Assembly: GCA_022450155.1 (NCBI GenBank)
Contig: JAKUQR010000001.1
Coordinates: forward strand, 1-64,000
Reading direction: 5' to 3'
Length of the DNA: 64,000 bases
From: Gammaproteobacteria bacterium
GTDB lineage: Bacteria; Pseudomonadota; Gammaproteobacteria; Arenicellales; UBA868
Part shown: piece after piece, positions 1 to 64,000 of the stretch
Layout of the letters: every line of letters begins with the position of its first letter
How positions within the stretch are numbered: the stretch's first letter is position 1
Notes under the pieces: model-generated
Told to the model about the DNA's origin: nothing
The model's database searches: none
The model's input: only the letters and a program-made list of their open reading frames with translations
Position numbers and translations under genes: made by a program

Positions 1-501
1 ATTGCAACCTTAGAAGCAGCCAGTGCAAAGGGTCCTGATCTGCTGGGTGAACATCGAGACGATTTCCCACCGGAGTACCTACACTGGATTGAGGCTGGCT
101 ACAAATTGAGCGCCGTAGACTTCTATAAGGATCAGGAGATCAGAACCGAAATTTATGACTGCATACAAGGGGTCTTCTCGGAATATGACTTGCTGGTGAC
201 CCCCACTCTCGCCTGCCTGGCGGTGGATAACGCCGATGACGGCAACACGGTCGGACCGACGGAGATCAATGGTGAGGCCGTCGATCCGCTGATTGGCTGG
301 TGCCTGACCTACCTCATTAACTTTACCGGTCACCCGGCCGCGTCTATTCCTGCCGGGCTCAGCGTCAGTGGATTACCCATCGGCATGCAAATTATCGGAC
401 GACGGTACGCTGACTCGGATGTTTTAACAGCCAGTGCGGCATATGAGCGCCTGCGGCCCTGGCACGACACCTACCAACGGTGTATTGATCGAACAGACTG
501 A
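1..501 (+). CDS. Amidase signature family enzyme, C-terminal part (5' end outside window)
   Basis: The reading frame is open from base 1, so only the last 166 residues are present; the ATG-less start is upstream of the window. The end has the usual amidase C-terminal layout: a stretch ending in VTPT, then FTGHPAASIPAG and GLPIGMQIIGRR, which closes the GatA/AS fold. The Ser-cisSer-Lys triad would lie in the missing half, so activity cannot be judged. Amidases of this family hydrolyse carboxamides in the cytoplasm. An SDR follows 32 bases downstream on the same strand. Two further amidases of the family lie at 25.9 and 38.7 kb. Confidence 0.9.
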   Translation: MATLEAASAKGPDLLGEHRDDFPPEYLHWIEAGYKLSAVDFYKDQEIRTEIYDCIQGVFSEYDLLVTPTLACLAVDNADDGNTVGPTEINGEAVDPLIGWCLTYLINFTGHPAASIPAGLSVSGLPIGMQIIGRRYADSDVLTASAAYERLRPWHDTYQRCIDRTD

Positions 502-533
502 AGCTTACAAGAAAACCCCTCAGCACTCAGATC

Positions 534-1280
534 ATGGGACGACTCAAGGATAAGCGGGTATTGATCACCGGCTCCGCCAGTGGCATCGGCCGCGCGGCAG
601 CACGACTGTTTGCCGCTGAAGGTGCGCGACTCACGCTGTGTGATCGTGACCATTTGCAAAACAAAGATCTTGCCCATGAAATCGATGCGACCGGCGGTCA
701 CGCACAGGCTATACAGACAGACGTGGGCGAACCCGATGATATGCAAAATGCTGTCAACACCGCCGTCGCCACTTATGGCGGCCTGGATGTACTCTACAAC
801 AACGCCGGTGGTGCAACCGGCAAAGATGGGTCAGTAACAGAAATTGAACTTGATGAGTTCTGGCGCACCATTCGGGTCGATCTGTTTGGGACCGTACTGG
901 GCTGCCGTTTTGCCATTCCCCATCTCGTCCAAGCAGGCGGCGGCTCCATCATCAATACCACCTCGATACGCGCCATGATCGGCACTGAAGGTGCAGATGC
1001 CTATACCTCAGCCAAAGGGGGGGTCGTCACATTGACTCGTGCCCTGGCCCTGCAATGGGCTCAGGCCGGTATACGCGTCAATGCAATTGCGCCCGGCGTC
1101 ATCCTCACCGACCGGGTGCGCACCATGCTTCGAGACGACGACCCGATCAGGGTTAAAACACCCTTAGGTCCTAGCGAACCTGAAGATGTTGCACCATTAG
1201 CGCTTTATCTCGCGTCGGACGAATCCCGGCAAATGACCGGGATGATCCTGCCACTGGACGGTGGTGCCAGTGCTGTCTGA
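534..1280 (+). CDS. Short-chain dehydrogenase/reductase (SDR), classical
   Basis: This is a 248-residue NAD(P)-dependent oxidoreductase of the classical SDR type. The Rossmann motif GSASGIG lies near residues 13-19 and NNAGG near 85-89. A Ser in NTTS and the YTSAK motif supply the Ser-Tyr-Lys catalytic set, followed by the RVNAIAPG segment. Length is normal for the family. An acidic residue after beta-2 (CDRD) suggests NAD(H) preference (inference). It sits 32 bases after the amidase and 52 before an MDR reductase, so the three may be cotranscribed. No strong Shine-Dalgarno precedes the ATG. Substrate unknown. Confidence 0.9.
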   Translation: MGRLKDKRVLITGSASGIGRAAARLFAAEGARLTLCDRDHLQNKDLAHEIDATGGHAQAIQTDVGEPDDMQNAVNTAVATYGGLDVLYNNAGGATGKDGSVTEIELDEFWRTIRVDLFGTVLGCRFAIPHLVQAGGGSIINTTSIRAMIGTEGADAYTSAKGGVVTLTRALALQWAQAGIRVNAIAPGVILTDRVRTMLRDDDPIRVKTPLGPSEPEDVAPLALYLASDESRQMTGMILPLDGGASAV

Positions 1281-1332
1281 CTGTAAATACCCGTACAATC
1301 CCTGAGCTCAATACCTTACCGAGTAGACTGAA

Positions 1333-2373
1333 ATGACAGATGTCATGAACAGGCGTATTACGCTTGCTGCTCGCCCCGTAGGCTTTCCCAAAGATTCTGA
1401 TTTTGAACTGGTGGAAGACTCCGCATTCGTATCCGAACCCGCTGAGGGCGAGTTGTTGTTACAGACACTCTACCTGTCGCTTGACCCTTACATGCGCGGT
1501 CGTATTAGTGAAGCCCACTCCTATACGGCCAGTGTAGAGATCGGACAGACCATGGTAGGCAGCACCGTCAGCTCGGTAGTGGCTTCCCACCACCCCAAAT
1601 TCAAATTCGGCGATCGGGTGCTGAGTTACTCCGGCTGGCAGGACTACGAGCTCAGCAACGGGCAGGGACTGCACAAGCTGGACCCGGTTCATGGCCCCAA
1701 CCCGATCAGCACGGCGTTGGGTGTGATGGGTATGCCAGGCCTTACGGCCTATGTTGGCCTGCTCGATATTGGCCAACCGGTATCTGGAGAAACTGTAGTG
1801 GTTTCTTCAGCAGCTGGCGCTGTAGGTTCCGTTGTAGGACAAATTGCTAAATTACACGGTTGTCATACAGTCGGTATCGCAGGTACTGCGGAGAAATGCC
1901 GGTACACGGTTGAAGAATTCGGGTTTGAGACTTGCTTAAACTATAACGATGACGACTTCAATTCCCAATTGAAGCGCGCCTGTCCAGACGGTATCGATAT
2001 CTACTTTGAAAATGTCGGCGGCAAGGTTTTCGATGCGGCGTCCAACCTAATGAATGATGGCGGCCGAATTCCGGTCTGCGGCATGATTTCACGCTACAAC
2101 GACACAGGACTTCCCAACGGGCCTGATACCCTGCCCCGCTTGATGCGTGCGGTCCTGACTCGAAGACTGCTGGTCCAGGGCTACATCGTGACCGATCACG
2201 GTAACCGACTGGACGCCTTTATGTCGGATATGTCGGGCTGGCTGAAACGAGGGGAGATTCGTTATCGTGAAGACATCACCGAAGGTCTTGAAAATGCGGT
2301 CGCAGCCTTCCAGGGCCTGCTCAGTGGCCGTAATACCGGTAAGGCGATTGTCAGGGTGTCAACAGAATTCTAG
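1333..2373 (+). CDS. NADP-dependent MDR oxidoreductase (LTB4DH/CurA type)
   Basis: This 346-residue protein is a zinc-independent medium-chain reductase of the leukotriene-B4 dehydrogenase/prostaglandin reductase/CurA group, which reduces the alkene of enones and enals. Family marks are LSLDPYMRGR near residue 50, GMPGLTAYVGL near 135, the nucleotide-binding SSAAGAVGSVVGQIAK near 155-170 and YFENVGG near 225. No catalytic-zinc GHE motif is seen, as expected. In-frame ATGs lie at 1333 and 1345; the second gives the more typical MNRRI start. It follows the SDR and precedes the SBP1 promoter. Confidence 0.9.
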   Translation: MTDVMNRRITLAARPVGFPKDSDFELVEDSAFVSEPAEGELLLQTLYLSLDPYMRGRISEAHSYTASVEIGQTMVGSTVSSVVASHHPKFKFGDRVLSYSGWQDYELSNGQGLHKLDPVHGPNPISTALGVMGMPGLTAYVGLLDIGQPVSGETVVVSSAAGAVGSVVGQIAKLHGCHTVGIAGTAEKCRYTVEEFGFETCLNYNDDDFNSQLKRACPDGIDIYFENVGGKVFDAASNLMNDGGRIPVCGMISRYNDTGLPNGPDTLPRLMRAVLTRRLLVQGYIVTDHGNRLDAFMSDMSGWLKRGEIRYREDITEGLENAVAAFQGLLSGRNTGKAIVRVSTEF

Positions 2374-2450
2374 AGACACTCTTTATTACAACATCTACAG
2401 ACAGTGGAAAGTCGCCAACTTGCCAAACAGCTCAATGGCTTGGAACCACC

Positions 2451-2480
2451 TTGTTGGCCAGAACTTTTAATGGTTATACT
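2451..2480 (+). promoter_or_regulatory. Candidate sigma-70 promoter for SBP1
   Basis: A good -10 hexamer TATACT lies at 2475-2480, with a weak -35 (TTGTTG, 2451-2456) 18 bases upstream. A perfect palindrome follows at the expected start of transcription, and AAAGGAGG then sits just before the ATG at 2517. Assigned by eye only. Confidence 0.4.
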
Positions 2481-2485
2481 GTCGC

Positions 2486-2497
2486 TGTGTTAACACA
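2486..2497. promoter_or_regulatory. Palindrome TGTGTTAACACA, candidate operator
   Basis: A perfect 12-base palindrome lies 6 to 17 bases after the -10 box of the SBP1 promoter, over the likely transcription start. The position suits a repressor site. No cognate regulator is encoded in this window. Confidence 0.3.
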
Positions 2498-2516
2498 CTA
2501 AAGGAGGCTGTAACTG

Positions 2517-4097
2517 ATGACGAAACCCACAAAATATCTGTTAGGACTGCTCGCAGCAGCTGCGTTATCGATCGGCACTGCTCAGGCAGGTTCTGTTTTG
2601 AAGATCGTGCCACATGCCGATCTCAAGAACACCGATCCGATCTGGACGACTGCGTATATCACCCGAAACAACGGCTACATGATCTATGACACGTTGTTCG
2701 CGATGGATGAGACTTTCAACGTTCATCTTCAGATGGCAGGCGCTCATTCGGTCAGTGATGATGGACTGGTACACACCATCACTCTCCGAGATGGACTCAA
2801 GTGGCATGATGGCAGCCCCGTTACGTCCGCGGACTGCATTGCCTCGATTAATCGATGGGGCAAACGCGATGGCATGGGCCAGCAGTTGCTGGCCGTCGTC
2901 GACACCATGTTTACCGTCGACAATAAGACTTTTGAGATCACTCTCACAGAACCTTGGGGTCTGCTAACGACCGCTCTGGGTAAGATGAGCTCCAACGTGC
3001 CCTTCATGATGCCGGCGGAAAAGGCCTACACCGATCCGTTTCTGCAGGTCCCAATGCCACTGATCGGTTCAGGCCCCTACAAATTCGTCGAAGCAGAATG
3101 GGTGCCTGGCGCCAAAGTGGTATACGAGAAATTTGCGGACTACGTGCCGCGTAGTGAACCGGCCAGTGCCGCATCGGGTGGCAAAATCGCTTATTTTGAC
3201 CGCGTCGAGTGGCTTTACATACCGGACCAGAACAGCGCCATGAATGCGTTGATCAACGGCGAGGTGGACTATTTCGAGGCGCCACAGTCTGATTTGTATG
3301 ATCTACTTGACGCAGCCGACAACGTCACGACAGGACAGCGGGACAACTACGGTAGCCAGGGTTGGCTCCGCATCAACCACCTGAATGCGCCGTTTGACAA
3401 CGTCAAGGCGCGTCACGCGGTCCAGTTGCTGGTCGACCAGGAGACTTACCTGCAGGCAATCGTTGGTACGCCCGATTTGTACCGGACGTGTGGTGCGATG
3501 TTCCTCTGTGACACGCCGTTTGAGACCTTTGTTGGCTCGGAACGGGTTATGACTCAGGACATCGAGCAAGCCAAGGCCCTGCTTAAGGAAGCGGGCTACA
3601 ACGGCGAAAAGATCGTCCTGATGCATCCGACCGATATTCCGGCGCTCAGTCACGCGACCCAAGTCACCGCCAGCCTGCTGCGCAAAGCCGGTATCAACCT
3701 GGAGGTTCAGGCCATGGACTGGAGCACCTTGACTTCTCGGCGTGCTGAGAAGAAAAGCATTGCCGACGGTGGCTGGAACATCTTCCACACTTCCTGGATC
3801 GCACCCGACCTGCTGAATCCGGTCGCAAACATCGGCGTATCGGGCGGTGGTATCGAAAAGGCCTGGTTTGGCTGGCCAACCGATGCGAAGGTCGAACAAC
3901 TGCGGCAGGATTTTGCCCGGGAAACCGATCCAGCAAAGCAGAAAGCGCTCGCTGATCAGGTACAGGCCCGAGCCATGGAGGTCGTGACCTATGTACCGAT
4001 CGGCCAGTACCTGAGTAAATACGCCTACCGGTCCGATCGACTGGAGGGGATTCTCAAGGGTCCAGTCCCGCTATTCTGGAACCTCCGGCCAAAATAA
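2517..4097 (+). CDS. Peptide ABC transporter periplasmic binding protein (SBP family 5), SBP1
   Basis: A 526-residue DppA/OppA-type solute-binding protein. Residues 1-25 form a Sec signal peptide (KYLLGLLAAAA core, cleavage after AQA). The mature part begins with the family opening PHADLKNTDPIWTTAYITRN; further marks are LRDGLKWHDGSPVTSADC, VEWLYIPD and GSGPYKF. It is preceded by a strong AAAGGAGG ribosome site and followed by a clear intrinsic terminator, so it is probably monocistronic. It converges on the dppFDCB-like genes, which supply the only permease and ATPases in the window. SBP2 at 20.3 kb is a close paralog sharing long blocks. The ligand is likely a peptide or peptide-like compound; it is not known. 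Confidence 0.95.
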   Translation: MTKPTKYLLGLLAAAALSIGTAQAGSVLKIVPHADLKNTDPIWTTAYITRNNGYMIYDTLFAMDETFNVHLQMAGAHSVSDDGLVHTITLRDGLKWHDGSPVTSADCIASINRWGKRDGMGQQLLAVVDTMFTVDNKTFEITLTEPWGLLTTALGKMSSNVPFMMPAEKAYTDPFLQVPMPLIGSGPYKFVEAEWVPGAKVVYEKFADYVPRSEPASAASGGKIAYFDRVEWLYIPDQNSAMNALINGEVDYFEAPQSDLYDLLDAADNVTTGQRDNYGSQGWLRINHLNAPFDNVKARHAVQLLVDQETYLQAIVGTPDLYRTCGAMFLCDTPFETFVGSERVMTQDIEQAKALLKEAGYNGEKIVLMHPTDIPALSHATQVTASLLRKAGINLEVQAMDWSTLTSRRAEKKSIADGGWNIFHTSWIAPDLLNPVANIGVSGGGIEKAWFGWPTDAKVEQLRQDFARETDPAKQKALADQVQARAMEVVTYVPIGQYLSKYAYRSDRLEGILKGPVPLFWNLRPK

Positions 4098-4151
4098 TCG
4101 ATCAGGCCCATTGAATTCGGCCATACAGGACCGAAAATCAATCCACTCGAT

Positions 4152-4181
4152 ACCCCCGGGTTTATACCCGGGGGTTTTTTT
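4152..4181 (+). terminator. Rho-independent terminator after SBP1
   Basis: A perfect 10-base-pair stem (ACCCCCGGGT with ACCCGGGGGT) with a TTAT loop is followed by seven T residues, 54 bases after the SBP1 stop codon. There is no T-run on the other strand, so it serves the plus strand only. Confidence 0.92.
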
Positions 4182-4313
4182 AGCAGGAATTGAGTCTCAC
4201 AGGCGTGCCGCTGGGATTTCGGCAGTGGCATTCCAAACAATGACCTTTGAACTCGTCCAGGCTAGAGTTCTTCCGATACACCGAGCCCTCATACAAGGGA
4301 TCAGTTCTAGCGA

Positions 4314-5333
4314 CTAGGTCGTGAGCGCGGCAGCTGCGTTGTCGGGTTCCCGTAAGTGGCACGCAACACGATGCCCCAGTGTGATCTCCTGCAAGGCTGG
4401 TTCTTCTGATCGGCAACGGTCCATCACATACGGGCAGCGGGTATGAAACCGACAACCCGACGGCGGATTAATCGGACTGGCAACATCGCCCCTAAGAATA
4501 ATTTTTTCCTTGACCGCCCGGGGATCGGGCACCGGCACCGCCGACAGCAGGGCTTCGGTGTACGGATGCAGGGGATTCCTGAACAGGCTTCGGGTGTCGG
4601 TGATCTCGACCAGTTTGCCGACGTACATTACGGCGATTCGGTGGCTAACGTGCTCAACCACTGCCAAATCGTGTGAGATAAACAGCAGTGCCAGGTTGAA
4701 TTCCTCTTGTAGATCGATGAGCAGATTGATCACCTGCGCCTGTACCGAAACATCCAGAGCGGAAACCGGTTCATCAGCGACGATCAGCGACGGGTTCAGA
4801 GCGAGTGCGCGGGCGATCCCCAGGCGTTGCCGCTGGCCGCCTGAAAACTCGTGCGGGTATCTTTCCATCGCCTCGCGTTTAAAGCCCACCCTTTCGAAAA
4901 GCATCTGCACCCGTTGATTAATTTCCGCCGAACTGCCTTGCTTGAAATTTCTCAGCGGCTCTGACACCAGGAACCCGGCCGACAGTTTTGGGTTGAGGGA
5001 GGAATAGGGATCCTGGAACACCATCTGCATCTCACGCCGATGCGGCAGAATCTCTGATCTGGACAACCCGGAAATATCGACACCCTTGAGGTGAATCTCA
5101 CCGGCTGTGAGATCGAGCAGACGAAGCACCACTCGCCCGACCGTAGACTTACCGCAACCACTTTCCCCCACCAGGCCCAGTGTCTCTCCCCGGGCAATGT
5201 CGAAGCTGACCCCATCGACCGCGTAAACGTTACCTACTTTTTTCGCCAACAGACCTTTCCGCACGTCAAAATACTTCTTGACGTCCCGCACCGATAAGAT
5301 GTTTTCTGAGACAGCTGCAGCGACAGGGGTCAT
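4314..5333 (-). CDS. Peptide ABC transporter ATP-binding protein, DppF/OppF type
   Basis: A 339-residue ABC ATPase that would power peptide uptake together with the DppD-like partner. Walker A is GESGCGKST, the signature is SGGQRQR and Walker B is LIVADEP, followed by the D-loop SALDVS. A C-terminal oligopeptide-transporter extension has [14 protein letters not shown], the cysteine-rich region typical of DppF/OppF. The frame could extend to 5381, but the ATG at 5333 overlaps the dppD stop as ATGA, which strongly favours this start and translational coupling. Last gene of the dppBCDF-like operon. Confidence 0.95.
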
Positions 5334-6379
5334 GGCGTAGACGATTCCAGGCGATTGGCGAAGTTGCCTGACTCCCAGCAAGCCGCGTAATGCTGTTTAC
5401 GGTGTTCGGCCAGTTGCGGAGATTCGGCCTCGCACTGCTCGGAGGCGTAACTGCATCGAGGTGTAAACAGACAGCCTGGGATTTCCTCGATCAGTGAAGG
5501 TACCATTCCCGGTATCTCCTGCAGCCTGACCCGGTCACCGTCCCTCGCCAGACTTTCGTTCAATCGAGGAATTGATGTCATCAGGCCTTCACTGTAAGGA
5601 TGTAGCGGGTAATGAAATAACTCCTCAACAGAGGCTTCCTCAACCTTTTCCCCGGCATACATCACCAAAACCCGTTCACCCATTTCCGCCACCACACCCA
5701 AATCATGGGTAATGAGTATGATGGATGTTCCAAAATCATCTCGCAGCTCACGCATCAGATCCAGGATCTGGGCTTGAATCGTCACATCGAGCGCCGTGGA
5801 CGGCTCGTCGGCAATCAGGATCTTCGGGTTGCACGACAGCGCCATCGCGATCATCGCCCGCTGCCGCATACCGCCGGACAGTTGGTGAGGGTATTCGTTA
5901 ACCCTCTGGTGGGCATCCGGCACGCGAACTCGATCGAGGATCTCGACCGCCCGATCCCGAGCCACCCGGTCAGACACACCCTGGTGGAGCGAAATCACTT
6001 CTGAAATCTGCCGGCCGATGGTCAGGACCGGATTCAGCGAGGTCATCGGTTCCTGGAATATCATCGAGATCTCGTTTCCCCGGATAGCCCGCATCTCTTC
6101 TTCATTGAGCTTAAGCAGATCGGTGCCTTGGAAAAAGATCTCGCCGGACTCGATACGAGCGGGCGGCTTAGGCAGCAGGCCAAGGATCGTCATTGCGGTA
6201 ACGCTTTTACCGCAACCCGACTCACCAACGATGCATAGGGTTTCACCTGCGTAAAGCTCCAGCGACACCCCGTTGACTGCACGTACAGTGCCGTCCCGCG
6301 TGTCGAAAAAAGTACGCAGGTCCTTGATCTGAAGAATCGGTGAGTCGGTTCGGGCAGCGACAGCCGTTGAATTATCCAT
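5330..6379 (-). CDS. Peptide ABC transporter ATP-binding protein, DppD/OppD type
   Basis: A 349-residue ABC ATPase. Walker A GESGCGKS follows the TLCIV strand; the signature is LSGGMRQR, Walker B ILIADEP and the D-loop TALDV. The oligopeptide-family C-terminal region has [14 protein letters not shown]. It starts 15 bases after the dppC stop and overlaps dppF by four bases (ATGA). Together with the DppF-like ATPase it forms the expected heterodimer on the cytoplasmic face of the transporter. Confidence 0.95.
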
Positions 6380-6394
6380 GCTGACGAACCCGAC

Positions 6395-7279
6395 CTACCG
6401 CATGCCCCGGGCAATACGCGGGTCCAGCGTGTCACGCAGACCGTCACCCAGAATATTAACCGTCATCACCATGCAGGCCAGACACAGCCCAGGGAAAAAC
6501 AGCAGCCACGGCTTGAACTGGAAATAGACCCGGCCTTCAGCCATCATGTTGCCCCAACTGGGTATTTCCGGCGGCGTCCCGGCCCCAAGAAAACTCAAAT
6601 AAGCCTCGACTATGACGGCCGAAGCACAGATGTAGGTCGCCTGGACCATGAGCGGTGCGAAAGTATTCGGCAGAATGTGCCGCACGAGGATTTGGGGTAA
6701 TCGGGTGCCTGAGGCTACAGCAGCCTCGACGTAGGGCATCTCACGGATGGTCAGAACAATGGCTCGTACCAAGCGCACGACGCGTGGAATCTCTGGTACA
6801 GATATAGCAATGATAACGTTCTGCACACTGGAGCCGACCAACGCCATCAGGGCAATCGCAAACAAAATACCAGGGATGGCCATGAGACCGTCCATGATGC
6901 GCATGACCACTGTATCCACTATCCGGACGTACCCAGCGAGGAGACCGATAAAAAGCCCGGCCCCGGTGCTGATCAGAGCCACGAACAGACCTACACTGAG
7001 AGAAATTCGGGCACCGTAAATAGTCCTCGCAAAAACATCCCGACCCAGATGGTCGGTACCGAACCAACCGAAATCACCGGGCGGCTTAAGCCGGTCCCAG
7101 GGCGCGATCTCAAGTGGATCTGGTGCCAGAAAAGGTGCAAAAATACCGAGAAGAATCATTGCGATGAGAATGGACGCACTGATGATGACGGTTGGATTGC
7201 GCCGGACAAAATCAGCCGTTCGGCCAGGTTTATCGGCACCGACCGTCTGGTCGGCTACCAAGGCATCAATTGCGGCCAT
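6395..7279 (-). CDS. Peptide ABC transporter permease, DppC/OppC type
   Basis: A 294-residue inner-membrane permease. It has a polar N-terminus, one early membrane helix, a periplasmic stretch containing the typical FGTDHLGRDVFAR motif, then about five more helices. The EAA loop region (EAAVASGTRLPQILVRHILPN) contacts the ATPases. The ATG is six bases after the dppB stop, and no Shine-Dalgarno is evident, which suits coupled translation. Residue length and topology match DppC. Confidence 0.95.
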   Translation of the reverse strand: MAAIDALVADQTVGADKPGRTADFVRRNPTVIISASILIAMILLGIFAPFLAPDPLEIAPWDRLKPPGDFGWFGTDHLGRDVFARTIYGARISLSVGLFVALISTGAGLFIGLLAGYVRIVDTVVMRIMDGLMAIPGILFAIALMALVGSSVQNVIIAISVPEIPRVVRLVRAIVLTIREMPYVEAAVASGTRLPQILVRHILPNTFAPLMVQATYICASAVIVEAYLSFLGAGTPPEIPSWGNMMAEGRVYFQFKPWLLFFPGLCLACMVMTVNILGDGLRDTLDPRIARGMR

Positions 7280-7285
7280 GAGGGA

Positions 7286-8227
7286 TTAGTATCGGATTCT
7301 GGGGTCTAGAAATACGTAACTCAGATCTACGAGCAGATTGACCAGCACGTAGACCCCTGAAAATAGGATGATGATCGCCTGAATCACCGGGTAGTCGCGG
7401 TGCAGTATGGCATCCACGGTCAACCTACCCAGACCGGGAATATTGAAAACACTTTCTGTCACAACCACACCACCGATCAGCAGCGCGATACCAACGCCAA
7501 TGATGGTGACGATAGGCACCGCCGCATTCTTCAGTGCGTGACGAGTTAGGACGACCCGCGAACTCAGTCCTTTGGCCTTCGCGGTCCGGATGTAATCCTC
7601 GGCGAGAACCTCCAGTACGCTGGCCCGAGTAATCCGTGCTATGAGGGCGATGTACACAATCCCCAGCGCGATACTCGGCAGCACCAGGCTTCGAAGACAC
7701 GGCAAAAGGCCGTCTGCTAAGTGCTTGTAGCCTTGAACCGGGAGCCACTTGAGTTGAATAGCAAACACATACATCAAGATGTAACCAATCACGAATACCG
7801 GCACGGAAAATCCCAGCACCGCGAATATCATCGCGAACCGGTCTATAAAGGTGCGAGATTTCCAGGCGGCCAGCACACCAAGCGGAATCGCAACACTGAT
7901 CGCGATGACAATGGTGAACAGCGACAGCATCAGCGTTGGTTCAATCCGCTGGCCGATGAGTTTCGTGACGGGCAGGTTGGAAAAAATCGATACGCCGAGG
8001 TCGCCCTGAGCGACACTTTTCACCCAGGTATAGAACTGGACAGGTATCGGTTCATTCAGCCCGAGTTTTTCACGGATTCCTTCGATGTCGGACGGGCTGG
8101 CGTAGTCGCCGGCGATGATTGCCGCGGGGTCACCGGGCGTCAAGTGCAGCAACCCGAACACAAATACAGCGACCACCACCATCACAGGGATGGTTGCCAG
8201 AATTCTTTTTACGATGTAAGCATACAT
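7286..8227 (-). CDS. Peptide ABC transporter permease, DppB/OppB type
   Basis: A permease of about 313 residues with an N-terminal helix (YIVKRILATIPVMVVVAVFV), the LTPGDPA motif just after it, about five further helices, and an EAA-like loop (RTAKAKGLSSRVVLTRHALKN). It ends in the family signature LVDLSYVFLDPRIRY. The ATG at 8257 would add ten residues (MHHCLDETGF) and has AGGA upstream; the start at 8227 gives the usual DppB N-terminus, so the start is uncertain. First gene of the operon, divergent from an M81 peptidase. Confidence 0.93.
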   Translation of the reverse strand: MYAYIVKRILATIPVMVVVAVFVFGLLHLTPGDPAAIIAGDYASPSDIEGIREKLGLNEPIPVQFYTWVKSVAQGDLGVSIFSNLPVTKLIGQRIEPTLMLSLFTIVIAISVAIPLGVLAAWKSRTFIDRFAMIFAVLGFSVPVFVIGYILMYVFAIQLKWLPVQGYKHLADGLLPCLRSLVLPSIALGIVYIALIARITRASVLEVLAEDYIRTAKAKGLSSRVVLTRHALKNAAVPIVTIIGVGIALLIGGVVVTESVFNIPGLGRLTVDAILHRDYPVIQAIIILFSGVYVLVNLLVDLSYVFLDPRIRY

Positions 8228-8422
8228 AAACCCAGTTTCATCCAAACAGTGGTGCATCAGTCGTCCTGTCGCACGTTGCCAACAAGACGAATCCCGAAAA
8301 TTCAGTACGGCAACGATGTTCCCGCACTGGCCCCGGGACCTGCTGCCAATATATCAGTAGCTGGCAGACTTGGGAACCAGTAGACTGATGTTCGACTTGA
8401 CATTCTACCAAGGGCCGTATTC

Positions 8423-9883
8423 GTGAAAGTATTTATTGCCTGCCTGGGCACAGAGACCAACACTTTCTCTAACATGCCGACGGGCCTGATCAATTTCCAA
8501 GAAACCATGTTGTACCACGGCGATGCAACCCGGGACAGTACGGCTCTTTTCGCCATGCCGCTAATCATCTGGCGGGAAAAAGCTGAAGCTGTCGGTGCTG
8601 AGGTCGTCGAGAGCCTGGCCGCTTTTGCCCAACCGGCCGGCCCGACCATGCGGACTGTATATGAGGATTTCCGAAGCGAGATTCTCACCGATCTGGCAAC
8701 AGCCATGCCGGTCGACTTGGTATTGCTCTGCCTGCACGGTGCCATGGTGGCAGACGGCTACGACGATTGTGAAGGCGATCTGACACAACGAGTAAGGCAA
8801 ATTGTTGGGCCGGATACTGTCATCGGCGTTGAACTCGACTTGCACTGCAGTATCACACAAACATTGACCGACCACGCCGACGTCATCATCACCTTTAAGG
8901 AATACCCACATATCGACCCGCCCGATCGGGCCCATGAACTGTTTGATGTCTGTTGGCAGACCCTACAAGGCGAAGTAAAGCCCGTGATGAATCTCCATGA
9001 TTTACAGATGATCAGCATGTGGCGAACACCGGTTGAACCGGCAGCATCGATTGTTCGCGAGATGCACGAACTCGAAACTCGCGACACAGTACTGTCGGTG
9101 TCCCATGCACATGGTTTTCCCTGGGGTGATGTGCCGGATGCTTCAGCCAAACTCCTGGTTGTCACAGACAATGACATAGAGACTGGTCGTAAAATCGCGT
9201 CAGATTTGGCCGAGACAATCTGGTCGCTGCGTGACGAGACGCACCCGACCGGGCTCAGTATTGATGAGGCATTCGATACAGCACTGGCGTCTGAATCGGG
9301 ACCCATCATCATGGCTGATCATGCGGACAACGCAGGCGTCGGAGCACCGTCTGATTCGACCTATATCCTCCAGGCCATCCTGGACAAGAACGTTGAGAAT
9401 GTAGCTAGCGGATTTTACTGGGATCCGGTGGCCGTACGCTTCTGTGTTGAAGCCGGTGAAGGCACCGAGTTTACCCTCCGAATCGGCGGAAAAGTGGGAA
9501 AAGGCTCTGGCCAACCGGTTGACCTACCCATCACCGTCCGCAAGATCGTCAGCAATGCCGAACAGTCCTTCGGCCAGGCAAAGCAGACCATGGGATGCGG
9601 TGTCTGGGTGAGCGCAGCGAATAATCTTGATATCTTTCTCAACAGCATCCGGACCCAGACCTTTCACCCCGACGCTTTTGAGCAGTTTGGCCTAAAACTC
9701 AGCGACAAGAAAATCGTCGTGGTGAAATCGACCCAGCACTTTTACGCCGGATTCGCCCCGATAGCTGAGTCAGTGCTTTACGTCTCTGCGCCGGGTTCGA
9801 TCAACATGAACTTCTCCGAGATTGGTTTTAAGAAATTCACTGACCCCTACTGGCCAAAGGTAGCTGATCCGAGATCAGCCTGA
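8423..9883 (+). CDS. M81 family metallopeptidase (MlrC-like), copy 1
   Basis: A 486-residue member of the M81/DUF1485 family, named after MlrC, a microcystin-degradation enzyme. Marks are TETNTFS at residues 10-16, CLHGAMVADG, LDLHCSITQ, FKEYPHID and DHADNAGVGAPSD, which supply the likely zinc ligands. The first motif has Thr where copy 2 has His (HETN). The GTG start at 8423 has AAGGG upstream. It faces copy 2 tail to tail with a nine-base gap. The protein is probably cytoplasmic, as there is no signal peptide. Substrate unknown; it may cleave small linear or cyclic peptides taken up by the adjacent transporter (inference). Confidence 0.92.
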   Translation: MKVFIACLGTETNTFSNMPTGLINFQETMLYHGDATRDSTALFAMPLIIWREKAEAVGAEVVESLAAFAQPAGPTMRTVYEDFRSEILTDLATAMPVDLVLLCLHGAMVADGYDDCEGDLTQRVRQIVGPDTVIGVELDLHCSITQTLTDHADVIITFKEYPHIDPPDRAHELFDVCWQTLQGEVKPVMNLHDLQMISMWRTPVEPAASIVREMHELETRDTVLSVSHAHGFPWGDVPDASAKLLVVTDNDIETGRKIASDLAETIWSLRDETHPTGLSIDEAFDTALASESGPIIMADHADNAGVGAPSDSTYILQAILDKNVENVASGFYWDPVAVRFCVEAGEGTEFTLRIGGKVGKGSGQPVDLPITVRKIVSNAEQSFGQAKQTMGCGVWVSAANNLDIFLNSIRTQTFHPDAFEQFGLKLSDKKIVVVKSTQHFYAGFAPIAESVLYVSAPGSINMNFSEIGFKKFTDPYWPKVADPRSA

Positions 9884-9892
9884 GCGTCATCT

Positions 9893-11371
9893 TTACGCGG
9901 TAGCATTATCATCCAGCGGATAGATCGGCCGCCTGAGTGCTTGATAATTCAGCTGATCGTTGCGAGACGTGGTCACGCCGTGACCGTCACAACGAATTGT
10001 TGCTCGAGCAAGCGGTTGGAACCCGGCGCGATAATGAATTCTCGACTTGAGTAATAGGTAACGGCACTGAGTCGGGTCGATTCCATTGTTAGAGAAGATG
10101 CCGGCATCCCAGGGCTCATGGTGAAAAGATACCACCACAATGCGCATACGACCGGTGTCCAACACAGCCGTCGGTCCAGTCGACACCTCGACACCCGTAT
10201 ACATTGGACCCTCTACTGTCCACTTGCCGTCAGTCAGCGAGGTGACTCGCCCTTCCACATGAAAGGACTCTCCTGACCGACCGATACTGGGCATGTCGGT
10301 TTTCCCGCCCAGCTCGATCGATACCCTATTACCCAAACCTGTCTCTTGCATCATCTCCACCGCCGCAGGATCCCAAACAGCCCCGACGGCCACATCCACC
10401 AGCGCCTGTTTGTGCACTTCCCGGATAACCTCCATCACATCGGCCGTGCCGCCAGAACCGACGTTGTCTGCATGATCAAGCAGCAACACAGGCCCCTCGG
10501 TATACTGCCTGGCATCACTGACCGCGATCTCCAGCGGACAACCGCTGTAAACAAACCCAGTTCGGTCAGACCAAGCGCCGTCCAGCAGCTGATCGCAGGC
10601 CGAACGGGCCTGCTTCTCATCACCGTCGCCCACCACCACCGCAGAAATACCAGCATCATAAATATCGGCCATCGGAAATCCGCCGAAAAATGTCGCCGCG
10701 GGCACCCCATCACGCTCGAGTTTGCGGGTCATGTCCTGCAATCCTGACATCGGCGCATCGGCAGTACCCATGCACAATGTCTGAGCCAGAACGGGTCGGT
10801 TATCCCACACCATCACCGGGCTGATCTTTCCTTCCAGAGTACGGAACATCACCTGGGCAATCTGGTCACCGACCTCATACATATCAACGTGTGGATACGT
10901 CTTGAACCCAATCATCATCGTACAGTTGTCAACCATCCGCTGGGTCAGGTTGCAATGCAGATCGAGTGTTACCGCAATCGGCAGGTCCGGCTGTACAGCA
11001 CGTATACGGCTGAGCAGGCACCCTTCCCCATCAGCCTCATCCTCTGCCACCATAGCACCATGAAGATCCAGCAGCGCAACATCGAAGGGTTGTGCCTCTA
11101 TAGGTGCCAAAATCGTCTGCACCAAATGCTCGTAAACATCCTGGTGAACCGGTCCGCTGGGCATCGCCTCTGTGGCAAGGGGTGTCACCATCTCACAACC
11201 CTGTTTGCGCGCATGATCGATGTACGCGCCAGTGGGTGTATTGGTACCGCCAAAATGGTCGAGTACATCGGTACCCGTGTAATAGGCCCAGTTCTTAAAC
11301 CGAGTGAGATCAGTCGGTACCGGTGAGAACGTATTCGTCTCATGCTTCATCATTGCGATCAGGACCCGCAT
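9893..11371 (-). CDS. M81 family metallopeptidase (MlrC-like), copy 2
   Basis: A 492-residue M81 protein with the canonical opening HETNTFSPVP, then LDLHGAMVAED, LDLHCNLTQRM, FKTYPHVDMYE and DHADNVGSGGTAD. The overall layout matches copy 1, but the two are clearly diverged paralogs rather than a recent duplication. The ATG is preceded by GAGGAG. It is transcribed away from the M20 gene, sharing a 234-base divergent control region that contains an inverted repeat (11443-11463). Role inferred as hydrolysis of small or unusual peptides. Confidence 0.92.
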   Translation of the reverse strand: MRVLIAMMKHETNTFSPVPTDLTRFKNWAYYTGTDVLDHFGGTNTPTGAYIDHARKQGCEMVTPLATEAMPSGPVHQDVYEHLVQTILAPIEAQPFDVALLDLHGAMVAEDEADGEGCLLSRIRAVQPDLPIAVTLDLHCNLTQRMVDNCTMMIGFKTYPHVDMYEVGDQIAQVMFRTLEGKISPVMVWDNRPVLAQTLCMGTADAPMSGLQDMTRKLERDGVPAATFFGGFPMADIYDAGISAVVVGDGDEKQARSACDQLLDGAWSDRTGFVYSGCPLEIAVSDARQYTEGPVLLLDHADNVGSGGTADVMEVIREVHKQALVDVAVGAVWDPAAVEMMQETGLGNRVSIELGGKTDMPSIGRSGESFHVEGRVTSLTDGKWTVEGPMYTGVEVSTGPTAVLDTGRMRIVVVSFHHEPWDAGIFSNNGIDPTQCRYLLLKSRIHYRAGFQPLARATIRCDGHGVTTSRNDQLNYQALRRPIYPLDDNATA

Positions 11372-11442
11372 TAAATGACTCCTCTATATTTTCACCTTCA
11401 GTTTGGTGAAATTAACATGGTCACACAGACTTCGCACGTTGC

Positions 11443-11463
11443 TACCTGACCACTGTACAGGTA
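11443..11463. promoter_or_regulatory. Inverted repeat in M81/M20 divergent region
   Basis: TACCTG and CAGGTA are separated by nine bases; a perfect CTGTAC-AG-GTACAG palindrome overlaps at 11453-11466. It lies between the divergent M81 copy 2 and M20 genes. A similar TACCTG-N8-CAGGTG arrangement occurs upstream of the beta-propeller gene near 20125 on the minus strand. Candidate operator, by eye only. Confidence 0.3.
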
Positions 11464-11605
11464 CAGACGGGCAGTCAATTCACCGTATTTGTGTCCGTTC
11501 CTCTTGACCTGGGCCTTATCAGTCGTTGAAATGACCTCAATTAACCCAGTCATTATCATTCTAAGCATACGTACACGACACTCAATCGCATCTGGAGAAC
11601 CCGTA

Positions 11606-12772
11606 ATGAAAGTCATACCGCAGATTCAAAACAATCACACAGAACTCACGGCCTGGCGGAGAGACATCCACGCTCACCCTGAACTCGGTTTTGAAGAAGA
11701 ACGTACGGCCAAGCTGGTTGCTGATCGGCTGGAGGGCTTTGGTTATCAGGTGGAAAGAGCTGTTGGGGGCACCGGTGTGGTTGGAACCCTACGCAATGGG
11801 CAAAGTTCTCGGGCAATAGGCCTGCGCGCAGATATGGATGCACTACCGATACACGAGTCCAACGAGTTTGATCATCGCTCTCGCGTAGATGGAAAAATGC
11901 ACGCGTGCGGTCACGATGGTCATACCACGATGTTGCTCGGTGCGGCCAAGTATCTGGCTGAGACGCGAAATTTCGACGGCTGTATTCACCTCGTTTTTCA
12001 ACCTGCAGAAGAAGGTCTTGGTGGTGCTAAAGCGATGGTCGATGACGGACTATTTGAGCGCTACCCCATGGACAGTATCTATGGGATGCACAATAAACCA
12101 GGCATGGACGTAGGCCGTTTTTCGATTCGGCCTGGGCCGATGATGGCCGGCGGCGGATTCTTCGACATCAAACTCATAGGCCGTGGCGCTCATGCCGCAA
12201 GGCCGGAGTCAAGCGCCGACCCGATCGTGGCGGCATCTCAAATCGTATCTGCCCTCCAAAGTGTGGTCTCTCGTAACGTGGACCCACAAGATACTGCAGT
12301 ACTCAGCGTCACCCGACTGCTCAGTGGTGAGGCTTACAACGTGATTCCAAACGACGCTACCGTTGGCGGCACCATTCGTGCATTCCTGCCCGCTACCCTC
12401 GACCTGATGGAGAAACGGATCGGTGAAATTGCAATGGGTATAGCGCAGAGCCTAGGTGTTACTGCGGACTATAATTTTCGGTTAATTTTCCTGCCGCTCA
12501 TTAATGATGAAGACGCCACACGAATAGCCGGTGATGTCGCCGCATCAATCGTATCTGAGGACAACCTCAACCGTCGCGGGCCCGGAATCATGGCGTCCGA
12601 GGACTTCTCTTACATGCTCAATGAATGCAAGGGTGCCTACATCAATATTGGCAACGGCGGTGAGGAGGGTCATTGTGAAGTACATAACCCAGGCTATGAC
12701 TTCAACGACCAGATACTGCCTTTGGGCGCGACATTTTTCGCACGATTGGCCGAGACACAGCTGCCAAAATGA
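11606..12772 (+). CDS. M20 family amidohydrolase (hippuricase / N-acyl-amino-acid hydrolase type)
   Basis: A 388-residue metal-dependent amidohydrolase that typically removes N-acyl or aryl groups from amino acids. Motifs are HAHPELGFEE near residue 22, LRADMDALPI, HACGHDGHTTML, FQPAEEGLGGAKAM, the dimerisation-domain GRGAHAARPESSADP and MASEDFSYML at the end. These provide the binuclear metal ligands and the general-base Glu. The frame opens at 11489, but the ATG at 11606 has GGAGA upstream and gives the usual N-terminus. It converges with the amidohydrolase at 12800. Confidence 0.93.
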   Translation: MKVIPQIQNNHTELTAWRRDIHAHPELGFEEERTAKLVADRLEGFGYQVERAVGGTGVVGTLRNGQSSRAIGLRADMDALPIHESNEFDHRSRVDGKMHACGHDGHTTMLLGAAKYLAETRNFDGCIHLVFQPAEEGLGGAKAMVDDGLFERYPMDSIYGMHNKPGMDVGRFSIRPGPMMAGGGFFDIKLIGRGAHAARPESSADPIVAASQIVSALQSVVSRNVDPQDTAVLSVTRLLSGEAYNVIPNDATVGGTIRAFLPATLDLMEKRIGEIAMGIAQSLGVTADYNFRLIFLPLINDEDATRIAGDVAASIVSEDNLNRRGPGIMASEDFSYMLNECKGAYINIGNGGEEGHCEVHNPGYDFNDQILPLGATFFARLAETQLPK

Positions 12773-12799
12773 GCCGCTGCCCGCGAACCTACGTCTGTT

Positions 12800-14230
12800 T
12801 TAAAGCATTAGTGAAAGAGGCGTAATGTCCTTCGCTTCTCGACCCAGGAAGTCATGGTTAGGAACGTCCTTAAGCATACGTTGCTGTGCGATCTCCAATC
12901 GACCGGCAGCGTCTGACATATCGAGATGAACCACGCTTCCGTTATCCACAGCCAACTCGCCATCAATAAACACTGTCTTCACGGCTCGGTCGGCCGCATG
13001 GTAAATCAGGCTCTTGAGCGGGTCGTGAACAGGCCGCATGATTGTCTGCGTGATATCCACCATCACCAGATCGGCTTTAGCTCCTTTTTCCAACCTGCCC
13101 AGGTCATCACGTAACAGCGATTTTGCGCCACCCACTGTGGCTGCGTGAAATACCATCTGGGCATCCGTTGTCTTGATATTGTTTGCCATGACACGTGCGA
13201 GGATTATTGCGAGTCGCATTTCTTCAATCAGGTTGTGTGGTGTCACATCCGTACCAAAACCAAGATTCACACCTGCTCGATAATAACGGCCAAAGTCGGC
13301 CATTGCGTGACCATAGCGTGCAAACGGTGACGGACAGTGTGCGACGGAAGTCCCAGAATCAACCAGCAAATTTAGGTCTTCCCTCGTTCGCCAGTCGATT
13401 GACGGATGATCATCTATAAAAATTGCATGACCTAAAGTTGTCCTCGGGCCCAGCAGGCCGATGTTTGATGCCCATTTGATTGGTGACACTCCATGACGCT
13501 TTGCCATTAACAAAAACTCAACCTGTGACTGGGATGCATGCGTGGTGATCGGGCGGTTGGTTTCCTCTGCCAGTGCAATACAGTCCCTCAGAAGATCCTC
13601 GCTGCAAGTGTCGATCTGCATCGGAAAAACTACACCCTGCAAGCGTTTGCTGGGATGCGCTTCGGCCTGGGTCATGAACTCAGCAGCCTCGTCAAAAGCT
13701 TTTCGGCCGGCTTGCTCGTTCCAGTTGAATTTTAATTCGTGAAAACTATCCATATACCAGCGTGAAGACGCAAACCCCGGTGCAATGAATCCACGCAGGC
13801 CACTGCGTGCGATCAGGTCAAGCCACCAGGGCGACATCGACGACAGGTCTGCCAGCGTAGTGACTCCGCACAATAATAACTCCCCGTAGGCCAGTTCCGC
13901 AGCGGCCTGGCGGCCTTCATCATCCAGCGAGAATGCCTGTAAACGCTCGTAAAGACCCGTGTCGTACATCTCTGGTCGCCCATGCTCTTCCCGGATACCT
14001 CGGTAAGCCGGCTCGTGCTGCGGGTGTGAATGAATATTGATCAGACCGGGCATCACAAAACTGCTACGCCCATCGATCTCATGGTCCCACTGCCCATCGT
14101 AGTCGGGGCCTACATACACGATCCTGTCATCCGAAAAAACAATGTCCGAGTCACGGGCGTACCGGTGCGTTTTCAGAGATGCATCCCAGACAGCACTCCA
14201 GTTGGCTTTTCGAATCAGTGTGGTAGTCAT
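12800..14230 (-). CDS. Amidohydrolase of the chlorohydrolase/deaminase (AtzA-TrzN, SsnA) type
   Basis: A 476-residue TIM-barrel metal hydrolase. The N-terminal HSHPQHEP gives the HxH ligands, THASQS and GHAIFIDDH supply later histidines, and FGTDVTPHN carries the metal-binding Asp. This is the mononuclear deaminase/chlorohydrolase pattern, with no carboxylated lysine. The C-terminal composite domain has GAKADLVMVD. GGAGAG precedes the ATG. It lies downstream of a small alpha-beta protein and an EamA exporter in a minus-strand run. It could deaminate or dechlorinate a heterocycle or hydrolyse an amide; substrate not inferable. Confidence 0.88.
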   Translation of the reverse strand: MTTTLIRKANWSAVWDASLKTHRYARDSDIVFSDDRIVYVGPDYDGQWDHEIDGRSSFVMPGLINIHSHPQHEPAYRGIREEHGRPEMYDTGLYERLQAFSLDDEGRQAAAELAYGELLLCGVTTLADLSSMSPWWLDLIARSGLRGFIAPGFASSRWYMDSFHELKFNWNEQAGRKAFDEAAEFMTQAEAHPSKRLQGVVFPMQIDTCSEDLLRDCIALAEETNRPITTHASQSQVEFLLMAKRHGVSPIKWASNIGLLGPRTTLGHAIFIDDHPSIDWRTREDLNLLVDSGTSVAHCPSPFARYGHAMADFGRYYRAGVNLGFGTDVTPHNLIEEMRLAIILARVMANNIKTTDAQMVFHAATVGGAKSLLRDDLGRLEKGAKADLVMVDITQTIMRPVHDPLKSLIYHAADRAVKTVFIDGELAVDNGSVVHLDMSDAAGRLEIAQQRMLKDVPNHDFLGREAKDITPLSLML

Positions 14231-14310
14231 AAGCTCTCCGTTAGGTGTGAAGCATAGACGAGCACTCCCATGGAAATGAGTACTGCCAGAAACGATACAG
14301 ACAATCCCAT

Positions 14311-14670
14311 TTATTCGATCGACATTATGCGATGCAGAGTGTGGCGCCGATTGCGAGTATACGGCCGAACTTCAGAGGGCCACCGCCCTTGTTCAACAGC
14401 TTCAGCCCATTCAGGGGTGGTCAGGACATCAGGGCTTTCGATTTCGTAGGTGGCACTGTAACGAGGTTCGTCCTTGGGATCGATCTCGCGCAATTCGCCG
14501 CCGATTGCGATCGTACATGGTTCCCTGATCAGCCGCTGCACGGCGATCACGCCAGGTACCCTGGACAACAGTGGAACGTGCTCGGTGTCGTATACCTCGT
14601 TGAACAAGGCTTCCTTGTCCGGGTTGACATCCATGCTCGCGGTGAAGAGATAACGCGCCTGTTGTGCCAT
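14311..14670 (-). CDS. Small protein, probable dimeric alpha/beta-barrel (EthD-like) fold
   Basis: A 119-residue protein with a strong AGGAGG ribosome site. The motif YDTEHVPLLSRVPGV near residues 27-41, with an aromatic-rich ferredoxin-like layout (YLFTASMDV, YSATYEIES, PEWAEAVEQGRW), resembles small dimeric alpha/beta-barrel proteins such as EthD or Dabb. No catalytic motif is obvious. It lies 59 bases after the EamA gene and 80 before the amidohydrolase gene. It may be an isomerase or ligand-binding helper; function not assigned. Confidence 0.75.
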   Translation of the reverse strand: MAQQARYLFTASMDVNPDKEALFNEVYDTEHVPLLSRVPGVIAVQRLIREPCTIAIGGELREIDPKDEPRYSATYEIESPDVLTTPEWAEAVEQGRWPSEVRPYTRNRRHTLHRIMSIE

Positions 14671-14729
14671 GGCAAGCCTCCTGTATGGTCTGGCGGGGTT
14701 GTTCTGTCAGTCGATAATACAGGTACGGA

Positions 14730-15638
14730 TCACTCGCGTCTGCCGCCTGTGGCCAAATAGAGTCCGGCACCCACCAGGGCAACGCCAATCATGATGCTGG
14801 CAGTCACCGACTCGCCTAACATCCACACACTGAGCAGCACTCCGGATATCGGCGAGACAAAATTGAAGCTGGCCACCACACTGGGTGAGTAACGTTTCAT
14901 CAGGTATGAGAACACCATGAAACCCAGACCCGCGATGACCATCCCCTGGTAGAGGAGGCCGCCAACAGGTATCCAGCCGAGGTTCTCCCAGCGCACCGAT
15001 TCGAACAGCACGCCACATGTTCCAAACGGTAACAAGCTGAAGACCATCATCCAGAACACCACGGGTATCTCACCGATAGTCCGCAGTGGCTTGACCATCA
15101 GAACCAGGCGCAAACCAAGTAGCATAGACCCTGTCAGCACGACGAAGCCGCCCGCCCCGATGACACCCAGTCCGTCCGTACCTGTGCCACCCAAGAGGAC
15201 CGCCACAGCACCGACAAAGGCGATCAGTAGACCGGCCGCTCTGCGCCCGTCCAGACGGTCCTGAGCAAGAAGAAAGTGCGCAAACAGCGCAACGAACAAC
15301 GGGTTGGTCGACTGCAGTACAGCCGATACTGTACCGCTCGCCAGGCTGAAACCGATATTCATGATTCCGATCTGAATCGTGAACACCGTCGATACCAGCA
15401 ACAGAACTGGCCAGTAAACTCGCTTTGGCCACAGTGGAATACCGCGGTACCCTGCCCATACCGCCACACAGACCGTTGCAATAGCAAATCGAATGAATGC
15501 ACTCCACATAGGCGGGAACACTGCCAGGCCGAGCTTGACGGCTACCGGGTTGCCGCCCCACAACACATGGATGGCGATACTGATCAGGACAGCCTGAAGC
15601 GGCAGGCCGGCCGAAAGGTTAGCCTTCCTGTCAGTCAA
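14730..15638 (-). CDS. EamA/DMT superfamily transporter, copy 1
   Basis: An inner-membrane carrier of the drug/metabolite transporter superfamily with ten predicted helices in two EamA repeats; it starts LQAVLISIAIHVLWGGNPVAV and ends near a YLATGGRRE tail. Start uncertain: the frame runs up to 15749 into the upstream SDR, but those residues (Cys-rich) look non-coding. A TTG at 15638 places 13 residues before helix 1, while an ATG at 15686 would overlap the SDR by 26 bases. Members export amino acids or metabolites. It is probably cotranscribed with the SDR at 15661. Confidence 0.88.
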   Translation of the reverse strand: MTDRKANLSAGLPLQAVLISIAIHVLWGGNPVAVKLGLAVFPPMWSAFIRFAIATVCVAVWAGYRGIPLWPKRVYWPVLLLVSTVFTIQIGIMNIGFSLASGTVSAVLQSTNPLFVALFAHFLLAQDRLDGRRAAGLLIAFVGAVAVLLGGTGTDGLGVIGAGGFVVLTGSMLLGLRLVLMVKPLRTIGEIPVVFWMMVFSLLPFGTCGVLFESVRWENLGWIPVGGLLYQGMVIAGLGFMVFSYLMKRYSPSVVASFNFVSPISGVLLSVWMLGESVTASIMIGVALVGAGLYLATGGRRE

Positions 15639-15660
15639 GTTTCGAGCGGAATCTTTACAC

Positions 15661-16413
15661 TCAAGGCAGAGTGACCCGGCCACCATCGACCACGAAGGTC
15701 TGGCCGCTGACAAAGGCGGCATCGTCGGACAACAGGAACAACGCCGCACTGGAGATATCCTCCGGCACCCCGAGCCGTTTGACGAAGGCCTCCTGCTCCA
15801 TTCCGGCTAGAACATCCGGGTCCATGCTCTCGGTCATGTCGGTCTGGATCAGGCCCGGCGCGATGCCGTTGACCCGAACTTTGGGACCAAAAGCCCCGGC
15901 GCAGCTGCGCACGAACCCTATCACTGCGGCTTTCGAGGTGCTGTAAGCAATTATCCGCGGCCTCGAGCGCAACCCGGCGATCGACGAGATGCAAACGATG
16001 CTGCCGCGGCCCCGAGCGATCATACCGTCCTTGACCGCCATCACGGGCAGGAAGGTGCCCTCCACATTGACCCGCATCACCTGCCGGAAAGTCTCCAGGT
16101 CGAGATGCTCGTAACCGCCGGCTTCCATGATGCCGGCACTGGTGACCAGCATGTCGATGGGTCCAAGATCCGACTCGACGGCTGTGACCATCTTGCCAAC
16201 CTCTGGCTCACTAGCGACATCAGCTCGGTATGTAGCGCCGTCACCGCCGCTGGCCCGCACCTGCTCGAGCGTCTGTTGCGCCGCGAATTCATTGGCTACC
16301 CAGTTGATCGCCACCTTCACGCCCCGCTTGCCCAAGGCCGCGGCGATCGCGCGGCCAATGCCTCGCGATCCGCCGGTCACCAGAGCCACTCGGCCCAGCG
16401 CCTGATCCGTCAT
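15661..16413 (-). CDS. SDR family oxidoreductase, 3-oxoacyl-ACP reductase-like
   Basis: A 250-residue classical SDR: GGSRGIG near residues 14-20, VTSAGI near 88, Ser in ISSIAG, YSTSK catalytic motif, [14 protein letters not shown] and a C-terminal [10 protein letters not shown]. All of Ser-Tyr-Lys are present. AAGGAGAG precedes the ATG. The EamA gene starts at or just beyond its stop. NWVANE after beta-2 fits NADP preference (inference). Substrate unknown. Confidence 0.92.
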
Positions 16414-16594
16414 CCTATCTCTCTCCTTATGCTAACGATAGCGGCGCATTCTAACCGAACCATTTCAGCCGAGCTTTTTTGCCCAGCCGGATTTCCTCTG
16501 GCTCTTAATGCCTAAATAGAACCCTGTCATCCCACACCAATCGACAGTAATGCATCTGCTTGATCCGGACAAATCAAGCGATTTATGCTCAGTG

Positions 16595-16625
16595 AAAAAA
16601 CAAAACACAGCCGGGCGCACGCCCG
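16595..16625 (-). terminator. Possible intrinsic terminator after the M19 gene
   Basis: On the minus strand, a CGGGC-GTGC-GCCCG hairpin is followed by GCTGTGTTTTGTTTTTT, about 63 bases beyond the M19 stop codon. The stem is only five base pairs and the T-tract starts six bases after it, so support is moderate. A second hairpin (ACGGCCA-CCT-TGGCCGT, 16656-16672) lies just upstream with a weaker tail. The rest of the 274-base gap is unremarkable. Confidence 0.4.
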
Positions 16626-16687
16626 TGCAGGCGAGAGACCAGAGACATTGGAAATACGGCCAAGGTGGCCGTTGGAATACATCGAGT

Positions 16688-17674
16688 TTACTCGCCCCAA
16701 ACCTCGCGCAGAAACGATACCCAGTTCTCGCCCAGCACCTTGCGAATTCGAGTCTCGGACCAACCGCGGCGGACCATGGCGGCAGTCAAATTGGAAAACT
16801 CTGAAAGCCGCTGCAGACCGACCGGCTGCGGCGCAACATCCCAGTCTCGGACGATCAGTCTGCGGCCGTGGCCCTTGTCCAGGCTGAGCCAGTCAAAAAA
16901 TGCAGCATCCTGACCCTGAGTAAAATCCGTGCCGATTCCAACCCGATCCTCGCCCACCAGATCAACCACATAATCAATTGCCGCAACACAATCATCGACG
17001 GTCGACTCAGCACCCCGAGGCAGGAATGAAGGGTAGGTGGTGACGCCAACAAAACCACCGTGCTCAATGATCAGTTTCAGCTGAGCATCGGTCTTGTTGC
17101 GGGGGTGATCGAGCAGCGCAGCCGGGCAACAGTGGCTGTACGCCACCGGCGCCTTTGAATAGCGGATCGCGTCTTCACTGGTCTTTGCACCCACGTGCGA
17201 CAAGTCGACCACTACGCCGACTCGGTTCATCTCATCGATCAGACCGCGCCCATAATCGGAAAGGCCGCTGTCATGGCTTTCATAACAGCCGCTGCCGGCG
17301 AGATTCTGGGTATTGTAAGTCAACTGCATCACCCCTACCCCAAGCGACTTGAACACAGCAATAAGTTCCAACCTATCCTCTATGCCGCTGGTGTTCTGCC
17401 AGCCAAGGATGATGCCAACCCGGTTTTCGCGTTTGGCCTTTGCTATGTCGGTCGTCGTGTGTACTGGCAGCAGGATGTCTGCGTGCTCGCTAAACCATGA
17501 CTTCCATTGAGCCACGTTGACTAGCGTGTCGTGTAACCCTTCCCAGACACTGCAGGTGCAGTTGGCCGCGGTGATGCCGCCACTGTGCATGTCTTCGAAG
17601 ACCTCGCGACTCCACTTAGAGATCACGAGTCCGTCAACGACGATCGCATTCCGATGAATTTCTTCGGCATTCAT
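16688..17674 (-). CDS. M19 renal-dipeptidase-like protein lacking part of the metal site
   Basis: A 328-residue M19 (membrane dipeptidase) family TIM barrel, without signal peptide. Family marks are VVVDLSHVG (His160), YSHCCPAALLDHPRN (His181, Arg192) and VGIGTDF (Asp250). The N-terminal HxD metal motif normally found in DGHND reads DGLVIS (residues 14-19), and the bridging Glu region reads ILGWQN (about 89-94), so three of the five usual ligands are absent. Thus either a divergent subfamily with a different centre or a non-peptidase. It starts 12 bases after the D-acylase stop, implying coexpression. Confidence 0.85.
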   Translation of the reverse strand: MNAEEIHRNAIVVDGLVISKWSREVFEDMHSGGITAANCTCSVWEGLHDTLVNVAQWKSWFSEHADILLPVHTTTDIAKAKRENRVGIILGWQNTSGIEDRLELIAVFKSLGVGVMQLTYNTQNLAGSGCYESHDSGLSDYGRGLIDEMNRVGVVVDLSHVGAKTSEDAIRYSKAPVAYSHCCPAALLDHPRNKTDAQLKLIIEHGGFVGVTTYPSFLPRGAESTVDDCVAAIDYVVDLVGEDRVGIGTDFTQGQDAAFFDWLSLDKGHGRRLIVRDWDVAPQPVGLQRLSEFSNLTAAMVRRGWSETRIRKVLGENWVSFLREVWGE

Positions 17675-17686
17675 GGCTAATAGCTC

Positions 17687-19150
17687 TCAGGTAATGCGGG
17701 GGTTTTTGAGCAGGCGCCCCGTCCGGGACCCAGTGCCAGCACCCTCCTGCCAGGCGATGGCGCCATTCACAATTACGCAGCCGATACCAGCCGCTGCGCG
17801 GGTCGGCTGCTCGAATGTTGCCAAATCTGCAATGCGGGACCGATCAAAGACAACTAGGTCGGCAAAAGCCCCCGCCTCGAGAACGCCGCGACCGGCAAGA
17901 CCAAAGGTCCGGGCCGACAACCCGGTCATCTTGCGTACCGCCTCTTCGAGCGGGAACAGCTGGCGGTCCCTGCTGTAATGACCAAGAACACGGGGGAACG
18001 TCCCCCACAGTCGCGGATGGGGGTGCTTGTCGTGAGGGATACCGTCCGAACCGATCATGCCCATGCGATGGGCAAGGATTCTCTCGACGTCCTCTTCTTC
18101 CATACAAAAGTAGATACCGCCGCCCGGTTGCAGACGCGTCATGGCCTCGCCCAGGGAACAGCCCCATTCCGCAGCAATGTCCGCCAAATCACGACCACCC
18201 GCCTCAGGGACCGCAGCTGACCAGCTGACGATTATCCGCCGAGAAGGTTCTATCAACTCCTCCAGCAGCACAGTCGAGCCGGCGACATAGGGGTACACGT
18301 CGAAGCCGACGGGCTGTTCAGCGGCCGCGGCTTCGATGCGGGCCAAAGACTCGGCACTGCGACCCCACACCGCCTTGCTCTGGCACTTGTGGTGAGAGAC
18401 CACCACCGGGCAGCCCGCCCGACGGGCCGTGTCGAAAGTCTCGTCGAGTGATTCGAACAGTAGATCGCCCTCGTTTCGCATGTGGGTAGCATAGACCCCC
18501 TGAAAAGCAGGCAACTCTCGGGCTAGCGCTTCAACCTCTGACGCCGGGGCCGCCTTGTTGGGGGGGTAGAAAAGTCCAGTAGAAAATCCGCCGGCACCGG
18601 CAGCAAGGCTCTCACGAAGTAGAGCGCGCATCTGCTCGATCTCGGCCTGGGTTGCCGGCCGGTCTAGCCGATCCATGACCCCGCAGCGCAGGGTCGAATG
18701 CCCGATCAACGGCAGTGCATTGATCGCTGCCGGCCGGCGGGCGAGCTCTGTCGAATAGGAATGGAATGTTGAAAAGTGTGCACCATTTTTTCCGTCCGGA
18801 AACACCAAGTCCAGCGGCGGCGGCGGTGCTCGGTCGCTGAGCCAAGGTGAAAGGCTAACACCACAGTTGCCAACCACCACAGTGGTCACACCTTGGCTCA
18901 GCTTTGGAGTGACTTCGGGATTAACCAGCAGCAGACGATCGTCGTGCGTGTGGACATCGATGAACCCTGGTGTGATCACCTTGCCTCTTGCATCGATCAC
19001 TGCCTCGGCTTTTCCCACAGTAAGGTCACCGACCGCGATTATACGATCGCCCTGTAGCGCAACATCGGCTGTTATCGCAGGACATCCCGTCCCGTCGATC
19101 ACCTGCCCACCCGTGATCAGCAGGTCGCACTGGTTCAGTGTTTCATTCAT
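17687..19150 (-). CDS. N-acyl-D-amino-acid deacylase (D-aminoacylase) family amidohydrolase
   Basis: A 487-residue amidohydrolase of the D-aminoacylase family, which hydrolyses N-acyl-D-amino acids. It has DVHTHDD (HxH), VVGNCGVS with the metal-bridging Cys, GGFSTGLFYPP, YATHMRNEGD, VVSHHKCQ and the late GSDGIPHDKHPHPRLWGTFPR block with the catalytic Asp. Ends with a small beta domain (GAFADLVVFD). It is G+C rich compared with neighbours. It lies between the beta-propeller and the M19 gene on the minus strand. In this context it suggests use of D-configured or acylated amino acids. Confidence 0.92.
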   Translation of the reverse strand: MNETLNQCDLLITGGQVIDGTGCPAITADVALQGDRIIAVGDLTVGKAEAVIDARGKVITPGFIDVHTHDDRLLLVNPEVTPKLSQGVTTVVVGNCGVSLSPWLSDRAPPPPLDLVFPDGKNGAHFSTFHSYSTELARRPAAINALPLIGHSTLRCGVMDRLDRPATQAEIEQMRALLRESLAAGAGGFSTGLFYPPNKAAPASEVEALARELPAFQGVYATHMRNEGDLLFESLDETFDTARRAGCPVVVSHHKCQSKAVWGRSAESLARIEAAAAEQPVGFDVYPYVAGSTVLLEELIEPSRRIIVSWSAAVPEAGGRDLADIAAEWGCSLGEAMTRLQPGGGIYFCMEEEDVERILAHRMGMIGSDGIPHDKHPHPRLWGTFPRVLGHYSRDRQLFPLEEAVRKMTGLSARTFGLAGRGVLEAGAFADLVVFDRSRIADLATFEQPTRAAAGIGCVIVNGAIAWQEGAGTGSRTGRLLKNPRIT

Positions 19151-19179
19151 ATCTTGTCCGTTGGTGATTACGTCGTCTT

Positions 19180-20019
19180 TTACAACAGCCTCAGCCGCGT
19201 AATACAGTCCAACGGTGCGGTCTCGGCCAGGTACAGGTTTCCGGCGTTGTCCCCGCCCACTCCGTGTGCGCCGAAGCGGACTGGCCGACAGCGTCCGATC
19301 AGGGTGCCGTCCGGCGACAGCATGGAAAGCCTTGGAATCTGATCAGTCACAAAGACATTACCAGCCGGGTCTGCGTATATGTCCATCGGATGAAAAAAAT
19401 CCGTCCAGGCCTCGATGAATCGGCCTTCCAGATCGAACAACTGTACGCGGTTATTCTCCCGGTCCGCGACCAGCACTCGCTCGGCCGAGTCGACCCAAAC
19501 CGCATGTGGTGTGGTGAACTCCCCCGGACCCCCTCCAGGCCGACCCCAGGAAAACCGGAACGTTCCGTCGGCCGCAAAACAGTGCACTCGCGAATTGCCA
19601 TAACCATCCGAGACGTAGTAATCGCCGTTCGGTGCCTGGGCGATATCAGTCGGGTGGTTGAAAGGGTCATTGAACTGCGGTCGGTGCCTTTGACCCAGGC
19701 GGAAGCGCACCGCGCCTGAGGTCTCACAGGCCAGAATCTGGTGTGCATCACGGTCAACCAACAGAACGAGATCATCGCGGTTGATGAAAATGCCGTGGGC
19801 ATCAGAGAACTCACCCTCGCCCCAACTGTCGACCAGCGTTCCGTCTGGATCAAACACCAGCACCGGGGGATTGGAGCGCTGAAAGACGTAGACTCGGTCC
19901 CGCGAATCGACCGCCAACTGACTGACCGGGCCGAATGTCTGTCCGTCGGGCAATGTCCCCCAGGGGCACTCGACGGCATAGGTTTGACCCCCCAGGGTCA
20001 CGACAATATCATCACGCAT
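19180..20019 (-). CDS. NHL beta-propeller resembling peptidyl-alpha-hydroxyglycine amidating lyase (PAL)
   Basis: A 279-residue six-bladed NHL propeller without signal peptide. Its layout follows eukaryotic PAL: VYVFQRSN (Arg48) for the IFHRG region, AHGIF (His75), SDGYGNSR (Tyr140), TTPHAVW (His172) followed by VADRENNRVQLF, and AHGVGGD (His252). These correspond to the PAL zinc histidines and catalytic Tyr and Arg with similar spacing. PAL splits peptidyl-alpha-hydroxyglycine into an amide and glyoxylate. Cytoplasmic location and the neighbouring deacylase and M19 gene suggest a catabolic lyase acting on an alpha-hydroxy amide (inference). Could also be a sugar-lactone-type hydrolase. Confidence 0.8.
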   Translation of the reverse strand: MRDDIVVTLGGQTYAVECPWGTLPDGQTFGPVSQLAVDSRDRVYVFQRSNPPVLVFDPDGTLVDSWGEGEFSDAHGIFINRDDLVLLVDRDAHQILACETSGAVRFRLGQRHRPQFNDPFNHPTDIAQAPNGDYYVSDGYGNSRVHCFAADGTFRFSWGRPGGGPGEFTTPHAVWVDSAERVLVADRENNRVQLFDLEGRFIEAWTDFFHPMDIYADPAGNVFVTDQIPRLSMLSPDGTLIGRCRPVRFGAHGVGGDNAGNLYLAETAPLDCITRLRLL

Positions 20020-20116
20020 GATTGTTAATCGTTAGCCTGTTCAGCGGGTTGTTAGATTAAATAGTCACTGGGACTTTTCTATCTGAATTGGGGGGAAACC
20101 TGCCCATTCAAGTTAC

Positions 20117-20134
20117 ACCTGGGCCTGTCCAGGT
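20117..20134. promoter_or_regulatory. Inverted repeat ACCTGG-N6-CCAGGT
   Basis: Perfect 6-base arms with a 6-base spacer, about 100 bases upstream of the PAL-like gene start. Read on the minus strand it is TACCTG-N8-CAGGTG, similar to the repeat at 11443-11463. Candidate operator; no regulator is present nearby. Confidence 0.28.
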
Positions 20135-20243
20135 AGCATAGTCCGGCCTGTAATTCACCATCTACCGATCATAAAGCATAAACGCAGAATAAAATCCATA
20201 TTTTCGATTGTCTTTGAGCTGCCCACGTCATTTACAGGCACAT

Positions 20244-20279
20244 AAAAAGGCCACCACCCCTCTACAAGGGATGGTGGCC
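20244..20279 (-). terminator. Rho-independent terminator after SBP2
   Basis: On the minus strand, GGCCACCA pairs with TGGTGGCC and CCCT with AGGG, one mismatch apart, around a short loop; TTTTT follows directly. It starts about 60 bases after the SBP2 stop codon. Confidence 0.88.
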
Positions 20280-20340
20280 CGGATACAACCAAATTTCCGA
20301 CCTGTTACCAATAACGATTTGGCCTCAGGTCAGGACTGCC

Positions 20341-21936
20341 CTATTTCTCGATGTTCCAGAAAAAAGGTACCGGTGATATCAGCACACCCTTGAGGGATGA
20401 GCGATAGGCCGTTGGTTGAAACCATTGGCCATAGTTGACGTACGGTACGACTTCGTAGGCTCTTTTCTGCAACGCTATTCCGATCTCGACTTGCTTCGCG
20501 GGATCACTTTCACGACTGAACTGATCACGCAAATCTTCCAGCATCTTGTCGCATGGCCAACCAAACCAGGCCTCTTCCACGCAACCACCGGAGATACCGA
20601 TATTAGCAATTGGCGAGGCCACATCAGCGCCAGTGCTATAGGTGTGGAAGATGTTCCAGCCCCCGTCAGCGATGCTCTTGGTCTCGGCTCGCCGGGAGGT
20701 CAGAGTACTCCAGTCCATCGCCTGCACTTCGACCTTGGCACCGATCTTACGCAGCATCTGCGCGGTCACCAGTGAGGCACCGTGCAGAACCGGGATGTCG
20801 GTCGGATCCATCAGGATCAGCGTCTCACCGTTGTAGCCGCCTTCCTTGAGCAAGCGACGGGCCTCGTCCAGGTCCTGATTCATCAGGGGCCCGGAACCAA
20901 TGTCCGTATCCAGAGGCGTATCACACATGAAGTACGCAGCACAGGTCCGCCAGAACTTCTGATCGCCGATAATCGCCTGCAGGTAGTCCTCCTGCTTGAC
21001 CATATGCAGCAAGGCCTGGCGTGCCTTTGCATTATCAAACGGGGGATTTAGATGGTTTGGCCGCAACCAGCCTTGGGTCCCCAGGGGATCGATCACCTTG
21101 ATGGTGATATCGGGGTTGCCTTCCATTCCCGCCACCAGGTCGGGAGACGGGGTCTCCCAGAAGTCGATCTCACCAGCAATCAGGGCGTTCATGGTAGTCG
21201 CCGGATCAGGGATATACAGCCACTCGACCGTGTCGAAGTGGACGACCTTACCGCCGGCGGCGTAACTGGCGGGTTCAGAGCGCGGCTTGTAGTTGGTGTT
21301 CTTCCGGTAGGTAACTTTGACGCCCGGTATATAGCCATCTTTGTCGAACACAAAGGGTCCTGAACCGATAACCTCTGGCACTGCCTCGAATGCATCGGTT
21401 TTGGCCAGTCGTTCGGGCATCATGAACGGTACGTTGGACGAGATCTTACCGAGTGAATCGAGCACCAGACCATAAGGCTCGTTGAGCTTGAGAGTGAAGG
21501 TCTTGTCGTTGTTGGCCGTCCAGGACTCGGTGAACTTGGCCAGTTTCTGCCCCATGCCGTCGCGCTTGCTCCAGCGCTGAATACTGGCGATACAGTCTGC
21601 CGATGTCACGGGCGCTCCGTCATGCCAGGCCAGGCCCTCACGCAAGGTGAATGTATAGGTCAAACTATCGTCGCTGACCTTCCAGCCTTCGAGCATCTGC
21701 GGCTGGGGTATTAAGTTAGAATCCATCGCGATCAGGGTGTCGTACACCATGTAGCCATGGTTTCGTGTGATGTAGGCCGTGGTCCAAATCGGGTCTAGGT
21801 TCTTGAGATCCGCATGCGGCGCAACACGGAGCACTTTCTCCGCTATTGCCGGTCCAACACTGAGACCGAGAACCATACTCGCAAAGACCGAGCAGACACC
21901 AACTTTCAGAATATTCCTAACATTTTTTCTCAACAT
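20341..21936 (-). CDS. Peptide ABC transporter periplasmic binding protein (SBP family 5), SBP2
   Basis: A 531-residue DppA/OppA-type binding protein with a signal peptide of about 33 residues (cleavage near AIA). The mature part begins KVLRVAPHADLKNLDPIWTT, nearly the same as SBP1, and shares VEWLYIPD, CDTPLD and RRAETKSIADGGWNIFHT with it. GGAGG precedes the ATG and a strong terminator follows, so it is a single-gene unit. No permease or ATPase genes adjoin it; it probably feeds the DppBCDF-like complex encoded at 4.3-8.2 kb, with a different ligand range (inference). Confidence 0.95.
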   Translation of the reverse strand: MLRKNVRNILKVGVCSVFASMVLGLSVGPAIAEKVLRVAPHADLKNLDPIWTTAYITRNHGYMVYDTLIAMDSNLIPQPQMLEGWKVSDDSLTYTFTLREGLAWHDGAPVTSADCIASIQRWSKRDGMGQKLAKFTESWTANNDKTFTLKLNEPYGLVLDSLGKISSNVPFMMPERLAKTDAFEAVPEVIGSGPFVFDKDGYIPGVKVTYRKNTNYKPRSEPASYAAGGKVVHFDTVEWLYIPDPATTMNALIAGEIDFWETPSPDLVAGMEGNPDITIKVIDPLGTQGWLRPNHLNPPFDNAKARQALLHMVKQEDYLQAIIGDQKFWRTCAAYFMCDTPLDTDIGSGPLMNQDLDEARRLLKEGGYNGETLILMDPTDIPVLHGASLVTAQMLRKIGAKVEVQAMDWSTLTSRRAETKSIADGGWNIFHTYSTGADVASPIANIGISGGCVEEAWFGWPCDKMLEDLRDQFSRESDPAKQVEIGIALQKRAYEVVPYVNYGQWFQPTAYRSSLKGVLISPVPFFWNIEK

Positions 21937-22113
21937 GTTTTGCCTCCTTCAAGTATTTCGGTTGTGGAAACAGACATGGATCATCGAAGTAACAACTTAA
22001 TTCCCCAAAGTCGATCACCCACCTGGTGCAGCATACCCCTGACTCAGATATATTACAAATTCCAGGTCACTCATAAGCACGCCTGGTGAAACCAACAATA
22101 CACGAGGATCATT

Positions 22114-22956
22114 ATGAAACTGCTCCGCTACGGCTCTGCAGGTAAGGAGAAACCCGGCCTGCTCGATCAGGATGGTAGCATTCGGGACCTGTCGTCCGTC
22201 ATTAACGATATCGATGGTGAGACACTTTCACCTCGATCCATTGAACAGTTGTCCGGGATCGAACCAGAATCGCTGCCGACCGTGACAGGTGAACCACGAC
22301 TTGGCACTTGCGTCGGTAACATCGGTAAACTTGTGTGTATCGGTCTGAACTACTCAGATCATGCAAAAGAATCCGGTATGGCGATACCGACGGAGCCGAT
22401 TGTATTTATGAAAGCGATCAGTGCAATTTCGGGACCCAATGACAACATCGAGCTGATCCGAGAGTCTGAAAAAACAGACTGGGAGGTTGAATTGGGAATA
22501 GTGATCGGCTCACACACCAAATACGTGACTGAAGAAGATGCGTTGGATCATGTCGCGGGTTATTGCGTGGTTAATGATATCTCAGAGCGACACTGGCAAC
22601 TCGAACGCCAGGGCAACTGGACCAAAGGAAAATCAGGTGATACCTACGGCCCCGTTGGACCCTGGATGGTGACGCGAGACGAGGTATCTGACCCTCAGGC
22701 ACTAGACTTGTGGCTCGATGTGAATGGGCAGAGAATGCAGGACGGAAATACAGAGACGATGATTTTTTCTGTAAAGACCATCGTTTCCTATCTCAGTCAA
22801 TGCATGAGTCTGCAACCCGGTGATGTGATCGCTACCGGCACACCGCCTGGCGTTGGCCAGTCGATGAGCCCACCGGTTTTTCTTAAAGCCGGTGATAAGG
22901 TCCAGACTTGCGTAGCCGGATTAGGCGTCCAAAACCAAACTGTAGTTGAAGCTTAG
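22114..22956 (+). CDS. Fumarylacetoacetate hydrolase (FAH) family protein
   Basis: A 280-residue FAH-fold enzyme, typical of hydratases, decarboxylases and C-C hydrolases acting on 2-keto or acylpyruvate acids (ureidoglycolate-lyase-like annotations are frequent). It has LVCIGLNYSDHAKESG, DWEVELGIVIG with the metal-binding Glu residues, VNDISERHWQ with the metal Asp, GPVGPWMV and ATGTPPGVG. GAGGA precedes the ATG. First gene of a three-gene operon with a DMSP-lyase-like cupin and an epimerase. Substrate unknown. Confidence 0.92.
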   Translation: MKLLRYGSAGKEKPGLLDQDGSIRDLSSVINDIDGETLSPRSIEQLSGIEPESLPTVTGEPRLGTCVGNIGKLVCIGLNYSDHAKESGMAIPTEPIVFMKAISAISGPNDNIELIRESEKTDWEVELGIVIGSHTKYVTEEDALDHVAGYCVVNDISERHWQLERQGNWTKGKSGDTYGPVGPWMVTRDEVSDPQALDLWLDVNGQRMQDGNTETMIFSVKTIVSYLSQCMSLQPGDVIATGTPPGVGQSMSPPVFLKAGDKVQTCVAGLGVQNQTVVEA

Positions 22957-23000
22957 GCCATTCTGGCTTCTATCCCACATCTATCCGAGATGCCGTAGAT

Positions 23001-23789
23001 ATGACTAAGATCGCTTCAAAGTTTGCTTCCGAGCTTGTCGCTGCATTAGCCGATGCAGAGGCACCCACTAACCAACCAAGCGATAACGTCAAAGACAATA
23101 TTGATCGTTTCCGACACGCCTTAGAGATCGTGGGTGATGCCGACGATACCCAGGAAACCCGATCTACTCTGCCGAAAGATGCAGCGGATTGGTTAAATGA
23201 AGCACTCGGCGAACTAAATGGAACCCGGTCGTTCAATGATGCTGTTGTGATGGCTGCCAAAGCTGCCAGTTGGTATCAAATCTACAACGATGATAAGACT
23301 TCAGACAGCAAGGAAAGCAGCCCGATGCGGGATCTGGCTTCAGGCATGTATGCAGCACGATTGATTGGCCCCCATCGGGGACTAGTTCAATCTGATCAGG
23401 TTTTGGCCGGGTTATTTCTGCTTCGGAAAGAACTGCATTATCCGCTTCACCAGCACCAGAGTACTGAGATCTATTTTGCGGCATCTGGGAGTGTCCAGAT
23501 TCAGCATGGCATCAATGGCAAGCCCGAAACTCTTTTGCCAGGGCAGGTTTCACTGACGCCATCAAATCGGCTTCATGCCCTTACCATGGATGACCGACCT
23601 GTCCTTATATTGTGGGTGTGGTTGGGCGAATTCGGAGGGCGCAACTGGTGGTGGCACCGACAGGACAACGGGGGCTGGCGGCGTGATGCCTGGGAAAGAA
23701 GCAGCGATGCCAGCTGGGTTAAGACCGCGAGTGAGCAAGTACCTGATTCCGAGATAATCGCTCTCCAACCGAATAACAATCAATCCTGA
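23001..23789 (+). CDS. Cupin protein resembling DMSP lyases (DddQ/DddL type)
   Basis: A 262-residue protein with a helical N-terminal half and a C-terminal cupin. The metal motif is H152-x3-E156-x-Y158 (in HYPLHQHQSTEIYFAASG) with a later His192 (NRLHAL). This matches the His-Glu-Tyr-His centre of DddQ (125-129-131-163) in order and almost in spacing. DMSP lyases release dimethyl sulfide and acrylate. A Trp-rich tail (NWWWHRQDNGGW, about 215-226) follows. No acrylate genes are adjacent, so it may be a related lyase or isomerase rather than a true Ddd enzyme. It starts 44 bases after the FAH gene. Confidence 0.7.
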   Translation: MTKIASKFASELVAALADAEAPTNQPSDNVKDNIDRFRHALEIVGDADDTQETRSTLPKDAADWLNEALGELNGTRSFNDAVVMAAKAASWYQIYNDDKTSDSKESSPMRDLASGMYAARLIGPHRGLVQSDQVLAGLFLLRKELHYPLHQHQSTEIYFAASGSVQIQHGINGKPETLLPGQVSLTPSNRLHALTMDDRPVLILWVWLGEFGGRNWWWHRQDNGGWRRDAWERSSDASWVKTASEQVPDSEIIALQPNNNQS

Positions 23790-23826
23790 CAGCGCTTAGG
23801 GATTTACCAAGAAAGGAGATAGACCC

Positions 23827-24792
23827 ATGGCACAACAGCATTTTTTCGTGAGCGGCGCAATGGGCTGCATCGGTGCCTGGGTCGTCCGCAATCTTGTCCA
23901 GGAAAACTCATCGGTAACCGTGTTTGACCTCAGTACCGATCGCCACCGCCTAGAATTAATTATGACGACTGATGAGCTAGCACGTGTTACCTTTATCCAG
24001 GGTGATCTCACACAGACCAATACGGTCCGGGATGCACTAACCGACTCCGAAGCAACCCATATTATTCACCTGGGTGCCCTACAGGTCCCCTTCTGCAAAG
24101 CTGATCCACCAGTGGGCGCGGCGGTGAACGTTTTAGGCACAGTTAACATGTTCGAAGCCGCTAAGGCTGCAGGGATAGGACAACTGGTCTATGCCAGCAG
24201 CGTCGGTGTCTATGGCACCAAAGACATGTACACGGAGAGCCTGGTCCAACACGACACACCGCTTTACCCACTCAATCACTATGGTGTTTACAAGCAAGCC
24301 AATGAAGGCTCAGCCCGGGTGTATTGGCGCGATGACCACATTGCCAGCATTGGGTTTCGACCCTATACGGTCTATGGGCCCGGCCGCGACCAGGGAATGA
24401 CCTCTACCCCAACCCAAGCAATGCTCGCTGCCGCCCGCGGAGAGGCCTATCACATCAGCTTTGGAGGCTCTAACGGCTTTCAGTTTGTCGACGATATCGC
24501 TAAGTTGTTTATTCAGGCGGCCAGGCACGCTATTGAAGGTTCAGACGTGTTCAATATTCGTGGCGCGGTTGCACACATGTCAGAGGTCGTTGCAGCCATA
24601 CACGCCGTGTTGCCGGATGCTGAAGTCAGCCATGAGTCCGACGGACTGCCCTTCCCGGACGGGCAGGTCGACACCGAACTTCGACAAACCCTCGGCGAGA
24701 TTCCCGATACACCGCTTACAGTCGGTGTTGAAAAAACCATTCGACATTTCCAGGCTGCCCTCCAAGACGGTCGTCTACCGCGGTCAACTTAA
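23827..24792 (+). CDS. NAD-dependent epimerase/dehydratase (extended SDR)
   Basis: A 321-residue extended SDR with GAMGCIG near residues 10-16, ASSVGVYG (Ser), the catalytic HYGVYK motif and a RPYTVYGPGRDQGMT segment as in nucleotide-sugar epimerases. AAGGAG lies 10 bases before the ATG. It is the last gene of the FAH-cupin-epimerase operon and converges with the denD-like gene, with a small inverted repeat (24804-24820) between them. It may oxidise or epimerise a hydroxy acid or sugar; substrate unknown. Confidence 0.9.
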   Translation: MAQQHFFVSGAMGCIGAWVVRNLVQENSSVTVFDLSTDRHRLELIMTTDELARVTFIQGDLTQTNTVRDALTDSEATHIIHLGALQVPFCKADPPVGAAVNVLGTVNMFEAAKAAGIGQLVYASSVGVYGTKDMYTESLVQHDTPLYPLNHYGVYKQANEGSARVYWRDDHIASIGFRPYTVYGPGRDQGMTSTPTQAMLAAARGEAYHISFGGSNGFQFVDDIAKLFIQAARHAIEGSDVFNIRGAVAHMSEVVAAIHAVLPDAEVSHESDGLPFPDGQVDTELRQTLGEIPDTPLTVGVEKTIRHFQAALQDGRLPRST

Positions 24793-24816
24793 GATTCAGT
24801 CCCCTGATACTCAGTA

Positions 24817-25803
24817 TCAGAGATAGTCTTCGATGTAGTAACTAACGATCTCCTCGAGGGCGTCTTCTTTTGTGAAACCAAGAGAAGTTGCCAGAGAGTG
24901 CTCGCATTCCTGGGGCCAACCTGCACAAATCTGTTCTATAAAAGGGTCGGGGTTAACTGTGATCTGGCCCAGACTACGATGAACTGCCGCGGCGTGGAGC
25001 GCATCGATCATGTCCTGAACTGAAACGGTATGGCTCGGCAGGCTCACCGCCCGGTCATCCATGAGCCGATCTTTTTCCAGCTCGTGCAGACGGATGATGT
25101 TGTCCACGATGGCGCGGTAACCTAGAAGTGGCATGACGGTATCAACAGACACTGGTAATTCAAAGTCCACTCCATTGAGCGGCTCGCGAAATACGCCGCT
25201 GACAAAACTAGATGCCGCCTGATTAGGTTTTCCGGGTCTTATGATCACGGTCGGAAGACGCGCTGACCGGCCGTCAATAAAACCTTTACGGGTGTAATCA
25301 TTGATCATCAGTTCACCCATGGTCTTGGTTATTCCGTAGGTTGTCTGAGGCGTCTGCTTGACGTCATCCCCTACGATGCTGGGCATCCTGGATCCACCGA
25401 ATACTGCCATTGAACTGGCGAATACCATTCGGGCCTGACTGTCCCGAGCCCTCAAGGCTTCCAGCACATGACGCCCACCATCCAGATTCACCCGCATGGC
25501 TAGATCGAAATCCTTCTCACCCCCCCCACTGACGACTGATGCCAGGTGGAAGACCGAAATATCATCTCTGTCGATGAGTTTCCTTACGGTCTGTCCATCG
25601 GATATATCTCCAGCAACGATTGTGACCTTAGTATCGCCCTCGCGTTCCTCAAAAAGACCCGGTATCTCGACTGAATCAAACAACACCAGTTCGTCAATGG
25701 GCTCCTCCTGTCCCGACACCCCGGTAAGCCGACCCCGCTCACACAGAGCGCGCCCGAGACGTGCACCAATAAATCCCATCCCGCCAGTAATCACCACTTT
25801 CAT
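24817..25803 (-). CDS. denD: D-erythronate dehydrogenase-like extended SDR
   Basis: A 328-residue extended SDR that closely follows the DenD pattern: GGMGFIG, ELVLFD, FHLASVVSGGGEKDFDLA, a SSMAVFGG strand, the catalytic YGITK, NDYTRKGFIDGRSARLPT and IIRPGKPNQAASSF. DenD oxidises D-erythronate to its 2-keto acid in tetronate use. AAGGAC precedes the ATG. It is followed upstream on the same strand by an amidase (51-base gap). The partner isomerase and kinase of the known pathway are not in the window, so the substrate may be another hydroxy acid. Confidence 0.75.
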   Translation of the reverse strand: MKVVITGGMGFIGARLGRALCERGRLTGVSGQEEPIDELVLFDSVEIPGLFEEREGDTKVTIVAGDISDGQTVRKLIDRDDISVFHLASVVSGGGEKDFDLAMRVNLDGGRHVLEALRARDSQARMVFASSMAVFGGSRMPSIVGDDVKQTPQTTYGITKTMGELMINDYTRKGFIDGRSARLPTVIIRPGKPNQAASSFVSGVFREPLNGVDFELPVSVDTVMPLLGYRAIVDNIIRLHELEKDRLMDDRAVSLPSHTVSVQDMIDALHAAAVHRSLGQITVNPDPFIEQICAGWPQECEHSLATSLGFTKEDALEEIVSYYIEDYL

Positions 25804-25854
25804 TGGTTGTCCTTTTGTATCCCCGATACAAAACTAGGTGTAATAGCCTGTAAA

Positions 25855-27213
25855 TCAGCCCGCAGCGTTCAGCAACGGCGGACGCCGACTGTGCCAGTCA
25901 GTATCGTTCTGATAAGAATGACCGATCTGAAACAACAGCGTCTCTTCCCACGGTCGTCCGTTGAGCAACATGCCGATGGGCATCCCAGCCGAGGTAAATC
26001 CACACGGCACCGACAGCCCCGGTAGCCCCGCCCATGAAAATAGGTAAGTAAATCGAGTCAAATGGTGTGTTGTGGACAACATGTCGCTACTTTCTTCAAC
26101 CAACGGGGCAGTAATCGGCGTGGTCGGCGTCAGTATCACGTCTACCTGCTCCAGAGTTCGATCAACGGTCCGGTTCCACCGCTCCCTCGCGCGCAGGGCT
26201 GCAGCATAGTCACACCCGGCAATATCCCGGCCCAGCAGTATACGGTCCAGCACATCGCGGCCGAATTTCTCCGGGGCGCTTTCGACACGCTCTCGGTGAT
26301 ATTCATAAGCGTCGGCCCAGACCATCGGCATCACGGACTGCTGGGCATACTCCGCACCTTCGAGTTCAATCTCGACAATATCCGCTCCCAGTGCAGCCAA
26401 TCGCTGCGCACTGGCTTCGACGGCACTGCCCACACCTTCCTCCAGATCCTCCAAAAAGAATTTCTGGGGCAGTCCGATCCGGATCCCCTTGATACCATTG
26501 TCAAGACTACCGAGAAAATCCGGTTGCTCTCTGCGAACCGAATAGAGATCATCGTCGTCGTATCCCGCCATTACCGCGAACATGCGGGCGACAATCTCGA
26601 CGGACTCTCCCAGAGGGCCGACCGTATCGATCGCCGGACAGATCCGCGTAAAACTACCCGTCATCGGTATCGATCCCATAGATGGCCGGAGACCACTGAC
26701 ACCATTTATGGCGGCTGGTGTTCGCACTGAACCGCCTGTATCTGACCCCACTGCGCCAACACACATCTGTGCGGCCACAGAAGCACCCGCCCCACCGCTG
26801 GAGCCACTGGGTATTCGGTCCAGGTCCCAAGGGTTTCGGGTTGAACCATAATGAGGGTTCTGAGTCGTCGACCCATAAGCAAATTCATGCAGATTGGTCT
26901 TACCGAGAATCACGGCTCCGGCTTGTCGGAGTCTCTGAACGACCAGTGCATCGATTTCGGGAACATAGTCGGCGAAAAAGGTCGAACCGTTGGTACAAGG
27001 TGTCCCGGCGACGTCAATACAGTCTTTTACCGATATCGGCACACCCGCTAGTAGACCGCTGACTGCGCCTTGCTCACGCGCTCGATCTATCGATTCCGCC
27101 TCGCGTAGCGCACTCTCGGCGAGCACAGAAATGAAAGCGTTTACGACGGAGTCAAACCGCTCAATGTTGTTAAGACAACGCCGCGTTTCCTCGATTGCAC
27201 TCTGACCTGTCAT
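25855..27213 (-). CDS. Amidase signature family enzyme (GatA-like)
   Basis: A 452-residue amidase with a complete Ser-cisSer-Lys triad: ISVKDCID (Lys), PSGSSGGAGAS (cis-Ser) and GSDTGGSVRTPAA (nucleophile Ser). It ends with PCGFTSAGMPIGMLLNGRPWEE. The frame opens at 27240, but the ATG at 27213 follows GGAGA and is preferred. It is a stand-alone amidase: no gatB or gatC is near. It probably hydrolyses an amide in the cytoplasm and is the first gene of an amidase-denD unit. The 283-base divergent region to the HpaI gene carries an extended -10-like TGTTATCCT near 27403. Confidence 0.92.
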   Translation of the reverse strand: MTGQSAIEETRRCLNNIERFDSVVNAFISVLAESALREAESIDRAREQGAVSGLLAGVPISVKDCIDVAGTPCTNGSTFFADYVPEIDALVVQRLRQAGAVILGKTNLHEFAYGSTTQNPHYGSTRNPWDLDRIPSGSSGGAGASVAAQMCVGAVGSDTGGSVRTPAAINGVSGLRPSMGSIPMTGSFTRICPAIDTVGPLGESVEIVARMFAVMAGYDDDDLYSVRREQPDFLGSLDNGIKGIRIGLPQKFFLEDLEEGVGSAVEASAQRLAALGADIVEIELEGAEYAQQSVMPMVWADAYEYHRERVESAPEKFGRDVLDRILLGRDIAGCDYAAALRARERWNRTVDRTLEQVDVILTPTTPITAPLVEESSDMLSTTHHLTRFTYLFSWAGLPGLSVPCGFTSAGMPIGMLLNGRPWEETLLFQIGHSYQNDTDWHSRRPPLLNAAG

Positions 27214-27496
27214 GGTGAATCTCCAGCTCTGTTCGATCACGCAACAGCCTTCGCGTGCCCTACCTGATCAACCGACGTCTTGCTGCCCCAAAACCTGATT
27301 GTGACTGCTAAACCGCCACTTCAGCAAGCACGCACTGATGTCACTCACCGTCGCACAGTTTAGCCACGAAACATACCATATGACGCTCGGCCGGCGTGGC
27401 TGTTATCCTGTACTGTAAGCTCCCCGACTGTCTCAACCGAACATCGACTGCGACATTGACTCCTTCGACCTATGAACCGACCAAGTGGAGAACGTG

Positions 27497-28297
27497 ATGC
27501 CTAGAGCTAACCTGAAACGATTATTCGCCAATGACAAACTCAAAGCCGGACACGCCTTATTTGAGTTTTCAACACCCGGCATCGGCCAGATTTTGGGTGG
27601 AACAGGTATCGATTTTGTCTTTGTCGATATGGAACACTCAGGTTTTGGAATATCCGAACTCAAACAACTCGTCACCAGTTTGAGAGCCGGCAACCTTCCT
27701 GCCCTGGTACGCCCGCCGTCGAAAAACTATCACCATATCGCTCGAGCGCTCGATGCGGGTGCTGATGGACTACTACTGCCTATGGTGGCCTCGGCTGACG
27801 AAGCCCGTGAAATCGTCCAGCACGCCAACTACCCTCCACGCGGGCACCGGGGCATCGCCCTGGGGATTGCGCACGATGGCTACCGCGCTGTGTCACCCGA
27901 TGTTGCCTTACGATCAGCCAATCGAAGAATTGGTATAGCCACATTGATCGAAACTGTTGAAGGCGTGCGGAACGTCGATGAAATCGCCGCGGTCGATGGG
28001 GTGGACTGTATCTGGCTGGGACACTTTGATCTCAGTGCGTCTCTGGGTATCCCAGGGGACTTCGACCACCCGGAATTTCTTCGCGCCGAGCGCCGAATTC
28101 GACAGGCAGCACACAAACACGGCAAGGCACTGGGGTTTCTTGTAGTTTCAGCCGAACAAGGCATTGATCGATTTCGAAAAGGATATGATGTCATCTGTTA
28201 CCAGATGGACACACTCCTCTACCCACAGACTTTGGCAAGCGGAATCGAACAAATTCGCAAGGGGTGCAAAACCGGCAGACCGAAGCAAAAGTCATGA
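27497..28297 (+). CDS. HpcH/HpaI family aldolase, copy 1
   Basis: A 266-residue class II pyruvate aldolase of the HpcH/HpaI family, which cleaves 4-hydroxy-2-keto acids to pyruvate and an aldehyde. Marks are FVFVDMEHSGFG, LVRPPSKNY, LLLPMVASADEA, the metal-binding LIETVEGV and GHFDLSASLG. The frame opens at 27485; the ATG at 27497 has GGAG upstream. Its TGA overlaps the next ATG (ATGA), so it is translationally coupled to the 2-hydroxyacid dehydrogenase. Two other family members are at 45.3 and 52.4 kb. Confidence 0.93.
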   Translation: MPRANLKRLFANDKLKAGHALFEFSTPGIGQILGGTGIDFVFVDMEHSGFGISELKQLVTSLRAGNLPALVRPPSKNYHHIARALDAGADGLLLPMVASADEAREIVQHANYPPRGHRGIALGIAHDGYRAVSPDVALRSANRRIGIATLIETVEGVRNVDEIAAVDGVDCIWLGHFDLSASLGIPGDFDHPEFLRAERRIRQAAHKHGKALGFLVVSAEQGIDRFRKGYDVICYQMDTLLYPQTLASGIEQIRKGCKTGRPKQKS

Positions 28298-29361
28298 AAA
28301 ATCAAGATCAATTTCGGGTAGCTCTGTCTGGGGCATTTCAAAACAATGATGGCACGCCCGTATTCCCGATGTTCGACCTGTCACCGCTATCGGATGACCC
28401 TGAAGTTCAATTCGAATACGTCGCCGGCATTGATGGTCGGATGAGTGCCGAATCACTGGAGGGTTTCGATGCACTGGTACTGCTGCTGGAGAAATTTGAT
28501 GCCAACAGCATCCCTGCGAACAACCGCCTGACACTGATTGCACGGTTTGGCGTGGGTTTTGATACGGTGGATGTAGAAGCTTGCAAAATCAAGGGAATCG
28601 CGGTCGGAATCACACCTAACGGCGTCAGACGACCAGTCGCAGCATCAGTACTGACCTACATCCTCGCTCTATCCGGGAAACTGATGATCAAAGACGCTCT
28701 GGTACGAGGTGGACCATCAACGTTTGCTGAAAGAGCTCAGCACATGGGGACAGGGCTGGTGGGTAAGACGCTGGGCTCAATCGGGCTTGGCAACATTGGT
28801 GTGGAGGTATTTCGACTCTGTGCGCCGCTCGGTATGAACTTCATCGCTCACGACCCCTATATCGATTCGACTGTCGCCCAGTCCGTCAACGTTGAACTCA
28901 AAGACCTGGAGAGCGTATTCCGTGAGAGTGATTTTTTGACCCTTAACGTACCGCTAAGCGAAGAGACCCTCCACCTGGCGAACGCTGCCAGGCTTACATT
29001 GATGAAACCTACTGCGTACCTGATCAATACATCACGTGGGCCCGTTGTCGACCAAACCGCCCTCGTAACGGCGTTGACACAAGGCGTAATTGCCGGCGCC
29101 GGGTTGGACGTATTTGATCCAGAGCCACCACAGGCCGACGACCCGCTATTACAGCTCGATAATGTGATCCTCACTCCGCATGCTCTGTGCTGGACGGACC
29201 AGTGCTTTGCCGGCATAGGAGCGCAGGATCTAGAGCATGTATTTGCCGTAAAAAACGGACAGGTCCCGCAGGCACTTGCTGACCCTACGGTCGCTGATGA
29301 ACCGGCCTTCCACCTGAAGCTGAAACACTACCGAAATTGCTTCGCTTCTCAGTCGACGTAA
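28294..29361 (+). CDS. D-isomer 2-hydroxyacid dehydrogenase (phosphoglycerate-dehydrogenase-like), copy 1
   Basis: A 355-residue NAD-dependent dehydrogenase: GLGNIG in the cofactor domain, NTSRGPVVD (catalytic Arg), DVFDPEPP (Glu) and LTPHALCWTDQ (His). All three catalytic residues are present. The ATG at 28294 overlaps the aldolase stop by four bases. It probably oxidises a hydroxy acid to feed the coupled aldolase, or reduces its product (inference). Its last 13 bases overlap the convergent RraA-like gene. Confidence 0.92.
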   Translation: MKNQDQFRVALSGAFQNNDGTPVFPMFDLSPLSDDPEVQFEYVAGIDGRMSAESLEGFDALVLLLEKFDANSIPANNRLTLIARFGVGFDTVDVEACKIKGIAVGITPNGVRRPVAASVLTYILALSGKLMIKDALVRGGPSTFAERAQHMGTGLVGKTLGSIGLGNIGVEVFRLCAPLGMNFIAHDPYIDSTVAQSVNVELKDLESVFRESDFLTLNVPLSEETLHLANAARLTLMKPTAYLINTSRGPVVDQTALVTALTQGVIAGAGLDVFDPEPPQADDPLLQLDNVILTPHALCWTDQCFAGIGAQDLEHVFAVKNGQVPQALADPTVADEPAFHLKLKHYRNCFASQST

Positions 29362-30035
29362 CGGGTCTTATCTGAATCGAGCAACTCCTGAACCCAGTCT
29401 GAGGCAGTAGCTCCACCGTGGACTTTCTTCTCGTATTCAGCCTCTAGCTGAGTAACGACTGCAATTGAGGCAATCACTGCATCGACGGTCGATCGTGATA
29501 CGACGACGACACCATCACGGTCTCCCACCAAAATGTCACCCGACTCGATGGGTACACCTTTGATAGCTACCGGCAAGCCGACCGAGCCTGGACCTAGGGA
29601 ATAAGGTGAGTTGGGAGATACACCTGCACAAAATACCGGAATACCCGCCGCCAGTATGCCCTCTGCGTCCCGAACCAGCCCATCGGTAACAATGGCGCGG
29701 ATCCCTTTATTTTTTGCCATGATGGCGACGTTGTCACCGATCACAGCTGCGTCGTCGTAACCATTTGTTTCAATCAACACCACGTCACCAGGCTGTGCCA
29801 GCGCAATGCCCGGCTGAACAGCCAGCATGTCCCTGGGTTCAACATGCACAGTAATTACAGAACCGGCAAACGCCATGTCGGTCGCGAGCGGCTTAATTCG
29901 GTAGTCCAGGGCTCCGGTACCATTCTGGGCATCGACCACAAATCCGGTCGAAATCCCTTGAAACACCCCGATCTGGTCATTGGTCGGTCGATCGAAGTGT
30001 TTCCTGACCGTAAGAATGACAGGTTCACCAATCAT
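29349..30035 (-). CDS. RraA-like protein / HMG aldolase family
   Basis: A 228-residue RraA-fold protein related to 4-hydroxy-4-methyl-2-oxoglutarate (HMG) aldolase and oxaloacetate decarboxylase. The key motif is IVTDGLVRDAEGI with the Arg-Asp pair, preceded by GDVVLIETNGYDDAAVIGDN and followed by GDILVGDRDGVVVV. That favours a metal-dependent lyase over the RNase E regulator. GAGGA precedes the ATG. It is divergent from the UxaA gene and overlaps the hydroxyacid dehydrogenase tail by 13 bases. Confidence 0.9.
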   Translation of the reverse strand: MIGEPVILTVRKHFDRPTNDQIGVFQGISTGFVVDAQNGTGALDYRIKPLATDMAFAGSVITVHVEPRDMLAVQPGIALAQPGDVVLIETNGYDDAAVIGDNVAIMAKNKGIRAIVTDGLVRDAEGILAAGIPVFCAGVSPNSPYSLGPGSVGLPVAIKGVPIESGDILVGDRDGVVVVSRSTVDAVIASIAVVTQLEAEYEKKVHGGATASDWVQELLDSDKTRYVD

Positions 30036-30196
30036 GTGTTCATATCCTCGGTGTTCTGATGGGTTTCGACGCTCAACCGCCCGAAGAATTCCAGGCAGCC
30101 GCGTTTAGCCCGTGGTCAGAGATGCTCGATCGTAACAATTCGGAATTTTAATATATATTATCCTGTGAATAGATGAGAACCAAGGATGTGAGACCT

Positions 30197-31723
30197 ATGA
30201 GCCAAACTGTAACCCGGACAATTCGACTGAGCCCAGCTGACAATGTTGTGGTTGCCCGCGCCGCACTGCGTGCGGACACCCGCGTCGAGGAAGAAGCGCT
30301 GACAACGCTTGATCCGATAGATCCTGGACACAAAGTGGCGACCCAGGCCATCTCGAAAGGTGACACGATAAGAAAGTACGACCAGATCATCGGCATAGCC
30401 GAAACCGATATCTTGCCGGGCCAGCATGTTCACACCCACAACTTGCGCATGGATAATTTCGACCGCGACTACCGGTTCAGTGAGTCGGTGAGAAGTCTCG
30501 ACTTCGTGGCACCCGAACAGGCGGCGACTTTTGAGGGCATTGTTCGTTCTGACGGCCGCGTCGGAACCCGCAACTACATTGGCGTTCTGACCAGTGTCAA
30601 TTGTTCTGCAAGTGTTGCTCGACATGTCACCAAACGGTTTCAAGAAGACGTGATGGCTGAGTTTCCTAATGTCGATGGGGTCATCGCGCTAACACATGAT
30701 CATGGCTGTGGCGGCTGTGCCGGTATCGGCCTGAACTATATACAGAGGACACTTTCCGGTTACTCCCGACACCCCAATTTTTATGCCGTGGTGATTATTG
30801 GCCTGGGCTGCGAGGCCAATCAGATCGGGGCCATGATGGAAGCTGAAAAGCTCAATCCCAGCGATAAACTCCACGCCTTTACGATCCAGGATTCAGGTGG
30901 CAGCGCTGCGGCGGCCGAGCGTGGCGAGGGCCTGATCCGTGAACTGCTCAGTGATGCGAACCAGATCGAACGGGTGACACGACCGGTCAGCGATCTGATT
31001 CTGGCACTGGAATGTGGCGGCTCAGACGGCTACTCGGGCATCTCTGCAAATCCGGCACTCGGCGCAGCAGCCGACCTCCTGGTCTTGAATGGGGGGACGG
31101 CCTGTCTGGGTGAAACGCCAGAAGTCTATGGTGCCGAACACCTGCTCACGCAGCGGGCAGTCAGCCCCGAAGTCGGCCAGAAACTGGTGGACCGGATCCG
31201 TTGGTGGGAAGACTACACCCAGGCCAATCATGCCGAAATGAACAACAATCCTGCACCTGGCAATAAAGCAGGCGGTCTGACCACGATTCTGGAGAAATCC
31301 CTTGGCGCCGTGGCCAAAGGCGGCACGACTAATCTGGTTGACGTCTACGAGTATGCGCAACCGATTACCAAAAAAGGTTTTGTCTTTATGGATACACCAG
31401 GTTACGACCCCGCTTCGATCACCGGCATGGTGGCGGGTGGCGCCAACATCACCTGCTTCACAACCGGTCGCGGCTCGGTGTTCGGGGGCAAACCTGTGCC
31501 AAGCCTGAAACTTGCCACCAACACGCCGATGTATCTGCGGATGGAAAGTGACATGGACATCAACTGCGGTGACATCGTCGACGGTACGTCGAGCGTTGAG
31601 AAAAAGGGGCAGGAAATCTTTGAGAGGATCATCTCCTGCGCATCCGGTGAACGGTCAAAATCCGAAATCATGGGCATGGGCGAAGAAGAATTTGTTCCCT
31701 GGATGGTCGGTGCCATACTGTAA
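30197..31723 (+). CDS. UxaA family altronate/galactarate-type dehydratase
   Basis: A 508-residue Fe-dependent sugar-acid dehydratase. An N-terminal SAF domain (about residues 1-90) is followed by the UxaA core: GIVRSDGRVGTRNYIGVL, THDHGCGGCAG, LALECGGSDGYSGI, NGGTACLGETPEV and MDTPGYDPAS, with conserved Cys residues. The frame opens at 30173, but the start at 30197 (MSQTVTRT) fits better. It dehydrates an aldonate to a 2-keto-3-deoxy acid, which the nearby DapA-type or HpaI lyases could cleave (inference). A perfect TAATATATATTA palindrome (30149-30160) and -10-like bases lie upstream. Confidence 0.92.
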   Translation: MSQTVTRTIRLSPADNVVVARAALRADTRVEEEALTTLDPIDPGHKVATQAISKGDTIRKYDQIIGIAETDILPGQHVHTHNLRMDNFDRDYRFSESVRSLDFVAPEQAATFEGIVRSDGRVGTRNYIGVLTSVNCSASVARHVTKRFQEDVMAEFPNVDGVIALTHDHGCGGCAGIGLNYIQRTLSGYSRHPNFYAVVIIGLGCEANQIGAMMEAEKLNPSDKLHAFTIQDSGGSAAAAERGEGLIRELLSDANQIERVTRPVSDLILALECGGSDGYSGISANPALGAAADLLVLNGGTACLGETPEVYGAEHLLTQRAVSPEVGQKLVDRIRWWEDYTQANHAEMNNNPAPGNKAGGLTTILEKSLGAVAKGGTTNLVDVYEYAQPITKKGFVFMDTPGYDPASITGMVAGGANITCFTTGRGSVFGGKPVPSLKLATNTPMYLRMESDMDINCGDIVDGTSSVEKKGQEIFERIISCASGERSKSEIMGMGEEEFVPWMVGAIL

Positions 31724-31792
31724 TTCATGCTTAATCGCCCTACTCTTCTGACTTAGGTCGACTGTCCTACACTGCGCTAAACGGAAAGATCT

Positions 31793-32554
31793 ATGCTCAG
31801 TACTACTCAGCTTGATCACTATCACACGCAAGGTTTTGTAATTCCTGATTTCCGCCTCGACAAAGAAACGCTTGATACTATCAAAGGACATCATGAGCGT
31901 CTGATCACCCGATTACCCGAATTTCGAGACTACTGTCCCAGCGTGCTGGCCTACGATCTGGCCTTCCTGAACTACGCTCGCATTCCGGAGATCCTGGAAA
32001 TGGTGGAGCAGGTACTAGGTGGTCATTTTGCACTCTGGAATTCCAGCTTTTTTGCTAAACCTGCCGTCAACGGTAGGGCAACCCCCTGGCACCAAGATGG
32101 CGAGTACTGGCCCATACGACCTGTGGCCACTTGCACAGTCTGGATTGCGATTGATGATGCGAACACGGAAAACGGCTGCCTGAAACTCATCCCCGGTTCT
32201 CATAAGAAAGAACAGCTGCTTGCACATAAAACTAATCCAGACCCAAATCTGACCCTCAACCAGGAACTGCTGTCCTCAGATTTCGATGAATCCCAGGCCG
32301 TAGACCTGATTCTGGAGGCGGGACAAATGTCACTGCACGATGTTCGAATAGTGCACGGCTCAGAAGAGAACACGTCTTCGAATTCACGACGTGGTATGAC
32401 ACTACGCTACATGCCACTGACTTCTGTCTTTGACCGAAGACTCGCAGTGACACAATCGAAAAGTATGGGGTTTAAGGCTCACGAGGAACGAACACTTTTC
32501 CTTATGCGAGGAACTGATCAGACCGGAGAAAACGATTTTCGCCTGCGCTGGTAA
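31793..32554 (+). CDS. Phytanoyl-CoA dioxygenase (PhyH) family Fe/2-oxoglutarate oxygenase, copy 1
   Basis: A 253-residue non-haem iron dioxygenase with the facial triad HQD (in PWHQDGEYWPI, near residue 100) and a distal His (VRIVHGSEENTS); an Arg in SRRGMTLRYMP binds 2-oxoglutarate. NGCLKLIPGSH is typical of the family. It hydroxylates small acids or similar compounds. It follows UxaA and precedes the DapA-type lyase with 42 bases between. A paralog at 62.1 kb shares several blocks. Confidence 0.92.
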   Translation: MLSTTQLDHYHTQGFVIPDFRLDKETLDTIKGHHERLITRLPEFRDYCPSVLAYDLAFLNYARIPEILEMVEQVLGGHFALWNSSFFAKPAVNGRATPWHQDGEYWPIRPVATCTVWIAIDDANTENGCLKLIPGSHKKEQLLAHKTNPDPNLTLNQELLSSDFDESQAVDLILEAGQMSLHDVRIVHGSEENTSSNSRRGMTLRYMPLTSVFDRRLAVTQSKSMGFKAHEERTLFLMRGTDQTGENDFRLRW

Positions 32555-32596
32555 CAACGCTATCAGTCAACAGAACGACATTAAAGGACAATAATA

Positions 32597-33484
32597 ATGA
32601 CTAAAATCAATCTCTGCGGCGTCATTCCACCGGTGACCACTCCTTTCGACGCGCACGGAGAAATCGAGTACACCTCGGTTAAAGCACAGGTTGATTGGCT
32701 GGTTGACTGCGGCGTGAGCGGGATCGCGGCTGGCGGCAGTACGGGCGAAGGTCATACCCTCGAGGCTGACGAATTTAGGACCCTCATTAATGTCGCGTTC
32801 GAAGCTGCTGACGGGCGTATCGACGTGATTGCCGGAATTATCACTGATTCGACGCGGGAATCTGTGCGGCGTGGCCAGATGATCCAGGATTCAGGCGTCG
32901 CCGCATTGCAGGTCACGCCGGTGCACTACGTATTCAAGCCAGGCGACGATGACACCGTCGAGCATTTCAGAACGCTGAGCAGCGAAACGGGAATGCCGAT
33001 CATTATCTATAACGTCATCCCGTGGAATTACCTTTCACCCGAACTGCTGTGCAGGGTCATGCGTGAGGTTCCGGGCGTCATTGGCGTAAAACAAAGCGCT
33101 GGCGATATGAAGCTTTTTGCTGATCTCATGATTTCAGCCGACCCGGACGACTTGATTTTTAGTGCGGTAGACGGCCTGCTGTATGCCAGTTACTGCTTGG
33201 GTGCCCGGGGATCTATTGCAGCTATTCTTTCCGCGGCGCCTCGCCCAAGCGTCCAGCTCTGGAACGCAGTCAAAGCCGGAGACCATGCAACAGCACTGGA
33301 CCTGCACGAAAAGTTGCTGGCCTTGTGGAATGCAATCGTTGGTGACAATCTACCGGCAACAACCAAGTATTCACAGATTCTTCAGGGTATTCCCGCAGGG
33401 CTACCTCGTCAGCCAATGTCTATGCCTGGAGAACCCCAGCAAGCTCTCATTCGCAACGCACTGATGGGTCTTAGTCTGATCTAA
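32597..33484 (+). CDS. Dihydrodipicolinate synthase/N-acetylneuraminate lyase (DapA) family protein
   Basis: A 295-residue class I aldolase/dehydratase TIM barrel. It has PPVTTPFD, AGGSTGEGHTL, the tyrosine in PIIIYNVIPWN and the Schiff-base lysine in GVIGVKQSAGDM. AAAGGA precedes the ATG. Its context next to UxaA suggests a role as a 2-keto-3-deoxy sugar-acid dehydratase or lyase, not lysine biosynthesis (inference). It ends 115 bases before the MFS gene, in a gap with a hairpin and a perfect inverted repeat. Confidence 0.9.
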   Translation: MTKINLCGVIPPVTTPFDAHGEIEYTSVKAQVDWLVDCGVSGIAAGGSTGEGHTLEADEFRTLINVAFEAADGRIDVIAGIITDSTRESVRRGQMIQDSGVAALQVTPVHYVFKPGDDDTVEHFRTLSSETGMPIIIYNVIPWNYLSPELLCRVMREVPGVIGVKQSAGDMKLFADLMISADPDDLIFSAVDGLLYASYCLGARGSIAAILSAAPRPSVQLWNAVKAGDHATALDLHEKLLALWNAIVGDNLPATTKYSQILQGIPAGLPRQPMSMPGEPQQALIRNALMGLSLI

Positions 33485-33511
33485 GGCACAACTCAAACAG
33501 AGATTTCGTCT

Positions 33512-33534
33512 CGGTTGGCCTTCGGGTCAAGCCG
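33512..33534 (+). other. UUCG-tetraloop RNA hairpin after the DapA-type gene
   Basis: CGG-TTG-GCC pairs with GGT-CAA-CCG (one bulged G and one G-T wobble) around a TTCG loop, 28 bases after the stop codon. No T-run follows directly (GTGCGGTATTTTG), so it could be a weak terminator or a 3'-end stabilising stem. Confidence 0.4.
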
Positions 33535-33539
33535 GTGCG

Positions 33540-33563
33540 GTATTTTGATATGAATCAAAATAC
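33540..33563. promoter_or_regulatory. Perfect inverted repeat GTATTTTGAT-ATGA-ATCAAAATAC
   Basis: Ten-base arms, no mismatch, four-base spacer, 36 bases before the MFS start codon. Without a T-run it is unlike a terminator; the symmetry and position suit a regulator site controlling the MFS-AtuA genes. Confidence 0.45.
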
Positions 33564-33599
33564 TACCCTCAAACGGAGCCTTACTCGCAAGTTACGTTC

Positions 33600-34817
33600 G
33601 TGAACAGCTATCGCAACCAACAGTTCTTAATCGTCGGCACAGGCTTTCTGGTCCAGGCTGTTTATGTGGGACTGTTGTTTATGTTCGGGATATTGTTTCT
33701 TGAATTCGAGGAAACCTTCGGTTGGTCCCGCGCGGTAATTTCTGGCGCGTTCTCCGCATTCCTCCTTGCGACCGGAATTATCGGCATAGCTATGGGGAAA
33801 CTGAACGATCTTTTCGGCCCTCGACGGATAATGATTGCTGGCGCGCTGATTCATGGCGCCGGCTACGCACTGATGTCCCTCATCCAGGCGCCCTGGCAGC
33901 TCTATTTCTTTTACGGTGTGCTCGTAGCGGTTGGATTCAGCACACACGACATTTTGACGTTGTCGACTATTGCCCGCTGGTTCACAGCCAAAAGAAGCCT
34001 GATGTCCGGAATTGTCAAAGCCGGGGCCGGTGCGGGAACGTTCGTGGTTCCTATACTACTGACCGCCCTGCTTGCAGTCTGGGACTGGCGCATCGCTTGC
34101 CTTGTTGTTGGCGCAGCTTCTACTTTGATTTTGACCTTTCTCGCACAGTTTTTGACACGTAACCCACCATCGACACCAGTGGAATCAGACGAAGTCTCGA
34201 CACCAGTACCTCAAACTGAAATTGGACTGACGCTCAAGCTAGCGATTACTACACGCAATTTCTGGATTCTGTGCGTCGGGCAGTTTTTGATCTTTTCCTG
34301 CTTGATGGTCGTGATGATTCATGTGGCTCCCCACGCCCGAGACCTTGGGTTTGAAACAACCCAGGCAGCAAAAGTACTCTCAACCATCGGCGCCGGAAGT
34401 ATTCTCGGCCGAATCATTCTGGGTGGAACCGCTGATCGATTGGGAGGGAAGCGCGCGCTGATCATCGCCTACGTCATTCTTTGCGCGAGCCTGATCTGGC
34501 TGCTGTTTATCCGCGAACCGTCGATTCTGTTTTTGTTTGCCCCGGTATATGGATTTACTCATGGTGCATTCTTCACACTCATATCTCCCACGGTGGCAGA
34601 GCTTTTCGGCACCCGGTCGCATGGCGTGATTTTCGCCATCGTCTTGTTTCATGGGACGATTGGTGGCGCTTTGAGCCCATTGATTGCAGGTTATGTTTTC
34701 GACACGGTGGGCTCTTACCAGCCAGTTTTTGCTTGCCTGGCCGGGCTTGCGGTTGCAGGCCTCGTACTGGTCCAGTTTCTGCAGTCGAACAGCCCGGCTG
34801 AAATTGAGGTAACCTGA
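33600..34817 (+). CDS. MFS transporter, monocarboxylate (OFA/MCT)-like
   Basis: A 405-residue inner-membrane carrier with 12 predicted helices. The loop 2-3 motif GKLNDLFGPRR and the RWFTAKRSLMSGIVKAGAG segment are typical of oxalate/formate and monocarboxylate carriers. It begins at a GTG with no clear Shine-Dalgarno. In context it could import a hydroxy or keto acid used by the neighbouring lyases (inference). The AtuA-like gene follows 30 bases downstream. Confidence 0.92.
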   Translation: MNSYRNQQFLIVGTGFLVQAVYVGLLFMFGILFLEFEETFGWSRAVISGAFSAFLLATGIIGIAMGKLNDLFGPRRIMIAGALIHGAGYALMSLIQAPWQLYFFYGVLVAVGFSTHDILTLSTIARWFTAKRSLMSGIVKAGAGAGTFVVPILLTALLAVWDWRIACLVVGAASTLILTFLAQFLTRNPPSTPVESDEVSTPVPQTEIGLTLKLAITTRNFWILCVGQFLIFSCLMVVMIHVAPHARDLGFETTQAAKVLSTIGAGSILGRIILGGTADRLGGKRALIIAYVILCASLIWLLFIREPSILFLFAPVYGFTHGAFFTLISPTVAELFGTRSHGVIFAIVLFHGTIGGALSPLIAGYVFDTVGSYQPVFACLAGLAVAGLVLVQFLQSNSPAEIEVT

Positions 34818-34847
34818 GAAATCTACAAAGCTAGGTCAGGCTGCGCG

Positions 34848-36191
34848 ATGTCCCAGAAAAGAACATTCCGAGTCGGTACCGGCGCCGGATTTTCATCCGA
34901 CCGACTGGATCCGGCCATTGATCTGGTGAAGCGGGGCCAGCTGGACACGATCATATTTGAATGCGTGGGTGAAAGAACCCTGGCATTCGGGCATCGCGAC
35001 CGTGCGGCTGATCCTGGCCTCGGCTACAACGCCTTACTTGAAACCCGGCTCCGAGCCCTCCTCCCCCTGTGCCAGGCACACGGCACCCGACTGATCACCA
35101 ACATGGGTGTCGCCAATCCGGACGCTGCGGCACAACTGGCTGTCAGAATCGCACAGGAGCTGGGGCTAAATGGACTTCGCATAGCTGCGGTGACCGGCGA
35201 CGATGTACGTACACTGATTCACGACGAAAGCCCGTTGCACGAACCATCGTGTACAGTCGCCGAAACCGGTCGGTCGATTCTTGGGGCAAATGCCTACCTC
35301 GGCGCTGACGCGATTATTCCAGCATTGGAAGAAGATGCGCACGTCGTCATCACTGGTCGAGTGGCTGACCCATCGTTGTTTCTGGCGCCTATCCAGCATC
35401 ATTTTAACTGGGCAGCAAACGACTGGACTCGGCTCGGCGCTGGCACCCTGGTTGGACATTTAATGGAATGTGCAGCCCAGGTCAGCGGCGGCTATTTTGC
35501 CGACCCAGGATATAAATCAGTCCCTAATCTGGCTTATGTGGGCTTCCCAATTGCAGAAGTCTGCGCCGACGGCAGCGCTGTAATCACCAAGTTGACAGAC
35601 ACGGGCGGGCTGGTCAGTACCCAGACTGTCAAGGAACAGATGCTGTACGAGGTACACAACCCAACGGCCTACCTGACCCCTGATGTCACAGCTGATTTCT
35701 CCACAGTTAATGTTTCTGAAGTGAGTGCCGATCGCGTGCAGGTTTCTAACGCCAGTGGCACAGCTCGGCCGGATCAACTGAAGGTTACCGTAGCCTTCGA
35801 CGGCGGCTATCTGGCTGAAGCAGAAGTCTCATACGCTGGTCCAGGCGCTGCAGAACGCGCCACGTTGGCTGCCGATATCGTCAGAGACCGCATCAGAAAA
35901 GTCCACGACGTTCATTTACCCTGTCGTACAGATCTGGTCGGACTGAACGCGATCCACGAGCTCAAACCCAGTAAGGATTTGGATATCCGAGATGTCCGCC
36001 TGCGTGCTGCATTGCGCTGCAACGATCGTAAAGCTGCTGAGGCACTGCTGTGGGAAGTCGAAGCGCTGCTGTGCTGTGGGCCAGCCGGAGGCGGTGGTTA
36101 CAGAGGTCGTATCGAGCCTAGCGTCCTGACTTACTCGACCTTTGTAAAGCGTGACCAGGTGACGCCGAAAATAGAGATCCTATCTGTATGA
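34848..36191 (+). CDS. AtuA family protein (DUF1446), main domain
   Basis: A 447-residue protein of the acyclic terpene utilisation AtuA family: GAGFSSDRLDPA near the start, LAFGHRDRAADPGLGYN, ITNMGVANPD, GRVADPSLFLAP and GTLVGHLMECAAQVSGGYFADPGYK. Its biochemical role is unclear in general; members often sit next to acyl-CoA or hydroxy-acid genes. It is translationally coupled to a 117-residue partner (ATGA at 36188) that in many family members is fused as a C-terminal domain. Confidence 0.9.
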   Translation: MSQKRTFRVGTGAGFSSDRLDPAIDLVKRGQLDTIIFECVGERTLAFGHRDRAADPGLGYNALLETRLRALLPLCQAHGTRLITNMGVANPDAAAQLAVRIAQELGLNGLRIAAVTGDDVRTLIHDESPLHEPSCTVAETGRSILGANAYLGADAIIPALEEDAHVVITGRVADPSLFLAPIQHHFNWAANDWTRLGAGTLVGHLMECAAQVSGGYFADPGYKSVPNLAYVGFPIAEVCADGSAVITKLTDTGGLVSTQTVKEQMLYEVHNPTAYLTPDVTADFSTVNVSEVSADRVQVSNASGTARPDQLKVTVAFDGGYLAEAEVSYAGPGAAERATLAADIVRDRIRKVHDVHLPCRTDLVGLNAIHELKPSKDLDIRDVRLRAALRCNDRKAAEALLWEVEALLCCGPAGGGGYRGRIEPSVLTYSTFVKRDQVTPKIEILSV

Positions 36192-36541
36192 CTCGTATTA
36201 TCGAACTTAGGCAGATTGCCCATGCCCGAGCTGGCGACAAGGGAAACCGCTCCAATGTCTCGGTATTTACCTATAAGCCGGAAGACTTCCCACTCATTTT
36301 GACCCAGGTCACGGCCGAGCGGGTGAAATTGCATTTTGGACACTTACTGCTAGGCGAGATTCAGCGCTTTGTCCTGCCACAGCTCCATGGCATCAACCTG
36401 GTCATGGATGAAGCCCTAGGCGGTGGCGTAAACGAATCACTGAATCTTGACAGTCATGGGAAATCATGGAGCTTCCTGATTTTATCTCTATCGATCGAAC
36501 TGGATGGTGAGGCGCCTCCCAGTTCCAACTACGACAATTAA
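36188..36541 (+). CDS. AtuA-like C-terminal domain as a separate protein
   Basis: A 117-residue protein opening with IIELRQIAHARAGDKGNRSNVSVF, characteristic of the small C-terminal domain of long AtuA proteins. It overlaps the main-domain gene by four bases, so the two are made in step and probably form one complex. No catalytic motif is known. The following 262-base gap has a -10 box for the next SDR. Confidence 0.88.
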   Translation: MTRIIELRQIAHARAGDKGNRSNVSVFTYKPEDFPLILTQVTAERVKLHFGHLLLGEIQRFVLPQLHGINLVMDEALGGGVNESLNLDSHGKSWSFLILSLSIELDGEAPPSSNYDN

Positions 36542-36770
36542 TAGCTGCCCCATTGATGTGATCAAATCGCTTTCCGGCCTCAGCCCTCTCCTAAAATTCA
36601 GTGCTGTCAGGTCTCCAGAAAATTAGAAATCACGCCTCCCTTGGTATGGACCGAAACAGTTTTCTGGTGATCATCGCATGCATAGCTGCGGAATCTATGC
36701 GACAGCAACCTAGCTTCCCCCAATGACCCTAATTGTTGTACGCTCAAAGCAAGAAAGTTTCTGGCAACCC

Positions 36771-36776
36771 TATAAT
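36771..36776 (+). promoter_or_regulatory. Consensus -10 box TATAAT before the SDR at 36804
   Basis: A perfect TATAAT 28 bases before the start codon would give a leader of about 20 bases containing AAGGAG. No good -35 is seen at 16-18 bases upstream, so an activator may be required. An imperfect stem (GCATAG ... CTATGC, about 36678-36700) lies farther upstream. Confidence 0.4.
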
Positions 36777-36803
36777 CCGATTCTTATTGAAGGAGAAACT
36801 GTT

Positions 36804-37574
36804 ATGCGATTGGAAAACAAGATTGCGCTGGTAACAGCTGCAGCGTCCGGTATGGGACGCGCTGGCGTGGTCCGTTTTGCAGCAGAAGGAGCCCAGGTAG
36901 CCGTGGTAGATATCGACCAGGCAGCATTGGATGCGGTGGTTAAAGAAGTCACTGATGCCGGCGGCGACGCCGTGGGTATCAACGCAGACTTGACCAAAGA
37001 TGATGAATGCCATCGTATTGTCGATGACACAATTGATGCCTTTGGTGGGTTGGATTTGTTGTGGAACCATGTTGGGCATCCCGGCCCATCGGCGGTCGAA
37101 GAGATTGACCCGGATGACTACGAAATCGCAATGGATTTGAACGTGCGGTCGGTGTTCATGACCACCGGGCGAGCGATACCACATCTGCGCCAGCGCGGTG
37201 GGGGCAGCATACTGTTCACTGCATCGATTGCCGGTCTGATCGGATCCCCTTTCAGTCCCGTCTATTCTGCCGCCAAATGGGGCGTAAATGGCCTGATGGC
37301 TTCGCTCGCAGGCAGACTGGCAGCAGATAATATCCGTGTAAACAGTGTCTGCCCCGGTATGGTCGACACACCGATGCTGAAGGTCTTTATGGCCCGCCCT
37401 GACCAGGAAACAGATCGAGAGGCGAACCTTGCGATGATGAGGACCCTGACACCATTGGGCCGCGAAGCCCAGCCGGAAGAAATTGCCAATGCAGCATTAT
37501 TTCTGCTGTCGGATGAGGCATCCTATATTACTGGCGTCGCCCTACCAGTAGATGGCGGCTTTGTGTCCAAGTAG
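36804..37574 (+). CDS. SDR family oxidoreductase
   Basis: A 256-residue classical SDR with TAAASGMG (cofactor), WNHVGHPG in place of NNAG, Ser in FTASIAG, the YSAAK motif and RVNSVCPGMVDTPM. The replacement of NNAG by WNHVG is unusual, but the catalytic Ser-Tyr-Lys are intact. The frame opens at 36723; the ATG at 36804 has AAGGAG upstream and a TATAAT farther up. VVDIDQ suggests NAD. It precedes the Ldh_2-type dehydrogenase by 56 bases. Confidence 0.92.
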   Translation: MRLENKIALVTAAASGMGRAGVVRFAAEGAQVAVVDIDQAALDAVVKEVTDAGGDAVGINADLTKDDECHRIVDDTIDAFGGLDLLWNHVGHPGPSAVEEIDPDDYEIAMDLNVRSVFMTTGRAIPHLRQRGGGSILFTASIAGLIGSPFSPVYSAAKWGVNGLMASLAGRLAADNIRVNSVCPGMVDTPMLKVFMARPDQETDREANLAMMRTLTPLGREAQPEEIANAALFLLSDEASYITGVALPVDGGFVSK

Positions 37575-37630
37575 ATGTAGGGCTTCGATACCACTCATTA
37601 TCTTATGACGAAACACAGGATACCTCGTTC

Positions 37631-38704
37631 ATGATCATCAGCCATAAGAACTTACGAACACTCACCAAAGAAATAGTGACCGCCGCAGGCAGCATAGGAG
37701 ATGAGCCTCAGTTGGTGTCGGACAACCTAGTCGAGGCAAATCTCGCAGGCCACGACAGTCACGGTATTGGCATGCTCCCTCGTTATGTCGCCTCTGTGCA
37801 AACCGGTGAACTCATTCCTAATCAACATGCGACAATCGTCGTTGATCATGGTGCGATGGTTACCATTGATGGCGGCGCCGGCTATGGGCAGGTGATCGGC
37901 ACAGAGTCCATGGACATTGCCATCGATCGAGCCCGCAAGCATGGGGTATGCGTGATGACCATACGGCGGTCCTTTCACTTGGGCCGCATAGGCGCCTGGG
38001 GAGAGCGCTGTGCAGCTTCAGGACTGCTGTCAATGCATCATGTCAATGTCGTCGGCCATCCCGGGTTGGTTGCGCCTTATCGTGGGTCGGATGCACGGTT
38101 CGCCACCAACCCCTACTGCTGCACGCTTCCGGCCACCGCAACCAGCCCATCGGTCGTTCTCGATATGGCCACCAGTGTAATTGCCCATGGCAAAGTCCGA
38201 GTTGCTAAAAATAAAGGGGAGTTGCTGCCAGATGGTGTTTTACTCGACGGTAAAGGGCAGCCCACAAACAACCCACAGGCCATGTTCGATTCCCCACCGG
38301 GCGCCATTCAAACCTTCGGTACCTACAAGGGCTATGGGCTTGCACTGATCAACGAGTTGCTTGCTGGAGTATTCAGCGGTGGGGGAACATGCCGACCCGA
38401 AACGGAACACGGTAGCGACACGATCCTCAACAATATGTTCTCGGTAATCATCGACCCTGAGCGCCTTGTCGACAGAGAGTTTATTCACACGGAAACCGAC
38501 GCAACAATCGCCCACATCAAGGCGTCACCGCCTTTAGTAGACGAAGAACCTGTGCTGATCCCCGGTGATCCGGAACGCGCGAGCAATGAAGCGAGACGTC
38601 AGTCGGGCATACCAATAGATGAAGAAAGTTGGCGGCTGTTCGTGCAGTCAGGGTTATCAGTCGGTGTGTCTCAGGATCGGATTAATGCACTCGCCACAAG
38701 TTAA
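37631..38704 (+). CDS. Malate/L-lactate/ureidoglycolate dehydrogenase (Ldh_2) family, copy 1
   Basis: A 357-residue NAD(P)-dependent oxidoreductase of the Ldh_2 fold. It has NLAGHDSHGIGMLPRYV near residues 37-53, GAGYGQVIG, SFHLGRIGAWGE with the catalytic His near 116, DMATSVIAHGKV and GTYKGYGLALINELL. Members act on malate, L-lactate, ureidoglycolate or imines. It ends the plus-strand hydroxy-acid block and converges with an amidase. A paralog is cut by the window end at 62.98 kb. Confidence 0.92.
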   Translation: MIISHKNLRTLTKEIVTAAGSIGDEPQLVSDNLVEANLAGHDSHGIGMLPRYVASVQTGELIPNQHATIVVDHGAMVTIDGGAGYGQVIGTESMDIAIDRARKHGVCVMTIRRSFHLGRIGAWGERCAASGLLSMHHVNVVGHPGLVAPYRGSDARFATNPYCCTLPATATSPSVVLDMATSVIAHGKVRVAKNKGELLPDGVLLDGKGQPTNNPQAMFDSPPGAIQTFGTYKGYGLALINELLAGVFSGGGTCRPETEHGSDTILNNMFSVIIDPERLVDREFIHTETDATIAHIKASPPLVDEEPVLIPGDPERASNEARRQSGIPIDEESWRLFVQSGLSVGVSQDRINALATS

Positions 38705-38740
38705 GGGTGCGACCGCACCAAACGAGCCAATGTCAACCAC

Positions 38741-40132
38741 TTAGCTGTCCAGCCACGGGTGAGGGAAGGGTCCCGTCTTCTGCTCGAACGCCGCACCAAT
38801 CCGTAACGTCATTCCCTCTTCACTTCCCCGCCCCAGGATCTGTAGTCCGCCCGGCAAGCCATCGCCAGTGAGACCCATGGGCACCGACAATCCGCATAAC
38901 CCGAGGTAGTTACCGGCACGGGTGAAGTACGCTGGTGTTGACGCTTGGTCGACCTCGTCCAACGGTATAGGTGGTGTTGCAATTGTTGGGGTCAACAATG
39001 CCGATAAGCCAGTCAGGCTGCGCAAGAATTTTTGCTGGTCTTGCTGCCTCTGCTGCAGTGCAGCAACATAGTCTCGAGCCGAAAAGGTACGTCCAGACAA
39101 GATCCTAGGTCGTACGTCGGTATCGATCTGTGCACCTTGCCGCTCGTACATGTCACCGTGGTGAAAATACCCTTCAGAAAAGATGATCACCCCGGTAGCT
39201 TCTTTCATGTCATCAAAGCCCATTGGGCCGTTGAAGGTCACGAGTTCTACCCCCAGCTGCGCGAGCGCATCGCAGGCTGCATCGTAAAGATCCAAAATAT
39301 CGCTGGCGACCCGTGTTCGTTCGAGATCGTTCAACACTCCCAAACGAAGGCCCGCGACTCCCTGTGACATCTCGCTATATAGACCCTGACCCTGGGACCT
39401 GTCTCGATCAATATCCACAGGATGCTGTCCGAGCATCACCGCGTACATCAATGCCGTATCTGACACACTGCGTGCCATCGGTCCCGCCGTATCCAAAGTA
39501 TGCGACAGCGGTATGATTCCATCAGTTGGAATCTGCCCTTCGGTTGTCTTAAGACCCACGATGCCACACCAGGCCGAAGGTCCACGCACTGAACCACCGG
39601 TATCCGTTCCGACTGCACAGCTCACCATTCCTGACGCCACCGCCACGGCGGAACCACTTGAGGAGCCGCCGGGTGTGCGGTGGGTTTTGAGATCCCAGGG
39701 ATTCCAAGGCGTGCCCATCTGCTGATTAGTGCCCCAGCCGCCCATGGCAACCTCGACCGTTTTCGTTTTACCAACGAGGATGCCTCCAGCTGCAATCAGA
39801 CGTTTTGCGACCGTCGCCGTGGCCGGCGAGACTCGATCTTCAAACACTTTAGAGCCGCCAGTCGTGATTCGCCCTTCCAGGTCAATGATGTCTTTGAGCG
39901 CAAAAGGGATACCATGGAAAGGACCGATCCGATGACCGCTGTCAAAAGCGTTTGTGGCGGCGTCGGCCGCCTGGCGCGCCTCGTGTTCATAGACAACCTC
40001 GAAGGCACCCAATTTGGCGTCAAACCGATCGATTCGAGTGAGACAAAGTTCAAGCGCATCACGGGGTGTCACCTTCCCGCTCTGGAAATCGCTCGACCAT
40101 TGCGAGATTTCCGGAAAATTTTCCTCATTCAT
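38741..40132 (-). CDS. Amidase signature family enzyme, third copy
   Basis: About 463 residues. The triad is complete: FALKDIIDLEG (Lys), GGSSSGSAVAVASG (cis-Ser) and GTDTGGSVRGPSAW (Ser). It ends PMGLTGDGLPGGLQILGRG. An in-frame GTG at 40141 would add three residues; the ATG at 40132 is used here. It follows the MBL gene by 42 bases, so an MBL-amidase unit is likely. It could be an amide or acyl-amino-acid hydrolase; substrate unknown. Confidence 0.92.
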   Translation of the reverse strand: MNEENFPEISQWSSDFQSGKVTPRDALELCLTRIDRFDAKLGAFEVVYEHEARQAADAATNAFDSGHRIGPFHGIPFALKDIIDLEGRITTGGSKVFEDRVSPATATVAKRLIAAGGILVGKTKTVEVAMGGWGTNQQMGTPWNPWDLKTHRTPGGSSSGSAVAVASGMVSCAVGTDTGGSVRGPSAWCGIVGLKTTEGQIPTDGIIPLSHTLDTAGPMARSVSDTALMYAVMLGQHPVDIDRDRSQGQGLYSEMSQGVAGLRLGVLNDLERTRVASDILDLYDAACDALAQLGVELVTFNGPMGFDDMKEATGVIIFSEGYFHHGDMYERQGAQIDTDVRPRILSGRTFSARDYVAALQQRQQDQQKFLRSLTGLSALLTPTIATPPIPLDEVDQASTPAYFTRAGNYLGLCGLSVPMGLTGDGLPGGLQILGRGSEEGMTLRIGAAFEQKTGPFPHPWLDS

Positions 40133-40174
40133 AGCTAGCACTCAACGTTATAGAAATTAGTCCTACCCAAAACT

Positions 40175-41017
40175 TCAAAGATTCGTGGGGCTTTGATCCA
40201 GCCGCACGATCTGACCTATGCCAGGATTTTTAGCGCCCGGATAGCGCACCATTACCAAAGGATCATGGCCCGGCACGATGTGATCGACCGTGCTGGCAAG
40301 GTTCCGAAGCGTGTCGAATCCATTTAGCATGTCCGCGACGTTATAAACGATCGGAAACGGCGCTTTGTCTTCGAAATTGGCATAAAAATGACTGGCATCG
40401 CTGGCCAGTACCACCCAACCTCGCGCTGTCATCACCCGTACACACTGCATGCCCATGGTATGTCCACCCACATGATGAACGCTGATACCGGGCACTATCT
40501 CGCTGTCTCCTGCGTGAAAAACCACCCGCCCTTTGTACACGTTCCGCACCATATCGAGCACATGATCCACCGTGTAGGCACCGGCAAAATAGTCATGTCC
40601 CATATGTGGGCCGGTCGCATATTGCATCTCAAGTTCCTGCAGGTGAAATCGCGCGGCCGGAAAATCATTGAGTGAGCCCGCATGGTCATAATGCAAATGT
40701 GTCACGATGACGTCCTGGACCAGTCGCGCATCAATGCCCATACCAGCCAGCCCTTCCGCAGGTGACTGATCGTACTCACACTGCCAGATGCCGCCGGAGC
40801 TGTCAGTCCGTCGACTCCACTCGGCTTTATCAAAGCCGGTATCTACGACCACAGTCCTGTTGGCGTTTTTAAGAACCCACACGTAATAGGCAATCGGTTC
40901 TTCCTGGTCGTGCATGGGGTCGGTCCAGGCACTGCCGATAAAGTTCTCATGGTGTTTTCGGTTAGTGCGCACTGCATAACACAATGCAAATACTTCATAA
41001 GACTCGGGATCAGCCAT
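40175..41017 (-). CDS. MBL-fold metallohydrolase, AHL-lactonase-like
   Basis: A 280-residue metallo-beta-lactamase-fold hydrolase of the N-acyl-homoserine-lactonase group: VVVDTGFD, HLHYDHAGS (HxHxDH), HVGGHTMGMQ, LASDASHF and VPGHDP. The frame opens at 41260, but the ATG at 41017 has GGAG upstream and gives the normal N-terminus (MADPESYEV). It may open lactones of hydroxy acids or quench AHL signals; the metabolic context favours the first (inference). Divergent from the 3-hydroxyisobutyrate-dehydrogenase-like gene over 182 bases. Confidence 0.9.
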   Translation of the reverse strand: MADPESYEVFALCYAVRTNRKHHENFIGSAWTDPMHDQEEPIAYYVWVLKNANRTVVVDTGFDKAEWSRRTDSSGGIWQCEYDQSPAEGLAGMGIDARLVQDVIVTHLHYDHAGSLNDFPAARFHLQELEMQYATGPHMGHDYFAGAYTVDHVLDMVRNVYKGRVVFHAGDSEIVPGISVHHVGGHTMGMQCVRVMTARGWVVLASDASHFYANFEDKAPFPIVYNVADMLNGFDTLRNLASTVDHIVPGHDPLVMVRYPGAKNPGIGQIVRLDQSPTNL

Positions 41018-41199
41018 GATATTTTCTCCAGGATGAGCTATTGTTGTCGGTCTAACCGAAACCCCATTGTCTGGACGCGGGCATCTAAAGCATGAGTTTA
41101 CAGTGACTCTATACACCAGGAATACTGCCGGGGAAATAAAGCTTACCCACCCATGGAAAACCCTTGAGATACCGTAATGTCCAACAGGGCAGTTGATTG

Positions 41200-42081
41200 A
41201 TGAATCCACGCAAAACCATTGGCATTGTCGGACTGGGTAATATGGGCTATCCGATAGCACAGAACCTGATAAAGGCGGATTACGATATCGTGGGGTATGA
41301 GATCGATCAGGCTCGGTGGCAGCCTACAGACCATTTGCTATACGTCAATAGTCTGGAGGCTTTGATCCAACAAACCTCCGTGCTACTGCTCAGCCTGCCG
41401 GACGGTCATGCTGTCCAGGGCATCTTCGAACAACTGCTAAACGCCTCTGCAAACCATTCATTCACCGTCGTGGATACGTCGACCATTGGTGCCAAAGCCA
41501 GCCAGGCTGTCGAAAAATTGCTTCGTTGTTCTACCCTCAAATATCTAGATAGCCCGGTTTCCGGTGGTGTTCGAGGTGCCGTTGCCGGCACGCTGGCTGT
41601 CATGTGCGCTGGACCGAAGAACCTTTACAACGAGGTATTGCCCATTCTCGAGTGCTTCAGTGCCAACCAATTCCTGATCGGCCCCGAACCCGGTCAGGCC
41701 CAGACACTCAAGGTCCTGAACAACTTTCTGTCCGCGACCGCCCTTGCAGCATCCTGTGAAGCGCTGCACTTTGGACAGACGCAGGGCCTGGACCTGCAGA
41801 AAATGTGTGATGTTGTCAACGTCTCTACCGGCATGAATACCGCAACACTGGACAAAATACCTCATCAGGTCGTTACCAATCGGTTTAATGCCGGATTTAG
41901 CAATTCACTACTGCTCAAGGATATCTCTCTTTACCTTGACGGCTGTGATGAAGCCGGAATAACGGGTGAGATCAGCCGCACTGTCGTCCAACTGTGGGAC
42001 AATTTCGTCACATCGTCCCCGAATGACGATGCAACAGGCATATTTAGATACACAGGTAAAAAAAAGCAGGAGAAACTCTGA
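41200..42081 (+). CDS. 3-hydroxyisobutyrate dehydrogenase-like beta-hydroxyacid dehydrogenase
   Basis: A 293-residue beta-hydroxyacid dehydrogenase: GIVGLGNMGYPIAQNL at the N-terminus, VDTSTIG, DSPVSGGVRGAVAGTL near residue 120, and the catalytic Lys in QTLKVLNNFLSA near 170. It oxidises 3-hydroxy acids to semialdehydes or 3-keto acids with NAD(P). It is followed after three bases by the ketopantoate-reductase-like gene, starting a plus-strand run to 45 kb. Confidence 0.93.
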   Translation: MNPRKTIGIVGLGNMGYPIAQNLIKADYDIVGYEIDQARWQPTDHLLYVNSLEALIQQTSVLLLSLPDGHAVQGIFEQLLNASANHSFTVVDTSTIGAKASQAVEKLLRCSTLKYLDSPVSGGVRGAVAGTLAVMCAGPKNLYNEVLPILECFSANQFLIGPEPGQAQTLKVLNNFLSATALAASCEALHFGQTQGLDLQKMCDVVNVSTGMNTATLDKIPHQVVTNRFNAGFSNSLLLKDISLYLDGCDEAGITGEISRTVVQLWDNFVTSSPNDDATGIFRYTGKKKQEKL

Positions 42082-42084
42082 CTC

Positions 42085-43056
42085 ATGAAAATCTGCATTG
42101 TGGGTTCGGGTGCTATGGGGGGACTGTATGGCGCTCGTCTCATCATGGCCGGTGAAGAAGTCGTTTTTGTAGATAGTCACCAGTCCGTGGTCGATAATAT
42201 CAATAACCAAGGCCTACATTTAACGGGCGTGGATGGCGAACACTGGATCCCGGCGGTCGCCTCGACACAATCCAGCGACTTTGCACCGGCAGATATTGTT
42301 TTCGTTCATACCGATACCAACAATACCTCGGCAGCGGCTGTTCATGCCAAAAACGTGCTCGATGCCAGCGGTGGATGGTGTATCACCTTCCAAAATGGCA
42401 TCGGCAACGTTGAGAAACTGCAGGAAGAATTAGGAGCAGACCGAGTGGCCGGGGGTATCAGCTACCACAGCGCGGCATCGCCCTCTCCAGGGCACGCGTT
42501 TCATACCAACGCCGGTAAGACCTGGATAGGCGAGATCAGTAAGTCCCCGAGTGACCGAATAAATGGGCTACACAAAACGCTGGGGAATGCAGATTTTGAT
42601 GTCCAGATCGCCGACGACATCGTTGGCGTGATCTGGAGCAAATTCGTACTCAACTGCGCCGTTAACCCGATCAGTGCAATCACTGGACTTCGGACTGGAG
42701 AGATTGGCGCTCTACCCGCCGCGCGGGAATTTCAGCAGCGGATTCTCGACGAAGTACTGCGGGTTGTGGACGCCCGGGGTGTTTCACTTATCGGCCAGGA
42801 TCCTCGGGCAACCGTTGAAGGTTTTACTGACCGCCTCTTCAACCGGCCATCCATGCTCCAACATATGGATGCTGGCTTGCCCACCGAGATCGACGCGCTA
42901 AATGGCGCTGTCGTCCGCGAAGGTGGCGCACTGGGTGTCAGCACACCTTTTAATGAGGCACTGACCCTTCTGATCAAGGCTCGTAATGCCCAGGCGATCC
43001 AGGTATTACACGGGCCCGAAATCGACTACGAAGCGCTTGAACGGCGTTCTAAATAA
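42085..43056 (+). CDS. Ketopantoate reductase (PanE/ApbA) family protein
   Basis: A 323-residue 2-dehydropantoate 2-reductase-family dehydrogenase with GSGAMGGLYGARL, ITFQNGIGNVEKL, WSKFVLNCAVNPISAITG (catalytic Lys) and PTEIDALNG. Family members reduce 2-keto acids with NADPH. As there is no pantothenate gene nearby, it more likely belongs to the catabolic run (inference). It starts three bases after its upstream neighbour. Confidence 0.9.
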   Translation: MKICIVGSGAMGGLYGARLIMAGEEVVFVDSHQSVVDNINNQGLHLTGVDGEHWIPAVASTQSSDFAPADIVFVHTDTNNTSAAAVHAKNVLDASGGWCITFQNGIGNVEKLQEELGADRVAGGISYHSAASPSPGHAFHTNAGKTWIGEISKSPSDRINGLHKTLGNADFDVQIADDIVGVIWSKFVLNCAVNPISAITGLRTGEIGALPAAREFQQRILDEVLRVVDARGVSLIGQDPRATVEGFTDRLFNRPSMLQHMDAGLPTEIDALNGAVVREGGALGVSTPFNEALTLLIKARNAQAIQVLHGPEIDYEALERRSK

Positions 43057-43113
43057 CCTGTAAACCATTTAACTACTACTTGATTGTGGGTGACACCACA
43101 AAGGAAGCAAATT

Positions 43114-44010
43114 ATGCCCTACGCGACGACGAATGATGGGATCAAGCTGTACTACGAACAGTCAGGGGAAGGCGACACTCTTGTTTTTGTCCACGAATTC
43201 GCGGGGGATTATCGCAGTTGGGAGCCACAGATTAGATTTTTCAGTCGCCGATACCATTGCATTGTATTTAATGCCCGGGGTTATCCCCCGTCTGATGTGC
43301 CGGATGATGCCGCCCTTTATTCCCAGGATCGTGCGCGCCTCGACATTCTGTCGGTTATTGACCACTGCGGTGTCGACAAAGCACACATCTGCGGTCTTTC
43401 CATGGGTGGATTTGCGACCCTGCATTTTGGCCTGCAGCACTGTGATCGTGCACTGTCCCTGGTTGTGGCAGGCTGCGGTTACGGTGCAGAGAAAGACAAA
43501 CAAGGTCAGTTCCGAGTAGAAGCCGAAGCAAGCGCCGCATTCATAGAATCAAGCTCCAGTGACGAGTTTGCTAAACGGTACTCTGAAGGCCCAACCCGAG
43601 TTCAATTCATGAGCAAAGATCCCCGCGGCTGGGCTGAATTCCGATCTCAGTTGGCGGAGCATTCAGCCCAGGGGTCTGTGTTGACGATGCGGGGTGTACA
43701 AGCTCAGCGGCCTTCTTTGTTCGACCTTGAAAAAAATCTGAGTGAACTGCAGGTGCCCACGCTGATTCTGACAGGCGATGAAGACGAACCTTGTCTCGTT
43801 CCCGGGATATTCATGAAACGGTTAATCCGGAGTTCGGCACTGGTGGTGCTGGCAAATTCCGGTCACACCATCAATCTCGAGGAGCCCGATGCCTTCAATA
43901 ACACAGTCGACCAGTTTTTGATTCAGGTCAAATCCGGACGCTGGCCCGTGCGTCAGACTGCAACAGATCCTGGTGGCTCGATTCTGGGAATGAACGCCGC
44001 GCCAGATTGA
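43114..44010 (+). CDS. Alpha/beta hydrolase, copy 1
   Basis: A 298-residue alpha/beta hydrolase with the nucleophile elbow GLSMGG (Ser near 99), an acid in GDEDEP and the His in NSGHTINLEEP. The N-terminal NGIKLYYEQSGEG and FVHEFAGDYRSWEP are as in esterases and enol-lactonases. The frame opens at 43084, but the ATG at 43114 has AAAGGA upstream. It has a 30-residue tail after the usual end (RQTATDPGGS). Substrate unknown; ester or lactone hydrolysis is expected. Confidence 0.9.
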   Translation: MPYATTNDGIKLYYEQSGEGDTLVFVHEFAGDYRSWEPQIRFFSRRYHCIVFNARGYPPSDVPDDAALYSQDRARLDILSVIDHCGVDKAHICGLSMGGFATLHFGLQHCDRALSLVVAGCGYGAEKDKQGQFRVEAEASAAFIESSSSDEFAKRYSEGPTRVQFMSKDPRGWAEFRSQLAEHSAQGSVLTMRGVQAQRPSLFDLEKNLSELQVPTLILTGDEDEPCLVPGIFMKRLIRSSALVVLANSGHTINLEEPDAFNNTVDQFLIQVKSGRWPVRQTATDPGGSILGMNAAPD

Positions 44011-44092
44011 CGCAAGCGGTGTAGATAGGGGGAGGTGGTTACATTGGCTACCCACCTTCCACCAACACTAACCGCTCTGTCCCGAACCTGAC

Positions 44093-44983
44093 GTGTACAA
44101 CACAACCAATTCGCGTCCTCGCGCCGCAATCACGCTGATGATAATCTCCATTGCTTTCATCTCGATCGTGGACGCAACGTGCAAATCATTTACCGATGAA
44201 CTGCATGCCGTCCAACTGGTGTGGGGTTACTTTATTGGGATTCTCGTAACTCTGTCTTTATATTTCATTGTCCGGCGGGAATCTTGGTTGAGTCTTGTCC
44301 GGACAAACCGTCCTATCCTCCAATGGATGCGAGGTGCCTATCTGGCAGGCTCGATCATGTGTTTGTTTGTCGGACTGACGTTTCTGCCGCTGACAGAAGC
44401 GACTGCGATTGGTTTCATGGCGCCATTGTTTATCACTGGACTATCGATACCACTATTAGGCGAACGGATAAGCGCGCATCGCTGGCTGGCTGTAATTGCG
44501 GGGTTGATCGGTGTATGTATTATTGTTCGACCTGGCAGCGGTCTCTGGCAGTGGGCCTCCGCGATGCCGCTGATCGGTGCTGTCTGCTTTGCCCTTTACC
44601 AGATCACAACACGGATGCTGACCGCGACCGAAAAGACGCATTCAATTTTGTTTTACACGGCACTTACCGGTGCCGTCTGGAGTTCAATCGCCGTTATATT
44701 CTTCTGGCGAACACCGCAACTGACTCACTGGGGTGTTTTCTTCGGCACAGGTGTTTTGGGTGCCGCCGCCCATCTGTGCCTGGTGAATGCCTTCCGCCTG
44801 GCCGAAGCTTCACTGATTGCACCATTCAACTACACCAAGCTTCTCTGGGTGAGCATCCTGGGTTATTTGCTGTTTGACGACACGCCCACGGTAAATACCT
44901 TGTTGGGCAGTATTGTGATCATTGTGGCCGGGCTATATGTGCTGTACCGTGAATCCCACGCACCCACGAGCCTTGCGAAATAA
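44093..44983 (+). CDS. EamA/DMT superfamily transporter, copy 2
   Basis: A 296-residue membrane protein with ten predicted helices in two EamA repeats; GTG start. It has FLPLTEATAIGFMAPLF and APFNYTKLLWVSILGYLLF, typical of the RarD/YdcZ-like exporters. It probably exports or imports a small metabolite linked to this run. The first EamA gene at 14.7 kb is only distantly similar. Confidence 0.9.
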   Translation: MYNTTNSRPRAAITLMIISIAFISIVDATCKSFTDELHAVQLVWGYFIGILVTLSLYFIVRRESWLSLVRTNRPILQWMRGAYLAGSIMCLFVGLTFLPLTEATAIGFMAPLFITGLSIPLLGERISAHRWLAVIAGLIGVCIIVRPGSGLWQWASAMPLIGAVCFALYQITTRMLTATEKTHSILFYTALTGAVWSSIAVIFFWRTPQLTHWGVFFGTGVLGAAAHLCLVNAFRLAEASLIAPFNYTKLLWVSILGYLLFDDTPTVNTLLGSIVIIVAGLYVLYRESHAPTSLAK

Positions 44984-45291
44984 ACTGTGCCTTTGATCGA
45001 CCGGCTGCACTGGCATCGACTACCAGCAGGTCAGCGATCTGTTAACCTATAAGGCTAACAGCGGCAGTACGGTCTACCATCCTGCCTGGACCTGCAGGAC
45101 CGGCACAGATAGTGTGGTTGTAGTCGACCGCAAGTCAGACTAAAAGGAGCCCCTGCGATCTGTACTGTCGACACTTCCGTGATACCGACCCTGGTTTCGG
45201 CCAACCCCAATACTGCGACTGATGCTGGTCAAAAAAGCCGCGCAACTCATACTGCGCCCGTAACAGACCCAACACTATCGGAGATGCTGTC
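44984..45291. other. 308-base gap before the HpaI aldolase
   Basis: No ORF, RNA gene or terminator was recognised. It contains an imperfect inverted repeat at 45040-45060 (TGTTAACC-TATAA-GGCTAACA, one mismatch), an AAAAGGAG at about 45142 not followed by a usable ATG, and the ribosome site of the aldolase (CGGAGA). Probable control region of the 45.3-49.6 kb genes. Confidence 0.5.
45040..45060. promoter_or_regulatory. Imperfect inverted repeat, possible operator
   Basis: Eight-base arms with one mismatch and a five-base spacer, about 230 bases upstream of the HpaI aldolase. It shares the core TGTTAAC with the palindrome at 2486-2497. Weak evidence. Confidence 0.25.
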
Positions 45292-46077
45292 ATGATTGAA
45301 CTTAAGAACGCTGCCCTGGATAAACTTAGAGCCGGTGAGCTATCTATCGGTGTCGGTCTGCGTCAGGCCAGAACGGTCGACGTGGCCAAGATCATGTATA
45401 CCGCAGGCTTTGACTGGCTCTTCATCGATATGGAACACAACTCCATGGACATGGACATAGCCGTGCAAATCAGCGTCGCGGCACAGGAAACTGGGATTAC
45501 ACCGATTGTCCGGGTTCCAGGTTATGAACACTACCATGCCACACGTGCTCTTGACGGGGGTGCCCAGGGCATCGTTGTTCCTCACGTTGACGATGCCGAA
45601 ACAGCTGCCCAGATAGCCTCGAACTGTCGCTATCCACCGATCGGGCATCGCTCCATTACCGGGGCACTGCCACAACTCAGCTTCCAAAGCTATCCCTTAA
45701 AGGAGGCAACAGAAGCCATAAACCGAGAAACATTGATTGTGGTGATGCTGGAAACACCGACTGCAATTGACAATACCGAGGAAATCGCCGCAGTACCGGG
45801 CATCGACGCCCTGCTAATCGGCACCAACGACCTGACCCTGGAAATGGGCATACCTGGCGAACTCGGCCACAAAAAGATCGTAGCCGCGTACGAGCGTGTT
45901 GTTGCTGCCTGTGCAAAACACAACAAGTATCCCGGCATGGGCGGTGTCTACAATCCTGATCTGATGCAGACTTATATCAGTCTGGGTGCTCGACTGATTC
46001 TGGCCGGCAACGATATTTCTTTTCTCTCTGACGCGGCCCGTCGCCAATCAGATACGGTTCACTCTATGCTACCGTGA
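45292..46077 (+). CDS. HpcH/HpaI family aldolase, copy 2
   Basis: A 261-residue pyruvate-type class II aldolase: WLFIDMEHNSMD, VRVPGYEHYH, GGAQGIVVPHVDDAE, MLETPTAIDN (metal Glu) and GTNDLTLEMGIPGE (Asp). CGGAGA precedes the ATG. It opens a five- or six-gene run with a GST, an SDR, a class II aldolase and the two ThDP genes. The pairing of C-C lyases suggests stepwise shortening of a hydroxy-keto acid (inference). Confidence 0.93.
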   Translation: MIELKNAALDKLRAGELSIGVGLRQARTVDVAKIMYTAGFDWLFIDMEHNSMDMDIAVQISVAAQETGITPIVRVPGYEHYHATRALDGGAQGIVVPHVDDAETAAQIASNCRYPPIGHRSITGALPQLSFQSYPLKEATEAINRETLIVVMLETPTAIDNTEEIAAVPGIDALLIGTNDLTLEMGIPGELGHKKIVAAYERVVAACAKHNKYPGMGGVYNPDLMQTYISLGARLILAGNDISFLSDAARRQSDTVHSMLP

Positions 46078-46108
46078 TAACCAATTACACACAGCTGGAA
46101 ACAAGAAG

Positions 46109-46744
46109 ATGATTGATCTCTACACTTGGACGACACCGAATGGCCGCAAGGTATCCATTGCCCTGGAAGAACTTGGACTGGAGTACACCGCCCATCCGAT
46201 CGATATCACCCAAGGGGAACAGCACAAACCTGATTTTCTGACTGTTTCACCCAATGCGAAGATCCCGGCCATTGTGGATCATGACAATCAGTACTCAATG
46301 ATGGAATCTGGCGCGATCCTGCTGTATCTCAGCGAAAAGACAGGACAGTTGATGCCAACAGACAAGTCGCGTTACTGGCAAGCCATGCAGTGGCTGATGT
46401 GGCAAATGGCCGGTCCGGGACCCATGCTTGGTCAAGTACATCACTTCACCAAGTACAACCCGGATAAGAGTCCATATGCCCAGGCGCGCTACCTAAAGGA
46501 GGGACAGAGGCTCTATGGTGTACTCGACCGGCATTTGCAAGACCGCCAATTTATTGTGGATGACTATTCAATGGTAGATATCGCGGTCTGGCCCTGGATC
46601 AGCCGTTTTGAATGGCAGACCATTAACATGAACGACTACCCCAATATTGTTCGATGGTATACAACCATCGCCGAGCGCCCAGCTGTACAGTCAGGCTATC
46701 AGGTCCCAAAACCCGCTGGCAGTATCCCCATGCCGGCTACATAA
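46109..46744 (+). CDS. Glutathione S-transferase-like disulfide oxidoreductase (YfcG/Ure2p type)
   Basis: A 211-residue GST with a thioredoxin-like N-domain (MIDLYTWTTPNGRKV, SPNAKIPAIVD, MESGAILLYL) and an all-helical C-domain (WLMWQMAGPGPMLGQVHHF). These blocks match E. coli YfcG closely, a glutathione-dependent disulfide-bond reductase. The Thr-Pro-Asn at residues 9-11 is the usual YfcG active-site turn. It may also process glutathione adducts of reactive aldehydes from the neighbouring aldolases (inference). Confidence 0.92.
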   Translation: MIDLYTWTTPNGRKVSIALEELGLEYTAHPIDITQGEQHKPDFLTVSPNAKIPAIVDHDNQYSMMESGAILLYLSEKTGQLMPTDKSRYWQAMQWLMWQMAGPGPMLGQVHHFTKYNPDKSPYAQARYLKEGQRLYGVLDRHLQDRQFIVDDYSMVDIAVWPWISRFEWQTINMNDYPNIVRWYTTIAERPAVQSGYQVPKPAGSIPMPAT

Positions 46745-46775
46745 TCCAGCCGACGAGTTAAGAGAGCCAGACACG

Positions 46776-47525
46776 ATGGACCTTGGACTTACGGGCAAAA
46801 GCGCAATTATCACCGGGGGCAGCCGTGGCATTGGTCTTGCCATAGCGAAAGCATTCGCTCAAGAAGGCGCCAACGTTTCTATCTGCGCAAGATCAGAAAG
46901 CCCTCTGTCGAGCGCGAAAGCCTCCCTTGACGCCTATGGAACCACGGTCCATTCATTATCCTGCGACGTATCAGATCCGGCGGCACTCCATGACTACATC
47001 CAGGCGGCGCATCACGCACTCGGCGGTCTGAACGTGCTGGTCAATAACCCTTCTGGGTTCGGACGTACCGACGATGAAGCGGGTTGGAAAATATCAATCG
47101 ACATCGACCTGATGGCCTCGGTACGGGGCTGCTGGTCTGCAGTCCCTTTGATCGAAAAATCTGGCGGTGGTGCAATCATTCATATTTCATCGATATCGGG
47201 ATTGACCCAAAGTCAACGGACTCCCCCTTACGGCGCAGTAAAAGCCGCCCTCAATCAGTACACGAAGACACAAGCCCTGGAACTCGCACCAAGATCAATT
47301 CGAGTCAACGCGATCGCCCCGGGATCGATTTATTTCGACGGTGGCCTGTGGGATCAAGCTCAAACCGCCAACCCGGAACTCTATGCGAATATTCTTGCAA
47401 GCATTCCCAGCGGACGTTACGGTACGCCCGAGGAAGTCGCTGCCGTAGCCGTGTTTCTGGCCTCGGAGCGTGGTTGCTGGGTGACAGGTCAGACCATTGC
47501 TGTAGACGGTGGCCAGATGCTGTAA
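46776..47525 (+). CDS. SDR family oxidoreductase
   Basis: A 249-residue classical SDR: GGSRGIG, VNNPSGFG in place of NNAG, Ser in HISSISG, YGAVK catalytic motif, RVNAIAPGSIYFDGG and VDGGQML at the end. The ORF extends upstream to 46647 but would overlap the GST gene, so the ATG at 46776 is chosen. The NNPSG variant is seen in some reductases acting on small acids. Substrate unknown. Confidence 0.92.
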   Translation: MDLGLTGKSAIITGGSRGIGLAIAKAFAQEGANVSICARSESPLSSAKASLDAYGTTVHSLSCDVSDPAALHDYIQAAHHALGGLNVLVNNPSGFGRTDDEAGWKISIDIDLMASVRGCWSAVPLIEKSGGGAIIHISSISGLTQSQRTPPYGAVKAALNQYTKTQALELAPRSIRVNAIAPGSIYFDGGLWDQAQTANPELYANILASIPSGRYGTPEEVAAVAVFLASERGCWVTGQTIAVDGGQML

Positions 47526-47600
47526 GCCTGTCGACTCCAATCTGTGTATCAACTCCAAACCCGGGATAAAATTGGTCGGCAGAACCCAAGGAGACCGAGC

Positions 47601-48380
47601 ATGAACAAAGCACTGGACAGCACTGAGTTGTCACCTGACCAACTTGTCAAAGCCGAACAGGTGCTGCGTATAGAACTCGCCGGCGCTTACCGGCTGGTCG
47701 ACTACTTTGGCTGGTGCGAGCTAATTTATGGTCACCTGACAGCCCACGTGCCCGGACCCGAGCCGCACTTTCTGATCAACCCATACGGGCTGAACTATGA
47801 CGAAGTCACCGCGTCGAACCTAGTGAAAATCGACCTGGAGGGCAAGGTGGTGGAACCGACTGACCACCGGGTCAATGAAGCGGGCTTCATCATTCATTCA
47901 GCGATCCACATGCAGCCGAAGACCCAGAACCGCGTGGTGATGCACACGCACAGCCGATCCGGGACGGCGGTCGCCGCCTTGAAGGCCGGACTGCTGCCAA
48001 TCAGCATGGGTGCAACCATCTTCTTCGAAGACCTGGCCTACCACGAATACGAAGGTCCCAGCCTGTACCTGGACGAGCGCGAGCGGTTGCAAGCCTCATT
48101 GGGCGACAAGAAGGCCCTCATCCTCAAAAACCACGGCCTGGTCACGGTCGGAGCAACCGTTGCCGAGGCGTTCCTGCGGCTTTACCGACTCGAACGTGCC
48201 TGCCAAACACAACTTGATGCGGCGGCGGCTGGTGAACTCCAACTGCTGGACGAGAGCGTGGCACGAAAGTCTGGCCGCGACGTCAACCGATTTATGGAAT
48301 CGGCCAGCGACTACGGCGAGCTCGAATTCGCCGCTCTACTGCGAAAGATCGATCGGATTGACGATTCCTACCGACATTGA
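47601..48380 (+). CDS. Class II aldolase/adducin family protein
   Basis: A 259-residue zinc-dependent aldolase or decarboxylase of the FucA/OtnC type. It has the conserved GHLTAHVPG, HFLINPYGLNYDEVTASNLVKID, VMHTHSRSGTAV (zinc His pair) and LKNHGLVTVG. AAGGAGA precedes the ATG at 47601. Family enzymes cleave or decarboxylate phosphorylated sugars and 3-oxo-tetronates; no kinase is nearby. It precedes the ThDP subunits by 18 bases. Confidence 0.92.
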   Translation: MNKALDSTELSPDQLVKAEQVLRIELAGAYRLVDYFGWCELIYGHLTAHVPGPEPHFLINPYGLNYDEVTASNLVKIDLEGKVVEPTDHRVNEAGFIIHSAIHMQPKTQNRVVMHTHSRSGTAVAALKAGLLPISMGATIFFEDLAYHEYEGPSLYLDERERLQASLGDKKALILKNHGLVTVGATVAEAFLRLYRLERACQTQLDAAAAGELQLLDESVARKSGRDVNRFMESASDYGELEFAALLRKIDRIDDSYRH

Positions 48381-48398
48381 TATCCCGAGGAAGCCTCC

Positions 48399-48926
48399 GT
48401 GAACAAAAGCTTTAGCAGCCAGGACAACTGGGCCGACAATCTCTACGACAAGCTACGCTCGATGGACATCAGCCTGTTTACCTATGTACCCGACGCCGGT
48501 CACAGCGCCATGATCAACCGTGCACTGGCGGATCCCGATGTGACCTCGGTGCCACTCGCCACTGAGGAAGAAGGCGTGTCGCTTCTTGCCGGCGCGCACC
48601 TGGGCGGCAGTCGTGGCGTGCTGTTGTTGCAGAGCAGCGGCGTGGGTAACTGCATCAACATGCTGTCTCTGACCAATATCGGACGGTTTCCGCTGCTGTC
48701 CATCGTCAGCATGCGCGGTGATTACGGCGAACAGAATCCTTGGCAGTTTCCGATGGGCCAGGGCACCCAACCGTGCCTGGAGGCCATGGGTACAATTTGC
48801 CTGCGGGTCGAAACTCCAGACGATGTAGTGCCGACAATCGAAGCAGCGGTCAACATGGCCTACCGCTCGGATCAGTCCGTTGCCCTGTTGCTTTCGCAAA
48901 GACTGATCGGCGCCAAGCCATTCTAA
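48399..48926 (+). CDS. ThDP-dependent decarboxylase, PYR-domain subunit (sulfo/phosphonopyruvate decarboxylase alpha-like)
   Basis: A 175-residue protein equal to the PYR half of sulfopyruvate/phosphonopyruvate decarboxylase: TYVPDAGHSAMINRAL, then PLATEEEGVSLLAGAHLGG with the cofactor-activating Glu, and LLLQSSGVGNCINML. The length matches ComD. GTG start with GAGGAAG upstream. It is followed, in the same reading frame, by only one TAA and 17 sense codons before the next ATG, so the pair could be a split or interrupted single enzyme. Acts with the next gene. Confidence 0.88.
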   Translation: MNKSFSSQDNWADNLYDKLRSMDISLFTYVPDAGHSAMINRALADPDVTSVPLATEEEGVSLLAGAHLGGSRGVLLLQSSGVGNCINMLSLTNIGRFPLLSIVSMRGDYGEQNPWQFPMGQGTQPCLEAMGTICLRVETPDDVVPTIEAAVNMAYRSDQSVALLLSQRLIGAKPF

Positions 48927-48977
48927 ATACGCAAAACTGGAAACGAACCCACCCCAACCCAAGGATACACACAGGTC

Positions 48978-49586
48978 ATGGCAGCATCCCAACAGGCAGT
49001 AAGTGCACAGACCAGTTTCACCCTGGACCGGGGCGAGGCCGTACCGGCAGTGGTCGGTGACCCCAGTTATTTTCTGATCATCGCAGGACTCTCCTGGTCA
49101 GCCAAGGATGTTGGCAAATTGACCGGCGAGGCCCCCAACGCCTTCCTGATGGGCGGAGGTATGGGCGGTGCCATAACAATGGCGCTGGGTCTGGCCCTGG
49201 CTCAACCTGAACGGGCCGTGCTGGCGGTGTTCGGTGACGGCGAGTGTCTGATGAACGTCGGCAGCCTGTCGACGGTGGGCTTCATGCAACCGAAGAACCT
49301 CTCAATGCTGTGCGTAGACAACGGTACCTACGGCGAGACCGGTAATCAGCTGACGCACACTGCACGCAACGCCGACCTTGAAATAATCGCCCAGGGTTGC
49401 GGCATCGCCAGCACGCTGACAGTGCATTCCGAGGCGCAGTATGCGGCCGCGACCGCTCTGCTGCGCGAGGACGGTGCACCGCGGTTTGTGCTGTTGCGGG
49501 TGAACGACGACCCTCCGCGAACTTATGGGCGCAACTTCGACGCCGTCGAGCGAAAACAGCTATTCCGCCGGCATCTGCTATCCTGA
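48978..49586 (+). CDS. ThDP-dependent decarboxylase, PP-domain subunit (beta-like)
   Basis: A 202-residue protein with the ThDP-diphosphate domain. The magnesium/ThDP motif is GDGE...N (GDG, 26 residues, then Asn in VDNGTYGETG). It also has FLMGGGMGGAITMALGLAL. This corresponds to ComE, or the C-terminal half of phosphonopyruvate decarboxylase. It shares the frame of the previous gene. AAGGA sits 14 bases before the ATG, a long spacing. It ends a 45.3-49.6 kb run; the 127-base gap after it holds nothing clear. Confidence 0.88.
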   Translation: MAASQQAVSAQTSFTLDRGEAVPAVVGDPSYFLIIAGLSWSAKDVGKLTGEAPNAFLMGGGMGGAITMALGLALAQPERAVLAVFGDGECLMNVGSLSTVGFMQPKNLSMLCVDNGTYGETGNQLTHTARNADLEIIAQGCGIASTLTVHSEAQYAAATALLREDGAPRFVLLRVNDDPPRTYGRNFDAVERKQLFRRHLLS

Positions 49587-49713
49587 ATACAACAAGACCC
49601 TGTAATAAACCCGTTCCAGCTGATAAGCAGCATGTCTAGGAGAACTCACCGTCAGTCACTCGACCAAGTGCACAATCGCCGCGAAAGATCCGGTCAATCC
49701 TAGGCCAGCGTCG

Positions 49714-50391
49714 TTAAGCCGCCGTCGCCAGACGGACTGAAGCGACCGCTTGTATTGTTGCCGCCTGACAGGGATCAATAACTGGCACATTCAGATCAGC
49801 GGCGATACGCCGCCGAAATCGAGCCATACCGGCACATCCTAGAATCAGCACGTCGGCTCCATGACTGTCGATGAGTTCCTGCCCAACCGCAAGTAAGTGT
49901 TCACCCGCCGTGTCACTTTCAAGACCACTGACGCCCGTATCCAACGGCAGACTGGCGGCATAACGCTCCGATAATCCCAGTTGGCGAACGTATCTTTGTT
50001 GTCGGATCACTGATGCTCGAAGAATCGCAATCACTCCAAACTTCTCCCCCAAATTCAAAGCCATTGAATAAGCACTTTCCGCGATCCCAAACACCGAACT
50101 GGATGTGATTTCTCGAGCAGAGTGGAGTCCTGGATCACTAAAACAGGCGATAACGAATGCATCAGTAGTGGCATCCTCTTTTCGTATCAGATCAGACAAC
50201 GGTGCCACTACCCCATCAACATGACATTGCGTCTCAATGCCGGGCGGTCCTTCTTTTAGCGTCAGGCAGTCAATCACCGGGCCCTCAGACCACCGCAATG
50301 GATCGACCGCTTCATCTATACTCTTGGTGACCGCTTCAGATGAATTTGGATTGATAATAGTGATTCGCCCAGTGGGCTTCGATTTTCCCAT
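49714..50391 (-). CDS. Asp/Glu/hydantoin racemase family protein
   Basis: A 225-residue racemase of the hydantoin racemase family. It opens ITIINPNSSEAVTKSI; the two catalytic Cys are in VIACFSDPGL (near 86) and ILGCAGMARF (near 180). AGGAGAG precedes the ATG. Divergent from an N-carbamoyl-D-amino-acid hydrolase over 209 bases. Family members racemise 5-substituted hydantoins or aspartate/glutamate; the neighbour favours hydantoin-type substrates. Confidence 0.9.
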   Translation of the reverse strand: MGKSKPTGRITIINPNSSEAVTKSIDEAVDPLRWSEGPVIDCLTLKEGPPGIETQCHVDGVVAPLSDLIRKEDATTDAFVIACFSDPGLHSAREITSSSVFGIAESAYSMALNLGEKFGVIAILRASVIRQQRYVRQLGLSERYAASLPLDTGVSGLESDTAGEHLLAVGQELIDSHGADVLILGCAGMARFRRRIAADLNVPVIDPCQAATIQAVASVRLATAA

Positions 50392-50485
50392 GAACGACTA
50401 CTCTCCTTTGCCGGACAAATGTTATCCACACATACATCAAGTCAATATCCCAACGACAATTATATCGCCGTCTAGTCATCAAGTA

Positions 50486-50512
50486 GTCCTAAAATCCGTA
50501 CAACTGTAGGAC
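50486..50512. promoter_or_regulatory. Inverted repeat GTCCTA-N15-TAGGAC in the racemase/carbamoylase divergent region
   Basis: Perfect six-base arms 15 bases apart between divergent genes, 36 bases upstream of the extended -10 for the carbamoylase. It could be a regulator site; weak on its own. Confidence 0.28.
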
Positions 50513-50547
50513 CTTGAAATCTACGTATAGCCGAAAAAGTGAGTGTC

Positions 50548-50556
50548 TGATATAAC
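50548..50556 (+). promoter_or_regulatory. Extended -10 promoter TGATATAAC for the N-carbamoylase gene
   Basis: TGA directly followed by TATAAC forms an extended -10 element 45 bases before the ATG at 50601. No good -35 is seen, as is common for extended -10 promoters. Confidence 0.45.
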
Positions 50557-50600
50557 GTCTCTTAAAATTTTACAGTAACTAAATTCCGTGGAGTATCGCC

Positions 50601-51539
50601 ATGGCTAGAGTGTTAACAGTAGGCGCAGCACAGTTGGGCCCAATTCAAAAATCCGAAAACAGAGCGAGTGTCGTCAAGCGCATGGAATCTTTGATGAACG
50701 CTGCCAAACAGAAAGGGTGTGACCTGGTGGTGTTTCCGGAGCTTGCCCTCACTACTTTTTTCCCTCGATGGTATATGACTGATCAGAGAGAGATTGATCA
50801 GTGGTTCGAATCTGAAATGCCGGGCCCGGACACTCAACCGTTGTTCGACATGGCGCGACAGGCGAATATGGCCTTTCACCTGGGTTATGCCGAGTTGTCG
50901 GTAGAATCCGATCATACCCACCGGTACAACACTGCTATCCTGGTTAACAAAAAAGGCGAAATTTCTTCCAAGTACCGAAAAATTCACCTGCCTGGTCATG
51001 ATGAATTCGATCCGGACAGGGATTTTCAACATCTTGAGAAACGTTACTTTGAAGTTGGCGATCTAGGATTTCCAGTCTGGCGCTTTCTGGGTGGAATCTT
51101 TGGGATGTGCATCTGCAACGACCGTCGCTGGCCCGAAACCTATCGCGTAATGGGTCTTCAAGGAGTAGAAATGGTCATTCTCGGCTATAACACACCGACT
51201 ACAAATTCCCAGTCTAATGAAGCACCCCACGTCCGTGCTTTCCACAATTTGTTGTCCATGCAGGCTGGTGCTTATCAGAACAGTACCTGGGTGGTTGGAG
51301 TTGCGAAAGCCGGCAATGAAGATGGGCATGAACTGATGGGTGGGAGCGCAATCATTGCGCCCAGCGGTGAACTGGTTGCTCAGTGTTTGACTCTAGACGA
51401 CGAACTGGTGTTCGCAGACTGCGATCTCGATGCAACGATATTTGGCAAACAAACCACTTTTGATTTCGGCCGGCATCGTCGTATCGAGCACTATACCCTC
51501 ATCACTCAGCAAAACGGCGTTACATTGCCGCCAGACTGA
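50601..51539 (+). CDS. N-carbamoyl-D-amino-acid hydrolase (nitrilase superfamily)
   Basis: A 312-residue C-N hydrolase that converts N-carbamoyl-D-amino acids to D-amino acid, CO2 and ammonia. It matches the Agrobacterium D-carbamoylase pattern: VVFPELALTTFFPRWY (Glu47), SKYRKIHLPGHDEF (Lys127), CICNDRRWPETYRVMG (Cys172) and HNLLSMQAGAYQN. All catalytic residues are present and length is as expected. It has GTGGAG and an extended -10 promoter upstream. No hydantoinase is adjacent. Local G+C is lower than in much of the window. A crotonase gene follows after four bases. Confidence 0.95.
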   Translation: MARVLTVGAAQLGPIQKSENRASVVKRMESLMNAAKQKGCDLVVFPELALTTFFPRWYMTDQREIDQWFESEMPGPDTQPLFDMARQANMAFHLGYAELSVESDHTHRYNTAILVNKKGEISSKYRKIHLPGHDEFDPDRDFQHLEKRYFEVGDLGFPVWRFLGGIFGMCICNDRRWPETYRVMGLQGVEMVILGYNTPTTNSQSNEAPHVRAFHNLLSMQAGAYQNSTWVVGVAKAGNEDGHELMGGSAIIAPSGELVAQCLTLDDELVFADCDLDATIFGKQTTFDFGRHRRIEHYTLITQQNGVTLPPD

Positions 51540-51543
51540 ACCT

Positions 51544-52356
51544 ATGTCTGAACTCGTACTTTATGAACGCAACGACACCGTCGCGGTAATTACACTTAAC
51601 CGTCCTGAGCGCTTGAATGCGATGGATCAGTCGATGTTGGAGGCGTTGAACCAGGCTGCCCAACGTGCAGAACAAGATGACCACATCCGTGCAGTGGTTC
51701 TGACCGGATCCGGCAATGCATTCTCCAGCGGCTTTGACCTTAAAGCTCAGGCTGAACATACCCCTCGGGGTATCGACGAATGGCGACCGATTCTGAGGCG
51801 AAACTTTGATGCCTGTATGACGTTTTGGCATCTTGCAAAGCCAACCGTAGCAGCGGTCCACGGCCCGGCGCTCGCTGGTGCCTGTGAACTGGCCATGGCC
51901 TGTGACATCACTGTCGCGGACGAGACCGCCGTTTTTGGCGAGCCGGAGCTGCGCTTTGGCGCCGGTATCGTCGTCATGTTGTTGCCCTGGATGGTCGGAC
52001 CCAAGCGTGCAAAAGAGATCATCCTTCTCGGTCTGGACAATATCTCCGCTCAAGAGGCTGCACAGATCGGGTTGGTCAACCGAGTGGTACCGAAAGGCAA
52101 AGATCTTGAAACGGCATTGTCGATCGCCAGCAGACTCTCAAGGATCGACCAACCACTGATGGCTCAGACCAAGCAAGCCATTAACCAAGCTTATGCCATC
52201 ATGGGCATGGAACAGGCACTCGAAGCGGCCCTCGAGATCGACATCCAAATTGAAGGTAAAGGCATGCCGACTAAAGCCCGATTTCTACAGATTGTACGAG
52301 ATCAAGGGTTGCGTGCAGCCATTGCCTGGCGCGACAGCCTGACCGACGAAAATTAA
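51544..52356 (+). CDS. Enoyl-CoA hydratase/isomerase (crotonase) family
   Basis: A 270-residue crotonase: ITLNRPERLNAMDQSM, GSGNAFSSGFDLKA, ALAGACELAMACDITVAD (oxyanion hole) and FGEPELRFGAG with a Glu at the catalytic position. The upstream frame opens at 51430 inside the carbamoylase; the ATG at 51544 is four bases after its stop. Hydrates or isomerises an enoyl-CoA. It converges with the CitE-CaiB unit, which could supply CoA esters (inference). Confidence 0.92.
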   Translation: MSELVLYERNDTVAVITLNRPERLNAMDQSMLEALNQAAQRAEQDDHIRAVVLTGSGNAFSSGFDLKAQAEHTPRGIDEWRPILRRNFDACMTFWHLAKPTVAAVHGPALAGACELAMACDITVADETAVFGEPELRFGAGIVVMLLPWMVGPKRAKEIILLGLDNISAQEAAQIGLVNRVVPKGKDLETALSIASRLSRIDQPLMAQTKQAINQAYAIMGMEQALEAALEIDIQIEGKGMPTKARFLQIVRDQGLRAAIAWRDSLTDEN

Positions 52357-52376
52357 GGCCAACAGATAGCTACACG

Positions 52377-53258
52377 TCAGACACGGTGTAAGCGTTCGGC
52401 GAGCATGAGCAGTTGTGCTGAACGCCTCACGATGGGCTCATCCAGCATCTTACCCTCAAACTCTACAGATCCCTGCCCCTTGGCTCTGGCCTCATCGTAA
52501 GCGGCGACAATGGCACGTGCCCGGGTGAGTTCTTCGGCTGTTGGCGTCATTTCCTCGTTCAACACCCTGACTTGAATCGGGTGAATACAGAAAGAGCCGA
52601 CAAACCCCAAACGTCTCGCCTGTCGAATCGTCGCCCGAAACTTTTCTTCATCACGATACTCCGCAATGGACCCGACAAACCCCAAGGGCAGTATTCCGGC
52701 AGCGCGCGCCGCCAGCATGGTCTGCAGTGTAGGTGCAAAAAGTCCTTCCGACTCTGGCAACATACCCGTTTCCAGTGCGAAGTCTTCCTGACCCAGCGTC
52801 ATGGCCACCACGCGCGCATGTGCCGATGCAATCTCTCTGGCCTGAAAGTACGCCTGCGGTGTCTCAATCATCACGATCAGCCGGGTGTGGCCCGACTCAA
52901 GCCCTCGTTCGGCCTCCAATTCTTCCAGTATTTCAGCAACTGCGCACACGTACCCCGGATCCGGCACCTTAGGCAGCGCCAATGCGGTAACACCATGAGC
53001 AACCGACGCTTCAATGTCACGGATCGCCAGTCGCCAGGGCCGGTTGATTCGCACCAGCACATCGACACCGGAGCCGCTGAGGCGCCGGACAGCATCCTGT
53101 AGACCATCCCGGGTTGAAGATTTCTCAGCTGCCGGCACACTGTCTTCCAGATCCAGTACATAGGCATCAGCACCTCGTTTGACAGCACCATCGATAAATC
53201 GATCCCGATTGGCCGGCACAAATAACAGTGACCGCCAGTACGGCAGTTCAGTATCCAT
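52377..53258 (-). CDS. HpcH/HpaI family, CitE-like CoA-ester lyase (third family member)
   Basis: A 293-residue CitE-type lyase: RSLLFVPANRDRF, YVLDLEDSVP (metal Asp), VRINRPW, MIETPQAYF (metal Glu), MTLGQEDFALETGM and FEGKMLDEPIV. Related enzymes cleave malyl-CoA or citramalyl-CoA. It is joined to the CaiB gene by TGATG, sharing one base. Together they suggest activation of a hydroxy acid by CoA transfer and then retro-aldol cleavage (inference). Confidence 0.92.
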   Translation of the reverse strand: MDTELPYWRSLLFVPANRDRFIDGAVKRGADAYVLDLEDSVPAAEKSSTRDGLQDAVRRLSGSGVDVLVRINRPWRLAIRDIEASVAHGVTALALPKVPDPGYVCAVAEILEELEAERGLESGHTRLIVMIETPQAYFQAREIASAHARVVAMTLGQEDFALETGMLPESEGLFAPTLQTMLAARAAGILPLGFVGSIAEYRDEEKFRATIRQARRLGFVGSFCIHPIQVRVLNEEMTPTAEELTRARAIVAAYDEARAKGQGSVEFEGKMLDEPIVRRSAQLLMLAERLHRV

Positions 53259-54493
53259 CAGATGACTCCTTGCTCCACTAGGGTAGACAGTTCAGTTTCA
53301 TCGATACCGATATCGCCCAGTATCTCGATGTTGTGTTCACCCAGCGTGGGTGCGGGAGAGCGAATCATGCCAGGTGTTTCAGACAGTCGAGCGGCAACGT
53401 TGTGCATCACGACACTGTCGATATCCTCATCCGGAAGTCGAACCATCACCTTGTTTTCCTTTACCAGCGGATCACTCAGCATACCCAACGTATCGTGCAC
53501 CGGCCCTACCGTGACACCGCCATCGCGAAAAATCTGCAAAACATCGCACTGATCATGGTTTTCAATGAACTGGGCAATAACCCGGTCCAACTGGTCGTTG
53601 TTCTGTACCCGATCCGAATTGGTCAGAAACCGCTTGTCTTCTATCAACTCGGGTCGACCGATAGTGCGCATCAGCCGCTCATACATTGATTGCATGGAAG
53701 CTGACAGCGCCACAAACTGTCCATCACCACAGCGATAGGTATTTCGAGGTGCGGTTAGATTTGAGCGGCTTCCCTGCCGCTCCGGCAGTTGACCGGTTAA
53801 TTCATAAAGCGCGGCCTGTGGGCCCAGAATTGACAACAGGGGATCAAATAACGGCAGATCCACAACCTGTCCTTTTCCCTGATCAACTTCACAGTGCCGC
53901 AGCGCCACCAGTGCAGCGACTGCACCGTAGAGTCCAGCCACCATGTCCGCGAGCGCAAGCGGTGGCAGTACTGGCGGCCGGTCGGCAAAACCGTTCATCG
54001 CTGCAAACCCGGAACGGGCTTCAACCAGGCTGCCAAAGCCCGGCACCGACCGATCCGGGCCACTCTGCCCCCAACCGGATATACGGACAATAACCAGCTT
54101 GGGATTTACCGCATGAAGCACTTCGGGGCCCAGTTCCCACTGTTCCAGAGTACCAGGCAGGAAATTTTCAACCAGCATTTGGGCTGTCTTGACCAGATCC
54201 AACAAGATAGCGCGTCCTCGGTCAGAACGCATATTGACGGTTATACTTTTCTTGTTCCGAGCGTAAACCTTCCAGTGAATGCTGACTCCTTCCACACGCC
54301 AGTTGCGCAGGTCATCTCCCTGACCTGGCCGCTCAACCTTGACGACTTCAGCGCCGAAATCGGCCAGTATATGGGTGAGCGCATTGCCGGCAACCAGACG
54401 GGATAAGTCGAGTATACGAACCCCGTCGAGTGGCGCCGCCGCATTGGGGGCAAAGTCTTGCCGGGCCAGATCGAATGGATCAAGTGCAGCCAA
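53258..54493 (-). CDS. CaiB/BaiF family III CoA-transferase
   Basis: About 411 residues with LDGVRILDLSRLVAG near the start, EVVKVERPG, WKVYARNKKSITVNM, ENFLPGTLEQWELG and LALADMVAGLYGA with the catalytic Asp. Length fits the family. The frame runs to 54634, overlapping the binding-protein gene, and lacks a good ATG after its stop; a TTG at 54493 is the most likely start. It transfers CoA to a carboxylic acid. Coupled to the CitE-like lyase by TGATG. Confidence 0.9.
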   Translation of the reverse strand: MAALDPFDLARQDFAPNAAAPLDGVRILDLSRLVAGNALTHILADFGAEVVKVERPGQGDDLRNWRVEGVSIHWKVYARNKKSITVNMRSDRGRAILLDLVKTAQMLVENFLPGTLEQWELGPEVLHAVNPKLVIVRISGWGQSGPDRSVPGFGSLVEARSGFAAMNGFADRPPVLPPLALADMVAGLYGAVAALVALRHCEVDQGKGQVVDLPLFDPLLSILGPQAALYELTGQLPERQGSRSNLTAPRNTYRCGDGQFVALSASMQSMYERLMRTIGRPELIEDKRFLTNSDRVQNNDQLDRVIAQFIENHDQCDVLQIFRDGGVTVGPVHDTLGMLSDPLVKENKVMVRLPDEDIDSVVMHNVAARLSETPGMIRSPAPTLGEHNIEILGDIGIDETELSTLVEQGVI

Positions 54494-54507
54494 AACTTGT
54501 GCCAGGT

Positions 54508-55392
54508 CTATCCGGGTGGGGATACAGCGACGAGGGCTGGGTCGATATCGCCTGTAACCACACCGGCCAGGCGAAAAACATCCACACTGACAGCGATCTG
54601 TTCCGGAGTAATCTCGACCTGCCCCGACCAGCAACCGAGTGCCTGGTAGGCACCGATTGTCTCGGCGAGAACCTCCACTGATACATCTGGGAAGTAGGAT
54701 TTCTCCGAAGCAGCAACCTCCGCTGCCGGTACTTCATTTACCCACTGCCGGGCTCGCCTGAACGCGCGCATAAACCCCCGCGCCGTATCCGACTCGAGCC
54801 AATCAGATCGCGACGCGAGACTTGAAAATGCACAACGACCCACCCAGTCTCCCAGTCGACCGACAACTACACCGCTCCCCTCAGCTTCAAGCTGCTGAGG
54901 TGCTGGGCCCTGCAGGTGGACATAGTCTCCTTCACCGCGCTTAAACGCAGCCGCCATTTCGTCGGCAGAACCAGCATCGATTGCCTCGAAATTTACCAAC
55001 TGCAATCCAGCCTTGTGACAAGCATAATTAAACATGTGCAATGGTTGTCCGCCGTGGTCAACAAGTACACGATGACCCCTGAGTTTGTTGATTTCGAAAT
55101 CAGGTTCGGGCGTGCGCCCCACAAGAAAGAAACCATCAGTATTGTTAATCTGTGCAAAATGAAGCGCCGAGGGCATATCACCTTTCTGGGCTGCTGCAAA
55201 GGCCTGGCTGGGTGCAGACTGGACCAGATCTACCTCACCACGGAGTAGAGCCTGAAGCGCAGATACACCGTACTCAGCCACGGTCAGATCACCGGCAAGG
55301 CCTTCTTGTTCGAGAAAACCGCCTGATACTGTCGCGATCAGCGGCGAATAAAATGCAGAAAACCGCGTGAACTGAATGCTTACGTTTACCAT
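54508..55392 (-). CDS. NMT1/THI5-like substrate-binding fold without signal peptide
   Basis: A 294-residue protein of the SsuA/THI5-like periplasmic-binding superfamily: GFLEQEGL, YGVSALQALLRGEVDLVQSAPS, FFLVGR, LRGHRVLVDHGG and a helical C-domain. It begins directly at the mature fold with MVNVSIQF; TAA and TAG stand in frame one and two codons upstream, so an upstream signal peptide is excluded. No permease or ATPase is adjacent. It lacks the His/Cys-rich motif of THI5 enzymes. It may act in the cytoplasm as an enzyme or sensor. It lies six bases after the SDR. Confidence 0.82.
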   Translation of the reverse strand: MVNVSIQFTRFSAFYSPLIATVSGGFLEQEGLAGDLTVAEYGVSALQALLRGEVDLVQSAPSQAFAAAQKGDMPSALHFAQINNTDGFFLVGRTPEPDFEINKLRGHRVLVDHGGQPLHMFNYACHKAGLQLVNFEAIDAGSADEMAAAFKRGEGDYVHLQGPAPQQLEAEGSGVVVGRLGDWVGRCAFSSLASRSDWLESDTARGFMRAFRRARQWVNEVPAAEVAASEKSYFPDVSVEVLAETIGAYQALGCWSGQVEITPEQIAVSVDVFRLAGVVTGDIDPALVAVSPPG

Positions 55393-55398
55393 AATCTA

Positions 55399-56163
55399 TT
55401 AACCCTGTACGGAGTATCCGCCGTCTACCGGGATTGCCGTGCCGGTAACAAAATCGGATGCCGAAGATGCGAGGAACACCGCGATTCCGGAAAGATCCTG
55501 CGGAAGACCCCATCGACCAGCAGGCGTTCTCGCTTCCACGCGATCATGCAAACCCTCAACCTGCTGCCTTGCTTCACGAGTCAGCGTCGTGTCGATCCAG
55601 CCGGGCAGAACAGCATTTACCTGCACGTTGTCCTTTGCCCATGCACATGCCATTCCCTTGGTCATCTGCACGATGCCCCCTTTACTCGACGCATAAGGCA
55701 CCGTGAATGAAGCACCGAAAATCGACATCATCGACCCAATATTGATGATCTTGCCGCCGCCTACACGACTCATGTGGGGGTAGGCCTTCTGGCTGGCAAT
55801 GAACGCACTGGTCAGGTTGGTGTCAATGATTCTCTGCCACTCGTCGAGCGAATATTCTTCCGGCTGCTTGCGCTCATTAGTTCCCGCATTGTTAACGAGA
55901 ATATCCAACCCACCAAATTGTTCCACTACAGATTCAACCAGATGGCTGATGGACTCGGGGTCCCTGACATCGACCTGAATGAATGTTGAGCGCACACCGG
56001 ATGCTTGTATTTTGGTTACCGCTGTGGCTCCTTTTTCTGTATTGCGCGCGGCCACCACAATGTCAGCACCAGCATCAGCCAAACCCTCAGCCATAGCCAA
56101 ACCAATTCCGCCATTACCTCCAGTTACGACAGCCACCCGTCCAGAGAGGTCGAAATTATTCAT
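55399..56163 (-). CDS. SDR family oxidoreductase
   Basis: A 254-residue classical SDR with GGNGGIGLAMAEG, VNNAGTNERK, Ser in INIGSMMS, the YASSK motif and VNAVLPGWIDT, ending VDGGYSVQG. The catalytic set is complete. It starts 22 bases after the alpha/beta hydrolase and ends six bases before the THI5-like gene, so it belongs to the minus-strand operon. Gluconate 5-dehydrogenase-like; substrate unknown. Confidence 0.92.
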   Translation of the reverse strand: MNNFDLSGRVAVVTGGNGGIGLAMAEGLADAGADIVVAARNTEKGATAVTKIQASGVRSTFIQVDVRDPESISHLVESVVEQFGGLDILVNNAGTNERKQPEEYSLDEWQRIIDTNLTSAFIASQKAYPHMSRVGGGKIINIGSMMSIFGASFTVPYASSKGGIVQMTKGMACAWAKDNVQVNAVLPGWIDTTLTREARQQVEGLHDRVEARTPAGRWGLPQDLSGIAVFLASSASDFVTGTAIPVDGGYSVQG

Positions 56164-56185
56164 ACCCTGTCTCCTACGAAATTCT

Positions 56186-56974
56186 TCACACCTGTTCCGC
56201 CAAAAATGCCGTGATCGCTACATTGAATGCACCGTGCTGCTCCACATTAGAGAAATGCCGGGCACCCGGTATCACCACGAGCTTCGATCCGGCGATTTTC
56301 TGTTGGATCACTTCGTGCGCTGCCACAGGTGTGCCGGGATCATCTTCTCCAACCACCAAAAGGGTGGGTACCGAAATTGCATGCAATCTATCCGTCAGGT
56401 TCAGGCCCATGATGGCATGGCAACACCCGCAGAACCCATCTACCGGTGTGGATCGGATCATTTCGCGTACCTTGTCGACTTCAGCGCTTTCATCCTGTCG
56501 GTACTCCGGAGAAAACCACCGATCGATGGTTGAAGGCATTATCGCTTCCATACCGTCGGTTCTCGCCACACCGATACGCTCTGCCCAGGCGTCTTTACCC
56601 GCCAGCGGGATCACACTGGAGGTATCGCACAAGCTGAGAGACAGAAAGCGACCCTGGTTTTTGAGCGCGGCGGTCTGACCAATCATACCGCCCAAGGACA
56701 AACCGATATAGTGAACCGCATCCAGGTTTAAAGCGTCAAACAGAGCAAGCAGATCGTCTGCCAGCGTCTCCAATGTATATTCACCAGCAGGTGCGTCCGT
56801 CCCACCATGACCCCTGGTGTCATAGCGTATAACCCGATAATCACCCAGCACTGGCATCTGCCAGTCCCACATGGCAAGGTTTGCAGCCAAAGAGTGACTC
56901 AAGACCACAACGGGCCCATTCTCCGGCCCGGCAATCGAATAGTGAATCGAAATACCATTTGCTTCAATTTGCAT
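56186..56974 (-). CDS. Alpha/beta hydrolase, 3-oxoadipate enol-lactonase-like
   Basis: A 262-residue hydrolase resembling PcaD: IHYSIAGPENGPVVVLSHSL, RYDTRGHGGTDAP, nucleophile elbow GLSLGGMIGQ (Ser near 95), GEDDPGTP (Asp) and ARHFSNVEQ (His). PcaD opens an enol-lactone in beta-ketoadipate metabolism; the rest of that pathway is absent here, so another lactone or ester is more likely (inference). The 172-base gap upstream may hold a promoter, but no clear one is seen. Confidence 0.88.
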   Translation of the reverse strand: MQIEANGISIHYSIAGPENGPVVVLSHSLAANLAMWDWQMPVLGDYRVIRYDTRGHGGTDAPAGEYTLETLADDLLALFDALNLDAVHYIGLSLGGMIGQTAALKNQGRFLSLSLCDTSSVIPLAGKDAWAERIGVARTDGMEAIMPSTIDRWFSPEYRQDESAEVDKVREMIRSTPVDGFCGCCHAIMGLNLTDRLHAISVPTLLVVGEDDPGTPVAAHEVIQQKIAGSKLVVIPGARHFSNVEQHGAFNVAITAFLAEQV

Positions 56975-57146
56975 GTTTCATCCTCCCCTTCTAAATCTGT
57001 GTAGCGTCATAACGATGCACCGTGTCGGTCAGCAAAACAGAACCCAAAGCGGCCGGCTGTCTGTACTGCCGACGGAGACAAGGTTGGCCTGCGACAACAG
57101 TTCCGCAAGCACCCGCCACCGAGTCGGAGGCCGTTCCACCAAAACG

Positions 57147-58076
57147 TCAATCAGGGCCTTTCGACTCCGGTTCGGAGTCGGTATCTTCCGCCCTCCCCTT
57201 AGACAACTGCGCCGCAGTAACGGTAATTGTCTGGGCCATAGTTCGATTGGGATCGATATCTTCAGGGCTTTCTGCCGCATAGGGCGTCTGTTCCAACAAC
57301 CGGTAGATAGAAGCTGCACCCAGATGAAAATGTGGTGTGACACCCTCGGCGGCAAATGTCGTTGCAATCTCTTCCATCTCACCCACCCAACGATGGGCGT
57401 TCGGCGGCAATCTCGGGATTCCTGACTCCATGTTTTCTAACACGGCTTTCTGGCTATAGGCCAATTCCGCACGTAACTCAGCGCTCAAGCCCAGCGACTC
57501 AGCGACCGTAAGCAGTGCCACCTGAAGGGTACTGGTTCCTTTGGTCAGTGCGGCATAACACATCTTGATTCCCGAGGCCCGCCCAATGTCACCGCCCAAG
57601 GTCTTCACCGCGATTCCCTTGCCATCCAGGTCTAACATTGCATCGGCATATTGTCCGCTCACATAAAATCGTGGCGGTACACCTCGCCCGGGCGGATGGC
57701 CAATAATGGAAGCATCGATAAACCTACCGCCGGCAGACTCTATGATGCGACTAATGTATTCTGACCGCATAGGTGAAATCGCATTGCAGTCCGCAATCAG
57801 TGTGGATTCACCTGTTTCCTGAAGTGATTGGGCGATCTCCTGTGCCACCGTCTCTGCATTTGCAGGCACCAGTATCGACAGCAGAAGATCAGCCTCGACC
57901 ATCAGGTCGTTCAGCGTCTCGCTGACCCGGAACCCCGCATCCCGCGCCAGCGCGCCGGTTCGATCGCTGCGCCCTGCCAGGCACGTCAACAACTCGAAGC
58001 CGTGCTCAGATAACGCTTGACCTACGGCATGCCCCATATCGCCAGGACTCAATATTGCAATCTTTTTCACCATCAT
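57147..58076 (-). CDS. NAD(P)-binding dehydrogenase with DUF1932 C-terminal domain
   Basis: A 309-residue beta-hydroxyacid-dehydrogenase-like protein. The N-terminal Rossmann domain has IAILSPGDMGHAVGQAL, and the DUF1932 domain includes CYAALTKGTSTLQVALL with the likely catalytic Lys. A polar C-terminal tail (TDSEPESKGPD) contains an inverted repeat at DNA level. It lies 33 bases after the SDR at 58110. It probably oxidises a 3-hydroxy acid; substrate unknown. Confidence 0.9.
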   Translation of the reverse strand: MMVKKIAILSPGDMGHAVGQALSEHGFELLTCLAGRSDRTGALARDAGFRVSETLNDLMVEADLLLSILVPANAETVAQEIAQSLQETGESTLIADCNAISPMRSEYISRIIESAGGRFIDASIIGHPPGRGVPPRFYVSGQYADAMLDLDGKGIAVKTLGGDIGRASGIKMCYAALTKGTSTLQVALLTVAESLGLSAELRAELAYSQKAVLENMESGIPRLPPNAHRWVGEMEEIATTFAAEGVTPHFHLGAASIYRLLEQTPYAAESPEDIDPNRTMAQTITVTAAQLSKGRAEDTDSEPESKGPD

Positions 58077-58109
58077 GAATTATCATCCGAACTGCTAAAG
58101 GGATTGGCT

Positions 58110-58862
58110 TCAGGTTTCAGCTGCGCCGTTACAGGCAATCATTTGCCCGGACACGAACCCACCCCCATCAGAAATCAGATACACACACAACGACGCGATA
58201 TGGCGGGGCTCACCCAGGTGCCCCAAGGGAATTCGTCCTACTTGCCCATGAAGATGCTGAGACTGTATCGGGTCGTCATGCTCTGGACGAATTGGACCCG
58301 GTGAAATGGCATTGACCGTAATTCCACTGGGTCCAAATTCCTTGGCCAAGGCCTTGGTTAAGCCCCAAACACCATGTTTGGCAGCGGAGACCGGCGCTCT
58401 ACCAGAATAGCCGTGAATCGCATTCATTCCGGTCAGATTGATTATTCGACCCCAGTTGTTGCTGACCATCCCAGGCAATGCAGCTCGACAACCATAAAAG
58501 ACCGCGTTGAGGTCCACGTCCAGCACGCGATGCCAATCCGCGTCAGTGGTATCGAGAAAAGGTTTCTCCGGTCGGATGGCCGCATTGTTGACCAGAATAT
58601 CAACCGAGCCAAACGCATCATGAGCGACTTCGATCAGGTGATCAAATGATTCTCGTCTACCAACATCTCCCATGGCCACAACAGCTCGGCCACCCGCTTG
58701 CTCGACCTCGGCTGCGACTGCCTCACACGCGACCCGATCTTCTGAACCATTAATCACCACATTGTGGCCTTGTTCCCCAATCGCTACAGCGATCGATCGT
58801 CCGATATTTCGCCCACTGCCGGTAACCAGAGCTGTGCGCGACACAGGCTGAATACTATTCAT
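58110..58862 (-). CDS. SDR-family protein with altered catalytic residues
   Basis: A 250-residue SDR with an intact cofactor motif (TGSGRNIGRSIA), VNNAAI and VNAISPGPI. The catalytic Ser position reads Gly (INLTGMNA, residue 145), and the Tyr of YxxxK is Val (VSAAK, Val158, Lys162). It therefore may be inactive in normal SDR chemistry, or use another mechanism or nearby Tyr152. No frameshift is present. First gene of the minus-strand operon; divergent from the hydroxyacid dehydrogenase over 115 bases. Confidence 0.88.
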   Translation of the reverse strand: MNSIQPVSRTALVTGSGRNIGRSIAVAIGEQGHNVVINGSEDRVACEAVAAEVEQAGGRAVVAMGDVGRRESFDHLIEVAHDAFGSVDILVNNAAIRPEKPFLDTTDADWHRVLDVDLNAVFYGCRAALPGMVSNNWGRIINLTGMNAIHGYSGRAPVSAAKHGVWGLTKALAKEFGPSGITVNAISPGPIRPEHDDPIQSQHLHGQVGRIPLGHLGEPRHIASLCVYLISDGGGFVSGQMIACNGAAET

Positions 58863-58977
58863 GACATCATTCTAGCGCGAAACGGCTTTGCAGTTGGCGC
58901 TTGCAGGCGGTACGCCCAACGTCCATATTTACGTGTTGATTTAATGCCCTCAATCATGACTTTCAGCACCGTAGGAT

Positions 58978-59952
58978 ATGGACAGATTTCCTGACAAAAG
59001 CGAACTGCGTATCCTGTTCTCGCACGCGGCTTACCAGATGGCCCATTGTTTCTCCTTGCGCAACACCCAGATAAGTCACTCTCAGGCATGGTCGACAGAA
59101 GACACTCAGGCTCAATTGCCTGAGGCGGATGTACTGGTTATCTCAGGATTCTGGCAAGACGAATACCTCGATCACGCTAACCGTCTTCGGTATATCCAGT
59201 CGATTGGTGCAGGTTATGACCAGTTTCCACTGGATACACTGAAAGCCCGTGGCATTAACCTCGCCAACGCGACCGGGGTCAACGCGGATGCGGTCAGCCA
59301 GCATGCGATGGGCCTTATTCTTGCCCTTTACCGACAACTTCACTTCGGCCGTGATAATCAGAAACAGAAAATCTGGCGCAGTATGATCTCCGATCTCGGC
59401 GCCCGCGAAGACGATCTCTGTGGCCATACCGTGCTGATTGTCGGGCTTGGCGCCATCGGCAATCGCCTGGCAGCGCTGTCCAAGGCATTTGGCATGACCG
59501 TGGTCGGCGTCAAGCGCAACATCGATGACTACAGTGGTCCTGCCGACGAAGTTGTGTCCCCAGAGCGCTTTCCTGATCAACTGGCTCGCGCAGATGTCGT
59601 TGTTCTTTGTTGCCCGCTGACCGACCAGACTCGTGAACTGATGAACGACGGTGCGTTCAACGCGATGAAAAAGTCGGCCTATCTGGTCAATGTGGCGCGT
59701 GGCGGCTGCGTCAACGAACCTGCACTTCTATCAGCACTCGCCCGCAAAACGATCGCTGGCGCCGCAATTGATCACTTCAATGATGAACCGCTACCGGTTT
59801 CATCACCATTCTGGGCTCTCGATAACTTGATCATTACACCCCACACCGGCGGTGAGACCCGGAAATATGAGGAAAACGTGATCGATATACTGTGGCAGAA
59901 CCTGCAGCGCCTGTGGAACAATCAATCTGATCTCGTAAACCAGGTAATCTGA
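58978..59952 (+). CDS. D-isomer 2-hydroxyacid dehydrogenase, copy 2
   Basis: A 324-residue NAD(P)-dependent dehydrogenase. It has VLIVGLGAIGNRLA in the cofactor domain, VNVARGGCVNE (Arg), HFNDEPLPVSS (Glu) and IITPHTGG (His); all catalytic residues are present. GTAGGA precedes the ATG. It opens the plus-strand run that leads to LLM, glyoxalase II, PhyH and Ldh_2 genes. It oxidises a 2-hydroxy acid or reduces a 2-keto acid; substrate unknown. Confidence 0.93.
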   Translation: MDRFPDKSELRILFSHAAYQMAHCFSLRNTQISHSQAWSTEDTQAQLPEADVLVISGFWQDEYLDHANRLRYIQSIGAGYDQFPLDTLKARGINLANATGVNADAVSQHAMGLILALYRQLHFGRDNQKQKIWRSMISDLGAREDDLCGHTVLIVGLGAIGNRLAALSKAFGMTVVGVKRNIDDYSGPADEVVSPERFPDQLARADVVVLCCPLTDQTRELMNDGAFNAMKKSAYLVNVARGGCVNEPALLSALARKTIAGAAIDHFNDEPLPVSSPFWALDNLIITPHTGGETRKYEENVIDILWQNLQRLWNNQSDLVNQVI

Positions 59953-60027
59953 CCATCATTGTTTTCGCAGATCTCTATCGACACCAGTCGGCAGAGCCAA
60001 CCGCCAGACACAACATTGGGAATTCAC

Positions 60028-61134
60028 ATGGAACTTGGCCTTTTTGCACAACCCGTACATCGCCCCGAAAAACCCTGGTCAAAGGCATTGGCCGAGGATC
60101 GAGAAGCTATCATCCTGGCCGACCAGCTAGGCTTCTCAGAAGCCTGGATCGGCGAACACTTCACAACCAAGACGGAACAGATTCCGTCCCCGCTGATGTT
60201 CATGGCCACCTTACTCAAAGATGCCCCGTCAATACGCTTCGCAACCGGCGTAATCAATCTTCCGTACCACAACCCAGTTGTGGTCGCAGCAGAAGTCGCT
60301 CAATTTGATCAGCTCAGCGGCGGCCGCCTGATTCTTGGGATCGGGCCCGGTGGTTTGATGAGCGATGCCGAACTTTTTGGCGGCAAGGAAATGCCAGAAC
60401 GTTACCGCATCGCCCTCGAAGGGCTCGAACTGATGATCAAGCTGTGGCAGGAAGACGCACCACTGAGCCACAGCGGCGAGTTCTATGATTTTTCTTTACA
60501 ACAGCGTGTCTGGTTGAGTCACGGGGTGGGCTCGATGGCTAAACCATTCCAACAGCCCTATCCCCCAATTGCTCTTGCTATGGTTGGACCCGGTGGACTA
60601 ACCGCTCAGACAATTGCCGAACGGTCTTTCATCCCGATATCGGCAAATTTTGTACCCATCGAAAATGTGGTTGCGCAATGGCGGGACTACTCCAGGACTC
60701 GGCAGAATCTGGGTAAACCGGCTGACCGTCGAATTTGGCGGGTCTGCCGGAACATACTCGTGGCCGATAGCGACTCTCAGGCCGAGGATATACTCGCTGA
60801 CCCAGACGGTACGTTTGCCTTCTACTATCGCTACATTCGAGGCGTACGTCAGATCGAAGAATTCCGAGACAAACAAACCGAGTCGATTGAAACACTCAAT
60901 GAGCTGCTTGAGGTTCCTCAAGCACTGGTCGATTGTGTGATCGCAGGATCCACGTCGACCGTGCTCGAACGACTGATTGAGATGACTGATACACTGGGCA
61001 GATTTGGCACACTGGTGATGGTTGCCCAGGACTGGGATGATCCAACCTTATGGCGATCATCGATGAAACGACTGGCCGAAGACATCACGCCGACATTGTC
61101 TCAGTACGCCGATCAGCTGCCCGCTTTGGACTGA
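60028..61134 (+). CDS. LLM class flavin-dependent oxidoreductase
   Basis: A 368-residue luciferase-like monooxygenase fold: MELGLFAQPVHRPEKPWSKA, LADQLGFSEAWIGEHF, MFMATLLKDAPSIRFATGV, LGIGPGGLMSDAELFG and QPYPPIALAMVGPGG. The frame opens at 59959, but the ATG at 60028 gives the normal N-terminus. Uses reduced flavin, usually to oxidise aldehydes or small organics. A flavin reductase partner is not nearby. It begins 75 bases after the hydroxyacid dehydrogenase. Confidence 0.92.
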   Translation: MELGLFAQPVHRPEKPWSKALAEDREAIILADQLGFSEAWIGEHFTTKTEQIPSPLMFMATLLKDAPSIRFATGVINLPYHNPVVVAAEVAQFDQLSGGRLILGIGPGGLMSDAELFGGKEMPERYRIALEGLELMIKLWQEDAPLSHSGEFYDFSLQQRVWLSHGVGSMAKPFQQPYPPIALAMVGPGGLTAQTIAERSFIPISANFVPIENVVAQWRDYSRTRQNLGKPADRRIWRVCRNILVADSDSQAEDILADPDGTFAFYYRYIRGVRQIEEFRDKQTESIETLNELLEVPQALVDCVIAGSTSTVLERLIEMTDTLGRFGTLVMVAQDWDDPTLWRSSMKRLAEDITPTLSQYADQLPALD

Positions 61135-61215
61135 GACTCCGTAGAATCATTATTTATAGCCAACACGTTAAGCCAAACTGATCATTCAACCCACACAAAC
61201 CATGAGGACGACACT

Positions 61216-62007
61216 GTGATCGTTGAGCAAATCTGGACCGCAAATGCCTGGCGTAATTTCAACTACCTTATCGCTTGCCCTGAGTCAGGTGAAGCACTTG
61301 CAGTAGATCCGCTTGATCATGACAAATGCTTAGCCAAAGCTCAGTCGATGGGCTGGGAAATTACACAGATTCTCAATACGCATGAACATGGTGATCACAT
61401 CGGGGGTAACGCGCCGATGGTTGCCGCAACCGGCGCCCGTATCATCGCTCACGCCAATGCACGGGATTCGATTCCAGACATGGATCAGGGTCTGACAGCA
61501 GGTGACGTGGTTAAGGTCGGGAAAACTGTTGAGTTGGAGGTTCTGGATACGCCCGGTCACACCATGACCCATGTTTGTCTTCTATCTCGTTCAGACCACC
61601 GCGCAATTTTCTGTGGGGATACGCTGTTTAATGCAGGCGCCGGAAACTGCCACAATGGTGGACACCCAGAAGAACTCTACGACACCTTCGCTACTCAACT
61701 TTCAAAACTACCGGACGACACCCGGGTCTACCCTGGTCACGATTACTGGGAGAACAACCTCGACTTCACCCTTGACCGTGAACCGGACAACCAAAAAGCC
61801 CGCGACCTGAGAAACGACAACGGTACGCAGGATCCAGAGCACGCGTTGGTTTCCACGCTCGGCCTGGAAAAGGAAATCAATACATTTTTCCGGCTCCAAA
61901 ATCCGACAGTAATCAATCGACTCAAAGAACAGTTTCTCGACCTGCCAGACGACCCTGACCCCAAGACTGTCTTTGTGAAGCTCAGGGAGCTTCGCAACAG
62001 TTGGTGA
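61216..62007 (+). CDS. Hydroxyacylglutathione hydrolase-like MBL protein (glyoxalase II type)
   Basis: A 263-residue MBL hydrolase with THEHGDHIGG (HxHxDH), DTPGHTMTHV, FCGDTLFNAG and RVYPGHDYWENN, plus the HAGH-type C-terminal helical domain ending RELRNSW. This layout and length match glyoxalase II, which hydrolyses S-D-lactoylglutathione. GTG start with GAGGAC upstream. Its place in a hydroxy-acid run suggests a role in thioester cleavage or methylglyoxal detoxification (inference). Confidence 0.92.
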   Translation: MIVEQIWTANAWRNFNYLIACPESGEALAVDPLDHDKCLAKAQSMGWEITQILNTHEHGDHIGGNAPMVAATGARIIAHANARDSIPDMDQGLTAGDVVKVGKTVELEVLDTPGHTMTHVCLLSRSDHRAIFCGDTLFNAGAGNCHNGGHPEELYDTFATQLSKLPDDTRVYPGHDYWENNLDFTLDREPDNQKARDLRNDNGTQDPEHALVSTLGLEKEINTFFRLQNPTVINRLKEQFLDLPDDPDPKTVFVKLRELRNSW

Positions 62008-62108
62008 ACGAAAGTGGCACCGTGCATTCTTTTGCGCCAATCCATACGATTTAAGCGTTGCCGGCCTGAGTAACGCGGACCACTGCTCGACACGAAAAGC
62101 AACCGGCG

Positions 62109-62906
62109 ATGACTGACCTGTTAAGCAACACAGAAATCGAGCGCTACCATCACGATGGATACGTCGTGCCTGACTACGCGTTGCCACCCGAAAAGATGGC
62201 GGAGCTTGACTCTGCGTTGGAGGAAACAATTGTTTCTAATCCTTCGGTACGTCCTGAACACCTGGTCAGCGCTCATATCGACCGCCTGAATGATGAAGGC
62301 ATACGAGGTCACAGTGCATGGTTGAACCTTGCCCAAAACCCGGAAATCCTGGATCGGGTAGAACAGTTAATCGGACCTAACATCATTCTCTGGGGCTGCC
62401 AGGTGTTCTGCAAACCCGCTTCTGACGGCATGGAAGTGCCCATGCACCAGGATGGTCACTACTGGCCGATTCAGCCGCTTGCAACCTGTACAGCCTGGGT
62501 CGCCATTGATGACAGCAATGTTGGTAATGGCTGTCTTCGCGTCATTCCGGGTTCGCATTCAGGTCAGCATTACTATCAGCATTCGAAATCGGACCGGGAA
62601 CATCTGGTGCTGAACCAGCATGTGGACGATCCACGTGTTGATATCGGAAACGCCGTGGATGTCGAGCTTAGCCCCGGACAGTTTTCGCTGCACGACGTCT
62701 ATATGATCCACGGCTCCAATCCAAATACCTCCAATGAACGTCGGGCTGGTGTCGCTATCCGCTACATGCCAGCAACCAGCCACTTCAATCGCTCGCTTTA
62801 CGAAACCAGCGATGGTTCAGGCTACCTGGTCAATTTTGCGACAAGACCGTTGTGGTTACTGCGGGGAAAAGATCGAAGCAACAATGATTTTCAGATTGGC
62901 CATTGA
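62109..62906 (+). CDS. Phytanoyl-CoA dioxygenase (PhyH) family oxygenase, copy 2
   Basis: A 265-residue Fe/2-oxoglutarate dioxygenase. The metal triad is PMHQDGHYWPI (His and Asp) with a distal His in MIHGSNPNTS; the Arg in ERRAGVAIRYMP binds 2-oxoglutarate. NGCLRVIPGSH is nearly shared with copy 1 at 31.8 kb. It is followed by an Ldh_2-type gene after 78 bases. Substrate unknown. Confidence 0.92.
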   Translation: MTDLLSNTEIERYHHDGYVVPDYALPPEKMAELDSALEETIVSNPSVRPEHLVSAHIDRLNDEGIRGHSAWLNLAQNPEILDRVEQLIGPNIILWGCQVFCKPASDGMEVPMHQDGHYWPIQPLATCTAWVAIDDSNVGNGCLRVIPGSHSGQHYYQHSKSDREHLVLNQHVDDPRVDIGNAVDVELSPGQFSLHDVYMIHGSNPNTSNERRAGVAIRYMPATSHFNRSLYETSDGSGYLVNFATRPLWLLRGKDRSNNDFQIGH

Positions 62907-62984
62907 GCCCTGCGCGCATCAACGGTCAGCACGAGAACAGTTCCAAATAGATACGTTCATCTTCTACACAGCGGAGACTTTGGC

Positions 62985-64000
62985 ATGTTGATTCAGGTTG
63001 ATCTGCTTCGATCTTTGGTCGCCGATATTTTTGCTAAAGCGGGCTGTAGTCCAGAGGAAAGTGAGCGCATCGCCCGACACCTGGCATCGGCTAACCTCAC
63101 AGGTCACGACAGTCATGGCGTCATCCGAGTGCCCAGGTACGTCAGTTGGCTTGAATCGGGCAATCTCAGAGCTGGACAGAATCTCACCATAATCAGCGAA
63201 ACCGACCTGATCACGGTCGTCGATGGCAACCGTGGGTTTGGGCAAACTATCGGTGAACAGGCTGTACAGCTTGGGATCAACAAGGCCCTTAGAAGCGGTA
63301 TATCTATCGTTGCATTGCGACAGTCGGGACACCTTGGAAGGATCGGTGACTGGGCAGAAATCGCGATAGAGGCTGGACTGATTTCCATTCATTTTGTCAA
63401 TGTGGCCGGCAGCCTGTTGGTCGCTCCCTTTGGCGGCGTATCAAGGCGGATGTCAACTAACCCTGTCACGATTGGTGTACCGCTGGGAGACAGTGAGCCG
63501 TTGATTCTCGATTTCGCAACCTCCAGCGTGGCCGAGGGCAAGGTTCTGGTTGCGGCAACGGGTGGCAAACCGCTGCCGCCGGGTTCACTGATCAGGGGAG
63601 ATGGGCAACCCACTGACGATCCAAAAGCACTCTACGGAGAGGCCGATCCCGCACGCACCAACGATGTTCGAGCTGGGGACGGTGCCATTCGGGCGATGGG
63701 TGAACATAAAGGATCAGGTCTGGCACTGATGTGCGAGGTACTGGCCGGTGCTTTGACTGGCGGTGGCTGCGCGGGACCGGACAAGCCGTATATCTTAAAC
63801 GGCATGCTTTCGATCTATATCTCACCGGACCATCTAGACACAGACCAGGTCTTCTTGCAAGAGGCGCAACAATACATCGCATTTTTCAAGACCAGCAAGC
63901 CAGCCGAACCAGATGGCAACGTACTCGTGCCGGGAGATATGGAACGCCAGCGGCGTCTAGAGCGTACAGCAAATGGTATTGAATTATCCGAAGACGTATG
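62985..64000 (+). CDS. Ldh_2 family dehydrogenase, copy 2 (3' end outside window)
   Basis: The frame is open from the ATG at 62985 to the last base (338 residues), so the protein is missing only its end. It has NLTGHDSHGVIRVPRYV, NRGFGQTIGEQ, QSGHLGRIGDWAE with the catalytic His, STNPVTIGVPLG, DFATSSVAEGKV and MGEHKGSGLALMCEVLAG. It parallels copy 1 at 37.6 kb throughout but with different DNA. Oxidises a malate-, lactate- or ureidoglycolate-like hydroxy acid with NAD(P). The upstream base context (GGAGACTTTGGC) gives a usable ribosome site. Confidence 0.92.
   Translation, partial: MLIQVDLLRSLVADIFAKAGCSPEESERIARHLASANLTGHDSHGVIRVPRYVSWLESGNLRAGQNLTIISETDLITVVDGNRGFGQTIGEQAVQLGINKALRSGISIVALRQSGHLGRIGDWAEIAIEAGLISIHFVNVAGSLLVAPFGGVSRRMSTNPVTIGVPLGDSEPLILDFATSSVAEGKVLVAATGGKPLPPGSLIRGDGQPTDDPKALYGEADPARTNDVRAGDGAIRAMGEHKGSGLALMCEVLAGALTGGGCAGPDKPYILNGMLSIYISPDHLDTDQVFLQEAQQYIAFFKTSKPAEPDGNVLVPGDMERQRRLERTANGIELSEDV

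Follow-up and report, generated by a model that had tools for sequence, protein, structure and literature searches.

A bacterial homologue of animal peptidyl-alpha-hydroxyglycine lyase encoded beside a D-aminoacylase homologue

Peptidyl-alpha-hydroxyglycine lyase (PAL) performs the second half of peptide-hormone amidation in animals, and the animal enzyme contains two disulphides. In rat PAL we take His585, His690 and His786 to be the zinc triad, Tyr654 and Arg533 to be functional active-site residues and Asp787 to be the calcium ligand. A bacterial system for comparison is MgdH–MgdL, a methylguanidine hydroxylase and an N-(hydroxymethyl)guanidine lyase. MgdL is a bacterial lyase that breaks a hydroxylated N–C hemiaminal, it is encoded in the same operon as MgdH, which is a 2-OG dioxygenase hydroxylase, and its authors report no sequence homology with PAL (PMC12508155). 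MgdL is thus a precedent for a bacterial lyase dedicated to a hemiaminal. Some bacterial relatives of PAL already bear the PAL-family name in public records. Among the matches listed from the open-licence literature, which include PMC12508155, PMC5461114 and PMC6107167, no bacterial PAL-family member with a tested function was found.

The window analysed here is a stretch of 64,000 nucleotides from a draft genome of a gammaproteobacterium (contig JAKUQR010000001.1), and the host is probably marine. It encodes a PAL-like protein beside a D-aminoacylase homologue (Table 1), which confirms the overall observation of a preliminary description of this DNA. The reading frame of the PAL-like protein, reported there without a strand, is a genuine one.

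Table 1. Features of the PAL-like gene and its surroundings in the window.
Feature	Positions	Strand	Remark
PAL-like six-bladed NHL propeller protein	19180..20019	minus	279 aa, ATG start
R48 codon, PAL-like gene	19876-19878	minus	
H75 codon, PAL-like gene	19795-19797	minus	
Y140 codon, PAL-like gene	19600-19602	minus	
H172 codon, PAL-like gene	19504-19506	minus	
R187 codon, PAL-like gene	19459-19461	minus	
H252 codon, PAL-like gene	19264-19266	minus	
Peptide-type solute-binding protein (SBP_bac_5)	20341..21936	minus	upstream of PAL-like gene
Terminator-like hairpin, 15 pairs	20248..20280	minus	between solute-binding protein and PAL-like gene; consensus match
D-aminoacylase homologue (amidohydrolase)	17687..19150	minus	start codon 29 bases after PAL-like stop
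Divergent M19-family protein	16688..17674	minus	12 bases after D-aminoacylase
SDR dehydrogenase	15661..16413	minus	after block
EamA-type transporter	14730..15749	minus	after block

Rat PAL and the PAL-like protein share 75 identical residues among 247 aligned, the letters of the rat sequence having been checked against 3fvz. R48, H75, Y140, H172 and H252 stand at the positions first proposed for them and align with rat Arg533, His585, Tyr654, His690 and His786, respectively, and R187, which the preliminary description did not mention, aligns with Arg706. A near-equal spacing of these residues had also been claimed; this holds for H75–Y140–H172 (65 and 32 residues versus 69 and 36 in PAL) and fails for R48–H75 (27 versus 52) and for H172–H252 (80 versus 96). 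All five occur together in 80 of the 85 bacterial relatives aligned. These rows were all retrieved for their similarity to the window protein or to the family profile and are not independent, since two proteins appear twice and one genus contributes at least nine rows. Taken separately, the equivalents of His585, His690 and His786 are kept in 85, 85 and 84 of these rows (the one miss being a truncated frame), those of Y140 and R48 in 83 each, and the equivalent of Arg706 is Arg in 83. Conservation of at least 95% is reached at 29 of the 279 positions, which include each of the five named residues (hypergeometric 9e-6, with positions treated as independent); their conservation is more than chance. 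The protein has eight His, and those kept in at least 95% of the rows are H75, H172, H252 and H93, the last of which is also His in PAL. H122 and H210 are extra His of the window clade, kept in 24% and 15% of the rows.

Four divergent NHL rows were set aside for comparison, and none of them contains all five residues. In three of them (L020, L021 and L024) all three His are missing. The fourth, L027, retains the Arg533, His690 and His786 equivalents and is placed with the PAL-like rows by the tree; we treat it as a divergent case and not as a clean negative. The window protein is a PAL homologue with the catalytic set, and not PAL proper.

The D-acylase that had been noted as neighbour was borne out, with a match of 538 bits over residues 8–482 to D-aminoacylase 1rjp. 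The protein aligns along the length of the described D-aminoacylase (1RJP, 1M7J) and is a homologue by sequence. The stretches HTHDD, GNCG, SHHK and SDG, which we take to be the functional ones of D-aminoacylases, are kept in the full-length alignment to 1rjp. The next gene encodes an M19-family protein (Pfam M19, 286.5 bits), for which the best solved match was 2i5g (412 bits), deposited as ‘amidohydrolase’. M19 dipeptidases have an N-terminal H-x-D metal motif, which is absent here: the protein reads VVDGLVIS and 2i5g reads VIDGLIIA at the same place. With this sequence in place of H-x-D and with 2i5g as best match, the metal site and activity of the M19-family protein may differ from those of the dipeptidases.

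Orthologues of the PAL-like protein with at least 77% identity were found in 8 of the 61 genomes searched, its own included. The D-aminoacylase gene adjoins the PAL-like gene in all eight, the M19 gene comes next in seven and the solute-binding protein is encoded upstream in seven, the misses being contig ends. Thus the order solute-binding protein, PAL-like protein, D-aminoacylase, M19 protein is found in the eight genomes as far as the contigs reach. In three genomes (L056–L058) the solute-binding protein gene is separated from the PAL-like gene by four others. The two scanned at L056 encode an oligopeptide-type ATPase and a permease; the remaining two fall into clusters that also contain ATPase and permease genes. 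Downstream, HyuB and HyuA are encoded on the opposite strand at these loci. The hairpin upstream of the PAL-like gene in the window is one of 12 such consensus sites found in the region, where 7.5 were expected. Since the SDR dehydrogenase and EamA-type genes follow the block solely in the window and at L054 among the loci compared, it is doubtful that they belong to it.

A second linkage to D-aminoacylase occurs in another class. At L132 and L137 (genus g298) a PAL-like gene, a D-aminoacylase gene (57%) and a solute-binding protein gene (56%) stand in a row; this was seen in two of three genomes, and L133 has a PAL-like gene with neither of the others in the 16.5 kb fetched. The g298 PAL-like protein is 36–40% identical to that of the window and belongs to another clade. 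Among the loci compared, the D-aminoacylase/M19 block is confined to the window clade, the linkage at L132 and L137 being the second one to D-aminoacylase. Genome G004 counts against a strict coupling of the PAL-like gene and the D-aminoacylase: it encodes a 70% identical D-aminoacylase, and the surrounding 18 kb contain no relative of the PAL-like, SBP5 or M19 genes.

The described PAL (rat PAM, 3FVZ/3FW0) and the window protein have in common the six-bladed NHL propeller, predicted for the latter, the His triad and the equivalents of Arg533, Tyr654 and Arg706. They differ in several other respects. The equivalent of Asp787 is Gly253, and in the 85 bacterial rows this position is Asp in 6 and Gly in 74. 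Opposite the four Cys that PAL has in the aligned stretch, the window protein has N121, G141, L183 and L194. The N-terminus, judged by eye, contains no signal-like hydrophobic stretch, and the protein is likely to be cytosolic. Lastly, the gene lies within a catabolic-type operon and no copper monooxygenase partner was found: PF03712 had no match in the window genome, a weak test since this family matched in 0 of 14 control genomes.

In other clades, PAL-like genes have very diverse neighbours. These include an amidase with a TRAP transporter, elsewhere a hydantoinase with an amino-acid ABC transporter, ectoine genes, and a Rieske protein with a reductase, while HyuA/HyuB lie a few genes away from some PAL-like genes and mandelate-racemase-type enzymes are encoded nearby at L009 and L116. 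Genes at the loci compared were longest-ORF choices weighted by GC pattern and not gene-finder calls; the PAL-like gene itself was passed over by this choice in 17 of 78 loci and then forced in. The Pfam scans of neighbours covered 60 selected proteins, including a minority of the 139 same-strand neighbours listed once 11 near-duplicate loci had been dropped.

Some single loci and genes may be mentioned here. At L008 genes for SBP_bac_5, an M81 peptidase and the PAL-like protein stand in this order and are followed by one whose product combines Ala_racemase_N and D-ser_dehydrat domains, a make-up that we take to be that of D-threonine and beta-hydroxyaspartate aldolases, which could use glyoxylate. 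The M81 gene directly before the PAL-like gene at L008 can be compared with two convergent MlrC-type metallopeptidase genes in the window (8423-9883 and 9893-11371), whose scores against the microcystinase model (357 and 200 bits) stay under its cut-off of 999. The window also encodes a cupin protein (23001-23789) that matches Pfam DMSP_lyase with 46.4 bits (cut-off 27). On a SAR202 contig (L009), a PAL-like gene with 56% identity to that of the window is followed by the mandelate-racemase-type gene, and an N,N-dimethylformamidase-like protein is encoded two genes upstream on the opposite strand.

The varied catabolic contexts, with amidase and TRAP transporter, hydantoinase or HyuA/HyuB, make one fixed reaction for the family not obvious. 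They would fit a PAL homologue, in an operon for D-amino-acid or peptide catabolism, that kept its metal site and changed its chemistry, becoming a hydrolase, an isomerase or another lyase for an amide, a lactone or a compound derived from hydantoin. Retention of the calcium Asp in only 6 of the 85 rows and the clade-specific H122 and H210 point the same way. However, the Tyr and Arg equivalents are kept besides the triad, and the presence of the full set in 80 of 85 rows is as expected if PAL chemistry is kept, so that we regard changed chemistry as possible but rather unlikely.

Animal PAL accepts ureidoglycolate, and cleavage of this N-carbamoyl-alpha-hydroxyglycine to urea and glyoxylate, in purine or hydroxyhydantoin breakdown, is the same chemistry as that of PAL. 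Hydantoinase-type genes near some PAL-like genes would agree with such a function. Against a ureidoglycolate lyase, the window genome contains two matches to the separate Ureidogly_lyase family and the operon is of the peptide/D-aminoacyl type. As the main role of the protein, we keep this activity as a weak rival and consider it very improbable. No allantoicase match was found in the window genome, a family that matched in no control either.

The fold of the protein is compatible with PAL and with other NHL proteins. Pfam recognized NHL repeats (66.7 bits), and a match to NCBIfam ScyF (79.6 bits against a cut-off of 350) was taken as a generic NHL match. The AlphaFold2 model, made from an alignment of nine sequences (the window protein and eight relatives), is a confident six-bladed propeller (pLDDT 91.6, pTM 0.91). 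In it, each of H75, H172 and H252 occupies the second position of a predicted strand (74–79, 171–176 and 251–256, respectively), and we interpret these as the strands that open blades 2, 4 and 6; with one register in these blades, the triad would sit symmetrically about the propeller axis. A search of PDB sequences with the single protein placed PAL 12th, and a 22-row family profile placed it 11th, behind TRIM, Thin and designed NHL propellers. In the profile search PAL (3fvz, 5wm0) was the sole single-stretch match above 100 bits among the 60 matches listed, spanning profile positions 33–298 of 300, and the TRIM and Thin NHL domains obtained their higher total score via several overlapping repeat registers. 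By fold, PAL ranked third in a Foldseek search, and in a comparison by Z score it (Z 34.2, rmsd 2.0, 264 aligned, 28% identical) was level with the TRIM and Thin domains (Z 33.7–36.0). The fold alone is therefore uninformative on function, and the fold search was dropped as proof of PAL. A non-enzymatic NHL scaffold or sensor, whose PAL resemblance would reflect the general repeat, could explain why TRIM and Thin domains rank level with or above PAL in both kinds of search, but it is hard to reconcile with five residues kept together in 80 of 85 relatives and in none of the four divergent NHL rows, and with three His in what the model predicts to be one register on alternate blades, and we consider it highly unlikely.

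If the window protein is a PAL-type lyase, its hydroxylated substrate has to come from somewhere, and PhyH proteins or an outside source had been put forward. A PhyH partner finds no support in the gene neighbourhoods: searched with one PhyH seed, the 78 loci had no PhyH-like gene at gene distance 1–3 from the PAL-like gene and two at distance 6, and the PhyH gene nearest to the PAL-like gene in the window starts about 12 kb away. The 3.2 Mb draft window genome contains 26 PhyH-family matches, which looks like a large set. Supply of the substrate from outside fits better, since the peptide-type solute-binding protein is conserved and an oligopeptide-type ABC transporter is present in three genomes.

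Oxygenase genes do occur near other PAL-like genes, namely Rieske (L117, L036), TauD (L136) and luciferase-like (L037, L150). Outside the genus g131, matches were found in 8 loci at gene distance 1–3 and in 9 loci at 4–7, where 451 and 480 genes were examined, respectively, in 78 loci with g131 included. Seven of the eight seed proteins were taken from near matches (one of those being a reductase), which tilts this test toward an oxygenase partner. As there was no enrichment, a general oxygenase partner was rejected and the g131 pair alone stands. In g131 (L066–L069, L154–L158) a flavin-monooxygenase-like gene of about 590 aa lies at most four genes from the PAL-like gene in nine of nine loci, adjacent and on the same strand in seven, and the two form a candidate hydroxylase–lyase pair.

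The family profile matched 39 of 385 genomes of one proteobacterial class (E 1e-50), and the window protein matched 13 of 398 genomes across the phylum, its own included (E 1e-25). On plasmids, 39 records matched, 19 with a query coverage of at least 80%. Relatives in Bradyrhizobium and Mesorhizobium are 37–39% identical to the window protein over 85–99% of the query and a Priestia relative is 27% identical over 87%; these proteins are of the same family by sequence, but their genes lie in operons unlike that of the window. In a tree of 81 rows, from which nine near-duplicate loci were left out, 78 rows including rat PAL split from three generic NHL rows at 100/100. The g131 proteins group with a Bradyrhizobium plasmid protein. 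Rat PAL groups with the bacterial L152 and the Priestia plasmid protein L038 (99/91); rat PAL and several other rows are long branches of unsure placement.

Overall, we think it fairly probable that the PAL-like protein is a cytosolic three-His metal lyase, homologous to animal PAL, that acts on N-acyl-alpha-hydroxyglycine-type hemiaminals in a catabolic operon. The three His would bind a metal, probably zinc, and this metal together with R48 and R187 may hold an N-acyl- or N-carbamoyl-alpha-hydroxyglycine-type hemiaminal. With Y140 used as PAL uses Tyr654, the lyase would break the N–C bond and release an amide and glyoxylate. The gene cluster looks built for the import and breakdown of acylated D-amino acids or peptides. 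In such a route an acylated amino acid or small peptide would enter through the SBP_bac_5/Dpp-type importer and be opened by the D-aminoacylase and the PAL-like lyase, and the M19 protein would cleave a product.

A more specific version, which we put forward as a long shot, is that the lyase and the D-aminoacylase are stereocomplementary, the former acting on S (L-like) and the latter on R (D-like) N-acyl-alpha-hydroxyglycines, so that racemic substrates would be fully degraded to glyoxylate. The imported substrates would then be glycine-oxidised peptides, or N-acyl-alpha-hydroxyglycines that are racemic, oxidised or formed chemically. If true, bacteria would have a catabolic pathway for a class of dissolved organic nitrogen that has been overlooked, and this pathway would use a PAL-type lyase without any monooxygenase.

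We have seen no description of the operon that includes D-aminoacylase, of its recurrence with another clade of PAL-like proteins or of how rare the calcium Asp is in the bacterial rows. The window protein keeps the active-site set of PAL while the animal-specific parts are absent, and the conserved operon offers a testable class of substrates. Should the proposed PAL-type lyase activity be true, it would suggest that the PAL fold has a catabolic role in bacteria and that there is a microbial route from N-acyl-alpha-hydroxyglycines to glyoxylate.
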